Below, in pieces: positions 1-56,757 of a stretch of DNA of 56,757 nt. How positions within the stretch are numbered: position 1 is the stretch's first letter; each line of letters opens with the position of its first letter. The notes beneath the pieces were generated by a model that was not told the DNA's origin, did not search any database, and was given only the letters and a program-made list of their open reading frames with translations. Origin of the DNA: Candidatus Geothermarchaeota archaeon. GTDB lineage: Archaea > Thermoproteota > Nitrososphaeria > Geothermarchaeales > JDFR-13. The DNA lies in contig WAKC01000029.1 of the NCBI GenBank assembly GCA_015523605.1, positions 1 to 56,757 on the forward strand, in the 5' to 3' direction. Position numbers and translations under genes: made by a program.

Positions 1-1
1 A

Positions 2-487
2 CACAATATAATAACACAACACCCACAAGACTTCCTACAATACATCTTACAATACAACGGCATAGACCAATACCTGCATAAACATGCTAATTATGGCAAA
101 TACTGGGACTTGGCAAAGTTCATAATGGGCTATGGAAGATGGCTCGACACATATTATGAAGAATACGGAATAAACTATGTAATACCTGACCTCTTCAGAT
201 ATTTCGGCTATCCAGTTGCACATATATATATTAATCCAAGGCCCCCCGGCACAGCATTATATGAGTGGGCAATAAGCTTGCCACAATACATAGTGGATGA
301 ATTAAACCAAAACTTTGGACAAGACAATCTAGCTTTTGGACATGGAAACACCTTCGGTCTATACAACTGCAAAGCCGGATTAGTACAGGATGGAGTAAAT
401 GAAATAAGATTCTTACAAGGCGGTCCAAAAGAAGCAGATGCTCTTATCTTATGGCCAAATATCTTCGCCTATCTCTACAAACAATAA
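2..487 (+). CDS. hypothetical protein, C-terminal part (5' end outside window)
   Basis: The reading frame is open from base 2 to the TAA at 487 with no stop, so the gene enters from the left edge. A TTG at 110 is the first in-window start-like codon, but the frame clearly continues upstream of it. The visible ~161 residues are rich in Tyr, Asn and Gln, with no membrane helix or known motif. The sequence ends ...NIFAYLYKQ. Codons such as CAA, ACA and ATA dominate, unlike the genes after 1.7 kb. It converges on the Cys-rich gene on the other strand, with only seven bases between the stops. Function is unknown. Confidence 0.6.
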   Translation, partial: HNIITQHPQDFLQYILQYNGIDQYLHKHANYGKYWDLAKFIMGYGRWLDTYYEEYGINYVIPDLFRYFGYPVAHIYINPRPPGTALYEWAISLPQYIVDELNQNFGQDNLAFGHGNTFGLYNCKAGLVQDGVNEIRFLQGGPKEADALILWPNIFAYLYKQ

Positions 488-494
488 AAATTTC

Positions 495-1439
495 CTACCT
501 AACTAGTGCAAGAGGCCAATTCAAAATCAAGAACAAATCCTTCCAATCATTTGACGCTTCCATGTCAGGGGAAACATCCCTAGCCAAATTTCCCTGCTCA
601 TCCACAAACCCACCCACAACAGGATCACACAAATACTTATTAGCTAAAACAGTACCTTCCTGAACACAATTACCAGAGCCTCTAACACTGGCTGGTAATG
701 AAGGGTCAGCATCACAACAATAATTAGGAGCACAATCCTCAGGAAGGTCACAACTACCTTTTTCAACACAGGTATTAGTCCCTAAATCACAAACCAAAAT
801 CAAATTATTCGGCCCATACCCAGTACAATCGCTATTACTTTGGCAACAAGTAACGCCATTAGGCCCAGTCTGGCCTGCACAATCAGGATCAGCACAATCC
901 ACAAGCCCATCACAATCATTATCAAAACCATCATCACAAACCTCACCAGGCATCTGACCAGGAGTAAGCCAATCCCACCTCACACCAGTAAAAACACATG
1001 TATAGCTAGTACCACCACAAACCCTACTAACACACTCCAAAGCACTACTACAAACAATCTGCTCAGCACTATTCCAATCACAAACCCAACCACTAGAAGC
1101 ATCACAAACAACAGAAGCATTCCTCAACATAACCTCATTCGTCTGACTAGGATCAAGCCAAGTAAAACCACAACTACAATCAGGCTGAGTAGAATCCACA
1201 TTATCATAAACACAAACAGCAGAATCCCCACAAACATTAGTAGAAACAGCACAAGAACCCTGAAAATTAAAATTATAATAACAATCCCCACCAGAAACAT
1301 AACTAGCAGGACAACTCTCAAGAGGAGAACAAGTATTCAAATCACAAGCCACAGAACCACCAACAAAACCACCAGAACCACCCAAAACCAAACCCACACT
1401 AAAAAACAAAACCAAACCAAAAACACCCAAAAACCTCAT
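495..1439 (-). CDS. Cys-rich secreted protein with a DxDxDG metal-binding repeat
   Basis: About 314 residues. I chose the ATG at 1439 rather than the longer frame to 1517 because the product then opens with a clear signal peptide (MRFLGVFGLVLFFSVGLVLG). The mature part holds around 40 cysteines and looks disulphide-stabilised and extracellular. Near its middle is CDDGFDNDCDGLVDCADPDC, a Ca2+-binding-like DxDxDGxxD loop of the type called the MopE / putative metal-binding motif. Such Cys-rich secreted proteins are frequent in DPANN archaea and some bacteria (family knowledge). Codon and base composition differ from the genes after 1.7 kb, so transfer or a chimeric contig end is possible. Partner and substrate are unknown. 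Confidence 0.75.
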   Translation of the reverse strand: MRFLGVFGLVLFFSVGLVLGGSGGFVGGSVACDLNTCSPLESCPASYVSGGDCYYNFNFQGSCAVSTNVCGDSAVCVYDNVDSTQPDCSCGFTWLDPSQTNEVMLRNASVVCDASSGWVCDWNSAEQIVCSSALECVSRVCGGTSYTCVFTGVRWDWLTPGQMPGEVCDDGFDNDCDGLVDCADPDCAGQTGPNGVTCCQSNSDCTGYGPNNLILVCDLGTNTCVEKGSCDLPEDCAPNYCCDADPSLPASVRGSGNCVQEGTVLANKYLCDPVVGGFVDEQGNLARDVSPDMEASNDWKDLFLILNWPLALVR

Positions 1440-1727
1440 AAAACAACTATTGGAAATCGTTATTGTGATGGTGCAACCAAAAACCAAACAACCAGCACCA
1501 TCACAAACCAAAAACAAGGGAAAACATCGGGTAAAAAAATATATTTACAGGATAAAATCGAGAAATCGGAAACAAAATATTCTAGATGAATGTATTGTGT
1601 CTTCATGTTCGTTGGACAATATGGCATATTACTTGTAAAAATCTTTTTATGTAGTTTTAAAAACTCCTAAGATCGTTTGAATAAAGATGATTGTCCTAGG
1701 CTCAAATAATTTATTATTGGTGATGAT

Positions 1728-2120
1728 ATGTCGATGGATAGTGAGCAGTTTATAGATTTCGTAGAGTTAGATAATGAGAGGATTGAGTTGATTAAGCATT
1801 TGATAAGGAGGATTGATAGGTTGGAACAGATTATTTCAGAGATTAAACGGTTTAGAGAGTCTTATTTACCAGAGTTTCAATATCCTCCTGCAGGGAGAAG
1901 TAGAAGTATAATAAGTAGACTTGTAGATATGTACTCCCAACCTCCGTCTGTTACTGGTATCCATCATAGAGGAGTATCTAGTCCGGTTAGTAGAGGTTTG
2001 CTTGAGGATGATCCTCCATGTCTAATATGTGGTAGATTCCAAGATAAGCCAGTATGTAATGAATGTATGAAGAGATATCCCTCATTATCTTCATATTTCA
2101 TGGGTGTAGTTAATGAATAA
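1728..2120 (+). CDS. small coiled-coil / zinc-ribbon protein
   Basis: 130 residues. An N-terminal amphipathic helix (about residues 12-45) rich in Glu, Ile, Leu and Arg looks like a coiled coil. It is followed by a Pro/Ser-rich linker and a C-terminal single zinc-ribbon-like pattern CLICGRFQDKPVCNEC (CxxC...CxxC, about residues 99-114). The start ATG is preceded by GGTGATGAT, a good Shine-Dalgarno sequence. It is the first gene of a tightly packed run ending at the HerA-like ATPase at 4940, and its stop overlaps the next start by eight bases. Likely a small DNA- or protein-binding accessory factor; family not recognised. Confidence 0.75.
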   Translation: MSMDSEQFIDFVELDNERIELIKHLIRRIDRLEQIISEIKRFRESYLPEFQYPPAGRSRSIISRLVDMYSQPPSVTGIHHRGVSSPVSRGLLEDDPPCLICGRFQDKPVCNECMKRYPSLSSYFMGVVNE

Positions 2121-2367
2121 GAGGAAAAGGAATGTCCTAGATGATTCCCTAGCTAAATTGGCTAAGAGAGTTAGTGATTTAGAGATGGAGGTGGTGGATC
2201 TTGGATTGGCCTATCCAGATTCATCGGGTCAACTAGTCTCAAGACATGGTAAGCGCCAGAGTAAAAGAAGCCAACAGATTAGGAGAAATGTGAGTGAGAG
2301 GAAGGCAGTTCCATTCGGTGAGCTCTTGGTGCTTATCTATTTATTTATGCTTGTCATGGCGTTGTAG
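2113..2367 (+). CDS. small basic protein with coiled coil and C-terminal hydrophobic segment
   Basis: 84 residues, start ATG overlapping the stop of the preceding gene (ATGAATAA). It opens with a basic stretch (MNKRKRN), then a short heptad-like region (about 10-32), a second basic Arg/Lys/Ser-rich region, and a C-terminal hydrophobic segment (LLVLIYLFMLVMAL) that could anchor it in the membrane. No homologous family is recognised. Overlap and spacing place it in the same transcription unit as the zinc-ribbon gene before it and the zinc-finger gene after it. Confidence 0.6.
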   Translation: MNKRKRNVLDDSLAKLAKRVSDLEMEVVDLGLAYPDSSGQLVSRHGKRQSKRSQQIRRNVSERKAVPFGELLVLIYLFMLVMAL

Positions 2368-2371
2368 TGAA

Positions 2372-2854
2372 ATGAGGTTTATTAAGAGAATTATACGTAG
2401 ATTTGAAGGGGATCCATATGTATCTAAGGTGGATGAGGATAATGACAGTATAGAGATTGTTAAGGAGTTTGCAGCATGCTATTCATGTGGAGCTATTTTA
2501 AGAGCTAGAGATATTTTGACTTGTGATAGATGTAATAAATTTATATGTACTAAATGTAAGTTTGATATTGGCTTCAGAATACTTTGTAAGAACTGTCTTC
2601 GAGAGAGTTTTCCCCTTACTATCTATGAGTATGTCTACCTTGATGTTCTAATAAAAAATGGAAGTTTAAGTCTTCGAGAATTAACAGGTATTCTAAATGA
2701 GAATCAAGATGTAGCATATGCGATACTTCATACCTTAATCTATAAAGGCTTGGTTAGGGAATTCGGCTTCATTATTAGATACTACTCACCTACTCTCAGG
2801 GGAATTATAGTCCGAAATATTTACAAAGAGGTGTATGATAAACATGTTCAATGA
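2372..2854 (+). CDS. zinc-finger plus winged-helix protein
   Basis: 160 residues from the ATG at 2372, four bases after the previous stop; a longer in-frame extension to 2294 would run through the upstream gene and is less likely. Residues ~35-75 hold a two-part zinc finger, CYSCGAIL...CDRCNKFICTKCK...CKNC, giving two CxxC pairs plus extra cysteines (B-box/FYVE-like treble-clef spacing). Residues ~80-135 resemble a winged helix (SLRELTGIL...AYAILHTLIYKGLVREFG). It overlaps the next gene. Probably a nucleic-acid-binding or regulatory subunit of the module built around the HerA-like ATPase; exact family not recognised. Confidence 0.7.
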   Translation: MRFIKRIIRRFEGDPYVSKVDEDNDSIEIVKEFAACYSCGAILRARDILTCDRCNKFICTKCKFDIGFRILCKNCLRESFPLTIYEYVYLDVLIKNGSLSLRELTGILNENQDVAYAILHTLIYKGLVREFGFIIRYYSPTLRGIIVRNIYKEVYDKHVQ

Positions 2855-3068
2855 ATATCAGGCCTCAATATTAGTTGAAGGTGCTGAAAAACTGATTTAT
2901 GTGATCGTCGCATCAATTATCCTAGCAATAATAGCTGCTGCAGTTATTGCAGTGGCTAGAATTCATGAATTCTTTAACGATATTCTTATTACTCTCATTA
3001 TGTTTGCAACTATTATGTATATTGCTATGATGGCTATAGCTGTAGTTGTAGCGCCGTTTGCCGAGTAG
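2844..3068 (+). CDS. two-helix membrane protein, possible VirB2/CedA1-like pilin subunit
   Basis: About 74 residues from the ATG at 2844 (another ATG lies at 2835). Two long hydrophobic helices (IYVIVASIILAIIAAAVIAV and LITLIMFATIMYIAMMAIAV) are joined by a short loop HEFFND, with short polar ends. This size and hairpin layout match CedA1/TedC, the archaeal relatives of the VirB2 conjugation pilin (established for Sulfolobales, Desulfurococcales and Thermoproteales DNA-import systems). The gene lies three bases upstream of a HerA/VirB4-like ATPase, as expected for such a system. Sequence identity cannot be judged by eye, so a generic membrane protein remains possible. Confidence 0.6.
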   Translation: MFNEYQASILVEGAEKLIYVIVASIILAIIAAAVIAVARIHEFFNDILITLIMFATIMYIAMMAIAVVVAPFAE

Positions 3069-3071
3069 GAA

Positions 3072-4940
3072 ATGGATTTGGATAAAATTGAGGAACTTAT
3101 TGAGTTGGGCATCGATCCAAAGCTGATTAGACTTTATTTCGAGACTCGGGATAAGTCGCTACTCGATTATTTGAAGTTAATTTATAATTATAGGAAGATT
3201 GAGAGGATATTTTCCTTGCACCAGATGATTCCATCTATAGAGTTGGAAGGTGAGATTTACATTGGGGAATATTTTGATAATGGATGGCTCCCCCTAAGGA
3301 TTTCAAAGGAGCTTATTAATCAGCATATAGCTATTTTTGCGAGAAGTGGATATGGTAAGACTACTCTGATTGAAAATATCGTTTCTCAGCTTGTCAAGGA
3401 AGGTATACCATTTACACTTTTTGACTTTAAGAGGGAGTATAGACACCTCGGTATGCGCCATGACGAAATAGTAATTTTTAGGAGGGGGATGTTCAAACTG
3501 AATATTTTAGAGCCTCCATATAATGTTCCCATCCATATATGGGAAGGGTATTTGGCAGATCTCCTAGCATATAATTATGGATGGTATCATGGTAGTAGGA
3601 ACTTATTTCAAGAGTACCTTCATAGACTATACTTGGAAAAAGGGGAGAATGTAAACTTTGAAGATCTGTATGAATATGTCAAGGAGGCGGACAGGAAATA
3701 TAGGAGGGAATATTATGAAGTGGTTTTAAATAGACTATACTCAATAAGTAGAAATCTTACAGATTATATTTCATCTAGAAAGTTTGTTGACCTCGAGGAC
3801 ATTTTGAATGGTATGGTTGTAATAGAGGTTGACGGTATTCCCAAGGCTGAACAGAGTCTTTTGGTAGAATATCTCCTTCTTTGGACATATCTATATCGCC
3901 TCTATAATACTGGGGTAGTAAATCGTTTATTACATGTTTTCGTATTTGATGAGGCGAAGAGAATATTTGACGTAACAAAAGAGTATAGAGGAACAACCCA
4001 GGAACTCGGAGTTCACTTATTGAGTATCATAGCTGATGAAATTAGGGGTTTAGGGGAAGGTCTGATAATATCTGATCAGGAGCCGAGTAAGATCTCAAAA
4101 TCTATCCTAGCAAACTCAGCCGTAAAAATAGTTGGTGAGTTAGGTTCTGGAGAAGATATCCATATTATTGAGGAGTCTCTGAATTTAAACGAAGATCAAA
4201 TAAGACAGTTAAATATGTTGAGAAAGGGTTATTGGATGATAAAAATAGCTGGTTATCTTAATGATCCTAAGATTTTACGTGTCCATCCAAAGTATCGTAG
4301 GAGGTCTGTATCAGATGAAAAGCTAGATAGAAAATATTCTAGAGTGATCCCTGGATTTTACAAGAAAGTCTCGAAGAAATATAAGAAGCTATTGAGGGAT
4401 TTGATGAACAGTGTATATGAGAAACCATATTTAAGTATTTCAGAGAGGATATCGGAGTTGGGCTTTACAGCTAAAGTCTTCGAGTCTCTAAAGAAGAAGC
4501 TTATTTCTTTAGGTCTAGTTGAGGAGTTAGAAATTAATTTTGGTAGAGGTAGGCCTAAGAAGTTTTTGGTTCCAAAATACAAGTTTCTAAGAAGGAAACG
4601 ATGTAGAATAGGGGGTGGTACTCAACATAGATTTCTGGTTTTGGTGATTAAATCCCTATATGAATACTTAGGATTTAACACGGTATGTGAATCTAAAATT
4701 GGTGAGTATAGAGTAGATATCTTATGTAAAAATAAAGGTATAAAAATATGTTTTGAGGTTGTAGATACAAATCCCCCAGATACAACGAAATTGGATTTTC
4801 TCACCGGGAAGTGTAATCTTTTATATGTGATATTGAATAGTGTCAATGATGATTTTAGAGCTTTCGATAAAGCTGTTGTATTCTGTTCAGGATTGTATAT
4901 GCTAAAGAAAGCGAGAAACATTTTACTGAACAGTGTATGA
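3072..4940 (+). CDS. HerA/VirB4-like (CedB-like) ATPase with C-terminal winged helix and nuclease-like domain
   Basis: 622 residues. A short N-terminal beta region precedes a P-loop (ARSGYGKTT, residues 90-98; the first Gly of the usual motif is Ala), followed by LFDFKREY typical of HerA/DUF87/VirB4 ATPases. Walker B is VFVFDEAKR near 290-296, and a sensor-like ISDQEPSKI lies near 334-342. After residue ~440 comes a winged-helix region, then GGTQHRFLVLVIKSL and EYRVDIL...ICFEVV, resembling a degenerate PD-(D/E)xK fold (D549, E562; Val replaces the catalytic Lys). Motor ATPases of this group pump DNA. Genomic context suggests a DNA-transfer or mobile module. It converges on the gene at 4955. 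Confidence 0.85.
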   Translation: MDLDKIEELIELGIDPKLIRLYFETRDKSLLDYLKLIYNYRKIERIFSLHQMIPSIELEGEIYIGEYFDNGWLPLRISKELINQHIAIFARSGYGKTTLIENIVSQLVKEGIPFTLFDFKREYRHLGMRHDEIVIFRRGMFKLNILEPPYNVPIHIWEGYLADLLAYNYGWYHGSRNLFQEYLHRLYLEKGENVNFEDLYEYVKEADRKYRREYYEVVLNRLYSISRNLTDYISSRKFVDLEDILNGMVVIEVDGIPKAEQSLLVEYLLLWTYLYRLYNTGVVNRLLHVFVFDEAKRIFDVTKEYRGTTQELGVHLLSIIADEIRGLGEGLIISDQEPSKISKSILANSAVKIVGELGSGEDIHIIEESLNLNEDQIRQLNMLRKGYWMIKIAGYLNDPKILRVHPKYRRRSVSDEKLDRKYSRVIPGFYKKVSKKYKKLLRDLMNSVYEKPYLSISERISELGFTAKVFESLKKKLISLGLVEELEINFGRGRPKKFLVPKYKFLRRKRCRIGGGTQHRFLVLVIKSLYEYLGFNTVCESKIGEYRVDILCKNKGIKICFEVVDTNPPDTTKLDFLTGKCNLLYVILNSVNDDFRAFDKAVVFCSGLYMLKKARNILLNSV

Positions 4941-4954
4941 ATGTGTTGGGCCAA

Positions 4955-5458
4955 TTATTTTTTGCAGAAGATCTTAATTAATGCGTTTATAGCCGCTTCA
5001 TCTGTCGCGAAATATCCTTCATAGTAATCTTTGATGAACATCTCTATAATATCCTTCTTTTCCCATATAAGCTCTACAATCTTTTCTTCTAGAGTTAAAT
5101 AATAGCCATGTCTCCCTACCGTAGATCGACCGTCGGGCTTTCTCCGTCTCATCTTAGAAATTTCTATTAAGTCTTTTGAATAGAGGTATGTAAAAAGCCT
5201 GGTAATGAATGATACTCCGCTTCTAGGCATGTTGTGCACATTATTTTTGAATCGTCTAATCATATTAACATTCAAATGTTTGACTTTTCTTCTTTGAAGA
5301 ACATATCCGAATGACGATTTATGAACGTAGTTTATAATCAGTTTAAAGAACATAATTGTTTTTTCTATTGGGTATCTAGTATTTTTCATTATAAAGAGGA
5401 GGATATCAATTAGGGTCCTAGCCTCCTCTTTACAATCATCTGGCATGGATATCTTCAA
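4955..5458 (-). CDS. hypothetical protein, possible winged-helix regulator
   Basis: 167 residues from a TTG at 5458; an ATG four codons later (5446) is an equally good start. The protein is basic in the middle. Residues ~80-130 (RSGVSFITRLFTYLYSKDLI...GRHGYYLTLEEKIVELI) look like a winged helix with a Gly/Arg wing. No metal ligands or membrane helices are visible. It converges on the HerA-like ATPase gene with 14 bases between stops and is not in an operon. Possibly the regulator of the neighbouring module, but that is inference from position only. Confidence 0.6.
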   Translation of the reverse strand: MKISMPDDCKEEARTLIDILLFIMKNTRYPIEKTIMFFKLIINYVHKSSFGYVLQRRKVKHLNVNMIRRFKNNVHNMPRSGVSFITRLFTYLYSKDLIEISKMRRRKPDGRSTVGRHGYYLTLEEKIVELIWEKKDIIEMFIKDYYEGYFATDEAAINALIKIFCKK

Positions 5459-5711
5459 TTATGCCCTTAAGAAAAAATTCTTGAATTAATCTATTAAGTA
5501 CGTTTAAAATCTTCAATTAAAATTTTTTTCATTAGCTTATCTATTGAAAAAATTTTTACGTGGTCTTGTTAAATAGCCAGCTAGGAACTGTTGGTATGTA
5601 CACTTTATTATTCTCCTAATTTATTTCCAATATTTAAGTTCGACGTTGAGGGTCTGTGTTGATGGTTATATCTGATTATTTGATATAGTGTGTTGTATAA
5701 TTTCCTTTAGT

Positions 5712-7097
5712 ATGAGCGGGTTTGAAGATCCTATTCAAGAGTCTATAGCTGAATTCTCTGCGAGGATTGAAAATAAGGATTTAAGTGAAGAGGTTATTAG
5801 AGAGGCTAAGTATAGGGTTTTGGATTCATTGGCTGTATCGATAGCCTCCCTGAATTTCAAGCCGACAAGGATTTTGAGGAGTGGTTTTATCGGGGCGTTC
5901 CCAGTTGAGTTGGGCTCTACAATATGGTTTACGGATTTCAGGACTGTACCTGAATATGCTGCATATGTGAATGGGTCTATGGTCCGTGCTCTAGACTTTA
6001 ATGATACATATCTTTCTAAGGAGCCTCTACATCCTAGTGATATGATTGCCTCTCTCTATGCGGCTAATGAATACTCCACCTTGGATGGGATGGATCTGCT
6101 TAGGGGGATAGTGGTTGGATATGAAGTTGGCATTCGATTATGTGATAGTGGCTCGATCCGTGTTAGGGGATGGGACCATGTAAACTATACGATGATAGGG
6201 GCTGTAGCCGGTCTAGGTAATATGTTGGGCCTCTCTATAGATGAGATTGGAGAGGCTCTGGCCATAGCTGTTGTACCTCATGTGGCTATGAGGCAGACTA
6301 GGGCTGGGAAGATTAAGATGTGGAAGGCTTCCGCCGCCTCAGATGCATGTAGACATGCTTTATATGCTACATATCTAGCTTCTATAGGGTTTGAAGGTCC
6401 GCATCAGCCATTCATAGGTGAGATGGGATTCATTAAACAGTTGGGTGTAGATTTCGATTCTAAGCCTATTGAGGAGTTGAAGAATATAGAGAGTCCAAAG
6501 GGTATTTTAAAGTCTTATATGAAGTTCCATCCTGTGGAGTATCATGCACAGTCGGCAGTAGACGCTGTTTATAAGCTTCTGGATAATTATGGCTTCACAT
6601 ATGATGATATAGAATCTGTGGAGGTTGGCACGGTACAGGCGACCTATGATATTATAGTTAAACATCCGGAGAAGTGGGATCCAGATACACGTGAGACGGC
6701 TGACCATAGCCTACCATATATCGTAGCATATACCCTTACATACGGCGATATATGGATAGAATCATTTAACGAGGATAGGTTAGGTGACCCCAAGGTTAGG
6801 GATTTGATGAAGAGGATGAAGATATATGTCGATGAGGAGCTTGATAAGAGATATCCGGAGGAGGTTCCTAATAAGGTTGTTGTAAAGTTGAAAGATGGAC
6901 GTAAAGTTGAGGAGACTGTATATAGGCCGAAGGGGTATCCAGGGTCTGGCGATGATGTGGAGAAGCTTTTGCTGGATAAGGTTAGGAGGTTGATGAGGCC
7001 ATACTATCCTGAGGAGAGGATAGACGAGATTGTAACAGTAGTATTGAACCTGGAACATTATAGTCTCTATGACCTCTCAGAGCTCCTGGTGATATAG
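5712..7097 (+). CDS. prpD: MmgE/PrpD family protein, probable 2-methylcitrate dehydratase
   Basis: 461 residues from the ATG at 5712, chosen over the GTG at 5688 because the family starts with the helix EDPIQESIAEF and an AT-rich promoter-like stretch lies just upstream. The whole MmgE/PrpD fold is present, including ALDFNDTYLSKEPLHPSD near residues 96-112 and a conserved AVVPHVAMRQTRAG region. PrpD converts 2-methylcitrate to 2-methyl-cis-aconitate in propionate breakdown. It is followed one base later by prpB, which supports this role. Some archaeal members act on other substrates such as aconitate. A 2-methylcitrate synthase gene is not seen in the window. Confidence 0.85.
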   Translation: MSGFEDPIQESIAEFSARIENKDLSEEVIREAKYRVLDSLAVSIASLNFKPTRILRSGFIGAFPVELGSTIWFTDFRTVPEYAAYVNGSMVRALDFNDTYLSKEPLHPSDMIASLYAANEYSTLDGMDLLRGIVVGYEVGIRLCDSGSIRVRGWDHVNYTMIGAVAGLGNMLGLSIDEIGEALAIAVVPHVAMRQTRAGKIKMWKASAASDACRHALYATYLASIGFEGPHQPFIGEMGFIKQLGVDFDSKPIEELKNIESPKGILKSYMKFHPVEYHAQSAVDAVYKLLDNYGFTYDDIESVEVGTVQATYDIIVKHPEKWDPDTRETADHSLPYIVAYTLTYGDIWIESFNEDRLGDPKVRDLMKRMKIYVDEELDKRYPEEVPNKVVVKLKDGRKVEETVYRPKGYPGSGDDVEKLLLDKVRRLMRPYYPEERIDEIVTVVLNLEHYSLYDLSELLVI

Positions 7098-7098
7098 G

Positions 7099-7989
7099 AT
7101 GAAGTATATAAGGCCGCCTAAAGATGCTAAGCCTCTTATGAGGAAACTCTTGAAGGATGACGAGACATATATGGTTCCAGGTGTTTATAACCCTTTCACG
7201 GCACTACTCGCAGAGAAACTCGGCTACAAAGTAATTTACCTAAGTGGAGCGGCATTAACCGGGAGCCTAGCGATGCCGGACCTTGGGCTAATAACGTTGT
7301 CCGAACTCTCACTATTTACAAAGTATATAACGAGAGTAGTCTCGATACCCCTTATAGTAGATGCGGACACAGGCTTCGGTGGAGTCTTAAACGTAGCTAG
7401 AACTGTTAGAGAGCTTGAGGAGGCTGGAGCCTCGGCAGTACAAATCGAGGATCAAGAGATGCCGAAGAAATGTGGCCATCTAACAGGGAAATCCCTGATA
7501 CCCGCTGAAGAGATGGCTTATAAAATTAGAGCAGCCGTTGAAGCTAGAAAGTCTTCAGACTTTCTCATTATAGCAAGGACTGATGCAAGGAATGTGGAGG
7601 GCATTGACAAAGCACTTGAAAGGGCTAAATTGTATGTGAAGGCTGGTGCAGATGTTATATTCCCTGAGGCTCTTGAATCGATAGAAGAGTTTGAGATGTT
7701 TGTTGAGGAGTTGAGGATACCGATATTAGCAAATATGACCGAGTTTGGAAGAACCCCATACATCAGATTTGAAAAGTTTAGAGAAGCTGGGGTGAAGTTC
7801 GTAATATATCCTGTTACGGTTTTCAGGGCTAATGCAAAAAATTCATTTGATGTTTTAAAGCGGTTGGTGACAGAAGGTGGCCAAAAAGAGTTTTTGGAAC
7901 TTTTAATGACGCGCAAAGAGTTCTATGAGTTTATTGACTATTATGAATATGAAGATTATGACAAGAAGTTATCGGATTGGAATCCATAA
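7099..7989 (+). CDS. prpB: methylisocitrate lyase (PEP mutase / isocitrate lyase superfamily)
   Basis: 296 residues, forming a TIM barrel that cleaves 2-methylisocitrate to pyruvate and succinate. Visible hallmarks are PGVYNPFTALLAEKLG at the N-terminus, the Mg2+-binding region VDADTGFGG, the QIEDQEMPKKCGH loop with the catalytic Cys (KKCGH), and ARTDAR. The start lies one base after the prpD stop with a TGGTGATATAGG leader, so the two are an operon. The C-terminal third is duplicated as a decayed copy at 12297-12686, the left limit of a tandem duplication. An acyl-CoA synthetase at 16-18 kb could supply propionyl-CoA. Confidence 0.9.
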   Translation: MKYIRPPKDAKPLMRKLLKDDETYMVPGVYNPFTALLAEKLGYKVIYLSGAALTGSLAMPDLGLITLSELSLFTKYITRVVSIPLIVDADTGFGGVLNVARTVRELEEAGASAVQIEDQEMPKKCGHLTGKSLIPAEEMAYKIRAAVEARKSSDFLIIARTDARNVEGIDKALERAKLYVKAGADVIFPEALESIEEFEMFVEELRIPILANMTEFGRTPYIRFEKFREAGVKFVIYPVTVFRANAKNSFDVLKRLVTEGGQKEFLELLMTRKEFYEFIDYYEYEDYDKKLSDWNP

Positions 7990-8033
7990 ACAAATGTACA
8001 GTAGTAATCAAGATCGTATTAATTTAAACATCT

Positions 8034-8969
8034 CTATACTCTTCCCAATCTTTTTAAGAAGAACACGATTAGTGAAAGTATTGAGGATATAATGAGTATT
8101 AGTAACACGATGAAGAACACGTTACCAAGCGGTCCAAAGATATTTGTGAGATACTCCCTTAAAGAGTCTAGGAGATCTATTAAGCTGAGAGAGTCCACCT
8201 TTTCGGTGGCATTGGTTTCGATTAGTTTTCCCCAGAAGTAAATCCCTATTCCTTGGAGGATTAATGGCGTGATGTAGAACCTATATTCAAGAGCATAGCC
8301 AGAGGTTGAATAAATAGAAATGATAGACACCTCCTCATCTAGAGACAAAGCTAGAACCCGTGTTTTATTCCCTATTTTGGGAAGCATATAAACGGTATAA
8401 TCTCCAAGCAACTCTATAGTATTGACACCTTCTCTTATCGTCAATCCTTGAATCGAGAAATTATATCCATCTCCAGTTCTAATTATGAAGCCCTCATTAT
8501 ACCTCTCTAAAGTTCTAATCATCGATTCCATATCCCAAACTAAAAAGAATGGAATCTCATAAATCCCCCTTTTAACTAGACCCATATCTCTTGAAACATT
8601 GAAAAAGTATTTGCCCTCCTTCAATATACCTAATTTAAACAAGTCATATTTTGTATTGTTTGGAGGTTCCGTCTGAATAAATTCCATAGATAAAGTTATA
8701 TAGTCCACATAATTGTCCTCAACCGTTACTATCAAATATCCTCTTGATGTTATTACACTGGTTATTATACTATAGTTGGTCAAGTTAAATATGTATTCAA
8801 CACTTGGTTCTCCAATTTGATATAATTCAGGAATTAGAAATTCAAGGTAAAAATCTCCTTCATACTTGAAATAGGTCCCTACGTCATACAAAGGAATGGC
8901 AAGAGGGCCGATATTGTGGAATAAAAAAATTAACAGAAAAAATGGTAGGCATATAACTTTGAAGCACAT
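8034..8969 (-). CDS. secreted membrane-anchored protein, transporter-module copy 1
   Basis: 311 residues. An N-terminal signal or anchor helix (VICLPFFLLIFLF) is followed by a large extracytoplasmic domain with many NxS/NxT sites and beta-rich sequence, then a C-terminal membrane helix (FFIVLLILIISSILSLIVFF) with a basic tail. A paralogue with the same plan (GTYFxYxG near the N-terminus, YVDY, FGPxG before the last helix) lies at 12699-13685. It is second in a two-gene minus-strand unit after the Tyr-rich gene and divergent from the ABC transporter genes. Family not recognised; probably an accessory or sensor component of the ABC-2 system. Confidence 0.8.
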   Translation of the reverse strand: MCFKVICLPFFLLIFLFHNIGPLAIPLYDVGTYFKYEGDFYLEFLIPELYQIGEPSVEYIFNLTNYSIITSVITSRGYLIVTVEDNYVDYITLSMEFIQTEPPNNTKYDLFKLGILKEGKYFFNVSRDMGLVKRGIYEIPFFLVWDMESMIRTLERYNEGFIIRTGDGYNFSIQGLTIREGVNTIELLGDYTVYMLPKIGNKTRVLALSLDEEVSIISIYSTSGYALEYRFYITPLILQGIGIYFWGKLIETNATEKVDSLSLIDLLDSLREYLTNIFGPLGNVFFIVLLILIISSILSLIVFFLKRLGRV

Positions 8970-8979
8970 GATCCTTCCG

Positions 8980-9498
8980 CTAATAGTTCACTTCAATATA
9001 TGAATATGGAATATAGGTATCAAAGTAGGCATAGTAATATCCGTAATGATAGTGATAGTATCGAGTTATTATTTTAGTTTGTGCCTTATAAGCCTTTACA
9101 GAAGTATAGTCAAGGAATAATGAACCATCGGCCGTCACTCCATTGTCGCTGGAATATATTCTTCTAGTGCATGCTTCAATCAATAAATTTCCCTGCGAAT
9201 CAAAACCTCTTCCACATATCTTTATCCAAGTAACTCGGTTTTCATGATCTGGGTATCCGCCCATGCTGGCATAGCCATAGTGGTCGGAACTGTAATATCC
9301 AGGGATACCTGGGACATACCACCCCTTTACTTCACCATAAACATAATATGCACCATAATGGAAGTAACTATACTTTGAATACCAATCTCTGTCGTATCTA
9401 GGGTCTATTCCGTAAATGCCTATAGAAGCAGAAGTGTAATATATGCTTAATATAACAAATAGGGAAACTATCAATAAAGTAATATGTCTAATTTTCAT
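8980..9498 (-). CDS. Tyr-rich secreted protein
   Basis: 172 residues with a clear signal peptide (ITLLIVSLFVILSIYYTSA). The mature ~147 residues are unusually rich in Tyr, Gly, His and Ser (for example YHYHYGYYYAYFDTY near the C-terminus), with two cysteines (in KICGRG and EACTRR) that could form a disulphide. It lies ten bases upstream of the membrane-anchored protein gene and diverges from the ABC exporter genes. It has no counterpart in the second copy of the module. It could be an exported peptide or surface protein handled by the ABC-2 system. A bacteriocin-like role is a guess, not a family assignment. Confidence 0.75.
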   Translation of the reverse strand: MKIRHITLLIVSLFVILSIYYTSASIGIYGIDPRYDRDWYSKYSYFHYGAYYVYGEVKGWYVPGIPGYYSSDHYGYASMGGYPDHENRVTWIKICGRGFDSQGNLLIEACTRRIYSSDNGVTADGSLFLDYTSVKAYKAQTKIITRYYHYHYGYYYAYFDTYIPYSYIEVNY

Positions 9499-9659
9499 AA
9501 TTATTATAATCTATTTACGAAAATAAATTTCAGAATAATTATCTAATTTTATGTGTAAATATATGATATATATACTGACAACGCATATATACCTAAAGAA
9601 CGTAATATTTACCAATTCAAATATTCTCTTATAAGGTAATAAATTATTGTGAAAGGATA

Positions 9660-10583
9660 ATGAATTTATTAAATCTTGAACATGTTTGTAAAAAATTCGT
9701 TAATATAAAAGCATTGGACCATCTTTCACTTAAGTTTAGAGGAGGTGTCCTCGGATTTATTGGTCCTAATGGTGCTGGTAAGACAACTACTATAAATATC
9801 TTGGGTGGTTTTATAAAGGCTGATAGTGGTGAGGTAGAGGTTCTTGGTCTAGATCCTTGGAATGATAGAATCGAGCTCTATAAGAGAATGGGCTTGATGC
9901 CTGATGAAGTATCTCTTCCAAGTGGGTTGACAGGTTATAGAGTTTTAAAACATGAAGCTAAGATACATGGTATTAAAGACTGTGATAAAAGGATTTTGGA
10001 AGTCTCAAGTCTCTTAGGTATAAAAGATTTTCTTGATAGAAGGGTTGGCACCTATTCGTCTGGAATGTATAAACGTCTTTTAATAGCTCGTACATTGCTG
10101 AATCCGGAATTGGAATTGGTGGTTTTAGATGAACCATTCTCAAATATAGATGTGGAGAGTATCATAACTATTACAAAGCTAATTGTTGATATGAAGAGAG
10201 AGGGTAGGAACTTTTTGATAGCTTCTCATATATTGCCACATCTCCTCCCAGTATGTAGTGATTTTGCTTTTATATTTCGTGGTAGGGTTGTTGCAAAGGG
10301 AAGTTTTTCTGAGCTATTGGGAAGGATTGATAGGTTTCACTATCTCATTAGGTTTGAGGGGAATTGGAGGAGTATTATCCAAGAGTTAACCACTTATGAG
10401 GAGGTCTCGGAATATAGGTTGGATGAATTGGGTCTCCACTTGGTTACAAGGAAACCGTGGGAAACCCTAAGTAAAATCTATGGATACTGTGTAAAGCATG
10501 ATTTGAAGATTCTGGAGGTTTCTCTGTATCCAGATCCACTAACTCAAGTATTCTTTAAGCTGGGTGGATCCGATGAGAATTAG
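9660..10583 (+). CDS. ABC transporter ATP-binding protein (ABC-2 type), copy 1
   Basis: 307 residues. Walker A GPNGAGKTT (~36-44), signature YSSGMYKRL (~137-145), Walker B ELVVLDEPFSNID and switch His in ASHILPHL are all intact, so it should hydrolyse ATP. The extra C-terminal domain (~215-307) is typical of ABC-2 exporters. The downstream permease starts inside its 3' end (10573), indicating translational coupling. It is the intact homologue of the frameshifted gene at 13798-14729. The transported substrate is not evident; the adjacent divergent secreted proteins are candidates. Confidence 0.9.
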   Translation: MNLLNLEHVCKKFVNIKALDHLSLKFRGGVLGFIGPNGAGKTTTINILGGFIKADSGEVEVLGLDPWNDRIELYKRMGLMPDEVSLPSGLTGYRVLKHEAKIHGIKDCDKRILEVSSLLGIKDFLDRRVGTYSSGMYKRLLIARTLLNPELELVVLDEPFSNIDVESIITITKLIVDMKREGRNFLIASHILPHLLPVCSDFAFIFRGRVVAKGSFSELLGRIDRFHYLIRFEGNWRSIIQELTTYEEVSEYRLDELGLHLVTRKPWETLSKIYGYCVKHDLKILEVSLYPDPLTQVFFKLGGSDEN

Positions 10584-11520
10584 AATGACTTTGAGGCTCA
10601 TCATCCTGGAATTGGAAGAATTAAATATTTTAGGTTTAATTATCCTTGCAATTCTATCTCTTTTGACCTTCTATCCCCTAATTAGAGATGGCTATGTTGA
10701 CATTGGAGAGCCTGCTATACCACTGAACATAATCTCCGTTGGTCAATCAGATTTTACATCTACTGAGGAGCTGATGAAATGGATTGATATGACTACCTAC
10801 ATCAATAAGAAGGTTTTTATGTTGTACTTCAACAGGATTTTCCAACCTAGGTATCTCCTAGTTGGTGAAGATCTTTCAAAATTAATTCCCATCTTCCTTA
10901 TACTAGCTATATCATCGTATGTTACTATGGCCTCATCAAATATTCTAAGGCCTGATGTATATAAGAGATATATGACTCTGCCGATATCTAGGATGGAGTA
11001 CTTTGTTGGGAAATTGTTCTTCAATATATTATTTGTGTCCTTTTTTATCGTATCTACATATGTCTTAGTGGCTTCCCTTTATTATAGATTTGATTCATCG
11101 ATCATTATAGCTTCCATTTTGGCGATTCCCGAGTTAGTTCTAATTGTAGCGTTGACTTTTCTGGTATCCGCACTGGTTAAGAGGGAGGTGCCGGCATTTA
11201 TTCTCTCTTCTGGCTTAGGATTTCTATTGTATACTCAAGTTATAGAATTGATAGGAGATTTCTTCACCCTTAGGCCGTCTGGAGGTGAAGGTGTTTCTTC
11301 TGGAGCGATTTATGGCTATATGTATTTAGTGGGGTTCTTTGAGGATTTCGATTCTTTGGGTGAAGCTGGTATTATATATAGAGTTATGACGGGGTCATTA
11401 CTTGTTGATTTGGAGAAATCACTATTCCTCTTAACCTTATATGAAACTACGATGTTGCTTATCTCGTTTGCAATCGTTATGCTTTCTAGTTATATTCTTT
11501 CGGGGGTGGAGGTGGATTGA
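10573..11520 (+). CDS. ABC-2 type permease, copy 1
   Basis: About 315 residues from the ATG at 10573 (a GTG at 10564 is also in frame). About six membrane helices are visible: one near the N-terminus (LNILGLIILAILSLLTFYPL), one near LIPIFLILAISSYVTMA, and four more. A cytoplasmic RYMTLPISRMEYFVGKL motif is shared with the paralogue at 14731-15639. It overlaps both the ATPase gene before it and the small membrane protein after it, forming a three-gene operon. Mechanistically a transmembrane half of an ABC-2 exporter. Confidence 0.85.
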   Translation: MRIRMTLRLIILELEELNILGLIILAILSLLTFYPLIRDGYVDIGEPAIPLNIISVGQSDFTSTEELMKWIDMTTYINKKVFMLYFNRIFQPRYLLVGEDLSKLIPIFLILAISSYVTMASSNILRPDVYKRYMTLPISRMEYFVGKLFFNILFVSFFIVSTYVLVASLYYRFDSSIIIASILAIPELVLIVALTFLVSALVKREVPAFILSSGLGFLLYTQVIELIGDFFTLRPSGGEGVSSGAIYGYMYLVGFFEDFDSLGEAGIIYRVMTGSLLVDLEKSLFLLTLYETTMLLISFAIVMLSSYILSGVEVD

Positions 11521-12065
11521 TGCTGGCAAGAATTTTTGGAGTCTATTTGACTCTATTAGGCATATCATTTATTGTTATTGGACTCCTAGGGAATCCGGTT
11601 GAGCCTATCCAAAAAAGCTATGTAAGTGAGTTTCCAGAAAGAGTCTTCAGGAGTTTGAGCAGGTATATATCGGTTTCATCGGGTAATGTGGAGATTAAGG
11701 TATTAAGTGAGGGTACATCTTACATCGTAGTATATAGGAATTTAATGGGTTATAGGTTTGAGAAGTTGTTTGATGGGGTTGTAAAGGGGTATAAGAAACT
11801 CGAATACAAATCAGATCTCCCAACGTCCTATTACATCTATGTCAGATTGAGTGGGGTTGAGGTGAACGGGTCAACCAATGCCTCTAGACCTAAGTTCCTA
11901 TTGAACCTGTCTATCTATCCCAATCTAAACTATACATTTGTAGTAGGTTCCATCCTATTGATATTGGGAGTATCTATCACTTATACAGGAATATACATAG
12001 ATAAATGGAAAACCAGAAAATACGTCTTAGCTAAACAAGAGAGAATAAGAAACAGGTTTTATTAA
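11520..12065 (+). CDS. small two-helix extracytoplasmic protein, copy 1
   Basis: 181 residues from the ATG at 11520, overlapping the permease stop by one base. There is one membrane helix at each end (LTLLGISFIVIGLLG and FVVGSILLILGVSITYTGIY) and a ~115-residue extracytoplasmic domain between them. A paralogue of the same size and plan occupies the same place in the second module (15642-16148); both share PIxKSYxxEF after the first helix and the Y.P-N-NY-FV-GS entry into the last helix. Not a known family. Most likely a dedicated third subunit of this ABC-2 transporter type. Confidence 0.8.
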   Translation: MLARIFGVYLTLLGISFIVIGLLGNPVEPIQKSYVSEFPERVFRSLSRYISVSSGNVEIKVLSEGTSYIVVYRNLMGYRFEKLFDGVVKGYKKLEYKSDLPTSYYIYVRLSGVEVNGSTNASRPKFLLNLSIYPNLNYTFVVGSILLILGVSITYTGIYIDKWKTRKYVLAKQERIRNRFY

Positions 12066-12109
12066 CTCATTCCCATACAGTATATTGAATCCTTCTTAAT
12101 GTTGTTGGG

Positions 12110-12298
12110 TAATCATATCCACTTCCATCTGCTCCAATAAATATTCAGATATCTCCTTTGGATCTCCTCTGAAACCCTTGTCATGGATGGAGTGGGTTTC
12201 ATACATATTAGGTATCCAACCTCTTCCCTAACTGGTCTGTTCTTGTAATTGGATAAATATGCTTCCATTCCGAGTCTTGGTCCGTATATTTTATAGGC
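12110..12298 (-). pseudogene. decayed acyl-CoA synthetase fragment
   Basis: Translating the minus strand from 12298 gives AYKIYGPRLGM...VREEVGYLICMKPTPSMTR, closely matching the intact synthetase at 16145-18076 (STVYGPGLGM...VRGEVGYLVCKKPTPSMTR). After this the frame shifts (GFRGDPK in the next frame), then returns (RYLNIYWSRWKWI followed by a stop), matching [20 protein letters not shown]. The rest of the C-terminus is missing. It is therefore a non-functional remnant left by a tandem duplication, abutting the prpB remnant at about 12297. Confidence 0.85.
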
Positions 12299-12686
12299 TT
12301 TGGATATGGCTCTTGAGAAGGCAAAGCTTTATCTTAGGGGTGGAGAAGATACAATCTTTCCAGAGGTATTAGAATCTATTGATGAATTTAAGATGTTTGT
12401 TGAGGAGCTGAAAGCCCCAATATTGGCAAACATGACCGAATTTGGACGCACCCCCTATATCAAATTTGAGAGGTTTAGAGATGCGGGAGTAAAATTCGTT
12501 ATATACCCAGTAACAGTATTCGGAGCAAATGCTAAGAACGCAGTCGAGATATACACAATGCTGAAGGAATATGGTGGGCAAGAAGGATTCCTCGATAAGC
12601 TGATGGAACGGAAAACATTCTATGAATACATCAACTATAAAGAATATGAAAAGTATGATATTAATTTATCCAAGTGGAATAAATAA
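12297..12686 (+). pseudogene. truncated prpB copy (C-terminal ~128 residues)
   Basis: The frame from a TTG at 12300 encodes DMALEKAKLYLRGGEDTIFP and onward, aligning along its whole length with the last ~130 residues of prpB at 7099-7989 (roughly two thirds identical by eye, including ILANMTEFGRTPYI and GVKFVIYPVTVF). A stop codon lies just upstream, and the barrel half with the catalytic KKCGH loop is absent, so it cannot be an active lyase. No promoter is evident. The frame has stayed open over 128 codons, so the protein fragment might still be made, but the simplest reading is a duplication remnant. Confidence 0.85.
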
Positions 12687-12698
12687 AACTATCTTATG

Positions 12699-13685
12699 TT
12701 AGCCCCTTCTAACAAATCTTCTATATATCATCCACACTACTGAGATGAGAAGAAGGACAGGTAGTGTCAATATTGCATAATAGATTGCAATTCCGAAAGG
12801 TCCAAATGAAGTTACAAGTTGATTTTTTAGCCTATCCAACATGCTAAATATGATGTTAAATATAGATTGCGATTGTTCTAATGGTAGGTTTGTCTCTGTT
12901 AGGTTTCCATAGAAGTGTACAAGATAGCCATATTTGATTAGGAAAGTAAGTATTGTGTCGATCTCAGTTGCTATTCCGATGCTGTTGTATGTGGCTATAT
13001 ATCTATTATCACTGGTCGAATACTGATAGGGGACTTTTCCATCATAGATGATATTAAACTCTAATCCTCCATAGAGTTTGATCTCGTCATTAGTTACGTC
13101 AACATTAAATGGTCCAAAAATAAGTTTATATTCATTCTCTTCAACAATAAAGTTCTGAGAGAATATTGAAGATACATTTCCCGTATCGATAAAGAACATG
13201 AAGGGTAATATGTCATCCTCAATTTTTAATGTTGGACCGTTACGATATAGTTCTAAAGAATATTTGTCTTTAATCAATTTTTTCTCGTAGAGATAGTTAA
13301 ATTCAGTGTCAAAATCCTCATGGAAGAAGTTTAGCTTTATATCGACAACCATGTAGTCTACATAGTTTTTAGTTATGTTGATAGTTAGATTCATAAGGTC
13401 TGATACACTTGGATAACCCGTTATGAAATAGTTGAATTCGGATTCTGAAATGTTAATGTTTAAAGAATAAGACTTATTATGATATTTATCAATATGATCA
13501 GGAATAATACCTCGGATGGAGGCCCAACCGCTATATACAAAATACGTTCCCTCCCTTAAAACTACTAGGGCATCTATGTTATATGGGATGTTTATTAGAA
13601 TAATAAATATAATTGTGAGTAATATTGTCTCTTTCTTCCTAATTGGTAATCTGCTTGCATATCTGCCACCATGTAAAATGACCAT
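12699..13685 (-). CDS. secreted membrane-anchored protein, transporter-module copy 2
   Basis: 328 residues with a basic N-terminus and signal/anchor helix (ETILLTIIFIILINIPYNI), a large extracytoplasmic domain with many N-glycosylation sequons, and a C-terminal helix (IAIYYAILTLPVLLLISVVW) with a basic tail. It is the paralogue of 8034-8969, in the same position and orientation between a prpB sequence and a divergent ABC operon. The two have diverged strongly, keeping mainly the EGTYFxYxG opening, the YVDY segment and the FGPFG entry into the last helix. Start codon ATG; no alternative internal Met precedes the signal. Confidence 0.8.
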   Translation of the reverse strand: MVILHGGRYASRLPIRKKETILLTIIFIILINIPYNIDALVVLREGTYFVYSGWASIRGIIPDHIDKYHNKSYSLNINISESEFNYFITGYPSVSDLMNLTINITKNYVDYMVVDIKLNFFHEDFDTEFNYLYEKKLIKDKYSLELYRNGPTLKIEDDILPFMFFIDTGNVSSIFSQNFIVEENEYKLIFGPFNVDVTNDEIKLYGGLEFNIIYDGKVPYQYSTSDNRYIATYNSIGIATEIDTILTFLIKYGYLVHFYGNLTETNLPLEQSQSIFNIIFSMLDRLKNQLVTSFGPFGIAIYYAILTLPVLLLISVVWMIYRRFVRRG

Positions 13686-13797
13686 ACTGAATAAGTTAGG
13701 GTTAACTAACCATAATTTATAGTATATACTTCTTACTTAAATAGAAAATAACATATGATTAACTAATAATTTAGTTGAACATCTATTTCATTTTAGT

Positions 13798-14031
13798 ATG
13801 GATAAGCAGTTGTATGTGGAGTTTTCACATGTTTATAAGAAGTTTGGACGTGTTGATGCTTTAGTGGATGTTTCTTTCCATGTGTGTAGGGGGATATATG
13901 GTTTTTTGGGTCCTAATGGTGCTGGTAAAACAACATCTATTAACCTGATGTGTGGGTTTATTAAGCCGGATTCAGGTAGGATTAGAGTTTTTGGCCTAGA
14001 TCCTTGGAAGGATAGAGATGTAATTATATGA
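13798..14031 (+). CDS. ABC ATPase copy 2, N-terminal part (frameshifted gene)
   Basis: 77 residues containing Walker A (GPNGAGKTT, ~41-49) and the DPWKDRD segment, ending at a TGA at 14029-14031. Aligned with copy 1 (9660-10583), the protein should continue into the signature and Walker B, which lie in the next frame from 14028. The break sits in ATTATATGAGTAGG, giving an overlapping ATGA. One missing base relative to copy 1 explains it. Options are a true mutation, a sequencing error, programmed frameshifting, or two coupled half-proteins. Confidence 0.75.
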   Translation: MDKQLYVEFSHVYKKFGRVDALVDVSFHVCRGIYGFLGPNGAGKTTSINLMCGFIKPDSGRIRVFGLDPWKDRDVII

Positions 14032-14729
14032 GTAGGATGTCTGTTATGCCGGATGAGGTAGTTTTACCTCCAGACTTGACTGGTTATAAAATTTTGTTGC
14101 ATGAGGCTAGGCTGTTTGGTTTAAATAATCCGGAGAAACGGGTTTTCGAAATCACTAGAAGGTTAAAGATAGATTGGGCTCTTGGGAGATATGTAGGTGG
14201 CTATTCGGCTGGTATGTATAAAAGATTGCTCCTATCAAGAGTTCTCATTAATCCTAATGCCGAGTTTATAGTGTTGGACGAACCCTTTTCAAATATTGAT
14301 GTCTACACTATGCTCGATTTTATAAGTTTGATACGTGAATTGTCTGCTGAAGGAAAGACTTTCTTAATCTCATCTCATATATTTCCTCTTATAACAAATC
14401 TTTGTGATAGATACATTTTTCTAAATAAAGGAAGAGTAATGTTTCAGGGAGATTTTGACGACCTTAAATCCATTTTGAAAGAGGTTAGATACTTAATTAG
14501 GGTTAGGGGGTTGGTTGACGAGTTTGTTGATGAGATAAAAAGATATTGTGGTTCGGAGAGTGTAGAAGTTGAAGATAATTCAATTATTATTCATACAAGA
14601 GAGAACAAAGACTTTATCCGATTTGTTGTTGAGGAGGGAAGTAGGTATGGTGTTGAGATTCATGAGATAAGGATAGAGCCTGACTTGATCACACAGGCAT
14701 TTATGGAGGTGATGGGCACTGAAGATTAG
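14028..14729 (+). CDS. ABC ATPase copy 2, C-terminal part (frameshifted gene)
   Basis: 233 residues starting at an ATG that overlaps the stop of the first part (ATGA). It carries the Q-loop region (MPDEVVLPPDLTGY), ABC signature YSAGMYKRL, Walker B FIVLDEPFSNID, switch His (SSHIFPL) and the C-terminal extension typical of ABC-2 ATPases, but no Walker A. All motifs are intact and the reading frame is undamaged, which argues for recent or apparent breakage rather than an old pseudogene. The permease begins directly after its stop. Confidence 0.75.
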   Translation: MSRMSVMPDEVVLPPDLTGYKILLHEARLFGLNNPEKRVFEITRRLKIDWALGRYVGGYSAGMYKRLLLSRVLINPNAEFIVLDEPFSNIDVYTMLDFISLIRELSAEGKTFLISSHIFPLITNLCDRYIFLNKGRVMFQGDFDDLKSILKEVRYLIRVRGLVDEFVDEIKRYCGSESVEVEDNSIIIHTRENKDFIRFVVEEGSRYGVEIHEIRIEPDLITQAFMEVMGTED

Positions 14730-14730
14730 A

Positions 14731-15639
14731 TTGGATAAGTTACTTAAAGTTTTTATAATGGAATTGGATTCGGTTAAGTCGATTAACGTATTGATCCTTG
14801 TCTTTAGTTTGGTAGTGGCTATGTATCCTCTAATAAGTCGAGGTTATGTATTTATAGAATCACCCCCTCCCATTCTTGTTGAGCCCCAAAACTTAGATGA
14901 GTCAGAAGGTATCCTTCTATCAAAACTTGTTTATGTCGATAGGAAGATCGAGCTCCTTTATTTCAACAGCATATTTTCAATAATTGGCACATTGTATGAA
15001 GGTCATAGTATTGATGTCATCTATATCTTCGTAGGAGTCGTATTATATATCTCGATGGTTGGGCATGATTTGTTTTTACCAGGGGTATTTAAGAGATTTA
15101 TGACTCTACCAATTACTCGTGAAGAATATGCAATTGGAAGGGTGGTGACCCATATCCTAATTATCTGGATAACAATGAGTATAACCTACATAGCTATTAT
15201 GCTCTCCTTTATACCTTTGGATATCTCAGTTTTTATAGCTGGAATAATATTTATGCCGGTATTACTACTAATAATATCCTTGTCGTTTTTGGTTTCATCC
15301 ATTTTAAAGAATCCGATACTATCTTTTATTGTGTCTGGAGGAGTATCTATAATCTTAGTTGTCCTATTTGACCAGTTCATCTTATCACTATTCAGCTTTA
15401 CAAAAGACAATATAAACTTTTCTCCAATACATGGATACTTATATGTTGTAGGTTTGTACAGTGAAATAAGAAGCTTAGGTGAAGCTGGAAGGCACTATGC
15501 CATAATGACCGATACATATGTTTTTGATGTTACCACAAACGTTTTGCTTTTCTTAGGTTATGTCTTCAGCTATTTACTACTCTCTTCATTAGCCCTCATT
15601 TTACTTTCATATGTGGCTAGGAAAATGGAGGTTGATTGA
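14731..15639 (+). CDS. ABC-2 type permease, copy 2
   Basis: 302 residues from a TTG directly after the ATPase stop. About six membrane helices and the cytoplasmic RFMTLPITREEYAIGRV segment match the copy 1 permease (RYMTLPISRMEYFVGKL). The C-terminal region (GEAGRHYAIMTDTYVFDV) also aligns with copy 1. The frame is intact, so the module may still be functional if the ATPase is made. Substrate unknown. Confidence 0.85.
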   Translation: MDKLLKVFIMELDSVKSINVLILVFSLVVAMYPLISRGYVFIESPPPILVEPQNLDESEGILLSKLVYVDRKIELLYFNSIFSIIGTLYEGHSIDVIYIFVGVVLYISMVGHDLFLPGVFKRFMTLPITREEYAIGRVVTHILIIWITMSITYIAIMLSFIPLDISVFIAGIIFMPVLLLIISLSFLVSSILKNPILSFIVSGGVSIILVVLFDQFILSLFSFTKDNINFSPIHGYLYVVGLYSEIRSLGEAGRHYAIMTDTYVFDVTTNVLLFLGYVFSYLLLSSLALILLSYVARKMEVD

Positions 15640-15641
15640 AT

Positions 15642-16148
15642 ATGATGAGATTTATATCGCTTACCATTCTCTCAGTGGGATTGTCACTCATCGTCATAGG
15701 AATTATTGGAGGCGGGTTGGATCCCATTGAGAAATCCTATTTAATTGAGTTTAAACCGCGTACTCCATCAAATTTTACAAGGGTTGTTTCCTTGAATTCT
15801 GGAGAGCTACACATATCTATCATTTCCGATGGAAATGCAAAAATAATTATTAGCAAACAGGTATTCAATATGGGCTACGAGGAGGTATACAGAGGCTTTG
15901 TCTCGGGTTATGAGTCAATAGAACTTTCAACGTTAATCCCGACGAACTATTATATAAAAGTTGAGTTGCTACCCTATGGTGGTGAGGAGAATAAGGATGA
16001 TTCAGTTCCCAAGTTTTTGATGGGAATAATTGTATATCCTAATTCGAACTATGGATTTGTATTTGGTTCCTTCTTCGCACTATTCGGTTTAGTAATGTAT
16101 AAAATTGATTGGATTAAGGTACTACTACGCAAAGTTTCGATTTCCTAG
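15642..16148 (+). CDS. small two-helix extracytoplasmic protein, copy 2
   Basis: About 168 residues from the ATG at 15642 (TTG at 15636 and ATG at 15645 are alternatives). One helix near the N-terminus (LTILSVGLSLIVIGIIG) and one near the C-terminus (FVFGSFFALFGLVMYKI) flank an extracytoplasmic domain. Paralogue of 11520-12065 in sequence and position. It ends four bases inside the convergent acyl-CoA synthetase gene. Confidence 0.8.
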   Translation: MMRFISLTILSVGLSLIVIGIIGGGLDPIEKSYLIEFKPRTPSNFTRVVSLNSGELHISIISDGNAKIIISKQVFNMGYEEVYRGFVSGYESIELSTLIPTNYYIKVELLPYGGEENKDDSVPKFLMGIIVYPNSNYGFVFGSFFALFGLVMYKIDWIKVLLRKVSIS

Positions 16149-18076
16149 GGTTGATTCTTAGAGACCAATATATTTCTTATTTCTTCAATTGATTCTGGAT
16201 TCTCCAGAGTGGAGATATCGCCTAATGAGGATCCTATGTAGATGGCTTTTAATAGTCTTCTCATTATTTTTCCGCTTCTTGTTCTTGGGAGGTCTGGGAC
16301 GAGGTATACTTCTGAAGGTTTGAATGGTTTTCCAAGTTTCTCTACTACCAATTTTGATATCTCCTCCACCAACTTGGTATCTTCCCTCTTAGTCTTTGCG
16401 AAACATACTATCTTCTCTCCTTTAAGTTGGTCATAAACCCCTACGCATGCACTCTCAATAACATCTGGATGGCTATTTATTATCGATTCTAACTCGGCGG
16501 GGCCTACTCTCTTCCCAGCAACTTTTATAACGTCATCTGCTCTACCGAGTAGGAACCAGTATCCATCCTCGTCTATCAATGCCCAGTCACCGTGATACCA
16601 GATTCCCTCCCATCTACTCCAATATGTATTTATATACCTCTTAGGATCCCCCCAGAAGCCTCTAGTCATTGAGGGAGTAGGCTTCTTACATACTAGGTAT
16701 CCAACTTCACCCCTAACCGGTTTACCTTCATCGTTGAAGACGTCTACATCCATCCCAAGCCCAGGTCCATAGACTGTGGATGGTTTTAGTGGGACGATTG
16801 GTGAGGGGAGGACTAGACATCCGAATATCTCTGTCCCTCCACTGAGGTTTATCATGGGGGCTTTCCACCTCCCTATAACCTCCATAACCCATTTCCATGT
16901 CTCCGGGTCTATAGGCTCCCCAGTGTTTCCTAGGACCCTTATAGACTCTATATTATTTCTCTCCACATATTCCCTACCATATTTCTTGAAGAGTCTGAAT
17001 AGTGTGGCTGAGCCTCCTAAGATCGAGATTTTATGTTTAGCCACGAGCTTCCATATTCTATCTGGCTCTGGATAGTCCGGAGCCCCCTCAATTATCGCAT
17101 GTGTCCCGCCTAAATTACCTACTCCAAATATCTGCCATGGCCCCATCATCCAACCGATATCAGTTATCCACATAAACAAATCCTCCGGCTTTAAATCCAG
17201 GTTTAGATAAATCTCTTTGCTAGGCTGTATCAAAACCCCTATATGAGATATCACTACACCTTTAGGTTTACCTGTGGTTCCGGAGGTGTATAGTAGTAGA
17301 GCAGGGTCATTTGGGTCCATAGGTGTAGGCTCTATATAACTATCGCCCTCAGAAATAAAGTCCCTATATTCAATATATTTATCCGCCAATCCCTTTCCAG
17401 TTCTATCCAACACTATAACATGTTCAACGAAGTCCAATCCTTTAATGGCCTCTTCAACTGTATCTAATAGCTGTATCTCACGACCTCTCCTAAATGATAT
17501 ATTGGATGCAACTATAACTCTCGACTTTGCATCTAATATCCTAGTTCTAACGGCATCATGTCCAAAACCTGAGAATATAGGTGAGGGTATAGCCCCAATC
17601 CTCACAGCTGCTAGGAGCACCACAACAGTCTCAGGTAGCATAGGCATATACATAGAGATTGTATCTCCTTTCTCGACTCCAATCTTTCTCAAGGCAGATG
17701 CAAACCTATTAACCTCCTCATATAGCCGTCTATATGTATATTCAACAGTCTCTCCATCCTCCCCAAACCATTTAAACGCAACTCTATCTCCCAGACCATC
17801 CTCTATATTTTTATCTAGAACATTATAGGAAGCATTTATAAGTCCCCCGATGTACCATTTCGCCCATTCAACGCCTTCTGAATAGTCTACAACCTTATCG
17901 AACTTCCTAAACCATTTTATTTTAACTATATCTGGTATCCAGCCCCAGAACCATTCATGCTCCTCTATCGATTTCCTTAGAAATTCCTCATATGTGTTTA
18001 GTCCGATCTCCCTGATTATCTTATATACATTACTCTCTTCAATGAGGTCTTTATCTGGCTTCCATATATATTCCAT
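16145..18076 (-). CDS. AMP-forming acyl-CoA synthetase (acetyl-/propionyl-CoA synthetase-like)
   Basis: 643 residues from the ATG at 18076, preceded by AAAGGTG (a GTG at 18085 overlaps this ribosome site and is less likely). It has the ANL adenylation motifs: YTSGTTGKPKG (P-loop), YGPGLGM, the GDW...GRADDVIKVAGKRVGPAELE hinge and core, and the C-terminal RTRSGKIMRRLLK with the catalytic Lys. The ACS N-terminal domain (EWFWGWIPDIVKIKWF) is present. It activates a short fatty acid to its CoA ester. Repeated linkage to prpB, seen both here and in the duplication remnant, points to propionate as a substrate, but acetate cannot be excluded. Confidence 0.85.
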   Translation of the reverse strand: MEYIWKPDKDLIEESNVYKIIREIGLNTYEEFLRKSIEEHEWFWGWIPDIVKIKWFRKFDKVVDYSEGVEWAKWYIGGLINASYNVLDKNIEDGLGDRVAFKWFGEDGETVEYTYRRLYEEVNRFASALRKIGVEKGDTISMYMPMLPETVVVLLAAVRIGAIPSPIFSGFGHDAVRTRILDAKSRVIVASNISFRRGREIQLLDTVEEAIKGLDFVEHVIVLDRTGKGLADKYIEYRDFISEGDSYIEPTPMDPNDPALLLYTSGTTGKPKGVVISHIGVLIQPSKEIYLNLDLKPEDLFMWITDIGWMMGPWQIFGVGNLGGTHAIIEGAPDYPEPDRIWKLVAKHKISILGGSATLFRLFKKYGREYVERNNIESIRVLGNTGEPIDPETWKWVMEVIGRWKAPMINLSGGTEIFGCLVLPSPIVPLKPSTVYGPGLGMDVDVFNDEGKPVRGEVGYLVCKKPTPSMTRGFWGDPKRYINTYWSRWEGIWYHGDWALIDEDGYWFLLGRADDVIKVAGKRVGPAELESIINSHPDVIESACVGVYDQLKGEKIVCFAKTKREDTKLVEEISKLVVEKLGKPFKPSEVYLVPDLPRTRSGKIMRRLLKAIYIGSSLGDISTLENPESIEEIRNILVSKNQP

Positions 18077-18157
18077 GATACACACCTTTAAACATTAGAA
18101 TTTCCTGTGTTCCTAAGAATAGAATATTATTGGATTAACTGTAAAAATAGTTTGGTG

Positions 18158-18175
18158 GATTGGAATATACCAATC
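18158..18175. promoter_or_regulatory. 18-bp perfect inverted repeat in the synthetase/cydA intergenic region
   Basis: GATTGG-AATATA-CCAATC, two perfect six-base arms around a six-base spacer. It sits ~82 bases before the acyl-CoA synthetase start and ~208 bases before cydA, within the 306-base gene-free stretch 18077-18382. Its form fits a dimeric repressor site, more likely for the synthetase because of distance. The stretch otherwise holds AT-rich promoter-like sequence and the cyd operator at 18347. Confidence 0.4.
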
Positions 18176-18346
18176 TGTATCTGTGTTTAAAATGGTTTTT
18201 TAGAGTCTCATCAGATTCTACATTGTATTTTATAAACTGGGAGGCTAACCTATTAGGCTGTGTTCTCTTTTATATCTACTATATATTCTTTATATATGTC
18301 TAATTCTTGACAAATATTCTGGAATTGCTTTATTATGAATACGTAT

Positions 18347-18359
18347 ATAACGGTGTTAT
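18347..18359. promoter_or_regulatory. ATAACGGTGTTAT operator before cydA
   Basis: A 13-base palindrome (ATAAC-GGT-GTTAT) overlapping a TATA-like element (TATATAAC, 18344-18351), 24 bases before the cydA start. The identical 13 bases occur before feoB at 27731-27743. A repressor bound here would block TBP access. The DtxR-type regulator encoded after feoB is the natural candidate; binding is not shown by the sequence itself. Confidence 0.55.
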
Positions 18360-18382
18360 GTATAAACTGGTGAAGACGAAAT

Positions 18383-19837
18383 ATGAACAGTATAATTGGA
18401 AATGCATTAGGTCTGTCCGCTTTGGGTATATATCTACATGCAATTAGTATTGCACTTGTTATAGCAGGGTCTATTATTGCATTACTATTTGAAATATTGT
18501 CTATCATCCGTAAGGATGACGGTTATCACGATCTGGCATACATAATGATGAAATTTTCGATAATAGCCTTTGCATTCGGTGCAGTCTCTGGTACAATAGT
18601 TGAGTTTGGTTTGGTCCAGGTGTGGAGCGGCTTCCTAATGATTCTTGGCACCTATGGGTTGTTCCCATTCTATATAGAGTTGTTGGCATTCATGATCGAA
18701 GCTGGTTTAATTGCTCTGTTGGTGTATGGTTGGAAGAGGTTTAAGAATAGATGGATTCATGTGGCTTTGATATCCGCTATAGCTTTTGGGAGTAATCTGT
18801 CGGGTGCCTTGATAATGCTTGTTAATTCCTGGATGAATGTTCCATGGGGGACAGGGGAATTAATACGTCTCATCTATCCATGGGCCCCTGTCTATGGTCC
18901 GGATTATACTAATGAGGCGTTACTTCTAAAGATTAAAGAGTTATTGATTTTAGAAGGTAGACCTCTCACCGAGATTCTCTCTGGAGAGGTGATGAATAGG
19001 CTAGTTAGTGAGTATGGCCCTTTACTTGAGAATCCATGGGCAGCCTTTGAAAGTTTCTATGGATGGGTGAGTGTTGGGCATCAGCTTGTAGCCACAATTA
19101 TTACAGGTGGTTCTTGGTATGCACTCCTAATGGCTATAAGATATTTGAGGGGTGAAGATAGACTCCTACGTCCACTACAGGATCTACTATTATTCCTAGC
19201 TGTTCTAATGGTTGTCCAGGGAGTTATAGGCCATGATATGGGTGTGCAAGTTATTAAATACCAGCCTACTAAGTTCGCGATGATTGCTGGACTAGAGGAA
19301 TCAGGTCCAGACCCTATTGTGGGGCTTACTACCTTTGGTGATCCTAACTATATCTTCCCAGGGTTTGACTATTTCATTGAGGTTACTAAAAATAGCTCTT
19401 CCCATTTGAACTCTACTGTAGATTTCAAGGAGATTGCGTTAAACGATTTATATAAGGCTCTTGAGTATCTGCCACTTGTCTTTAGTCTCTACACTCTAAA
19501 GATTTCATTGGCGGTCTTGGCGGGGTTGGTTGGGCTAGTTTTTATGTATACATGGTTAAGACCTTCTCTATGGTTTAGACGGAGGAGGCTAATGTTTTAT
19601 CTAGTTGTATTCTTCTCAGCAGCGGTTACCACGGTATCGTCTCTGGGATGGGCTGTGAGGGAGTTGGGTAGGAAGCCCTGGACTATATATGGACTGTTCT
19701 ATCCTGAAGAGTTGATATCACTTGTTGAGTTGAATCCTGTCACAATTGCAATTGTAATTGGAGGTTTGCTCCTATCCCTTGGGATGATGGTTATAACTAT
19801 TTATCTGGTTATATGGAGGAGATCGAGATGGATATAG
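18383..19837 (+). CDS. cydA: cytochrome bd-type quinol oxidase subunit I (CydA)
   Basis: 484 residues with about nine membrane helices. It catalyses quinol oxidation coupled to O2 reduction at the membrane. Recognisable residues are H19 in helix 1 (heme b595-type ligand), E99 and E106 in PFYIELLAFMIEAGL, GSNLSGALIMLVNSWM after it, a further conserved His in VGHQLVATIITG (~233), KYQPTKFAMIAG of the quinol-binding loop, and ELGRKPWTIYG, matching the family GRQPW motif with Lys for Gln. The next gene overlaps its 3' end by ten bases and encodes the second, CydA-like subunit instead of CydB. A palindromic operator lies at its promoter. Confidence 0.88.
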   Translation: MNSIIGNALGLSALGIYLHAISIALVIAGSIIALLFEILSIIRKDDGYHDLAYIMMKFSIIAFAFGAVSGTIVEFGLVQVWSGFLMILGTYGLFPFYIELLAFMIEAGLIALLVYGWKRFKNRWIHVALISAIAFGSNLSGALIMLVNSWMNVPWGTGELIRLIYPWAPVYGPDYTNEALLLKIKELLILEGRPLTEILSGEVMNRLVSEYGPLLENPWAAFESFYGWVSVGHQLVATIITGGSWYALLMAIRYLRGEDRLLRPLQDLLLFLAVLMVVQGVIGHDMGVQVIKYQPTKFAMIAGLEESGPDPIVGLTTFGDPNYIFPGFDYFIEVTKNSSSHLNSTVDFKEIALNDLYKALEYLPLVFSLYTLKISLAVLAGLVGLVFMYTWLRPSLWFRRRRLMFYLVVFFSAAVTTVSSLGWAVRELGRKPWTIYGLFYPEELISLVELNPVTIAIVIGGLLLSLGMMVITIYLVIWRRSRWI

Positions 19838-20886
19838 AGTTCTTTATATGGATAACGGCTATACCACTTCTCGTCCATCTTGCCTTTGTCCATATAAATC
19901 TAGGGACTAGTGTATCGAGCTTTATAGCTAAATATTTATATAGGGATGATAGACTGGCTAAGAAGCTTGCCAGGGTTGCTGTAGCGGGTGAGTTTGTCTC
20001 GGGGACGTTGGGAACGGTTTTAACAGTTATATTGGCTGGTATCTGGACCCCACTAATGAATGTAGCTGCAAATATACTTTATATCCCACTCTTGATTGCC
20101 TTGGTAGGTATAGTTTTTAGACTGCCTTCGATAGGTGGTTATTGGTATACATTGGACCGTGGAGGGGTGATCAACCTTATATTCGGGATTCTAATGATTA
20201 TTGGGGGCTTCTTAATTCCATTCGGGTTTAGATATATCTTCGCTTTCATCAACTATCCCGTGGGCTTGGAATCACTGGACCCCTTGAGAGGGAATATCTT
20301 TGGTGCTCTGATGAATCCCCTCTTTCCACCTCTCTATATACTCACATTGGGTTCTGTGTTGATGGTAGGCTTTACAGTGAGTGTCCCAATAGCCAGGTCT
20401 GAAGGATATAACAAATCAGTAGATAATCGTTTTGTCTTCTATGGATTAACTGCTACACTACTCTTTGTCATTGGGAATATATGGTTTATATATGGACTGT
20501 CAAACTATTCTGGCTTTATATTTCTAAATCTCTTATCAGCTAGCAACCCAGCCTTCTATACATTCCTTCTAATGTGGATATTAATCATTACTTTAATGGA
20601 GATAATGGTTTTAGAACTAAGAGGAGCCGTAAAAGTTAATAACAAGATGTATCTGGCTATCCCGATAATGGCTATGTTGTCTATGGAGTTCTCCTATGAC
20701 TATAGCAGATTCCCATACTTCGTTGTGACGGGCGAATCCGGTATTGAGGCAACCTTCTTCCTCAATATATCGATATCAGCCGGTCTACCCGAAATAGGGG
20801 GTGTATTCTTAGCAATTATGTCGATGGCGGTAATATCCATGGTGGGGGTATACTTATTAATTGTGAGAAGATATTTTGAGGAGTGA
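19828..20886 (+). CDS. second CydA-like subunit (CydA') of an archaeal cytochrome bd
   Basis: 352 residues from the ATG at 19828, preceded by GGAGG (an ATG at 19813 lies too close to that site). It has about nine membrane helices; helix 1 has LLVHLAFVHINLGT with two His, resembling the heme-ligand helix of CydA. The quinol-loop motifs of CydA are absent and it does not look like CydB. Two-CydA oxidases (CydAA') are an established archaeal subfamily of the bd superfamily. Overlap with cydA indicates translational coupling and a heterodimer. Confidence 0.75.
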   Translation: MDIEFFIWITAIPLLVHLAFVHINLGTSVSSFIAKYLYRDDRLAKKLARVAVAGEFVSGTLGTVLTVILAGIWTPLMNVAANILYIPLLIALVGIVFRLPSIGGYWYTLDRGGVINLIFGILMIIGGFLIPFGFRYIFAFINYPVGLESLDPLRGNIFGALMNPLFPPLYILTLGSVLMVGFTVSVPIARSEGYNKSVDNRFVFYGLTATLLFVIGNIWFIYGLSNYSGFIFLNLLSASNPAFYTFLLMWILIITLMEIMVLELRGAVKVNNKMYLAIPIMAMLSMEFSYDYSRFPYFVVTGESGIEATFFLNISISAGLPEIGGVFLAIMSMAVISMVGVYLLIVRRYFEE

Positions 20887-20934
20887 ATCTTCATATCCCT
20901 GTTAAAATATTTTTACTAATATATTTTGAGTGAA

Positions 20935-21780
20935 ATGTGTAGGATAGCGATCTTCCTAGGGTCATCCGAAAAGTTTAGAGAGTTGTACGAACCACTGATT
21001 AAGTCCTTCAAAGAAGTATCTGAATATGACTGGATCTTTGAAAAGTATACAAAGGGTGAGGAGAAGAGCCATTCCGATGGTTGGGGATTTTTAGGTATGA
21101 CGCTGGGTGATGAAGGGGTTATGCATTTTAGGAGTATGACGCCATTCTATAAGGATAGATTGGATGTTCTTAATGCGTGGGTCGAATCTATCGAGGGTGA
21201 TATAATCTTCCTTCTCCATGTGAGGGCGGGAAGCCCTAATATGGCTAAGAATATCTTCTCAGTCCATCCAATATATGTCGAGGCTCCCAGCGGATCTCAA
21301 ATATATCTTATACATAATGGAACCCTCTTTAAAGAGCCTCTTGCTAGGCTTGCAGGGGATACAGCTGACAATCCTAGATATACCATTTATAATGATACAT
21401 ATTATGCCGGTAAGATAATCGCTAATATGAATGTATTCTCCATGTCAAAACTACAGAGTTTACTGGAGATCTTCAGCCATCCTAAGTATCTCTATTCCGC
21501 ATTTAACTTTGGACTGGTGTGGCTATCATCTAAAACGTCATATCTTGTTGCGGGGCCTATATACAGGACTGCTAAGGGCCGTGAACTGGTTGAATATTAT
21601 AGATTGTATAAAGTGGAGGAAGAGGATTATGATCTCTATATCTCATCGACTAATAAGGAGTGGCTCGAGGAAAATGGGTATGAATGGGGGTTTGAGGAGG
21701 TTGCCAATGGATTCATAACTGTATATCCTGATTTCAAACTGGATGATGCCGTAGGTTTTCAACTTCCTAGAATCTTATAA
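20935..21780 (+). CDS. class II glutamine amidotransferase-like protein
   Basis: 281 residues. The start at 20935 is fixed by chemistry: it puts Cys at position 2 (MCRIAIFLG), the Ntn nucleophile of class II amidotransferases; an upstream TTG would bury it. HSDGWGFLG (~45-53), LLHVRAGSP (~94-102) and LIHNGTL (~126-132) are the family's active-site segments, as in YafJ/EgtC-type proteins. No synthase domain is fused, so the acceptor substrate is unknown. A standalone gene between cydAA' and an MFS transporter. Confidence 0.85.
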   Translation: MCRIAIFLGSSEKFRELYEPLIKSFKEVSEYDWIFEKYTKGEEKSHSDGWGFLGMTLGDEGVMHFRSMTPFYKDRLDVLNAWVESIEGDIIFLLHVRAGSPNMAKNIFSVHPIYVEAPSGSQIYLIHNGTLFKEPLARLAGDTADNPRYTIYNDTYYAGKIIANMNVFSMSKLQSLLEIFSHPKYLYSAFNFGLVWLSSKTSYLVAGPIYRTAKGRELVEYYRLYKVEEEDYDLYISSTNKEWLEENGYEWGFEEVANGFITVYPDFKLDDAVGFQLPRIL

Positions 21781-21874
21781 CATATCCTCATAATCATTTA
21801 TAACTCGAGGTTAATGTTGTGTATATCTTCCTTTAATAACTTGGTTTGGTTGCTTCATATCTTTTTGACTTGGG

Positions 21875-23077
21875 ATGAATGAGTATTTCAAGGGCGAATA
21901 TCCACTGGTTCTAATTATAATAGCCTTTTCCATGGGTGTTACATGGGGCTTAATGTTCGCGGTTATAGCCCCTTATCTTAAGGATCTTGGTTATTCCGCA
22001 ACTGAATATGGTATTCTTGGCTCTATAACTGTATTATCAAGTGTATTATTTACGTTTATCTCCGGCGTTCTAAGCGATTATATAGGAGCCAGGAGAATAT
22101 ACTTCTTCGGACTATTCATAGGGGGATTCTCATTTTTAATGATCTCCTCTGCTGATAAGTTCCTCATAGCTATTGGGTATCTGGTCTTAGGGGCTTCCAG
22201 TAGCTTAGCTTATACAGCCTCATCTGCCCTAGTCTCTAGGAGTGTATCGGATGAGAAACTCCACTATATGTATAGCTATGTAAGTGCTGCAAATACGTTG
22301 GGGGTGGCATTAGGAGGATTCATGGGTTGGATACCAGTCATCTTAAGTGATGTTTTAAGTATCTCTCTGAGCCAGCTCTATTCATATACGATTATAGGTT
22401 TGGGTCTTCTTAGGTTTGGAGTCTCACCCCTTGCTCTAAAGGTTAGGGAGTATGGTTTTAAGGAGGGTAGAAATATTAGGGATGTCTTAAAAGGATTTAG
22501 GGGTTTGGGCATTGTATATTGGATTGTATTCTTGAATATACTTATTGGATTTGGAGCCGCATTATCGATACATAATATTGACTATTACTTCGCTCTAAAG
22601 TTTGATGTAAGGAGTAGTGAGTTAGGTAGTATATTCGGTATTGAGAATCTTATTATGGCTTTTCTAATGTATAAGATGCCTAATCTAGCTGATAGATTGG
22701 GAGGCACTGTTAAACTCTATATCATTCTGGCTATGTCTAGCCTCCCACTTCTAATCGGGATGACACTTACAGACATATTCATCATCTCGGCTGGACTCTT
22801 TGTTATACGTACTATATTGATGAATGTGGCGAACCCACTCTTCTCGGCATTTACTATGAGGCTTATCCCACATGATAAGAGGGGTGTTGGAAGCGCTCTA
22901 TTCAGCCTTGCGTGGAATATACCTGCAGGATTTGGAAGGGCGGTAGGTGGATATATGCTCGATTTAGATATAGAGCTTCCACTTAGAGTTACTACAGTCT
23001 TTTATGGAGTTGCTATCACTGGTTTGATGCTATTGATCAAGAGGTATGGACTCGAAGAGTCTAGCCAGCAGTCTTAA
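21875..23077 (+). CDS. MFS transporter
   Basis: 400 residues with about twelve membrane helices and the MFS loop 2-3 signature as GVLSDYIGARRIYFFG (~63-78). The second half carries a similar DKRGVGSALFS segment before helix 11. Imports or exports a small molecule across the membrane; specificity is not readable from sequence. It converges on the polB2-like gene with a ten-base gap and is preceded by an AT-rich promoter region, suggesting its own transcript. Confidence 0.85.
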   Translation: MNEYFKGEYPLVLIIIAFSMGVTWGLMFAVIAPYLKDLGYSATEYGILGSITVLSSVLFTFISGVLSDYIGARRIYFFGLFIGGFSFLMISSADKFLIAIGYLVLGASSSLAYTASSALVSRSVSDEKLHYMYSYVSAANTLGVALGGFMGWIPVILSDVLSISLSQLYSYTIIGLGLLRFGVSPLALKVREYGFKEGRNIRDVLKGFRGLGIVYWIVFLNILIGFGAALSIHNIDYYFALKFDVRSSELGSIFGIENLIMAFLMYKMPNLADRLGGTVKLYIILAMSSLPLLIGMTLTDIFIISAGLFVIRTILMNVANPLFSAFTMRLIPHDKRGVGSALFSLAWNIPAGFGRAVGGYMLDLDIELPLRVTTVFYGVAITGLMLLIKRYGLEESSQQS

Positions 23078-23087
23078 ACCAACTACT

Positions 23088-25094
23088 CTACTCTCCTTCT
23101 AGCATGGCTAGTGGGGTCTCCATAACGGCTTTATCAACCAGTTTTAAATAGTAGTCTCTATCGTATGTATGGATTCCATTCCACTTCTCAACTGGTATAT
23201 AGCCTTCTGATGCGACGATATACTTAACTAGATATGGCATCTTTATCCCTAATAATTTGGCTGCCTTGACATGTGGCTGTCTAGATATGTATCTATCAAC
23301 CTCCCTATCAACCCTACGTGTGATCGCCAGCTTATATGGTTCGACTCCACCTGATATAAGCTTATCCTTATACTGGTTAACTATATGATATGCCTCTCTA
23401 AGAAGATGGGTAAACTCCTCCGGATCCTCAGCTTTAGAGAGTATACTCAGTATTCTATCCTGGATTTCCTTGATGAAGATGGGTGTATCCCTTCTGACTA
23501 GGGAGATGCCCTTAGCCTTATATCCACCATCTATAAGCCCTCCTAGATACCTGTTTATCGTTGACCCTCCCTCCCTCGCCTCGGGGATATATAGCCATTT
23601 ATAGTGGGAGTCTAGCTCCATTCTGAAACCAGTCTCTAGCGATACCCTCTTACAATATTCTAGGTAGTCTTCTCTCTCTGCCTCTGGATTCTGTATCCAT
23701 ATACTATCTACCAATGCATGGATAACTTTGAAACCCATATCCCTAGCTATCTCGATAGCTTTGTACATTACAGCCCTTGCATATGAGGTTACACATTCAT
23801 AGGCCTCTATCTTCCCGAATCTAGCATTTCTATATCCTAGATATCCAAAGCAGGTTACCAATATCCATTTTAATGCGTTCTGCCTTGCATATATAACTGG
23901 GTCGCCGGTCTCCCTGGCTAGGTCTTTCAACATTATCCTTCTAGTTAGGAGTTTATCCAATGTATATGCTACTGTTGAAGGTATATCAAGACATATTCTA
24001 TGTCTAGACTCTGGAGCAACTATATATCTCCCACATCTATAGTAGTTTACAGTCTCATTACCAATATTATAACGTACTATTATCGAGGGGTATAGGCTTG
24101 TGAAGTCGCATTGTGCTACATTCCAGTATAACCCCGGCTCCGGAACATGGATATAGCCTCCCCTATCAACTCTGGATAGCTTATCTAGGGTTTTGAAGCC
24201 CTCCATATCAGTCCTTACGTCAGGTATTAATCTCCTAAGTTCTAAGGCGTGATATGCTTCTATCGTCGTCAATATCTTGCCGATACTATATCTCGATACC
24301 TCATGTATATCTACCCTTGAGAGTCTACTCAACTCTATATATCCATGGTATTCACTAGGTTCTAAGACGTTCCAGCCATAGTCGATATATGCTCTAGACC
24401 TGAGTCTGAATAGCCTGTCTAGACTTCTAAACCAATGGTATGCAGGTGTATTATAGAATTCGAAGACATCTGGTGAATATCTCCGTATATCCTCTATAGC
24501 CTCCTCAACATCCCTATACGTCTCTATGGCATCATCATCAACATATTCTACTTGTATGGCTCTAGGTGGGTATTTGAAGGGATGGATAACATCTCCATAC
24601 CAATCTAGGATTCTTATCCTTACCCTCTTGAAGATAGGCTCTTCATATGTAATGCTCCATGGATCCTCCTGAAGCTCAAGCCTATCAATATCTATTAATG
24701 TGGAGGTGGATAGATTTAGACTATACATCATCTGCTGGATATCATTGGGATATGTATTCCAAAGTCTAAACCTACCATCCATCTTCATCCATCTAATAAC
24801 ATCTCTATATTCCTTTGGACCTGGAACGGTGACACACCATATATCCTTCTCCTTCCTATACCATGGAGGTTTGAACCATCTCTCAATATTATAATCTACT
24901 AGGTAGCCTGACGCCTCTAAACCCCTTATCAAATCTCTAACAGCTTCTCTATCTCCATCAAAGTATATCTTTGGGTGGTATTCAACATCTCTATAGACTC
25001 TTCCATATCTAGTCTTAATAACAAGTCTATAAATATCCTTATTTCTAAGTGGGTATACCCTTAATATCCAGCCCTCCATCCCTACTAGAATCAA
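23088..25094 (-). CDS. polB2: family B DNA polymerase of the PolB2/Dpo2 type, exonuclease motifs lost
   Basis: 668 residues, shorter than replicative archaeal PolB (~770-880). Motif A is DFTSLYPSII (D330) and motif B RQNALKWILVTCFGYLGY (404-421). Motif C reads HALVDSIWI (459-467): the usual YGDTDS is ALVDS, so the first Asp is lost and the metal-binding second Asp (D463) kept. The 3'-5' exonuclease region has no recognisable DxE, NxxxFD or YxxxD motifs. PolB2 enzymes (Dpo2) were first thought inactive and later linked to damage tolerance in Sulfolobus. Expected role: translesion synthesis without proofreading. No operon partner adjoins it here, but a RadA-like partner lies at 33630. Confidence 0.82.
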   Translation of the reverse strand: MILVGMEGWILRVYPLRNKDIYRLVIKTRYGRVYRDVEYHPKIYFDGDREAVRDLIRGLEASGYLVDYNIERWFKPPWYRKEKDIWCVTVPGPKEYRDVIRWMKMDGRFRLWNTYPNDIQQMMYSLNLSTSTLIDIDRLELQEDPWSITYEEPIFKRVRIRILDWYGDVIHPFKYPPRAIQVEYVDDDAIETYRDVEEAIEDIRRYSPDVFEFYNTPAYHWFRSLDRLFRLRSRAYIDYGWNVLEPSEYHGYIELSRLSRVDIHEVSRYSIGKILTTIEAYHALELRRLIPDVRTDMEGFKTLDKLSRVDRGGYIHVPEPGLYWNVAQCDFTSLYPSIIVRYNIGNETVNYYRCGRYIVAPESRHRICLDIPSTVAYTLDKLLTRRIMLKDLARETGDPVIYARQNALKWILVTCFGYLGYRNARFGKIEAYECVTSYARAVMYKAIEIARDMGFKVIHALVDSIWIQNPEAEREDYLEYCKRVSLETGFRMELDSHYKWLYIPEAREGGSTINRYLGGLIDGGYKAKGISLVRRDTPIFIKEIQDRILSILSKAEDPEEFTHLLREAYHIVNQYKDKLISGGVEPYKLAITRRVDREVDRYISRQPHVKAAKLLGIKMPYLVKYIVASEGYIPVEKWNGIHTYDRDYYLKLVDKAVMETPLAMLEGE

Positions 25095-25143
25095 GTGGAT
25101 ATGGAGTATATAATGGGTTAGAGTTTGGTGAAAATATTCGGTT

Positions 25144-25785
25144 TTAGAGGTTGAGCTGGGTCTTCACGATGTAGCATAACTCGGCTATCCTCCGGTCAAT
25201 TGCTATATGTGCATTATCTATTTCTATCACCATATTTGGATATGTCCTTATCACCTTCACCTTCTTACCCGGTATCAACCCTATTGAAAACATTATACTT
25301 CCCTCTTCGCCGGTGGCAACAACATATTTTATCTCACCCTCTTCATCAGGTTGGAGTTCACTAAGTCTATATATCCTTCTCTCCACCCTATCACCATTTG
25401 TTATACAGCATCTACCCATAGGGATATATTCTCCGTGGGGGCAATACCTTGGATGTCCTAATAATGTGCATAGAGCCTCCTCCACTTCCTCAGAAATTAC
25501 ATGTTCAAATTTACATGCATGTTCGCCATAGTCTTCTATCCCAAGTATATCTACGAGTAGCCTCTCTGCCAGTCTATATAGTCTTACTATCTTCTCAGCC
25601 CTTTCCCTACCACTGTCTGTTAGATATACCCTGTCATTAACAATATCTATGTATCCTTCTTCCTTCAGTATATCGAGATATTCTCCTAGTTCGGATGCAT
25701 CGACCCTGTCTCCCCTCTCCTCTCTAAGCCATATAAACTTAAGCATGTTCTCAATCTCCTCTCTATTCAGCTTGTCCCTCTTCAT
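25144..25785 (-). CDS. DtxR/MntR-family metal-dependent regulator with FeoA domain
   Basis: 213 residues from the ATG at 25785 (preceded by GGGGGTG); a longer frame to 25890 would run inside feoB. There is an N-terminal winged helix (~1-65), then a dimerisation and metal-binding domain with HACKFEHVISEEVEEAL and PRYCPHGEYIP, typical of DtxR. A C-terminal SH3-like FeoA domain (~140-205, starting at LSELQPDEEGEIKYVV) follows. Its ATG overlaps the feoB stop (ATGA), so both are made from one message. It probably represses the operon when iron is sufficient, and by shared operator perhaps cydAA'. Confidence 0.88.
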   Translation of the reverse strand: MKRDKLNREEIENMLKFIWLREERGDRVDASELGEYLDILKEEGYIDIVNDRVYLTDSGRERAEKIVRLYRLAERLLVDILGIEDYGEHACKFEHVISEEVEEALCTLLGHPRYCPHGEYIPMGRCCITNGDRVERRIYRLSELQPDEEGEIKYVVATGEEGSIMFSIGLIPGKKVKVIRTYPNMVIEIDNAHIAIDRRIAELCYIVKTQLNL

Positions 25786-27713
25786 ATGAACACCCCCAAT
25801 AGATTGAAGACTAGAAATCCAATTGTAAATGAGATCGTAAATGCGGTTAGGAGGATGGCAACTGCATATTTTAAGCCGAATTCTTTCCACATCATGGAGA
25901 ACATAGCTACACAGGGTACGAAGAGGGTTAATGTGACCATTGCCGTGATTATCTGAAGATAGTTTAGAATGCCCTCCCCAACGAGGTCATAGAGTCCAGC
26001 CGCTCCATAGTCTCTCCTAAAGAATCCATATAGAAACATTTTGGATGCATCGGGTGGCAGGCCTATGAATGATACTGGTATCGATAATGCAGCGATCAAT
26101 ATATCGAATAATCCGGTCAATCTTCCAAACCATATGAATATGCTCACAGCTATGAATATAGGTATTATCTCTGTCACATACCATCTCATTCTTGAAAATG
26201 TTTTAAGCACTATATTTTTGATTCTTGGTATTCGAAGTGGCGGTATCTCCATATATAGTATGGGGGCCCTACCAGGTATTATCCTTGATGAGATGAATCC
26301 TACAAAGAGAGAGACTATCAAGAGTATTGTGAACCATATCATAAGAGCTTGAAAGTCAGGTGCGACCGCTATAATAAGCCCCAGCTGGGCACTACATGGT
26401 ACACCGATAGAAAGGATAATGGCTGAGATTATCCTCTCTCGTTTATTACCTAGGATACGGGTTGTCAGGATAGCCATGGTGCCACAGCCCGTTCCCAATA
26501 TCAGGGGTATCGCCGCTTTTCCACTTAATCCTATCTTTTTTAAGATGGAGTCGAGAAGATACGCTGTTCTGGGTAATATTCCAGAGTCTTCCAATATTGA
26601 GAAGGAGAGGAAGAATATTGAGACTATTGGGAGGACTATTGCAACTGCATATCTTATGGCCAATGTTATGATCCCATATTCTCCTCCAAATAATTCTCTG
26701 ACCCAATAGTTCGGTATATATGTATCGAGTATTTGGTTGACATATGGATTTATATTTTCCTCGAAGAATCCCTCGAATTCATCAACAAGTATCTGAGCAC
26801 CTATTACACCCGCCATATAGTATATGAAGAGTAGTGACAATATAGCCAGTAATACGCCCCATACAGGGTTGAGGGTCAACACATCTAGTTTCGCCTTCAA
26901 CCCCTTCGTTTTAACTCTATGTTTAACTACTCTATCTAGTATCAGATTTAGATTGTAGATAAGCTCTGATATGAGTGTATGTCGAAATATGTTTGACTTT
27001 ACATATCTATCTAAATCGATCTCCAGATTCTCACCAAGCATATGTATAGTGTATTTGTCTCCTAGGAGGGCTAGGATGCTTGCCATCCTGGTGTCTATAG
27101 CTAGGTTAGTGTCTTCTAGTTCCTGCTCTAAACTTTTTATTATCTCCTCTAATTTGGGGCTGAATTTAAATATTCTACCTCTTCTTCTCTCCCTATTTTT
27201 TAATGTTTCCCTTATAACTTCCATAATCTTTTTTACTCCCCTACCCTCTACAGCGACTGTCTTAACCACTGGGATACCAAGTCTCTTACTTAATAGTTCA
27301 TCATCTATCTCTATTCCCCTTGCTTCAGCCTCATCCACCATGTTTAGAATTAGTATAACATTTAACCCGGCTTCAATCATCTCCAAGGTTAGTAGAAGTT
27401 GATTTGCTAAGTTTTTAGCATCTACTATGTGAAGTATGATATCGGCTTGTTCAATAATCCTCCTTGATACATATTCCTCATAGCTTGAAGGTATTAGGGA
27501 GTATATCCCCGGTGTATCGATAAATATGTATTCCCCTTTCTTCCCAAATGTTATATCTACAGTGGTTCCAGGATAATTTGAGATTGTGGTGTATCTCCCT
27601 GTTAATACATAAAATAGTGAGCTTTTACCTACATTAGGTCTACCAACCAGGGCTATTTTTATATATTTAGGATCGAAAATGTCAAGTTTTTGATGCCCTG
27701 AATGTGTATGCAT
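25782..27713 (-). CDS. feoB: ferrous iron transporter FeoB
   Basis: 643 residues. The N-terminal G domain has GRPNVGKSS (G1), DTPG (G3) and NMVDEAE (G4), followed by the helical GDI-like region. From ~285 on come the transmembrane domain with two Gate/nucleoside-recognition repeats, including the conserved LGTGCGTMAIL and SIGVPCSAQLG segments with Cys, and the C-terminal FVPCVAMF. It imports Fe2+ across the membrane. The leader carries AGGAGGG about ten bases before ATG, and a 13-bp operator lies 18 bases upstream. It is the first gene of an operon with the DtxR-FeoA regulator; no separate feoA exists here because that domain is fused. Confidence 0.93.
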   Translation of the reverse strand: MHTHSGHQKLDIFDPKYIKIALVGRPNVGKSSLFYVLTGRYTTISNYPGTTVDITFGKKGEYIFIDTPGIYSLIPSSYEEYVSRRIIEQADIILHIVDAKNLANQLLLTLEMIEAGLNVILILNMVDEAEARGIEIDDELLSKRLGIPVVKTVAVEGRGVKKIMEVIRETLKNRERRRGRIFKFSPKLEEIIKSLEQELEDTNLAIDTRMASILALLGDKYTIHMLGENLEIDLDRYVKSNIFRHTLISELIYNLNLILDRVVKHRVKTKGLKAKLDVLTLNPVWGVLLAILSLLFIYYMAGVIGAQILVDEFEGFFEENINPYVNQILDTYIPNYWVRELFGGEYGIITLAIRYAVAIVLPIVSIFFLSFSILEDSGILPRTAYLLDSILKKIGLSGKAAIPLILGTGCGTMAILTTRILGNKRERIISAIILSIGVPCSAQLGLIIAVAPDFQALMIWFTILLIVSLFVGFISSRIIPGRAPILYMEIPPLRIPRIKNIVLKTFSRMRWYVTEIIPIFIAVSIFIWFGRLTGLFDILIAALSIPVSFIGLPPDASKMFLYGFFRRDYGAAGLYDLVGEGILNYLQIITAMVTLTLFVPCVAMFSMMWKEFGLKYAVAILLTAFTISFTIGFLVFNLLGVFI

Positions 27714-27730
27714 CGGGTCTTACCCTCCTT

Positions 27731-27743
27731 ATAACGGTGTTAT
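27731..27743. promoter_or_regulatory. ATAACGGTGTTAT operator before feoB
   Basis: Same 13-base palindrome as before cydA, here 18 bases upstream of the feoB ATG (minus-strand gene), between a TATA-like TTTATATT around 27755 and the ribosome site. Position near the expected transcription start fits repression. The flanking bases (T before, A after) extend the palindrome by one pair at this site. Confidence 0.6.
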
Positions 27744-27878
27744 ACATTAGGACAATATAAACAATCTAAATTAAATCGTTCTGTATATACCAAGAATATA
27801 TACCTTAGTATTTACTATAGACCATCAATCCCACGATAGTCCTATCTTTTAAAGTTTATAGTATGAATCTCTATCTAT

Positions 27879-29015
27879 GTGAATATATTCATTGATGCCT
27901 TGGATAGAAAGGTTAAATTTAGAGATAAACTCTTACATGATTTCAATATAAACACTAGAAAATCGGTTAGGGATTGGCATGCACGTAGACGGCCTATAGC
28001 ATGCGGATTAACCATCCATACTGGTGTGGGATGTCCATTCCAATGTAAATATTGCTACATCTATTCCATGGGGTTCCCAAAGAAGATAGACAGATATCCG
28101 CTGGAGCCGGAAGAAGTTGTACATGCCATATTATCAAATCCATGGTTTGTCCCAGGTAGGTATGGGACGTTTTTGGCGTTGGGCTCTGTAACCGAGCCTT
28201 TCCATCCCAAGACGTTGGAATATACGTTGACACTGATTTCACTTATTAGTAAATATCTTGGGAATCCCACACAGCTCTCTACTAAGGTAGGTGTATCCGA
28301 TGATACTGCAGAATTGATTAGGAGATACAATAGAAATATTAGTATTTTGTATTCAGTAACCACCTTAAAATATAGGAAGGTGATTGAGCCTTATGCTCCT
28401 GAGGTTGAAGAAAGGTTTGGATCTATGGGATTGTTAAATAGATATGGGATACATGTGACCCTATTTGTTAGGCCAATCTTACCTGGGGTCACAGATATTG
28501 AAAATAAGGATATTTTAGGAAGGTCAAGAGAGCATGGTATAAATCGGGTGTTATATGGTTCGCTTAGAGTTAATGATGCTATTTATAATGAGCTGGTCAA
28601 AACGGGTATAAGAGATTTAATAAGAGAGTTGGAGAAGAGGCTTCCTTCTAAGAGTTTAGGGAGTCGACAGGAGTATATCCATGCATCGGATGTTAAGGAT
28701 AGGTTAGTTGAAGAGGCTAGGGAATATGGCTTTAAAATATATCCCTCTGCATGCTCCGCTAATATAGATGCATACAACTCCTCATGTTATATGTGTAGAT
28801 TCGGTCCTTGTGGTGATTTGAATAAGTTGCCAATTGTGGATGAAGCCTCTGTAATAGAATTCATTGAATATTTAGGTATAAAGGGTAAGGTGGCTCTTCT
28901 AGATATAGACAAATCTGGAATTAAATTGAAACTTAAGTCATCTGGTAGGGATGTCAAATTATTCCTGGAGTATGTTAAGACCGTCTCGCGACGCATGATA
29001 TATGTATCCAGATAA
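27879..29015 (+). CDS. radical SAM protein (spore-photolyase-like)
   Basis: 378 residues from a GTG. The [4Fe-4S] motif is GCPFQCKYCYIY (CxxxCxxC, Cys 52, 56, 59), followed by a TIM-barrel-like region with LALGSVTEPFHP and STKVGVSD typical of SPL/COG1533-type radical SAM proteins. A second Cys group near the C-terminus (ACS...SCYMCRFGPCGD) could hold an auxiliary cluster. Reaction unknown; this family includes DNA photoproduct lyases and many uncharacterised archaeal members. Divergent from feoB, with its own upstream region. Confidence 0.85.
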   Translation: MNIFIDALDRKVKFRDKLLHDFNINTRKSVRDWHARRRPIACGLTIHTGVGCPFQCKYCYIYSMGFPKKIDRYPLEPEEVVHAILSNPWFVPGRYGTFLALGSVTEPFHPKTLEYTLTLISLISKYLGNPTQLSTKVGVSDDTAELIRRYNRNISILYSVTTLKYRKVIEPYAPEVEERFGSMGLLNRYGIHVTLFVRPILPGVTDIENKDILGRSREHGINRVLYGSLRVNDAIYNELVKTGIRDLIRELEKRLPSKSLGSRQEYIHASDVKDRLVEEAREYGFKIYPSACSANIDAYNSSCYMCRFGPCGDLNKLPIVDEASVIEFIEYLGIKGKVALLDIDKSGIKLKLKSSGRDVKLFLEYVKTVSRRMIYVSR

Positions 29016-29031
29016 TATTAACTTTTATGTA

Positions 29032-29607
29032 TCACGTTCTCTCCATTTTCTTAAGGTATTTCGTCTGTATAACCTTCCCTATAATTATCAATATAGATGC
29101 TATGAGAACAATGAGGTAAGAGGAAGTGAAGTAAGCTTTTGACGGTGTATATACGTTGATAGGTCCATATTGAGTATCTATCTCCATGTATAGAGTAGAT
29201 TCGCCTATAACTGGTATGGTGATTCCTACGTAGGTTTCTGCGATGGTAACCCCCATATATATGCTTATCAGGAAGCCAAATGCCATTAAAATAGGCTTAT
29301 ATCCAAGGAGATATGTTGACAGCTTTTTTCTGGGGATAATAGAGGCTATGATAGTTGATATACCCACCCACAGCATGGAGATATAACCAGATAGAACTAT
29401 GTATTCGATTATCGGTACATAAACCGGCTTTCCCAATATGGTTATGTCTATATTATATGGTGCTACTGATGCGTAGAAACTGGGGTTCTCCCCTAATCCC
29501 TTTATGATCCACCATGCCTCTCCCCTAAAGAGTATATATAGGAAGATTATTCCACCGATAAAGGCGGGCAGATTAATCCTATCTCCAAGGATGAGTTTAG
29601 TGGTCAT
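29032..29607 (-). CDS. four-helix membrane protein of unknown function
   Basis: 191 residues with about four hydrophobic helices (LPAFIGGIIFLYILF, IEYIVLSGYISMLWVGISTII, PILMAFGFLISIYMG, SYLIVLIASILIIIGKVI) and a short basic tail. Its ATG overlaps the stop of the upstream gene (ATGA), so it is co-translated with the surface protein at 29604-30488. Probably its membrane partner. No family recognised. Confidence 0.75.
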   Translation of the reverse strand: MTTKLILGDRINLPAFIGGIIFLYILFRGEAWWIIKGLGENPSFYASVAPYNIDITILGKPVYVPIIEYIVLSGYISMLWVGISTIIASIIPRKKLSTYLLGYKPILMAFGFLISIYMGVTIAETYVGITIPVIGESTLYMEIDTQYGPINVYTPSKAYFTSSYLIVLIASILIIIGKVIQTKYLKKMERT

Positions 29608-30488
29608 GTTGATGCTCCTCCATCCACATATTCTCTGACATTTATCTCAAACCTATATCCAAAGATTTCGATCTCAAGCGTACCTACTATGAGAAGGGTG
29701 GTCAATCTTCCCTCCCTGTCAATCAATAACGAGATAGCGTCCCTTGTCAAGGTGGATGTAAGGGTTATGATGTCATCCGCCTTTTGATTTATTGTAATTG
29801 TCTTTTCAAGTGTGAAGGTTGTTATCCACTCCTCATTGGAAGTATAGAGATCAAGATTCATCCCGACAATTTTTATGGGGATGAAGGTTGGATTATATAC
29901 CAGGACTTCAATTTTAATTTCATTTCCTATAATCTGGATGTTTTTAATTGAAACTTGAATACCTGATGGGTCTATATTTAGATTATCTTTATTTAACCAT
30001 ATTTGGTAGGTGAATGGTGCTATAACTTTTGATGATAAAACGGTTAATGTGAATCGTCCCTCAATTTTAAATATACTATTGTCAGACTCAATAACAGTTT
30101 TAACCAACCTAGCTATAGATTCACTTTCAAATTCAATTTTAATTATGAATTCCTTTTGTTCCTGTGCTTTCAAATATATGTCTTCTTCTAAAGATATGTT
30201 TCCGTATTTTTGGCCCTCCAAATCAGTTAAATAGCCTTTAAGCTCCAATATTTCTACATCAATCTCTCCAGAATTTGTGATTAATCCCTTGATGTAAAGT
30301 GTTTTATTTTGTAGTGAATAATCGTTAAGAGTTAATTTGAAATCGATTTTCGGCGGTTCATAGGTGGGTGTTGTTAGTGCCTCTATATCCCAATCGTAGA
30401 TATAGAGACCATATATTATTGGGGAGATAACTAGTAATGTTGTGAGGATGCTGAACAAAAGCTTTAATAGTCTACCTCCACTCTTCAT
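29604..30488 (-). CDS. membrane-anchored surface protein with LEA14/WHy-like beta domains
   Basis: 294 residues. One N-terminal helix (LLFSILTTLLVISPIIYGLYI) anchors a beta-rich extracytoplasmic part. Two repeats of about 110 residues share patterns such as LYIKGLITNSGEIDVEILELKGYL and IKIEVLVYNPTFIPIKIVGMNLDL, which resemble the LEA14/WHy type (polar-residue NxG/NPT turns between long strands). First gene of a two-gene operon with a four-helix membrane protein. Could be an adhesive or stress-related surface component; function is not known. Confidence 0.7.
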   Translation of the reverse strand: MKSGGRLLKLLFSILTTLLVISPIIYGLYIYDWDIEALTTPTYEPPKIDFKLTLNDYSLQNKTLYIKGLITNSGEIDVEILELKGYLTDLEGQKYGNISLEEDIYLKAQEQKEFIIKIEFESESIARLVKTVIESDNSIFKIEGRFTLTVLSSKVIAPFTYQIWLNKDNLNIDPSGIQVSIKNIQIIGNEIKIEVLVYNPTFIPIKIVGMNLDLYTSNEEWITTFTLEKTITINQKADDIITLTSTLTRDAISLLIDREGRLTTLLIVGTLEIEIFGYRFEINVREYVDGGAST

Positions 30489-30657
30489 AGTTTGATCTTC
30501 CCTTTAATTATTAAAGTAGTATTTAGTAAATAACAAATTAGATGCTTAAGGCGGTTATCGTCTTATTAAACATTTTGTGGGAGAATGCCATACTAAATTC
30601 TTTCGATTGGTACAATTAATTACGGATCTTAACTAGTAAAGTCTTTTGGTGGCTGTT

Positions 30658-31083
30658 ATGGCTGTACACATCTATAGGTCGGTCGCATATTGGAATGAGA
30701 CTGATGCGGCTGGTATAGTTCATTTCTCAAATTTCTTCAGGTTTTGTGAGAGGGCGGAGGAAGATTTCTGGATCAGTAAGTATGGAGGGTTGAATGAGGC
30801 TAGGAAGAAGTTTGATGTACTCTTTCCAAGGGTTAGGGCCGAGTGTAACTTCTACTTCCCTATATATCCGTATGATAGGTTCAGGGTGGAGATTGAGGAT
30901 ATTATAATTGGGAATAGCAGTATAACCTATAGACATAAGATTTATAACGAGTCGAAGGGGGATAGATTGTCGGCAGAATGTGTCATAACTGTGGTATGTG
31001 TGGATAGGGTGAGTATGAAGAGTAGGCAGCTTCCTGATGAAGTAAGGAGTTTCCTCATTAGACATGGGGGTAGAGAAAAATAG
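30658..31083 (+). CDS. acyl-CoA thioesterase, 4HBT hotdog family
   Basis: 141 residues from the ATG at 30658, preceded by GGTGG; the GTG at 30646 overlaps that site. YWNETDAAGIVHFSNFFRF (~10-28) holds the catalytic Asp of the 4-hydroxybenzoyl-CoA thioesterase family, followed by the long hotdog helix FCERAEEDFW. Hydrolyses a thioester, probably an acyl-CoA. The next gene is 36 bases downstream on the same strand. Confidence 0.88.
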   Translation: MAVHIYRSVAYWNETDAAGIVHFSNFFRFCERAEEDFWISKYGGLNEARKKFDVLFPRVRAECNFYFPIYPYDRFRVEIEDIIIGNSSITYRHKIYNESKGDRLSAECVITVVCVDRVSMKSRQLPDEVRSFLIRHGGREK

Positions 31084-31119
31084 GTTTTTCATTATATCGT
31101 TAAAATATTTATTGTGGGG

Positions 31120-31512
31120 ATGGAGGGGTATCTACGCGTAGATTGTTCGAGATGTGATGTAAAATGTTGCATAGATCAGAGGGTAATCCTTTCTGAAAGG
31201 GATATAGACCTATTGGTTTCTAAGGGTTATAAATTAGATTCATTTGCTGTTAAAAGAGGATCTTTTTATTATCTCCGTGAATATGGTGGTAAATGTGTTT
31301 TTTATGATGAAATGGGGAGGAGATGTAGGATATATGAATATAGGCCTCTAGTATGCAGATTATATCCATTAGTCTATCAGGATAAACATGTGATCCTCGA
31401 CATTGAAAACTGTCCAGAAGCTAAAAATATTGGGGAAGACGAGCTGTGGAATGCTATTCCAGACTTGATCGAGCTCGTATTCAACCTTAAAAAGGGATAT
31501 TCAAAGTATTAG
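31120..31512 (+). CDS. YkgJ-family zinc/iron-cluster-binding protein
   Basis: About 130 residues from the ATG at 31120 (GTG at 31114 possible). Eight conserved Cys positions of the YkgJ (UPF0153) family are visible: CSRCDVKCC near the N-terminus, GGKCVFYD, RRCRIYEYRPLVCRLYP and the final ENCPEA. The family is thought to bind a metal or Fe-S cluster; reaction unknown. It converges on adenine deaminase. Confidence 0.85.
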   Translation: MEGYLRVDCSRCDVKCCIDQRVILSERDIDLLVSKGYKLDSFAVKRGSFYYLREYGGKCVFYDEMGRRCRIYEYRPLVCRLYPLVYQDKHVILDIENCPEAKNIGEDELWNAIPDLIELVFNLKKGYSKY

Positions 31513-31531
31513 ACAATTTAAAGTGTCTAGT

Positions 31532-33325
31532 TCATACAATCAAGTCTACGAATTTCTGTCTTGATACGCTGTAGAGACCTTTATCGCTCAGCCTTATCTC
31601 TGGTATGACTACCAATGCTATCATGCTAAGGGTCATGAAGGGGGATACCCATCTACACCCTAACTCCCTCCAAATTTTATACATATCCATAATTTCTCTA
31701 GCCACTTCCTGGTATGGCCTATCTGACATCAGACCTGCGATCGGTAGAGGTATCTCAGAAACTATCTCACCATCAACTACTGTGACTATACCCCCATTCA
31801 ACTCTATTACGTGGTTAGCGGCTCTAGCCATATCCTCCTCATTTGTTCCGACAACTATTATATTGTGGCTGTCATGAGCAACTGTAGAGGCTATCGCACC
31901 CTTTCTCCATCCAAACCCCTCTATAAAGCCCATACTATATCCGCCTCTCCCCGTATACCTCTCGACCACCGCAGCCTTATATATCATCTTCTCGGGGTTC
32001 GAGACTAGATTGCCCTCGACGACCTCGACCTCTCTAACAACCTCTCTAGTCAGTATGTTCCCTTCTATAGCCTGTATAACCCTAACCTTTACCTTCTCAG
32101 TCTCACCATCATAAGGTATTATAAAGTCTTCAGGGGTGAACCTCCTCTTTACATTGACCGTCTCTGTTGCCCATGTAGGATATGTATATCTTGGAATATC
32201 TCGGAGTAGTCTCCCTTCCCTAGCAACTAGTTCTCCCCCAATAAAAACTGTGTGGACTTTAACCCTCGTCAAGTCCCTAAGTAAAACTATATCTGCATAT
32301 CTGGAGGGTGCTATTGAGCCTATCTGGTCAGCCATTTTATAGTGTTCAGCGGGGTTTAAGGTCGCCATCTGAACAGCTGTTATAGGGTCTACCCCCTCCT
32401 CGATAGCCCTCCTCACAGCGTTATCCATATGGCCTATGGTCACTATAGAGTCCGCCTCCCTATCATCAGTAGCTAGGCATACATGTCTAGGGTCTAATCT
32501 AGCCTCGGTCACAGCTTTTATAGTCTCTTTAATGTCTAGCCAGGCTGAACCCTCTCTACAATATACATACATTCCTCTACGGATTCTCTCGATAACCTCT
32601 TCTTTAGTTGTCGACTCATGAGTGGATGAGATACCTGCAGCTAGATATGCATTCAACTCTCTATCCATAAGCATTGGATCATGCCCCTCTACTATCTTAC
32701 CTTCCCTATGGGTTATCTTTAACTCCTGCATAACCTTTTCATCGAGGTTTAAAACCCCTGGGAAGTTCATCATCTCCCCAAGTGCTACAGTCTCATCCCA
32801 CTTCATAGCCTCTAAAATATCATTCGGAGTTATCTCTGAGCCTGTAGTCTCGATATTCCCACTTGATGCAGGTACGCAAGATGGGACTGTGAGGAACACC
32901 CTTAGAGGTGTGTTTCTAGCCTCTTCTAACATCAATCTAACTCCTTTAAGGCCTAGGACATTTGCTATCTCATGATTATCTATGAATACCGTTGTTGTAC
33001 CACGTGGTATAACCATCTTAGAGAACTCTGTTAAGGTTGTCATGCTACTCTCTATATGAATATGTGGATCTATGAATCCTGGTGTGGCATACATTCCATC
33101 CGCATCATACACCACCGTCTCCCCGCCTATTGTGTGTGAGGCGTCCTCCCCAATATATGCTATCCTATCCTTGTATACAGCTATATCCCATCCCTCGAGT
33201 ATCTCCTTCGAATGTACATTAACTAGTCTAGTGTTTTTGATAACTAGTGTGGCTTTCTTCCTTCCTTGGGCAACCATTATCAAGTCTTTGAATATCTCCC
33301 ATAGCTTAGAAGGTTTTCTACTCAT
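31532..33325 (-). CDS. ade: adenine deaminase
   Basis: 597 residues, the usual length. Amidohydrolase metal site GFIDPHIHIESSM (~84-96), VEGHDPML, ISSTHESTTKEE, ATDDREADS and the C-terminal domain with TVAHDSHNIIVVGTNEEDM match Ade-type enzymes that hydrolyse adenine to hypoxanthine and NH3 in purine salvage. The Mn/Fe ligand set (HxH, E, D) looks complete. It stands alone, converging on the YkgJ-family gene. Confidence 0.93.
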   Translation of the reverse strand: MSRKPSKLWEIFKDLIMVAQGRKKATLVIKNTRLVNVHSKEILEGWDIAVYKDRIAYIGEDASHTIGGETVVYDADGMYATPGFIDPHIHIESSMTTLTEFSKMVIPRGTTTVFIDNHEIANVLGLKGVRLMLEEARNTPLRVFLTVPSCVPASSGNIETTGSEITPNDILEAMKWDETVALGEMMNFPGVLNLDEKVMQELKITHREGKIVEGHDPMLMDRELNAYLAAGISSTHESTTKEEVIERIRRGMYVYCREGSAWLDIKETIKAVTEARLDPRHVCLATDDREADSIVTIGHMDNAVRRAIEEGVDPITAVQMATLNPAEHYKMADQIGSIAPSRYADIVLLRDLTRVKVHTVFIGGELVAREGRLLRDIPRYTYPTWATETVNVKRRFTPEDFIIPYDGETEKVKVRVIQAIEGNILTREVVREVEVVEGNLVSNPEKMIYKAAVVERYTGRGGYSMGFIEGFGWRKGAIASTVAHDSHNIIVVGTNEEDMARAANHVIELNGGIVTVVDGEIVSEIPLPIAGLMSDRPYQEVAREIMDMYKIWRELGCRWVSPFMTLSMIALVVIPEIRLSDKGLYSVSRQKFVDLIV

Positions 33326-33384
33326 TTTCCTAAATATGTAAATATTTCCAATATCTATATGTCAAATTTTAAACATAGATTTAA

Positions 33385-33624
33385 TTATTCCAGCATATCA
33401 AGTATATTTTTCTCAATGAGTATCTTTACAACTATCACATATGGTATGGATAGTATGTCCTCCGGATTGTTATATTGGAAGGTGAGATGCCTATTCATCC
33501 GTAGCTCGTTTATCATCCAATCTATGGCTTTCCAATATCTTCTATCCATCTTCCTCTTAAGTTTTCTAAGTCTCTGTATCTCCTCGTTAATAAGCCCTGA
33601 TGCACTAGGTATTGTGCGTCCCAT
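33385..33624 (-). CDS. small helical protein linked to the RadA-like gene
   Basis: 79 residues from the ATG at 33624, with a strong ribosome site (AGGTGAT) overlapping the end of the upstream RadA-like gene. Mostly helical and charged (EEIQRLRKLKRKMDRRYWKAI), without Cys or membrane segments. A small helical gene next to an inactivated RadA paralogue is, as I recall, characteristic of the PolB2-associated gene set of Thermoproteota. It would then act in DNA repair or polymerase regulation. Confidence 0.65.
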   Translation of the reverse strand: MGRTIPSASGLINEEIQRLRKLKRKMDRRYWKAIDWMINELRMNRHLTFQYNNPEDILSIPYVIVVKILIEKNILDMLE

Positions 33625-33629
33625 TATAA

Positions 33630-34292
33630 TCACCTAATCCACTCCAATATAGTGTGTTGAATCTTCTTCTTCAGAGGTGGATATCCCGGTTCGTATTCAA
33701 TTGTTATGTTTTTATTCGGTAGATCTAGAGCCTTTATAAGCTCTACATATAGGTATCCCTCTGAATATACCATTGATACCATGTAATCCGCTATATGTCG
33801 ATGGAATTCCCCACCTAACGGTTTATGATTAGCTAGGAGCCGGTTGAATAGTATGATCGTCTTTCCGAGTCTCTTAAGCCTGTATATCTGAGATGCTATT
33901 GCTCCGAAGAGATGCTTCTTCCCAGTCATATATGCATGTAGATACGGATCAACTAGAATCAGTATACCCTCTATCCTCTCCAGTCTCTTAACCCCATCTA
34001 CATAATCCTCCCCCTTGAATCCTCTGGCAAGCCTAATTCTATCTTTTATCTTGCTATATTCTATTCCATATATCCTGCAGTATCTAGCTATTCTATATGG
34101 GTCGAGGCCTTCGAAATATTGTCCATATAGTATCGTCACCATCCCCTGTATAGCTAGGTTTGGTATGATATAATGGATGTGGTCTTTAACTATATCCCAT
34201 GGATACCCGTTTATCTCATAGTTATAACCCTCTTTAAATCCTCCTTTTAACATACTGTTTAGATACCATAACCCTGTATCCAGCCTCTTCAT
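33630..34292 (-). CDS. RadA/RecA-like protein with degenerate Walker A (inactivated paralogue)
   Basis: 220 residues, the size of a RecA core. Its opening LNSMLKGGFKEGYNYEINGYPWDIVKDHI lines up with the RadA lead-in to the P-loop (LLGGGxETGxxTExxGxxGxGKT), but GxxGxGKT is replaced by GYPWDIVKD, so ATP binding by a P-loop is unlikely. The Walker B-like GILILVDPYLH and the following IASQIYRLKRLGKTIILFNR remain. Non-ATPase RadA paralogues occur in Thermoproteota next to polB2; here polB2 is 8.5 kb away. Operon with the small helical gene downstream. Confidence 0.75.
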   Translation of the reverse strand: MKRLDTGLWYLNSMLKGGFKEGYNYEINGYPWDIVKDHIHYIIPNLAIQGMVTILYGQYFEGLDPYRIARYCRIYGIEYSKIKDRIRLARGFKGEDYVDGVKRLERIEGILILVDPYLHAYMTGKKHLFGAIASQIYRLKRLGKTIILFNRLLANHKPLGGEFHRHIADYMVSMVYSEGYLYVELIKALDLPNKNITIEYEPGYPPLKKKIQHTILEWIR

Positions 34293-34478
34293 ATCCTATT
34301 ATAACGGGTTTGAAATAGCCTTAAATAGCGTCTGCTTTGAAGGGGGTCCCCGTATTAAGTGAAAGTATTTCTCCTAGGCATGTTCGTATAAGATTTAGAT
34401 TATCTCGGAATCTCCTTGGATTGTGAAACATTGATTGAATAAAGTTTTTAAAGATGTTTTGTATCTCCATAAGATGGT

Positions 34479-34955
34479 ATGAGGATTCCCTACTATCCAA
34501 GTAGGGAGTCCAGATTGAAACATTTATTAGAGGTTTTTGAGCCTGAGCCGGGGTCTAGCATTGCTGATCTAGGATCTGGAGATGGTAGGGTGTTAAGGGT
34601 TATAGCCTCTAAGTTTGATGATATAGAGCTCTATGGATATGAGAAGGATCCTATACTTGTTGAGGTGTCGAGAAGGCTTTCTGAGGGCTATAGAAATATA
34701 CATTTCTTTAATATGGATTTGTTCAATGTAGACTTATCTAAACATGATATTATATATTCTTATTTAACCCCGGAAGCTCTGGGGAGGCTTAGGAATAAAG
34801 CCCTTGAGTTTATAGAGAGTGGTGGCATATGGATAGCTTTAGACTATAGAATCCCTAATGTTAAGCCTAGTGTAGTTATAGAATTGGATAAATGGCATAG
34901 ATATTATATATACTCAGGTAATCGTGAGAAGCTCTATAAGGTTTTCAAGATTTAA
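34479..34955 (+). CDS. SAM-dependent methyltransferase-like protein
   Basis: 158 residues. Class I methyltransferase motif I is SIADLGSGDGRVL (~28-40), motif II GYEKDP (~59-64), and post-I/IV region DIIYSYLTPEALGRL (~89-103). The small size and the absence of a clear catalytic motif resemble the archaeal relatives of eukaryotic lysine methyltransferases such as FAM173/ATPSCKMT-type proteins, but this is tentative. Substrate unknown. It converges on the K+ channel gene with a two-base gap. Confidence 0.75.
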   Translation: MRIPYYPSRESRLKHLLEVFEPEPGSSIADLGSGDGRVLRVIASKFDDIELYGYEKDPILVEVSRRLSEGYRNIHFFNMDLFNVDLSKHDIIYSYLTPEALGRLRNKALEFIESGGIWIALDYRIPNVKPSVVIELDKWHRYYIYSGNREKLYKVFKI

Positions 34956-34957
34956 CT

Positions 34958-35950
34958 CTATTTCTTCTTATCTAGTCTCTCGGTGTCCCTCTCCATCTCC
35001 TCACTCGTACCTATAAGGATAAGTCTATCTCCCTTCCTCAATTTGAATTTAGATGAAGGTCTTAATACATACTGCTCGTCTCTGGATACAGCTAGTATAT
35101 GGCTACTTATTTCATCCTTTATCTCCTCTATACTCTTATCCTGGAGGTTCCCTTTAACCTCATATTCCATTACGTCTATCCCGCCTCTGCTTAGCATGTC
35201 TATCTCTATATCTGTTGCTTTAGGCTCTATTAGTGAGTTTGCTAGGAGTCTTCCCCCTACTTCTGCAATATTTATAACTCCGTTTGCACCTGCCTGCCTA
35301 ACTATATCCCGCAATTCATTATCAAATATTAGTGATATAATTGGTGGTTTATGGGTCATCCTTCTGATCTTAAGAATTGTGACGATGGTGTCCGTCGGGT
35401 CTGAGAATGCTATTATGATTCCCTTGGCATCGTCGAACTTTAGTTTTTCATAGGTTGCTGGATCGTCTAGAGAGCCTGCATAGGCTTTTATACCTTCTTT
35501 ATTGAGTCTCTTGGCCTCCTCCTCATCGTTAACTATTATGACAGCGTCGACACCGTTTAAGGAGAATTCTTCATATGCATTCTTAGCATATTCATTCCAT
35601 CCAATTATTATAGCATGGTCTTTAAGCTTTCCTCCATCTGTGAAATATCCATATAATCCGGGGAACATCTTTGCCAACCTCTCCTCAGATAATATTGATG
35701 CTAGGGTCGAGATAAAATATCCAAATAAGGCAAGACCTATAGATATGACTATAATAAAATGTATCTTGCCTAGAAGGGTAGATGGAGTTATATCTCCAAA
35801 TCCTACGGTCGTCAAGACTGTAATCATATAGTAGAAGGAATCTGTTAGGGATCTACCCTCTATTATGGAGAAGGTTATGGTACCTACTACAATTAATACA
35901 AATAGTAGGAGTAGGGGTAGACCAAAGTTCTCGATTACTCTTCTTATCAT
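34958..35950 (-). CDS. MthK-like potassium channel with RCK (TrkA-N/TrkA-C) domain
   Basis: 330 residues. Helix 1 (LPLLLLFVLIVVGTITFSII), pore with selectivity filter TVGFGD (~47-52) and helix 2 (FIIVISIGLALFGYFISTLA) form a 2TM K+ channel. The RCK domain follows (DHAIIIGWNEYAKNAYEEF, Rossmann-like, GWxxxA instead of GxGxxG), then a TrkA-C domain (~245-325). It conducts K+ under ligand (Ca2+ or nucleotide) control. The gene starts two bases after the stop of the GGCT-like gene, so they share an operon. Confidence 0.92.
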   Translation of the reverse strand: MIRRVIENFGLPLLLLFVLIVVGTITFSIIEGRSLTDSFYYMITVLTTVGFGDITPSTLLGKIHFIIVISIGLALFGYFISTLASILSEERLAKMFPGLYGYFTDGGKLKDHAIIIGWNEYAKNAYEEFSLNGVDAVIIVNDEEEAKRLNKEGIKAYAGSLDDPATYEKLKFDDAKGIIIAFSDPTDTIVTILKIRRMTHKPPIISLIFDNELRDIVRQAGANGVINIAEVGGRLLANSLIEPKATDIEIDMLSRGGIDVMEYEVKGNLQDKSIEEIKDEISSHILAVSRDEQYVLRPSSKFKLRKGDRLILIGTSEEMERDTERLDKKK

Positions 35951-35952
35951 GG

Positions 35953-36390
35953 CTATTCAGAGGATATCTCTTGTTTAAGAGATTCTGGAATCACGTCTTC
36001 AGGGAGTAATGTCTTAAACTCTTCATCCTTTTCATGGATATCCTCACCTCTCCATACATATACAAAGGCTTCAACGGTTGATCCATCCTCCAACCTAATT
36101 ATCTCTTCCACCCGGTAATTCTTTCTAGGGCTCATCTCATATTCATCCAGTAGCTGTATAACGTCATTGGGTACATCATATAATACTTCTCCAATTACGA
36201 CTCCATTAGGCTCTCTTACAAGATATGGATGTGTAGAGTCTTTCTTCCATACTATAATATATTCGTCTAATGCACCGACCTTTCTTTTAAAGTTATCCAG
36301 TACAATCCTCAGTTTACCCTGTTCCACAGTCTTCCTCCATGGATGCATAAACTGGGTCATTAAACTGTTGAATACAAATACATTTGGCAT
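35953..36390 (-). CDS. gamma-glutamylcyclotransferase-like (AIG2/GGCT fold) protein
   Basis: 145 residues. MPNVFVFNSLMTQF stands where the family has VFVYGTLxxG, the substrate-binding loop; the Gly of YGTL is Asn. YLVREPNGVVIGEVLYDV and LLDEYEMSPRKNYRVEEI cover the catalytic Glu region (family: LDxxEG); here DEYE supplies the acid. Probably a small cyclotransferase-like enzyme or repair protein. Upstream of and co-transcribed with the K+ channel. Confidence 0.75.
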   Translation of the reverse strand: MPNVFVFNSLMTQFMHPWRKTVEQGKLRIVLDNFKRKVGALDEYIIVWKKDSTHPYLVREPNGVVIGEVLYDVPNDVIQLLDEYEMSPRKNYRVEEIIRLEDGSTVEAFVYVWRGEDIHEKDEEFKTLLPEDVIPESLKQEISSE

Positions 36391-36499
36391 CTACTTCACC
36401 ATAGTATCCAGTCTTTATAGTGTAAATCATTTTGTTGAATATTATATAAATATAGATATTGTTTAGCTGTTTATACTACTCACTCTATATCTCCAGAGT

Positions 36500-37909
36500 C
36501 TATATCGAGCTGTACATCTTATATTCTGCAGAGGATGCATATTTTACAAGTTCTATATACTCACCCCTCTTAAGCTCAATATACTGTTCTAAAAGCTCAT
36601 TTGCTAGATATCCCTTTAGGAAGTCGTTATCACACTCTAATTCGTCCAGTGCCTCCCATAAGTCCCTTGGTAGTGTTTTAATACCGAGTTCTCTTCTCTT
36701 TTTACCAGTCATTTTATATACATCTTCATCTATCGGGTCTCCAGGGTCTATCTTCTTCTTTATACCGTCTAGACCTGCGGCTAGAACGGCTGCGAATGCT
36801 ATATATGGGTTGCAGGAGGGGTCTGGAGGTCTGTATTCAATCCTTCCTCCACCACCTTTTCTACTATAGTATGGTACTCTAACTGCAGCGCTTCTATTGG
36901 CTCTGCTCCAAACTAGATATACTGGTGCCTCATATCCAGGTATTAGTCTCCTGTAGCTGTTTACTGTTGGTGATACTAGTGCTGAGAGGGCTCTCCCATG
37001 TTCTAATAGCCCTCCGATAAAGTATCTTGCTGTCTGGCTTAGCCTTGCATACTCATCATCAGGATCGTAGAATGCATTTACATCGTCTTTATATAAGCTT
37101 AGATGCATATGGAGTCCGGAGCCGTTATCCTTGGGTATTGGCTTAGGCATGAATAGAGGTATGTATCCCATCTCTTTACCGAGCATCTTAGCTACATATT
37201 TGAATGTTATGAAATTGTCTCCAGTGGCTACCGGCTCTCCATATCTAATATTTACCTCGCTTTGGCCTGCTATACCGACCTCGTGATGGTGGCTCTCTAC
37301 CACCATGTTAAAATATGTCTCTATAGTTGATATCAGCCTCTCTCTATATGTGTATGGTGTGTCTTTGACAGGCTGTGTATAATAGCCATCCTTCCATGTA
37401 TATGTATATCCACCGCTATTGATTGGGAGTTCTTCTGAATTAATATCGACTGTGAATGTTAGACTCTCCTCATCATGGAGTATCTCAAGACCGTTAAAAA
37501 TGAAGAATTCGATCTCTACCCCCACATAGGGTTGATAGGTGTCCATTATTCTCTCAACTGCCTTTTCAAGGTTTGACCTCGGGTCTTTAGGGTAGAACTC
37601 ATCCCTAAAAAGGACGTTACATATGAACCGGGCTGTAGGTATCTCTGTCCATGGAATGATTGCGAAGGTGGTGGGATCAGGCTTTAGCATCATATCACTT
37701 TCTGATATATCTTGGAAACCTTTTACACTACTTCCATCTAGCTTCCCCACTCCATCAGTAACTAGCCTCTCGAACCAGTTAATATCCTGTTTATTCTTTA
37801 TTGTAACCTGTTTTAGGTTGCCCTGTATATCGGTGAACTGGAGTGAGATCCATTTTACATTGGCTTCTTCCATCCTCTCAAATACCTTCTCTATAATGTC
37901 TTCTGACAT
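36500..37909 (-). CDS. glnA: glutamine synthetase
   Basis: 469 residues from the ATG at 37909, chosen because GlnA proteins begin with a short helix such as DIIEKVFERMEEANVKWI; an ATG at 37963 adds an 18-residue tail lacking in the family. The catalytic core shows VEIEFFIF, HHEVGIAGQSEVN, GSGLHMHLSLYKD, NSYRRLIPGYEAPVYLVWS and RIEYRPPDPSCNPY. It makes glutamine from glutamate, NH3 and ATP, and so supplies the amide donor for the GatCAB amidotransferase encoded 0.6 kb away. Divergent from an Lrp-type regulator gene with a palindrome between them. Confidence 0.93.
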   Translation of the reverse strand: MSEDIIEKVFERMEEANVKWISLQFTDIQGNLKQVTIKNKQDINWFERLVTDGVGKLDGSSVKGFQDISESDMMLKPDPTTFAIIPWTEIPTARFICNVLFRDEFYPKDPRSNLEKAVERIMDTYQPYVGVEIEFFIFNGLEILHDEESLTFTVDINSEELPINSGGYTYTWKDGYYTQPVKDTPYTYRERLISTIETYFNMVVESHHHEVGIAGQSEVNIRYGEPVATGDNFITFKYVAKMLGKEMGYIPLFMPKPIPKDNGSGLHMHLSLYKDDVNAFYDPDDEYARLSQTARYFIGGLLEHGRALSALVSPTVNSYRRLIPGYEAPVYLVWSRANRSAAVRVPYYSRKGGGGRIEYRPPDPSCNPYIAFAAVLAAGLDGIKKKIDPGDPIDEDVYKMTGKKRRELGIKTLPRDLWEALDELECDNDFLKGYLANELLEQYIELKRGEYIELVKYASSAEYKMYSSI

Positions 37910-38017
37910 AGGTAGACACCAGAGACATATGTTATATAGTAGATTATCATGTTTGATATCCATATAGTTTTCTCAATCAAATGTTTAAGAAGGTTATGTA
38001 AAACCCATGGTTGTCTT

Positions 38018-38027
38018 GACAATTGTC
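38018..38027. promoter_or_regulatory. palindrome GACAATTGTC between glnA and lrp-type gene
   Basis: A perfect 10-base palindrome in the 155-base region shared by divergent glnA (start 37909) and the Lrp/AsnC gene (start 38065), 38 bases before the latter. Lrp-type regulators commonly bind such sites near their own gene and neighbours; this assignment rests on position and symmetry only. Confidence 0.35.
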
Positions 38028-38064
38028 GATTAGATTATTAATCCCAAAATTCAATTATATTTCT

Positions 38065-38535
38065 ATGGCGTTGGATAAGTTGGACCTCAAGATCCTCTAT
38101 GAATTGGTTCAAAACTCTCGGCTCTCCTCTAGGGAGTTGTCTAGGAGACTGGGTGTATCGGTTGGTACGATAGAGTTGAGGAGGAAGAGGCTTGAAGACC
38201 TAGGTATAATCAAGAGTTACACCCTTGAGTTGGATCTTGAGAAACTCGGATATATATTTCCCGTCATGATCGACATTAAAGTTAAGGGGGGTTTTCTTAG
38301 GGAGGTTGAGTCTATATTGAGTAAATATGATAATGTATTATCGGTTTATGATGTTACAGGTGAATACGATATAACTGTATTGGCTTGGTTTAGGACTAGG
38401 AGTGAGTTGGACCAGTTTATAAAAGAGGTTCAGAAGATTGAGTACGTCGATAAGACGCATACACGTTTGATATTGAATATTGTGGCTGAATCTAAGAAAA
38501 TAGGCTTTCTAAGACTTCTTTTTAACGCCTTTTGA
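38065..38535 (+). CDS. Lrp/AsnC family transcriptional regulator
   Basis: 156 residues from the ATG at 38065 (an upstream in-frame start at 38023 would fall in the promoter and palindrome). HTH domain LDLKILYELVQNSRLSSREL...GVSVGTIELRRKRLEDLGII (~5-47), then the RAM ligand-binding domain with a YDVTGEYDITVLAWF core (~93-107). It is divergent from glnA, which suggests control of nitrogen or glutamine metabolism. Its last 14 bases overlap the end of gatC on the other strand. Confidence 0.9.
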   Translation: MALDKLDLKILYELVQNSRLSSRELSRRLGVSVGTIELRRKRLEDLGIIKSYTLELDLEKLGYIFPVMIDIKVKGGFLREVESILSKYDNVLSVYDVTGEYDITVLAWFRTRSELDQFIKEVQKIEYVDKTHTRLILNIVAESKKIGFLRLLFNAF

Positions 38536-38794
38536 GTGGGGGTCCCCTTACATATCCATCTTCATCTAGCTTTAGGTGTTCCATCTCTTCCTGTTCCTCA
38601 ACTTTATCGTCGTCCGGTTCAAGCGTTAAATCCATTGGATGGAAGAGTGGGTCTAAATCCTTAGCAGACTCATAATATTCATCGATTTTATTAAATAGGT
38701 TGAGGATGTATTCCACCGAGTCTACATATTTCACATGTTCTTCCTCGAGCCCAATCATCTCAAGAATCTTCTTAATCTCTTCTCTTCTATCCAT
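38522..38794 (-). CDS. gatC: Asp/Glu-tRNA amidotransferase subunit C
   Basis: 90 residues from the ATG at 38794 with GAGGTG eight bases upstream; a TTG at 38800 overlaps the gatA stop. GatC features: a helical N-terminus (EEIKKILEMIGLEEEHVKYVDSVEYILNLFNKI), a DPLFHPMDL turn, and a C-terminal stretch ending DEDGYVRGPPLKRR that wraps around GatA in known structures. It stabilises GatA. Last gene of the gatB-aspS / gatA / gatC operon. Confidence 0.88.
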   Translation of the reverse strand: MDRREEIKKILEMIGLEEEHVKYVDSVEYILNLFNKIDEYYESAKDLDPLFHPMDLTLEPDDDKVEEQEEMEHLKLDEDGYVRGPPLKRR

Positions 38795-38796
38795 CT

Positions 38797-40215
38797 TCAA
38801 CCCACCTCTTTCGAAGAGTCATATAATTTGCCATCAGTTAAGTAGGCGACTTTAATCAATAAGTCCTCTGAAAACCACCTCGAAATAAATTGTAACCCGA
38901 CTGGAAGACCTTCTATAAAGCCCATTGGGATACTTATAGCAGGGTTTCCAGTTAGATTGGGTATGACTGTATAGAGGTCATGTATATATCCTTTTGGTCC
39001 GAGGGCTTCACCAAACTTCGGTGGTTTAGATGGTGTAGTGGGAATTACAATAAAGTTATATACATCTAATATCTTCTTTACCGAATCTCTTATCCATCTC
39101 CTCAGCTTTAAAGCTTTTAGATAATATTTCCCTTCATAACCCTTACTCGATAATAGAGCCCCTGTTATTATCCTTCTCTTAACCTCTTCTCCAAACCCTC
39201 GTGACCTAGTTATTGATACACTCTTGAAATAGTCTCCAATCTCCTCTAGTAGTCCATATTGGATTCCATCGTATCTCATTAGATTGGATGATGCTTCAAC
39301 CATTGTAATGATGTAATATGTCGGTAGACCCACCTCCATAAAATCAAGATCAATATCGTGAAGTCTAAACCCCATCTCCTCGAGAAGGTCTATCGACCTA
39401 TAGAAAAGCTTTCTTACATCATCATCGGATAACTCGACTATTTTGCTTGAATATGCTATGGAATATCTCTCAGGTGATAACTCTAGATCCTCACCGGTCG
39501 AGATTCTACTTAAGGAATTTCTTAGTCTTCCTCGTCTCCCATCCCTCACCATGGTTCCATCCCTCGGGTCATAATCTGATATATGGTAGAGAACTTTCGC
39601 AAGATCCAAGGGATATTTTGCGAAGACACCTATCTGTTCTAGGCTATCGGCATAGGATATCAGACCGTATCTACTTACCAAGCCATATGTAGGTTTTAGA
39701 CCGAGTATATATGTGTATGAGGCTGGTTGTCTAACACTTCCACCGGTGTCACTTCCAAGTGACGGGGCTCCAGAGACCAATGTTGCTACTGCACTTCCTC
39801 CACTGGATCCGCCTGGTACATATCCATCTTTCCACGGATTTTTAACTGGGCCGAAGTAGCTGGTTTCCGATGTGTTCCCCATAGCAAATTCATCCATATT
39901 AGTCTTTCCAACAACCACAACACCGGCTTCTTTAAGCTTCTTAACTGCGTATGCATCATATGGAGGTATATAATTACTTAGTATACGGCTTGCACATGTG
40001 GTGCGAATCGACTTTGTAGATATATTGTCTTTAACAGGTAAAAGAAGACCCTTCAGTGGACCTTTTGAAGCCTCAATTTCCTTCTGTATCTCATCCCAAT
40101 CCCTAAGTAATGTAAATGCATTGTACCTCTCATCTGAAATTCTAAGTCTTTCATATGTCTTAAATGCGATCTCTATCGGGTCATCCTCAATATCCATATA
40201 ACTTTTTATATCCAT
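38797..40215 (-). CDS. gatA: Asp/Glu-tRNA amidotransferase subunit A
   Basis: About 472 residues from the ATG at 40215, preceded by AGGTGATG; an ATG at 40221 and GTG at 40224 lie in or next to that site. The amidase signature is complete: LPVKDNIS (catalytic Lys), VPGGSSGGSAVATLVSGAPSLGSDTGGSVRQPA (cis-Ser and nucleophile Ser), and GLKPTYGLVSRYG. It hydrolyses Gln and channels ammonia to GatB. The preceding gene stops at 40225, so the subunits are co-translated. In archaea GatCAB serves Asn-tRNA(Asn) formation, since Gln-tRNA(Gln) is made by GatDE. Confidence 0.93.
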   Translation of the reverse strand: MDIKSYMDIEDDPIEIAFKTYERLRISDERYNAFTLLRDWDEIQKEIEASKGPLKGLLLPVKDNISTKSIRTTCASRILSNYIPPYDAYAVKKLKEAGVVVVGKTNMDEFAMGNTSETSYFGPVKNPWKDGYVPGGSSGGSAVATLVSGAPSLGSDTGGSVRQPASYTYILGLKPTYGLVSRYGLISYADSLEQIGVFAKYPLDLAKVLYHISDYDPRDGTMVRDGRRGRLRNSLSRISTGEDLELSPERYSIAYSSKIVELSDDDVRKLFYRSIDLLEEMGFRLHDIDLDFMEVGLPTYYIITMVEASSNLMRYDGIQYGLLEEIGDYFKSVSITRSRGFGEEVKRRIITGALLSSKGYEGKYYLKALKLRRWIRDSVKKILDVYNFIVIPTTPSKPPKFGEALGPKGYIHDLYTVIPNLTGNPAISIPMGFIEGLPVGLQFISRWFSEDLLIKVAYLTDGKLYDSSKEVG

Positions 40216-40224
40216 ATTCATCAC

Positions 40225-42969
40225 CTATGGAATGTAATATCTAGGTGTTCTAGGGAGTAATACCGAGTCAAATATATGGTCAAGGTTGAGCATAGCCATT
40301 ATCAGCCTATCAATTCCCAGTCCGAATCCTCCATGTGGAGGCATTCCATATCTAAACATATTTAGATACCACTCATAACCCTCTTCTCTCAATCCACTCT
40401 CCCTCAGCCTCCTAATTAGAGTCTCTGCATCATTTATCCTCTCACCTCCACTAGATATCTCTAGTGGTATGTCTCTGACAGGGTATATTAGGTCGAAGCT
40501 CAGCGTAAGATTGGGGTCTCTATCGTAAAGCCTGTAGTAAAATGCTCTGGTGGATTTAGGCCATAGGATGATATGATGAGGCTTCCAATCGAATTCCTCG
40601 GCTACAGCTTTCATAGCCTCTAGATTTAGATCTTCACCATACTCGATGTTTACCCCTCTCTCTATGGCGATCTCTATAGCTTCGTTGTAGGTTATCCTAG
40701 GTATCTTATTAATTGGTTCAAGTTTAACTTCAAGTGTATCGAGTTCTTCCCTAGCCTCTATCGAAAGTCTTTTAATTGTGTATCCAATTAGATCCTCCTG
40801 AAGTTTAAGTAGTCTCTCTAGGTTGTAGAGTGCAGCTTCTACATCTAATGACCAGAATTCTGTCAAGTGTCTATTCGTATCGAATTTCTGGGCTCTATAG
40901 TAGCTATCGATCTCGAAGACCTTTTCAAAGGCGTTTAACGCCATCTGCTTATATAGCTGTGGACTCTGGGCTAGGAATGCTTCTCTACCATAATAGAGTA
41001 TTGGGAATAGCTCAGCCCCTCCCTCGCTTGCTGAGGCGATTATCGTAGGTGTATTTATCTCGATAAACCCGTTCTCCTTCAAATATTCCCTGAGAATATC
41101 AATAGCCTTCTCTCTAAATCTTAGTATAGCCCGTATTCGACGACGTCTTATATCTAGATACCTATATTTCATTCTAACGGTATAGGATGATCTTGAAAGG
41201 TCGAGTAGGGATAGAGGTGGGTTATACGTCTCACTTAGGGGGATAACCTCTATAGCCTCTATCTCCACACCGCCAGGAGCCCTTCTATCCTCTTTTAGAT
41301 ATCCGTTGACGGCTACAAATGACTCTTTTGGTAGGCTGTCTAAAATGTTATATACATTTTTTGTGGTGTCTGTAATTATCTGGATTTTCCCAGTCCAGTC
41401 TCTCAATATTATGAAGAGTCTGCCTCCAACATACATCTTGCTTTCTAGCCATCCTGTGACTGTATGCCTCCCCTCCCTAATCAAGAAAGCATCTTTAATA
41501 CTAATCCTATTCTCAAGTATCCTCTGATCATATCTAGGCGTAATCCTCTTTGCTTCCTCCTTCTTCCTTCTCTTCTCCTTCTTAGGAAGCCTTATATCAA
41601 CATATTTCAAGATTGTTTTGACATCTACTACATATCCTTCTTTGCCGAGCTCCTCTATAACCCGACCTATTACATAATCTCTAGTCCTTCTACCAATCTT
41701 ATCTATTGTTGAAAGGACTTTCTCTACAACGTGTTTTACGGTTTCTTCATCAGCATACTCACCCTCTCTACCCTCTAAACCCTTTAACTTCCTCCTCCCT
41801 TCCTCCTTAGTTATAAGCCCCTCTCTATACATTGATAGGATAAGCCTTAGTAGCTGTGTTAGCTTGGGAAGCTCTATAAACCCTCTATTAACCAGAGATC
41901 TCCCCTCGTTCACCAGGAGGCTTGCTAGATAGTTAATATGCTCCTTTTCAACAAGTTTCAGCTCCTCAACTAGGCTGTTGAAGATCTGTAGATATTCTCT
42001 ATCCCTTACGAGGACGTCAGCGATATTCTCTTGGACTCCCTTCGAGACTAAATCATTGATTATGTCCATTCTTAGCTTAGGTATCTCCGTAGAGACCCTC
42101 TCTTTTACCTCCTTAATGTTGATTGGAGGTATGTTCGGGTCTGGAATATATCTATATTCTTCTTCAAACTCCTTCTCTCTCAGAGGTACGGTAACCTTCC
42201 TCCTCTCATCCCAGTGTCTAGTTTCTCTCTTAACCTTTATACCTTCCTCCATATACCTCTTCATCCTCAGAATTTCAAAGCTGATGGCCTTCTCAACGTC
42301 TGTAGCGGAGCCTAAATTTTTAATCTCTACCCTTGCGCCCCCTTCTAGAGACACATTCGCATCGGTCTTTATAGATGGCCCTCCATCCATTAATATGCCT
42401 ATGTCTATTAGGAGCTCAGTTAGTTCTTGTAGGAATTGTTTGGCCTCGCTTGCCTCGGTAAAGTCGGGCTCTGTAACTAATTCTATCAATGGGCTTCCAG
42501 ATCTATTATAATCTATCAATACATATCTTGATTCTCCTAGCCCACCTGGGTGGACCAGCCTGGCAGGGTCTTCTTCTAACTGTATCCTACGAATCCTAAC
42601 TTCTTTTCCATTATTCATCTGGAATATCCCATTTAGGCCGATGGGTCTATACGCTCCCGCTAGGTATTGTGTAATTTGATATCCTTTAGGTAGGTCGGGA
42701 TATAGGTAATGCTTTCTATAAAACTGTATCTTATCGGGGATCTCTGTATGTAGGATAGCAGCTAATTTGACGGCTTTTTCAATCGCTTTCTTATTTGGTT
42801 TTGGTAGTGCCCCAGGTAGTCCTAGACATGTAGGGCATACATATTGATTCGGTTTTTTAGGGGGATATTTATAAGGATTTCTACATCTACAGAATAGTTT
42901 AGATTCTAATGTTGATATGGGTATATGCACTTCGAGACCGATTCTAACCCTATATTCAATCACAACCAC
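40225..42969 (-). CDS. fusion of amidotransferase subunit GatB and archaeal-type aspartyl-tRNA synthetase
   Basis: 914 residues with no stop between the two parts. Residues 1-~455 are a complete GatB: GLEVHIPI, Zn cysteines CRC...CPTC (27-48), LEEDPARLVH, DYNRSGSPLIELVTEPDF (153-170), then helical and YqeY-like tail domains (~300-455). A charged linker (KKEKRRKKEEAKR, 463-475) leads to a complete AspRS (~488-914): OB fold with VTGWLESK...GKIQIITD, class II motif 1 (INTPTI), GGAELFPILYYGREAFLAQSPQLYKQM, motif 2 (YYRAQKFDTNRHLTEFWSLDVE) and motif 3 (GGFGLGIDRLIMAM). It would charge tRNA(Asn) with Asp and present it to the GatB kinase site. Start GTG at 42969 (or 42963); a TATA box at 42996-43003 supports a near-leaderless message. 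Confidence 0.93.
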   Translation of the reverse strand: MVVIEYRVRIGLEVHIPISTLESKLFCRCRNPYKYPPKKPNQYVCPTCLGLPGALPKPNKKAIEKAVKLAAILHTEIPDKIQFYRKHYLYPDLPKGYQITQYLAGAYRPIGLNGIFQMNNGKEVRIRRIQLEEDPARLVHPGGLGESRYVLIDYNRSGSPLIELVTEPDFTEASEAKQFLQELTELLIDIGILMDGGPSIKTDANVSLEGGARVEIKNLGSATDVEKAISFEILRMKRYMEEGIKVKRETRHWDERRKVTVPLREKEFEEEYRYIPDPNIPPINIKEVKERVSTEIPKLRMDIINDLVSKGVQENIADVLVRDREYLQIFNSLVEELKLVEKEHINYLASLLVNEGRSLVNRGFIELPKLTQLLRLILSMYREGLITKEEGRRKLKGLEGREGEYADEETVKHVVEKVLSTIDKIGRRTRDYVIGRVIEELGKEGYVVDVKTILKYVDIRLPKKEKRRKKEEAKRITPRYDQRILENRISIKDAFLIREGRHTVTGWLESKMYVGGRLFIILRDWTGKIQIITDTTKNVYNILDSLPKESFVAVNGYLKEDRRAPGGVEIEAIEVIPLSETYNPPLSLLDLSRSSYTVRMKYRYLDIRRRRIRAILRFREKAIDILREYLKENGFIEINTPTIIASASEGGAELFPILYYGREAFLAQSPQLYKQMALNAFEKVFEIDSYYRAQKFDTNRHLTEFWSLDVEAALYNLERLLKLQEDLIGYTIKRLSIEAREELDTLEVKLEPINKIPRITYNEAIEIAIERGVNIEYGEDLNLEAMKAVAEEFDWKPHHIILWPKSTRAFYYRLYDRDPNLTLSFDLIYPVRDIPLEISSGGERINDAETLIRRLRESGLREEGYEWYLNMFRYGMPPHGGFGLGIDRLIMAMLNLDHIFDSVLLPRTPRYYIP

Positions 42970-42995
42970 CTTCTATCTAATTCTATTCTAAATAG

Positions 42996-43003
42996 ATATT
43001 AAA
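42996..43003 (-). promoter_or_regulatory. TATA box of the gat/aspS operon
   Basis: TTTAATAT read on the minus strand, 27-34 bases before the GTG start at 42969. This predicts transcription starting almost at the start codon, giving a very short leader. It lies back to back with the alaX promoter. Confidence 0.5.
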
Positions 43004-43016
43004 GAGTGGCATAATG

Positions 43017-43024
43017 TATATAAC
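43017..43024 (+). promoter_or_regulatory. TATA box of alaX
   Basis: TATATAAC, 32-39 bases before the alaX ATG at 43056. It lies inside what would be the 5' extension from an upstream ATG at 43014, so that longer start is unlikely. Divergent with the gat operon promoter within an 86-base intergenic region. Confidence 0.55.
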
Positions 43025-43055
43025 TTTTTATCCAGAGCTCCTCTACAGTATTAAC

Positions 43056-43976
43056 ATGGAGATAAGAGAGTTTAGTGTAAGGCATACTGGGGAACATCTT
43101 CTTATTGGTTCGTTGGTCCGCCGGGTTCCTGGTTCGCGGGTTGTTAGGGTTGTACATGAGGAGCATGTGGATAAAGCTTTTATAGAGTCTAGAGAGGCTG
43201 TTTCATGGGAAGTGGTTCTGGAGGCCGCGAGAGAAGCTAATCAAAGAGTTAAGGAGGGACATATAGTATCTATAGAGTATTTCGATTCACTTGAAGAGGC
43301 TAAGAAGAGGTATCCGTCTCTCAGGGCATATGAGGAGAGGTTAGAGGATAAAACTAGGATCAGAGTCGTTAATATAGGTGGTTTCGACTTCTCGGCGTGT
43401 AAGAATCCGCATGTGGAGAATACTTCTAGCGTAGGTTTGATAGTTCCTCTAAGGGTGTCTAGTGTGAGGAAGGGTCTATATGAAGTTGTTTTTATATCTG
43501 GTTCTGAAGCTGTTGAGAGGGTTTTGAAGGATACTGATATTCTCTATAGAATATCCAGACTCTTGGGATGTAGTAGAGAGGATATTATGAAGAGGGTTAA
43601 TAATGTTGTTGAGGAACTTAATCTCATGGACGAGCTTAGGAAAGAGTATACCAGGTATGTGCTTTATCATCATCCGGTACATGAGGGAAGGGTTAGATAT
43701 TTGTTTGTAAATGTTAGATTACTTGATATGAAGCATCTTATGAGTATTGCATCTAATGTTATGAGGGAACGTGGTATAGATGTTTTGGCTGTGGTTTCGT
43801 GGGATGGCGATAAGAATTCGATTTTCATTGCTTCTAGAGGTGTAGATATTGAAGAGTTTAAATCTAGGATAATGGAGGTGGCTGGAGGTAGTGGTGGTGG
43901 CAGGCCTGGTATGTATATGGGTTATGTAGAGGATGTCGATGGATTTGCAAGTTATTTTAGGGAGTATTTCGGGTGA
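43056..43976 (+). CDS. alaX: alanyl-tRNA editing protein AlaX with DHHA1 domain
   Basis: 306 residues. The editing domain has zinc ligands in RHTGEHLL (HxxxH, ~8-12) and SACKNPHV (CxxxH, ~112-116). A helical linker (~150-215) is followed by a DHHA1 domain ending in GGSGGGRPGMYMGYVED. It hydrolyses Ser- or Gly-tRNA(Ala) mischarged by AlaRS. Unlike typical AlaX it retains the DHHA1 tail of AlaRS but lacks the N-terminal synthetase core. Divergent from the gatB-aspS fusion, so two tRNA-fidelity loci share a promoter region. Confidence 0.88.
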   Translation: MEIREFSVRHTGEHLLIGSLVRRVPGSRVVRVVHEEHVDKAFIESREAVSWEVVLEAAREANQRVKEGHIVSIEYFDSLEEAKKRYPSLRAYEERLEDKTRIRVVNIGGFDFSACKNPHVENTSSVGLIVPLRVSSVRKGLYEVVFISGSEAVERVLKDTDILYRISRLLGCSREDIMKRVNNVVEELNLMDELRKEYTRYVLYHHPVHEGRVRYLFVNVRLLDMKHLMSIASNVMRERGIDVLAVVSWDGDKNSIFIASRGVDIEEFKSRIMEVAGGSGGGRPGMYMGYVEDVDGFASYFREYFG

Positions 43977-44013
43977 TTAAGTATGAATGTTAATATTATT
44001 TATTTGGTAGGTT

Positions 44014-44982
44014 ATGGAAGGGGTCTATGTAGATAGAGATTTTATCTTGGGTCTTGGATATGAGGAGGTATTAGACTCGGTAATAAATGCGTTTAAAGGC
44101 TTTCTAGAGCCCGGTGTCGTCCAGCCTCCGAGGCAGGAATTGGTACTTGAGGATCCTCCCAGGTTTTTCGGGAGTATGCCATGTTATCTAAGAGAATATA
44201 ACGTTATATCTGTTAAGCTCATCACATACTTTTTTGAGAATCCTAGGCTATATGGTAAGAAACCTTTTAACAGTGTCGTTATACTATTCTCAGGTGAAGA
44301 CGGGGATATACTAGCCTATCTTGATGGTGACATTATAACTACACTTAGAACCGCGGGTATGGCCGCCGCATCAACAAAATATCTCTCTCCCACTCCTCTA
44401 GAGACCATTTCTATTATAGGAGTTGGTGTACAGGGAAGGATGATGGTGGAGATGCACTTAAAACTCTTTGAGAATATTAACAAAGTGAAGATATACAATA
44501 GAACATATTCCAAGGCCGTCGAATATGGCAAGTATTTGGAAGAGGTTTATGGAGTAGACTCTATCCCTGTGAAAAGTCTTAAAGAGGTTTCCATTGGATC
44601 TGATGTGGTGATGGCCGCTACATCCTCTCCAGAGCCGGTGGTATTTGGTAGGTATATAGAGCCTTCTACTCATGTCATTAGTATTGGATACCTCTCTCGT
44701 GACAGTAGGGAACTTGATGATGAGGCTATCTCAAAATCCAATAAAATTTTTGTTGATAGTCCTGATGCTATTGAATCGGGTGATATAAGGATCCCTATTG
44801 AAAAGGGTATTATCTCGAGGGAGGAGATCCACCTATTTTCTGAGCTTGTCTTGGAAAGAGTTGTCGGTAGGGAGGATGAGGAGGAGATCACCCTTTTTAA
44901 GAGTGTGGGCACCGCCGTACAGGATGGTTATCTAGCGTATAAGGCATATAAGAAGTTTATGGAATCTACTAGGGAGCGTTAA
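44014..44982 (+). CDS. ornithine cyclodeaminase / mu-crystallin family protein
   Basis: 322 residues. Substrate-binding SVKLITYFFENP, catalytic-region TTLRTAGMAAASTKYLS (~108-124), then NAD-binding SIIGVGVQGRMMVEM (~132-146; GxGxQG) and NRTYSKA. Family members are ornithine cyclodeaminase, alanine dehydrogenase, L-arginine and ketimine reductases; residues here do not let me choose. It overlaps the end of the arrestin-like gene by 14 bases (convergent). Confidence 0.85.
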   Translation: MEGVYVDRDFILGLGYEEVLDSVINAFKGFLEPGVVQPPRQELVLEDPPRFFGSMPCYLREYNVISVKLITYFFENPRLYGKKPFNSVVILFSGEDGDILAYLDGDIITTLRTAGMAAASTKYLSPTPLETISIIGVGVQGRMMVEMHLKLFENINKVKIYNRTYSKAVEYGKYLEEVYGVDSIPVKSLKEVSIGSDVVMAATSSPEPVVFGRYIEPSTHVISIGYLSRDSRELDDEAISKSNKIFVDSPDAIESGDIRIPIEKGIISREEIHLFSELVLERVVGREDEEEITLFKSVGTAVQDGYLAYKAYKKFMESTRER

Positions 44983-46027
44983 ACCTATACCTCCTAAGGA
45001 TGGGGTTATTATCAGTTACTACCACTAGCTCATCTTCTATCAGTTCCTTCAAGAGCTTCTCTAAAGTATAGATATTTATGTTGATCCCCTGTAGCAATAA
45101 AAACTTTTGGATATCTATGATATCGCCCTCTATATAGTCTTCGAAGAATTTTAGGATAAGCCTTTTAGCCCTCTCCTCCATGGTATAGACATCCTTTGCG
45201 ATAGCTTCTGATACGTCCTCTTCAAAATGTGGATACCATTTTATCGGTATATGATATATGCGTCCGCCTTCTCTAGTCGTTAGTCTTATACGTAGATAGG
45301 GTTTATATGATACCAGGTCACTGTCGTAGGGGGATGTATAGATTGACCTTCCCTTTATCGATTTGGATAGGTCGATCCTCAATGGATATCGGAACTCGTC
45401 TCTTGACACCACTATGTTGTAGATGGGTATACATCTAGTGGTCTCCTTGAAACCTTTGAATATCCTAAGTTTCTCAACCCTATACCCCTCATAGAAGCAT
45501 ATATCAATTCCTATACGTCTGATTAGGTCGAGTCCCTGTTCGATGGATAATACCCCTAGTAAGGTCTTACCAACTATGGGCTCTGGAATAGATAGGTTTA
45601 TATGTATCCTTCCTGACCCTACGGTATATATAGTCTCTTTAGATTTTGCCTTAGGTTTATCCGTTATCCTCAGTTCTCCTTTCTTCACATATTCATATCC
45701 ATCTTTCTCCACCACCTTACATTCATAATATAACATACAGTCTAATACTCTACCTCTATATGTAGGGGGTATGTTGTCCGGGAGTTTATACTTTATATTA
45801 TAGCTATATACCCCCTTTAGATATCTACCCTCCTCCATAAAACTCAGTTCCTCATCAAGAATCTTCTTAAGGAATGTGGTCTTACCCCCCTCCCTAGCTA
45901 TCATATAATATGTAAACCTAAGGTCTCCAAACCTTATTTTTGTATCTATGGGGAGGTTTAGGGTTATATATGCCTTTATCTCATCCCCTGGATGGTAAAT
46001 TTCTTTGTCAAATTCGATCTTCAGCAA
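44969..46027 (-). CDS. arrestin-fold protein with C-terminal winged helix
   Basis: 352 residues. The opening IEFDKEIYHPGDEIKAYITL and the PDNIPPTYRGRVLDCMLYYECKVVE segment (~84-108) are typical of arrestin N-domains (YxPGxxIxGxVxL; LPPSFxGxxxxVxYxL). A second beta domain follows (~132-260; VGSGRIHINLSIPEPIVGKTLLGVL). The last ~85 residues are helical with winged-helix character (IIDIQKFLLLQGININIYTLEKLLKELIEDELVVV). No membrane segment. Arrestin-like proteins (arrestin, Vps26, Spo0M) are protein-interaction scaffolds; an archaeal version joined to a winged helix is unusual. Function unknown. Confidence 0.72.
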   Translation of the reverse strand: MLKIEFDKEIYHPGDEIKAYITLNLPIDTKIRFGDLRFTYYMIAREGGKTTFLKKILDEELSFMEEGRYLKGVYSYNIKYKLPDNIPPTYRGRVLDCMLYYECKVVEKDGYEYVKKGELRITDKPKAKSKETIYTVGSGRIHINLSIPEPIVGKTLLGVLSIEQGLDLIRRIGIDICFYEGYRVEKLRIFKGFKETTRCIPIYNIVVSRDEFRYPLRIDLSKSIKGRSIYTSPYDSDLVSYKPYLRIRLTTREGGRIYHIPIKWYPHFEEDVSEAIAKDVYTMEERAKRLILKFFEDYIEGDIIDIQKFLLLQGININIYTLEKLLKELIEDELVVVTDNNPILRRYRFNAP

Positions 46028-46134
46028 GATTGACTCCCCACAAAAGTATGGGTATATAATATTTTTATTAACTTACCTCTGATATATTGATGTAATTAAT
46101 CTGGATTCATTAGACAGCGTGGAGTTTAAGAGGT

Positions 46135-47007
46135 ATGACAAAGATGACTAGTATAAATACATACATAAAACTTACTAAGCCGCATGTATGGTCTCTACTC
46201 GTATTTACAGGTTCAGCTGGTTATTTAATTGCATCTAGTGGATCGTTTGATATAAACTTTGTATTAGTTACAATCGCCCTAATATGTGGTACCGCTGGGG
46301 CAAACACTGTAACTGGATATTTTGATCGGGATATAGATCAGATAATGTTTAGAACTATGAACAGACCTCTACCAAAAGGCGAGGTAACTCCCCAAAGTGC
46401 GTTATATTTTGGATTATTGCTTGTATTTTTAAGTGTGATCCTAGCGTTCTACATCAACTTCCTCGTCTTTGTATTAATGGTTCTTGGACTTATTGATAAT
46501 ATCATCGTGTATAGCTGGTGGAGTAAAAGGAGGACTCCATGGAATATAATATTGGGAGCACCTTCTGGGGGTATGCCTACTTTAATTGGTTATGCAGCAT
46601 ATGAACCAATCCTACCTATAGATGCATGGCTGTTATTCCTACTGGTTATAATATGGACGCCTCTGCATATATGGACTTTAGCTTTGAAATATAGAGATGA
46701 CTATCTTAGGGCTAATGTGCCTATGTTAACCTCAATCACCCCTATTGATAAGGCTATAAAGATACTAGGGGTATCCTCTCTTGCGTTGATAAGCTTTTCA
46801 TTTCTTCTCCCTCTCTATGGAGGACCGATATATCAGACACCAGTATTCATCGTCCCCCTTATACTTGTTAACGCAATAGTTTTATATTATACATTGCTAG
46901 TGTTTAAACGGTTGGATATAGATGCGGTATGGAAACTCTTTAAAATATCCAGTCCCTATCTCACTATAGTCTATCTATTCGCGGTGATATCCTCAATCCT
47001 TGTTTAG
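46135..47007 (+). CDS. ctaB: protoheme IX farnesyltransferase (heme O synthase), UbiA family
   Basis: 290 residues with about eight membrane helices. First Asp-rich motif NTVTGYFDRDIDQIMFRTMNRPLP (short form DRDID...RTMNRPLP), then the CtaB-specific WWSKRRTPWNIILGAPSGGMPTLIG and IWTPLHIWTLALKYRDDYLRANVPML. It adds a farnesyl chain to heme b. As bd oxidases use no heme O/A, its presence suggests a heme-copper oxidase elsewhere in the genome. Its last 15 bases overlap the convergent DUF885 gene. Confidence 0.9.
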   Translation: MTKMTSINTYIKLTKPHVWSLLVFTGSAGYLIASSGSFDINFVLVTIALICGTAGANTVTGYFDRDIDQIMFRTMNRPLPKGEVTPQSALYFGLLLVFLSVILAFYINFLVFVLMVLGLIDNIIVYSWWSKRRTPWNIILGAPSGGMPTLIGYAAYEPILPIDAWLLFLLVIIWTPLHIWTLALKYRDDYLRANVPMLTSITPIDKAIKILGVSSLALISFSFLLPLYGGPIYQTPVFIVPLILVNAIVLYYTLLVFKRLDIDAVWKLFKISSPYLTIVYLFAVISSILV

Positions 47008-48627
47008 AAAGTCTATGAGCATATCGTTCGAGTAGTCCTTTAAAACAAGTGCCTCCAAGTAGTTGAGTGGAGTTACAGAATACTTCATTATCTCCTCTGT
47101 AAGCCATTTATAACTGAACCTCTTTTCAGATACGGTCTTCAACTTCCTCTCAAGATTCTTGAAGAATCTATATCCCATATATTGAGATAGTAGGGTTGAG
47201 GGTGATGCGAGGGCTGTCATGATATTAATTGTCACCTCATCATCTGTGAAGATACCCAGCTGTTTAAGCGCCTTTGCAGCCTCTACATGGGTAAGTCTTC
47301 CAGTGTTTATCTCTATATCCATCTTAGCTAGAATTGCCATCTTATATTTCTCGATTAAATTCATTATTTTATAGTCTTCCCCGCTTATCATACCCAACTC
47401 CAAAAGTATATCTTGAGTATAGGCTCCCCACCCTTCTTTATACTCTGGGATATCCAATATCTTCCTTAGAAGGTTGTCGGATGTCTTTAGATAGAATTCT
47501 AATAGGGCCTTTCCGGGGAGTATCTCCCTTATCATTCTCAGGGTAATCTCATACTTATTATGCCATTTCAGGTCTTCCTCATCTTTAATTCTAAGCATTA
47601 TCTCAATATCAAGTTTTGAGCCTTCAATAGAGGCTATATGGCTGAAGATTGGTGTCAAGTAGCTTGATTTAACGGGTAGTATCTGTATGTCAAGCTCTAT
47701 CTCAGGTATATCCATGAAGTTATTCTCGAGTATCCTTCTCCTAATCTCTACAAATGCATTCTCGTATTCAGAGACTACTTTAAAAGGCTCTGACGGGTGG
47801 ATCTCCCTTACCCCTTCTAGGTAATCATGTATTGAGGACACATTTATCGTTCTAAGCCTTCTCAAGATCTCATCATGTATGTTGTTAATATCCTCCTTTA
47901 TCAGGTTGTGTATCTCCTTGAGGTCGTCACCCAACCTTCTAATCCTAATCAGCTTTGTATAAACCTCCTGTCCCATACTAACTTCAAAAACTTCCCGCCC
48001 TCTCAGGTTTACAAGCCACTCCATATATCTATCTAGAGCCTCTTCAGCCCGTTCAAAGACCTCATTCAACTTGCTGAATGCCTTTGTGGCTTTCGGATCT
48101 TTACCAGCTTCATCCTTTATAAAGGCTAGGATCTGCTTTAAATAAGTAAGCATTAGAATACCGATGTCAACAAAGAGTCTTACCGGGCGTTTAAGCCTTG
48201 ATTTACTGACCTCTAGATAGGTTGGGAGGTCTTTAATATAATCACCGATTAAACGTATCTTCTCGTCCAGTGGATAATTGGGGTTGGAGATTATAATCCC
48301 AATGATCTTTACAAGGGTTTCAAGGGCCTCTGGATACATTCTCCATAGCTGCCAATCTTCAATAAAGAATTTTCTTAGTCTTAGATAGTCATAGAAACTT
48401 AGGTAGTAGACTTTTCCGTCTATGCTAAGCTCTTCAAACTCTATATCCTTCAATTTATCTAGTGTAAGCTCAATTAATCCTTTCTCTCTATCTAGAGTTT
48501 CTATACTCATGTTGGAGAGGCCCTTTCCCACGTTGATACCCATCTCAATACCTAGCTCAGGTCTTATGCTAAGAATGTCTGAGAAGTATTCTTTAATTAG
48601 ATTCTGGAGTGTAAGGTCATATGACAT
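46993..48627 (-). CDS. DUF885-family protein with substituted metal-site residues (pseudoenzyme)
   Basis: 544 residues with the all-helical DUF885 plan. The family zinc motif HExxPGHH appears as REILPGK (367-373), with both His replaced (Arg, Lys). The second motif EGWALYxE is EGWGAYTQ (398-405), with the last Glu changed to Gln. The metal site therefore seems lost while the fold-defining PG and EGW positions remain. Normal family members are metallocarboxypeptidase-like. This one may be a binding or regulatory protein. The frame is intact and starts with a plain ATG. Confidence 0.75.
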   Translation of the reverse strand: MSYDLTLQNLIKEYFSDILSIRPELGIEMGINVGKGLSNMSIETLDREKGLIELTLDKLKDIEFEELSIDGKVYYLSFYDYLRLRKFFIEDWQLWRMYPEALETLVKIIGIIISNPNYPLDEKIRLIGDYIKDLPTYLEVSKSRLKRPVRLFVDIGILMLTYLKQILAFIKDEAGKDPKATKAFSKLNEVFERAEEALDRYMEWLVNLRGREVFEVSMGQEVYTKLIRIRRLGDDLKEIHNLIKEDINNIHDEILRRLRTINVSSIHDYLEGVREIHPSEPFKVVSEYENAFVEIRRRILENNFMDIPEIELDIQILPVKSSYLTPIFSHIASIEGSKLDIEIMLRIKDEEDLKWHNKYEITLRMIREILPGKALLEFYLKTSDNLLRKILDIPEYKEGWGAYTQDILLELGMISGEDYKIMNLIEKYKMAILAKMDIEINTGRLTHVEAAKALKQLGIFTDDEVTINIMTALASPSTLLSQYMGYRFFKNLERKLKTVSEKRFSYKWLTEEIMKYSVTPLNYLEALVLKDYSNDMLIDFLNKD

Positions 48628-48849
48628 CTTTCACACCAGTTATATTAAATTACAAATATTATCTTTGGAGTAGTCGGCTTTAAATTATACGGTTTCATAT
48701 GATGTTAAATATATAATATTATAATGTATTTAGAATTTGAGTCTATCTTGCTTTGACGGTGGTGAAGGTATATCTCCAATCTTGCGGAGCTTAACATCAA
48801 GAGACGGAGGGCAATAGTCGAGTATCTAGTTAGAAATGACTTTAAAGAA

Positions 48850-49197
48850 TTGGGTTTTAAAGAGATTGATTTTGATATCGAGGATCCGGATAACAGGATA
48901 AACATTTCATCGGATGACTCTCCCTTCATAATATCTTTTGACTTGGCCAATGCTAGCGACTATAAAGAGGATGCGTACACATGGTGTTATGTAGATATCT
49001 TTATAAAGGATAGTGATATTGAGGTGCCGGACGAGTTGAAACGCTTATTCACCCGTTTCATTGATCATGAGTATCAACGTATTTTATGGCGGCATAGGCT
49101 TCTACTTAGAATCATTGATATGGATAAAGCTGTGGAGTATCTGATGAGGGTTATTGATAACTTGAAGGAGCAGATGGAGAAGCATGGTATGATATAA
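48850..49197 (+). CDS. hypothetical protein, start uncertain
   Basis: 115 residues from a TTG at 48850. The same frame stays open upstream to 48766 (reading ...YISNLAELNIKRRRAIVEYLVRNDF...) and looks like coding sequence, but it contains no ATG, GTG or TTG. Before it are two in-frame TGA codons (48754, 48763) and an ATG at 48724. Either translation begins at TTG 48850 or at a rare codon, or the 5' end is damaged. The protein is acidic then basic and mostly helical at its end (HEYQRILWRHRLLLRII). Family not recognised. Confidence 0.55.
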   Translation: MGFKEIDFDIEDPDNRINISSDDSPFIISFDLANASDYKEDAYTWCYVDIFIKDSDIEVPDELKRLFTRFIDHEYQRILWRHRLLLRIIDMDKAVEYLMRVIDNLKEQMEKHGMI

Positions 49198-49200
49198 CTT

Positions 49201-50868
49201 TTACCTCCTCAGTAGTGTGGGTATTTCCTCGGGGCTTGAGACAACGTCGATGAGGAATGGGCCTCTACTTTTAAGCATGTCTTGGATTGCAGTTTCAATG
49301 TCTTCTTCACGGTCTATCCTTAGTGACTCCATACCCATTCCCTCAGCTATCTTTGAGAAGTTGACTACACCGATTCTACCATCTATCCTTGAGCCTATAT
49401 CTCTTACACTTAGCATCTCAAGTATTCCATATGTTGAGTCGTTAAATACTATTATTTTGACATTGATGTTATACTCCACCATTGTCTTTAATTCCTGGAT
49501 GCTCATCATGAGACTTCCATCACCTACTATTGATAGCACACCTTTATATCCCACTTCCTTCATACCCATATATGCCCCTATAGATGCTGGTAAACTGTAT
49601 CCAATGGCTCCAAATCCACCGGAATAGAGATATCTCACCCTTTTATGTGGTGCTATAAACTCTCTAATCCACTGTTCATTCCCTCCAGTATCACATGTAA
49701 TTATGTATCCATCTATGTCTGTTAAAGAGATGGTATGAGCTAGTCTACCTTGATGCACATATCTCGAGTCCTCCTTAGAAATAGTTTCTAGGACTAGCTT
49801 GAGCCTTGCCTCCCTAAGTTTGGGGCCATCTACATCGATATCTTGGGTATCGATAGTTGATAAAAGCCTAATGAATTTGAGAATGTCTCCTCTGAAAGCA
49901 TATCCATTAATATGTTTCTTTACCGTCCAGTCTTCATGAATGTCTCCCCATATATCATCCACCCTATAAATCCATGATCTTTGGATAGTATCTACTTGGA
50001 TGGAGGGGTTTATCCTCTTTAACTGGTTAACCTCGGGAGATCTATGGTCAAGCCCTATTAACAAGGCTATGTCTACTTGTTTTATAATGTCCTTAGCTGG
50101 TGGATATACTTGGAAATCTTTTTCTATAAAGCCTAGATATCCATCTAGATCCTGTGGTATATATCCAGTCATAGATGTTGTTGTTAGGAAGGGCCGATCT
50201 TCCAAGAAGGTCTCCAATTCTCCCCTATCTTCGGGATAAATCTCTGGACCAAGAATGTAGATAACCCTTTTATTTTTATACCTAGTCTCGATCAGTGAAC
50301 TTATCTCAATCGGGATCTCCTCATATGACGGATATTCAGTATCTACAGGTTCTACATCTATATCTACGTTTCCCTGGAGTATGTCATACGGTAATGCAAG
50401 GTGGACCGGCCCTCTCCTACCGGATATAGAGAGATTGTATATCCTTCTAAAAGTCTGGGATATATTGTCTGTGGTTCTAGGTATATATGTTGCTTTTGAG
50501 ATGGGTATGGATGATTTAGCTGTGGATAGGGGTAGATCCACACCGTGGAAGCCGAAATATTCATCCATTCTTGTCTCTCCAGTTATGTAGATGAGTGGGC
50601 TGGCCTCTGCGAATGCTTGGCCGAGACCAGTCAATCCATTTAGGATGCCTGGACCAGCTGTGTCTATGGCTAGACCCGGTTTACCAGTTAATCTTCCATA
50701 TGCATCTGCTGCAATCGTTGTTCCCATCTCATGTCGGAAAACTATATTCTTGATTTTCCTCTGGGTGAGACTATGGTTTAGATGGTAGATATGTGTGCCT
50801 GGAATCGTATATGTATGATTGAAACCTACTTCTTCAATTGCATCGGCTAGGACTTCATATACCTTCAT
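49201..50868 (-). CDS. thiamin diphosphate-dependent enzyme (acetolactate synthase-like)
   Basis: 555 residues in the three-domain POX/AHAS layout. Catalytic Glu47 in FRHEMGTTIAADAYGRLTG, an early PGTHIYHLNH loop, a Rossmann-like middle domain (~190-325), and the ThDP motif GDGSLMMSIQELKTM...NDSTYGIL near the C-terminus. Reactions possible for this family include acetolactate synthase, pyruvate oxidase, benzoylformate and oxalyl-CoA decarboxylase. No small regulatory IlvN subunit or other branched-chain genes are nearby, so biosynthetic AHAS is not supported. Isolated minus-strand gene. Confidence 0.85.
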   Translation of the reverse strand: MKVYEVLADAIEEVGFNHTYTIPGTHIYHLNHSLTQRKIKNIVFRHEMGTTIAADAYGRLTGKPGLAIDTAGPGILNGLTGLGQAFAEASPLIYITGETRMDEYFGFHGVDLPLSTAKSSIPISKATYIPRTTDNISQTFRRIYNLSISGRRGPVHLALPYDILQGNVDIDVEPVDTEYPSYEEIPIEISSLIETRYKNKRVIYILGPEIYPEDRGELETFLEDRPFLTTTSMTGYIPQDLDGYLGFIEKDFQVYPPAKDIIKQVDIALLIGLDHRSPEVNQLKRINPSIQVDTIQRSWIYRVDDIWGDIHEDWTVKKHINGYAFRGDILKFIRLLSTIDTQDIDVDGPKLREARLKLVLETISKEDSRYVHQGRLAHTISLTDIDGYIITCDTGGNEQWIREFIAPHKRVRYLYSGGFGAIGYSLPASIGAYMGMKEVGYKGVLSIVGDGSLMMSIQELKTMVEYNINVKIIVFNDSTYGILEMLSVRDIGSRIDGRIGVVNFSKIAEGMGMESLRIDREEDIETAIQDMLKSRGPFLIDVVSSPEEIPTLLRR

Positions 50869-50923
50869 ATTTGAATGTATCTGGATACTTCATTGATATA
50901 TCAAGACATATAATTCCTCTTCC

Positions 50924-51475
50924 ATGGAGTCCCATAAATGTGGAAACTATTACATCTCGGTCGTCAAAGGGGATATAACAGAGTTTCAGGTGGATGCTAT
51001 CGTTAATGCAGCCAATAAATTTCTTAAGCATGGAGGTGGGGTGGCAGGGGCTATAGTTAGGAAGGGTGGTATGGTTATTCAGGAGGAGTCTGATAGGTTG
51101 ATTAGGGAACGTGGCCCATTAAATGTTGGTGATGCTGTATTTACATCAGCTGGTAATCTAAAGGCTAAAATTGTTATACATACCGTCGGCCCTATATTTG
51201 GAGAAGGAGATGAATATAATAAGATTTATAGGGCTGTTATAAACTCTATAAGCCTTGCTGATGAGAGGGGTATGAGATCTGTTGCGTTCCCCGCTATATC
51301 CACAGGTGTATATAGAGTTCCTCCTGAGATATCGGCTAGGGCAATGATACAAGCCTTAATAGACTATTCTGATTCTGCCAGGAATATTGAGCATGTGTAT
51401 CTAGTTCTCTATACAGATGAGATATATGAGATATTTAGAAGGGTTTTTCAAGAGTTGCTAAGTCAATGCAGATGA
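50924..51475 (+). CDS. macro-domain (ADP-ribose-binding) protein
   Basis: 183 residues, one full macro domain: VVKGDITEFQVDAIVNAANKFLKHGGGVAGAIVRKGG (short form VDAIVNAAN, GGGVAGAI), PLNVGDAVFTSAGNL, IHTVGPIF and FPAISTGVYRVPPE. These residues match MacroD-type enzymes that remove ADP-ribose from proteins or hydrolyse O-acetyl-ADP-ribose. Its last 41 bases overlap the end of the convergent PPP phosphatase gene, so transcripts of the two would be partly antisense. Confidence 0.92.
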   Translation: MESHKCGNYYISVVKGDITEFQVDAIVNAANKFLKHGGGVAGAIVRKGGMVIQEESDRLIRERGPLNVGDAVFTSAGNLKAKIVIHTVGPIFGEGDEYNKIYRAVINSISLADERGMRSVAFPAISTGVYRVPPEISARAMIQALIDYSDSARNIEHVYLVLYTDEIYEIFRRVFQELLSQCR

Positions 51476-52316
51476 AGTCTTCGTCTCTAAAGCCTGTCCA
51501 CATCCCCTCATATTTATATATTGCGGCCTTGACATTGTGGTATGGCTCTCCCAGTCTGCTGAATACCGTTACTAATCTTCCTCCATGCATTATCTTGTAT
51601 CCATCAACTGGTTCATGCCCTCTTACCACCGCCTTTAGACCAGTAGCCATTAGGAAGGTTTTTGTGACGTCTTCTCCAAATAGGTATCCGACTCCTCTAT
51701 AACTTGGTCTTATACCATATCCGTCGAAGGGGTCGTTCCATAGTATTTCTGTCAAGACGTTCTTATCTGGATTTTCAATATCTTTTAGTGATTCAGCGGT
51801 AACTGGTATTCCTCCATGTACAAGGAATAATTCATTGTTTACTACTGCTGCGTGGGGGAGCTGGTCAAACAGGTTTAGAAATGTCTTATATACTATTCCC
51901 CAGTTTTTACCGAGCCTAAGTTTTATTTGATGTGGAAAGTCGTGTGGATAGGGTATCAACCATTCGGGGGGTTCATGGTTTCCCCGTAGAATCAAGACGT
52001 TATATTCACTGGATAGGTTTAGAATGAGATACAGGGCTTCAAGCTGTTTATCCCCTCTATCTAGGATATCCCCTAGGAATATAAGTGTCTCACCCTCTGG
52101 AACCTTTTTTAGGAGATTGGCTAGTGTGATGAAGTCCCCATGTACATCACCAAATATATATGCTCTTGAGAGTTTGTTGATATATGCTACACCCCCTCTA
52201 ATATTTACACCTCTAAAGAATTTCCTGTCTATCAATTCTCTCATCAATTCAATCATGACATCTATATCATCTACATCGACCGCTGCGGATCTCCGTATAA
52301 TGTCCTCTATCGTCAT
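51435..52316 (-). CDS. PPP-family Ser/Thr protein phosphatase
   Basis: 293 residues. All metal-site motifs of PP1/PP2A-type phosphatases are present: GDVHGDF (~75-81), GDILDRGDKQ (~102-111), LRGNHEPPEW (~134-143), LVHGGIP (~190-196) and a C-terminal VRGHEPVDGY. It dephosphorylates Ser/Thr residues in the cytoplasm. Archaea have few such enzymes. Its 3' end overlaps the macro-domain gene. Confidence 0.93.
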   Translation of the reverse strand: MTIEDIIRRSAAVDVDDIDVMIELMRELIDRKFFRGVNIRGGVAYINKLSRAYIFGDVHGDFITLANLLKKVPEGETLIFLGDILDRGDKQLEALYLILNLSSEYNVLILRGNHEPPEWLIPYPHDFPHQIKLRLGKNWGIVYKTFLNLFDQLPHAAVVNNELFLVHGGIPVTAESLKDIENPDKNVLTEILWNDPFDGYGIRPSYRGVGYLFGEDVTKTFLMATGLKAVVRGHEPVDGYKIMHGGRLVTVFSRLGEPYHNVKAAIYKYEGMWTGFRDEDFICIDLATLEKPF

Positions 52317-52361
52317 TACCTACTCACATAAAAATAATTGGGGGTATGTTAAAAATCGGGA

Positions 52362-53498
52362 ATGAAGGCTGAATATGCTATCACCATTACAAAGGGAATC
52401 GCGGATATCGCGTCGAGGGAGGTATACAGCATTACTAGGGAGTCTCCGGAGAAGGGTGATAATATCCTATATGTGTCTCTAGATATGGAGAGACTTTATG
52501 ACTTGATACTATGGGGGAGGACAATATATAAGGTCATCCATATACTGGATAGAGGAAGGTTTAAAACCCTTGATGGTCTGGCCGATAGGATTGAGAAGAT
52601 AGATCTAAAGATGTTTGGCTGTAACGGGTCCTTCGCCCTAAGAACTAGTAGATATGGTACACATGATTTCACTAGTTTGGATGCCAATAGAGAAGTTGGA
52701 GCTTCTATATATCGTTCATTGGTTAGGGCTGGATATAATGTGAGGGTGGACCTCAACACTCCAGATGTTGAATACGTTCTTAGAATCGTGGATGATGAAT
52801 ATCTGTTTGGGGTTAATGTGGTGGGTGAGAGCCTTCATATAAGGAGGTATAGGGTCTATAATCATCCGGCCTCCATCAAGACCAGCCTTGCCGCGGCTTT
52901 GATATACATCTCAGGATATAGTGATGAGATTTTTATTGATCCTATGGCTGGTGGAGGCACTATACCAATTGAGGCAGCAATGATTAAATATAGAGTGGCC
53001 CCGGGTCTCTACCGTGAAAGTCATCCATTAATAAGGCTACCCTACTATGACAAGGAATTATATTATACGAAGAGGAGTGAAGCCGCAGGATATAAGATTG
53101 ATGAGTCGTTTGGAGAGCCTATTATATATAACGATATCTCTCCAAGGTATATGCTAGGAGCGATTAGAAATGCCGAGTCTGCAGGTGTCCAGAAATTTAT
53201 TACCTTTATGTCTTATGATGCGAGGAAGTTGAGCGAGTATATCCCTAGTCTTGAAGGGGGAGTTGCAGTCTTTAATCCTCCCTATGGTATTAGGATGACT
53301 AGGAAGGATGTTATACATGAATTATATTTGGATGTAGTCTCTGAGCTTAAAATATTAGGTGTTAAGAGGATTGTAGGGATAACTAGTGAGGCACGACTCT
53401 TTAGAGATGCTTTGGAGGAGAATGGATATAAAATCGGCTGTAAATATGTTGTTCTCCATGGGAAGCTCACAACACATATCATCTGTGGAGATATATAG
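52362..53498 (+). CDS. THUMP-domain tRNA guanine-N2 methyltransferase (Trm14/TrmN-like)
   Basis: 378 residues. The N-terminal half (~1-165) has the ferredoxin-like and THUMP domains (KTLDGLADRIEKIDLK, FGVNVVGESLHIRRYR). The Rossmann methyltransferase domain follows, with motif I FIDPMAGGGTIPIEAA and motif IV FNPPYGIRM (NPPY), typical of N2-guanosine methyltransferases acting on tRNA position 6. Archaeal Trm14 fits by length and order. Followed 11 bases later by tmcA, with which it may be co-transcribed. Confidence 0.88.
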   Translation: MKAEYAITITKGIADIASREVYSITRESPEKGDNILYVSLDMERLYDLILWGRTIYKVIHILDRGRFKTLDGLADRIEKIDLKMFGCNGSFALRTSRYGTHDFTSLDANREVGASIYRSLVRAGYNVRVDLNTPDVEYVLRIVDDEYLFGVNVVGESLHIRRYRVYNHPASIKTSLAAALIYISGYSDEIFIDPMAGGGTIPIEAAMIKYRVAPGLYRESHPLIRLPYYDKELYYTKRSEAAGYKIDESFGEPIIYNDISPRYMLGAIRNAESAGVQKFITFMSYDARKLSEYIPSLEGGVAVFNPPYGIRMTRKDVIHELYLDVVSELKILGVKRIVGITSEARLFRDALEENGYKIGCKYVVLHGKLTTHIICGDI

Positions 53499-53533
53499 GT
53501 TTAAGTCTTTTGCATAGGATTTATTTGAATGCG

Positions 53534-55840
53534 ATGAAGGGGAAGGAGAGATACGAGTTCGAGGATGTAGCTGAAAATAATTTGAAGGAGTTTCATAGGA
53601 GGATGGTCGTTCTTGAAGATCCAGATTCTAAAACTTTGTCGAATCTGATTAGTAGATATCATGGTGTAAGAGGAGGTAAATACAAGTTTTTGGTAAGTGG
53701 TAAGGAGGGATTGAATGATAATGAGGTTTTGAAGGATGTAGTTAAAAGTCTTCCTGAAGGCGTTGGATATCAGTATCTCCAATTTAAAGATTTGAATAAG
53801 GTTTTAGGCACGACCTGGGATGCTCTGATACTGGATCTACGAATTGATATGCGGCCGAATGATGTGGGTAGACTTATTGAGGTCGTCAGAGGAGGGGGCC
53901 TCATCTTTGTATTGGCTCCTGAACGGGAGAAGTGGAAGAATATGAAGACTCCGTTCCACCAGATTATGGTCACCTCTCCCTTTACACTTGATGATGTGAA
54001 GACCTATTTCCAAAAGTTTTTTGTAGAGAGTCTAGAGAATAGCCCTGGAATATTCTTTCTAGAGGATGGTTTGTTGGAGGGTGATGACGTTAGGACTGGG
54101 GAATATAGACACGTTACACCTCATCTGCCGGAGGATTATACATTCGACGAGAAGATTTATAGATATGCCTTAACTCAGGATCAGGTTGATGTTATAAATG
54201 CGATTGATAGACTTAGTAGGATGGGTAGAGGTTCTGTATTGGTTACAGCTGATAGGGGGCGTGGTAAATCGGCGTCTATCGGTATTGGTGTGGCTGGCTA
54301 TATGATTAAGAAGGCTTCTAAAGAGAATAAGCTTAAGGTTCTTGTTACCGCTCCTGAGCCTTTGAATGCTAGGGAGGTCTTCTCCTTTATACGTAGAGTG
54401 TTTAAAGAGTTTGGGGTTAAACATAATGTTAAGAAGGTGGGTGGAGATATCGTAGAGATAAACAGTGTATTAGGTAAAGTTGTGTATATAAACCCGCCGC
54501 AATCGTATAAGACCAAGGGCGATTTAATAGTGGTTGATGAGGCTAGCGCTATTCCTACGCATATTCTAAATCATATCGCCGAGAAATTTGAGAGGACGAT
54601 ATTCTCGAGTACATTACATGGATATGAGGGTGCCGGAAGGGGGTTCCAGGTTAGATTCCTACCATTAGTCAGGAAGATCTATGGGAATAAGTTATTTGAG
54701 ATTCATATGCGTGAGCCAATTAGGTATGCCCCGAATGATCCAATTGAGAATTGGCTTTTCAAGACGTTTTTCTTGGATGCAGATCCCTACAAATTTAGTG
54801 ATGAGGAATTGAGTGACTTCCATGTTAAGAGACTGAAATATCATAAGTTAGAGCCTGGGGAACTTTTATTCCGTAATCCCGAGCTTCTAAGGGAGTATAT
54901 AGGTATCTACATATATGCCCATTATAGGAATCGACCTAATGATATAATGATTCTGTCTGATGCCCCTCATCATTTTATGAGGGCTCTAACCTATAAAGGC
55001 CATGTAATAAATAGCCTTCATCTAGCTTATGAGGGTGATATGACTGAACGGGATGTTATGAGGACCTTCGCTGGAGACCCACCTTCGGGACATGTTATTC
55101 CTACGATTTTATTGAGGTATTATCCTTATCTTAGGGATATAGCTTGGATGAGGGGTATAAGGGTTGTCAGGATAGCTACACACCCAGATGTCATGAGGAA
55201 AGGTATAGGTAGTAGGGCCCTGGAGTTCCTCCAGAAGGAGGCTAATGAGTTGGGTATGGATTGGCTAGGGGCTAGCTTTGGAGCTACTGAGGAGCTCCTC
55301 GAGTTCTGGTGGAAGAATGGATATTCACCCCTCTACCTAAGCCCAGTTAGAAATCCCGTATCTGGAGAGTTTAGTACAGTCGTTGTGAAGCCTTTGAGTA
55401 GGAGGGCTAAAGAGGCTGTTCAAAAGGCTAGGGTTGATTTTAAGAAGTTATTGATGGAGACTTTGTTAGAGTGTCACTTCAACCTTGAACCGAAACTTGC
55501 ATATCAACTCCTGTCTATGGATAGGTGGGTTATTAACTATGAGCCTCGTTTAAATATGAGTCAGAAGGAGCGGCTTAAAATGTATATCTATGGTGGTATG
55601 GCTTTTGGAGGGGCTTTTGATGCTATACGGGAGTTGGTTAAGGCTCATTTCATGAGGAGTCCAGATAAGAGGGTAAAGATTCCTAGGTTGTGGGAGTATG
55701 TATTGATTAATAGGGTGTTGCAGGCTAGGCCTTGGGAGAAGGTGGCTATACAGTTTGACCTTGATATGGAGGAGGTTGTTAATAGGACTCGTGAGATGAT
55801 TGCTAAGCTTAGACTCTACTATGTATTGGAGGGTGAATAG
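53534..55840 (+). CDS. tmcA: tRNA(Met) cytidine acetyltransferase TmcA
   Basis: About 768 residues from the ATG at 53534; a TTG at 53510 is also in frame, but an AT-rich TATATA at 53493-53498 would start transcription after it. The N-terminal domain is followed by an RNA-helicase-like module with Walker A TADRGRGKSAS and Walker B VVDEASAIP, a GNAT acetyltransferase domain (RIATHPDVMRKGIGSRAL) and the C-terminal tRNA-binding part. It uses acetyl-CoA and ATP to form N4-acetylcytidine in tRNA (and rRNA in thermophilic archaea). The ASCH gene follows three bases after its stop. Confidence 0.93.
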   Translation: MKGKERYEFEDVAENNLKEFHRRMVVLEDPDSKTLSNLISRYHGVRGGKYKFLVSGKEGLNDNEVLKDVVKSLPEGVGYQYLQFKDLNKVLGTTWDALILDLRIDMRPNDVGRLIEVVRGGGLIFVLAPEREKWKNMKTPFHQIMVTSPFTLDDVKTYFQKFFVESLENSPGIFFLEDGLLEGDDVRTGEYRHVTPHLPEDYTFDEKIYRYALTQDQVDVINAIDRLSRMGRGSVLVTADRGRGKSASIGIGVAGYMIKKASKENKLKVLVTAPEPLNAREVFSFIRRVFKEFGVKHNVKKVGGDIVEINSVLGKVVYINPPQSYKTKGDLIVVDEASAIPTHILNHIAEKFERTIFSSTLHGYEGAGRGFQVRFLPLVRKIYGNKLFEIHMREPIRYAPNDPIENWLFKTFFLDADPYKFSDEELSDFHVKRLKYHKLEPGELLFRNPELLREYIGIYIYAHYRNRPNDIMILSDAPHHFMRALTYKGHVINSLHLAYEGDMTERDVMRTFAGDPPSGHVIPTILLRYYPYLRDIAWMRGIRVVRIATHPDVMRKGIGSRALEFLQKEANELGMDWLGASFGATEELLEFWWKNGYSPLYLSPVRNPVSGEFSTVVVKPLSRRAKEAVQKARVDFKKLLMETLLECHFNLEPKLAYQLLSMDRWVINYEPRLNMSQKERLKMYIYGGMAFGGAFDAIRELVKAHFMRSPDKRVKIPRLWEYVLINRVLQARPWEKVAIQFDLDMEEVVNRTREMIAKLRLYYVLEGE

Positions 55841-55843
55841 GGT

Positions 55844-56179
55844 GTGAGGTACCGTAAACTCAAGTTTAAACCTGAGTATCTAAGGCTTCTTAAAGAGGGT
55901 AGGAAGAAGACTACTATCAGGCTCGAGAAGAAATATAGGGTTGGGGAGACGGTATACCTGGCTGATACCAATGGTAGGATATATGGTAAGGCTGTTATAG
56001 AGGATATTGTTGAGAAGAAGCTGGGTGAATTAACAAATAGTGATGCGTTGGTCGATGGCTTCGAGAATCTGGCGGAGCTCCTTACAATCCTTAGGGAGAT
56101 ATATGGTGAGGTCGGTAGGGATAGGATACTCTACATATATCACATAAAAGTTTTAAACTGGTCTAGGAACCCTCCTTAA
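55844..56179 (+). CDS. ASCH-domain protein
   Basis: 111 residues from a GTG, three bases after the tmcA stop. ASCH (PUA-like) features: LKFKPEYLRLLKEGRKKTTIRL, KYRVGETVYLAD and GKAVIEDI. ASCH proteins bind RNA, and several hydrolyse N4-acetylcytidine or related nucleosides. Being in one unit with the enzyme that makes acetylcytidine suggests a linked role, for example recycling ac4C nucleoside. It overlaps the convergent gene by 17 bases. Confidence 0.85.
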   Translation: MRYRKLKFKPEYLRLLKEGRKKTTIRLEKKYRVGETVYLADTNGRIYGKAVIEDIVEKKLGELTNSDALVDGFENLAELLTILREIYGEVGRDRILYIYHIKVLNWSRNPP

Positions 56180-56757
56180 CCCTACTATTCACCCATTCAA
56201 AGTAGCTATATATCCCGTATAGGCTGAAGAGTACTTCCTCCTCTCCATACCCCCTTTTCTTGAAGAACTGTTCCTGAACCTCTACATAAGGTTCTTCAGC
56301 TTTTATATTCATGTAAATCTCCGTAAGATCCTTCCCAGAGTTATACCCTTCCTCGACGATCTCCACCCATCTTCTATAAACCTTTTCATACTCATCTACC
56401 AATTCAACTGCGTTTCCAGCCATTCCAAAGTGTGTAAATGCAAGTTTACGCGGTTGTAAATCCCTCATTTTCAATATACTTTCAAAACTCTTGGGTACAT
56501 TGTGAGGCTTTGGACTTGTAGGGATTACCGTATTCTCATGATAGAGGCCCAGTGAATCTCCCGTAAATAGTATTCCACTCTCTTCGAGGTATATCGACAT
56601 ATGATGTGATGCATGGCCAGGTGTATATATAAACCTGAACGTGTCAACACCTACATCCAATCTATCTCCATCATTAGGAGCAAATAGATTTTCCTGTGGA
56701 ACTGGTTTGGGCTCTCCATATACCTCTGCCACATATCCTATTGTATCTAGGCTTGCT
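56163..56757 (-). CDS. metallo-beta-lactamase fold hydrolase, C-terminal part (5' end outside window)
   Basis: The frame is open to the right edge, reading ...SLDTIGYVAEVYGEP..., so the N-terminus with the HxHxDH motif lies beyond the window. Visible are FIYTPGHASHHMSIYLEESGILFTGDSLG (third metal His in PGHASHH and Asp in GDSLG) and LAFTHFGMAG, the last metal His. A glyoxalase II-like hydrolase of unknown substrate; the C-terminal helical region (~120-189) resembles MBL-fold archaeal proteins acting on thioesters or lactones. Confidence 0.85.
   Translation of the reverse strand, partial: ASLDTIGYVAEVYGEPKPVPQENLFAPNDGDRLDVGVDTFRFIYTPGHASHHMSIYLEESGILFTGDSLGLYHENTVIPTSPKPHNVPKSFESILKMRDLQPRKLAFTHFGMAGNAVELVDEYEKVYRRWVEIVEEGYNSGKDLTEIYMNIKAEEPYVEVQEQFFKKRGYGEEEVLFSLYGIYSYFEWVNSRVKEGS

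Follow-up and report, generated by a model that had tools for sequence, protein, structure and literature searches.

In archaea, Asp-tRNA(Asn) is amidated by GatCAB and Gln-tRNA is formed by GatDE, and the stated purpose of the non-covalent transamidosome is to limit the release of Asp-tRNA(Asn) (PMC9499178). Transamidosomes are known as assemblies of separate proteins with tRNA, as in the Asn-transamidosome of T. thermophilus, which comprises a non-discriminating aspartyl-tRNA synthetase (ND-AspRS2), GatCAB, and tRNA(Asn) (PDB 3KFU). AsnRS is thought to derive from archaeal AspRS (PMC4206432). In the window analyzed here, a stretch of DNA of 56,757 nucleotides, GatB and an AspRS are encoded as one protein. 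Literature text searches, with many subscription papers outside their reach, turned up no account of a GatB::AspRS fusion, in agreement with the earlier note on this DNA.

The fusion gene (40225..42969, minus strand) runs as a single open frame of 914 aa from a GTG start at 42969 to a stop at 40227-40225, and Pfam and NCBIfam matches bear out the uninterrupted order of GatB and then AspRS that the note had reported. The N-terminal half opens with the GatB catalytic cradle (residues 9-287; 42109..42945, minus strand; Pfam GatB_N PF02934, 279.2 bits), with zinc cysteines at 27, 29, 45, and 48 and a DYNRSG motif at 153-158, residues that are invariant across nine fusions. It continues through a helical segment into a putative YqeY-like tail (together residues 288-460; 41590..42108, minus strand), the helices of which extend to about residue 460 in the AlphaFold model. 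This half lies above the curated NCBIfam cut-off (NF004012, 382.6 bits against 338). The YqeY-like tail profile (PF02637) had no match in the window protein and scored 21.4 bits, against a cut-off of 27, in the homologue from G006, which aligns to PRK05477 as far as position 478 of 481. A flexible linker of about 20 residues (461-481; 41527..41589, minus strand) joins both enzymes and is disordered in the AlphaFold model at residues 465-471, where pLDDT falls below 50. It had been described as rich in Lys, Glu, and Arg; its rough length is kept among the fusions, but its composition is not, and its sequence is variable. The C-terminal half consists of an OB-fold anticodon-binding domain (residues 503-577; 41239..41463, minus strand; PF01336), containing Pro565, and a class II catalytic domain (residues 597-908; 40246..41181, minus strand; PF00152, tRNA-synt_2, 260.4 bits), with key residues Lys674 and Asp709 in an AspRS-type pocket, Arg692 with Gln694 in motif 2, and Arg888 in motif 3. 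The zinc cysteines, DYNRSG motif, OB fold, and class II motifs 2 and 3 previously pointed out are thus in place. In the AlphaFold model (mean pLDDT 88.3), the protein is predicted to consist of two well-folded enzymes connected flexibly, with their relative placement uncertain (pTM 0.54); in the alignment behind the model, unfused GatBs are misaligned in their tails. The top Foldseek match of the model is the S. tokodaii AspRS 1WYD, with a TM-score on target of 0.94.

The remaining amidotransferase subunits are encoded next to the fusion, as the note had claimed. gatA (38797..40224, minus strand; 475 aa), the glutaminase subunit with the amidase Lys/Ser motifs, matches Pfam Amidase at 375.7 bits and TIGR00132 at 467.3 bits against a cut-off of 481.1, and its possible GTG start at 40224 directly abuts the fusion stop. 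It overlaps by 4 bases with gatC (38522..38800, minus strand; 92 aa), which was assigned from its position and an NF000684 match of 29.8 bits that lies under the cut-off. The gene order glnA-Lrp-gatC-gatA-fusion-AlaRS-like is common to the window and G006. The last of these genes (43014-43976, plus strand), divergent to the fusion, encodes a free-standing protein that looks like the editing and DHHA1 portion at the C terminus of AlaRS and is kept beside the fusion in G001, G002, G003, G006, and G007.

Since the window genome is a 50-contig draft that is 89% complete, an assembly or binning artefact that joined two adjacent genes in error has to be weighed, but we give it almost no credence. 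In a search of 150 related genomes, the same joint frame was found full-length, at 52-54% identity, in six further genomes (G002, G003, G004, G006, G008, and G010), and two more (G001 and G007) carry it cut by contig ends. The G006 genome is a single contig of 1,583,546 bases, and another fusion lies on a 1.14-Mb contig. The artefact reading, which the note had proposed to settle by a search of related genomes, is therefore rejected because the joint frame is conserved in independent genomes. Both halves are under purifying selection (dN/dS of about 0.11), with values between G002 and G003 of 0.106 in the GatB half and 0.108 in the synthetase half. No free GatB was found in any searched genome of the window's family; G005 lacks both GatB and the fusion, and all that G009 shows is a 175-aa frame at the end of a contig that matches GatB_N in part. 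Two sorts of candidate fusion were rejected, namely, a 959-aa GatB frame in G132, which is a GatB gene within a long open frame and contains no AspRS, and bacterial loci where a single match span covers GatB and AspRS, which are encoded there by separate genes.

A survey of 250 genomes across the phylum yielded one additional fused frame, of 933 aa, in G304, which belongs to another class; gatA and gatC come next there as well. The phylum is that of Sulfolobus (Thermoproteota in GTDB), because an AspRS from a further class of it (L203, in G297) matches S. tokodaii 1WYD with zero branch length and full identity over the stretch compared; the window's family thus lies in a different class from Sulfolobus, and a scan of named genomes yielded no member of this family. 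In G304, the module has a PEP carboxylase gene as one neighbor and aminotransferase genes at its opposite end, and the aminotransferase gene that was compared is 72-76% identical to those of close relatives of G304 and 49-60% identical to those of the window's family. The flanking gene is thus native to the G304 lineage, which assigns the contig to G304 and means that the module was presumably acquired by transfer; misbinning is not supported, and this second occurrence also counts against an artefact at the window locus. The gatC of G304 passes the Pfam GatC model, whereas that of the window is weak by profile. Among the matches listed for 44 genomes of G304's class there is no other GatB of comparable strength, and the f25 relatives of G304 have AsnA (archaeal asparagine synthetase A) and no GatB among the matches listed. 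In the GatB tree, G304 falls inside the fusion clade (SH-aLRT 86), a position that would fit a donor near the window's family. From these comparisons, the whole gatB::aspS-gatA-gatC module has apparently moved horizontally between archaeal classes.

The identity of the fused synthetase is less straightforward than its domain matches suggest. It scores above the cut-offs of two NCBIfam models for aspartate--tRNA(Asn) ligase (NF003483, 420.2 against 353; TIGR00458, 371.7 against 368.4) and far under those of the NCBIfam bacterial AspRS models, and it does not reach the AsnRS models (NF003037, 291.5 against 414; TIGR00457, 267.6 against 342.6). Its class II motifs and OB anticodon domain, with the GAD insertion absent, amount to an archaeal-type AspRS architecture. 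The description as an archaeal-type AspRS, although upheld by these cut-offs and by the pocket, is nevertheless incomplete: in a synthetase tree with its root placed at bacterial AspRS, all fused domains fall into a single clade (100/100), which has AsnRS as its sister group (100/98) and lies away from every archaeal AspRS compared. The OB and catalytic partitions analyzed singly gave the same split (support 83 and 98); an alternative topology that groups the fusions with AspRS was not rejected (p-AU 0.071). On the strength of this placement, the C-terminal half might be taken for an AsnRS that charges asparagine and is tied to GatB for some other reason. We regard this as highly improbable, since Lys674 and Asp709, which we take, with reference to PDB sequences, to be the amino-acid pocket residues separating AspRS from AsnRS, are of the AspRS type in 8/8 fusions, as in every AspRS compared, and in 0/19 AsnRSs. 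Moreover, a canonical AsnRS is already present in the genome, and an AsnRS tied to an Asp-tRNA amidotransferase would have no obvious use. Other unusual synthetases were seen in the survey. Two proteins of family f24 (L200 and L211, from G163 and G170) form a separate deep branch beside AsnRS, with the pocket Lys replaced by Gln and the Asp by Glu, a pocket typical of neither AspRS nor AsnRS. Three fusion-bearing genomes (G010, G004, and G008) encode divergent proteins of about 350 aa that resemble AsnRS but lack the anticodon domain (L245, L246, and L247, respectively); L245, the one that was scanned, scores under the AsnA cut-off.

The OB domain bears on which tRNA is charged. Pro565 lies at the site of Pro84 of the non-discriminating AspRS, presumably a mark of tRNA(Asn)-accepting enzymes. 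The ND-AspRSs of S. tokodaii and T. thermophilus share this Pro, as do nearly all AsnRSs; the residue is Lys in the T. kodakarensis AspRS and is deleted from the separate AspRS of the family. In other genomes of the class, the Pro is present in 7/7 AspRSs encoded near gatA/gatB and in 0/5 stand-alone AspRSs, and thus a division of labor between tRNA(Asn)-accepting and tRNA(Asp)-only enzymes looks older than the fusion. The Pro common to the fusion and ND-AspRSs, together with the NCBIfam assignment, would also suit an ND-AspRS that makes no distinction between tRNA(Asp) and tRNA(Asn), as in other archaea. In this variant of the covalent transamidosome, fusion would only fix stoichiometry. We consider this possible, at somewhat below an even chance. 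Against it, the fusions have Glu at a second OB site where ND-AspRSs have His, the fused domain is sister to AsnRS, and nearly all fusion-bearing genomes retain a separate AspRS that lacks the Pro, so that charging of tRNA(Asp) by the fusion looks needless.

In motif 2, RAQ takes the place of RxE in 8/8 fusions and in 0/64 other AspRSs and AsnRSs aligned (Glu to Gln at residue 694; window 40888-40890), a change that could lower or alter synthetase activity. Taken to its extreme, this substitution in all fusions would leave a half dead for aminoacylation that only binds tRNA(Asn) for GatCAB, and the mischarging would fall to the separate AspRS. Such an arrangement appears unlikely, given that the remaining catalytic residues compared are intact, that this half evolves at a dN/dS of 0.108, and that the family's separate AspRS lacks the Pro of tRNA(Asn)-accepting enzymes.

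As to origin, the GatB half is a single clade on a long stem outside the free GatBs of the class. Assembly of the fusion from the class's own aspS-gatA-gatB neighbors was considered and is not supported, as neither half groups with them in the trees. In a more speculative scheme, which we rate rather short of an even chance, the fused domain is an AspRS devoted to tRNA(Asn) and a surviving branch of a lineage ancestral to AsnRS. Such an enzyme would have kept the aspartate pocket, already recognized tRNA(Asn), and been welded to the amidotransferase, and the resulting module would pass from one archaeal class to another and take over from AsnA. A branch beside AsnRS with an aspartate pocket would make the order of events testable, with tRNA specificity coming first and amino-acid specificity later.

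The genomic context limits what the fusion can be needed for. Whole-genome searches for asnS and a second aspS, as the note had advised, found both: a separate AspRS (C8), with T. kodakarensis and S. tokodaii AspRS as best PDB matches, and an AsnRS (C25; 470 bits to the P. horikoshii enzyme). GatD and GatE are also encoded. With these present, the fusion is not the sole route to Asp- or Asn-tRNA, and its reading as the only source of Asn-tRNA is weakened; a role in asparagine supply fits better. AsnA (299-385 bits) is found in 6/6 fusion-less relatives (G005, G011, and four f25 genomes) and in 0/10 fusion-bearing genomes, a contrast that rests on about two independent evolutionary events and in which the absence is weaker than it appears, most of the genomes being incomplete. 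This mutual exclusion points to asparagine made on tRNA(Asn) as the likely job of the fusion. It is not the sole asparagine source everywhere, as AsnB lies above the NCBIfam cut-off in G004 and an equally strong full-length Asn_synthase match occurs in G010. AsnB-like proteins of about 420-440 aa, with a synthetase domain and no glutaminase domain detected, are also encoded in the window genome (L305:1101-2369; C13) and in G006 (L306:270-1598). That of the window genome scores 51.3 bits against a cut-off of 267.1, similar partial matches occur across the family, and these proteins could provide a second asparagine route. Deinococcus and Thermus likewise keep AsnRS, two AspRSs, and GatCAB, and an asparagine-supply role has been proposed there (PMC4206432).

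Taken together, we propose that the fusion is very probably a covalent asparagine transamidosome that loads Asp on tRNA(Asn) for tRNA-dependent Asn synthesis without AsnA, with a separate AspRS serving tRNA(Asp). The covalent transamidosome proposed in the note is in this respect sustained by the complete and constrained halves, the adjacent gatA and gatC, the conserved frame, and the lack of a free GatB in the family's genomes searched, but the essential role attached to it is weakened. The substrates, tRNA(Asn) preference, quaternary structure, and cellular purpose are those we infer from genes and comparisons. The C-terminal half would activate aspartate and charge tRNA(Asn) with it, GatB with GatA and GatC would amidate the Asp-tRNA(Asn), and the linker would let the charged tRNA end travel between active sites; tethering should cut the release of Asp-tRNA(Asn). 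Archaeal AspRS is normally a homodimer, and thus a pre-formed particle of (GatB-AspRS)2(GatA)2(GatC)2 is likely. Such a particle would hold the mischarged tRNA and make tRNA-driven assembly unnecessary. The separate, discriminating-looking AspRS would charge tRNA(Asp), and free asparagine would be charged via AsnRS. tRNA(Asp) thus probably escapes amidation, a question raised in the note, chiefly because another enzyme charges it. A tRNA(Asn) with G1-C72 and G73 was found, intron-bearing in the window genome (L300), and no tRNA(Asp) was found among the genome stretches scanned. Introns occur in many tRNA genes of the window's family (L292-L304).

Among known systems, the T. thermophilus Asn-transamidosome combines the same two activities, here predicted from genes, with an archaeal-type AspRS lacking GAD, and that organism likewise has a second AspRS and AsnRS alongside tRNA-dependent Asn synthesis (PMC4206432, PMC9976931). 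There, however, AspRS and GatCAB are separate and assemble on tRNA, whereas in the window AspRS is covalently joined to GatB, and the window synthetase domain is sister to AsnRS and not to T. thermophilus AspRS2. The archaeal Gln-transamidosome (ND-GluRS:GatDE) likewise channels between synthetase and amidotransferase, and GatDE is encoded in the window genome too, but that complex is non-covalent, serves Gln-tRNA, and uses GatE instead of GatB (PMC9499178). Within the class, aspS-gatA-gatB neighborhoods such as those of G046 and G132 resemble the window in placing a Pro-type AspRS beside gatA/gatB; their genes are unfused and in another order, and neither fusion half groups with that lineage. 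The nearest annotated fusion is AspRS::GatC (NF009460/PRK12820), likewise a covalent link of AspRS to an amidotransferase subunit, which differs in the subunit and in the AspRS (121.1 bits for the window protein against a cut-off of 1379). The AsnA swap and apparent inter-class transfer suggest that the module is a self-contained asparagine-making unit, and a covalent version would offer a fixed particle for studying the hand-over of charged tRNA. Set beside these systems, the unusual synthetase lineage is a more surprising part of the locus than the fusion variant itself.
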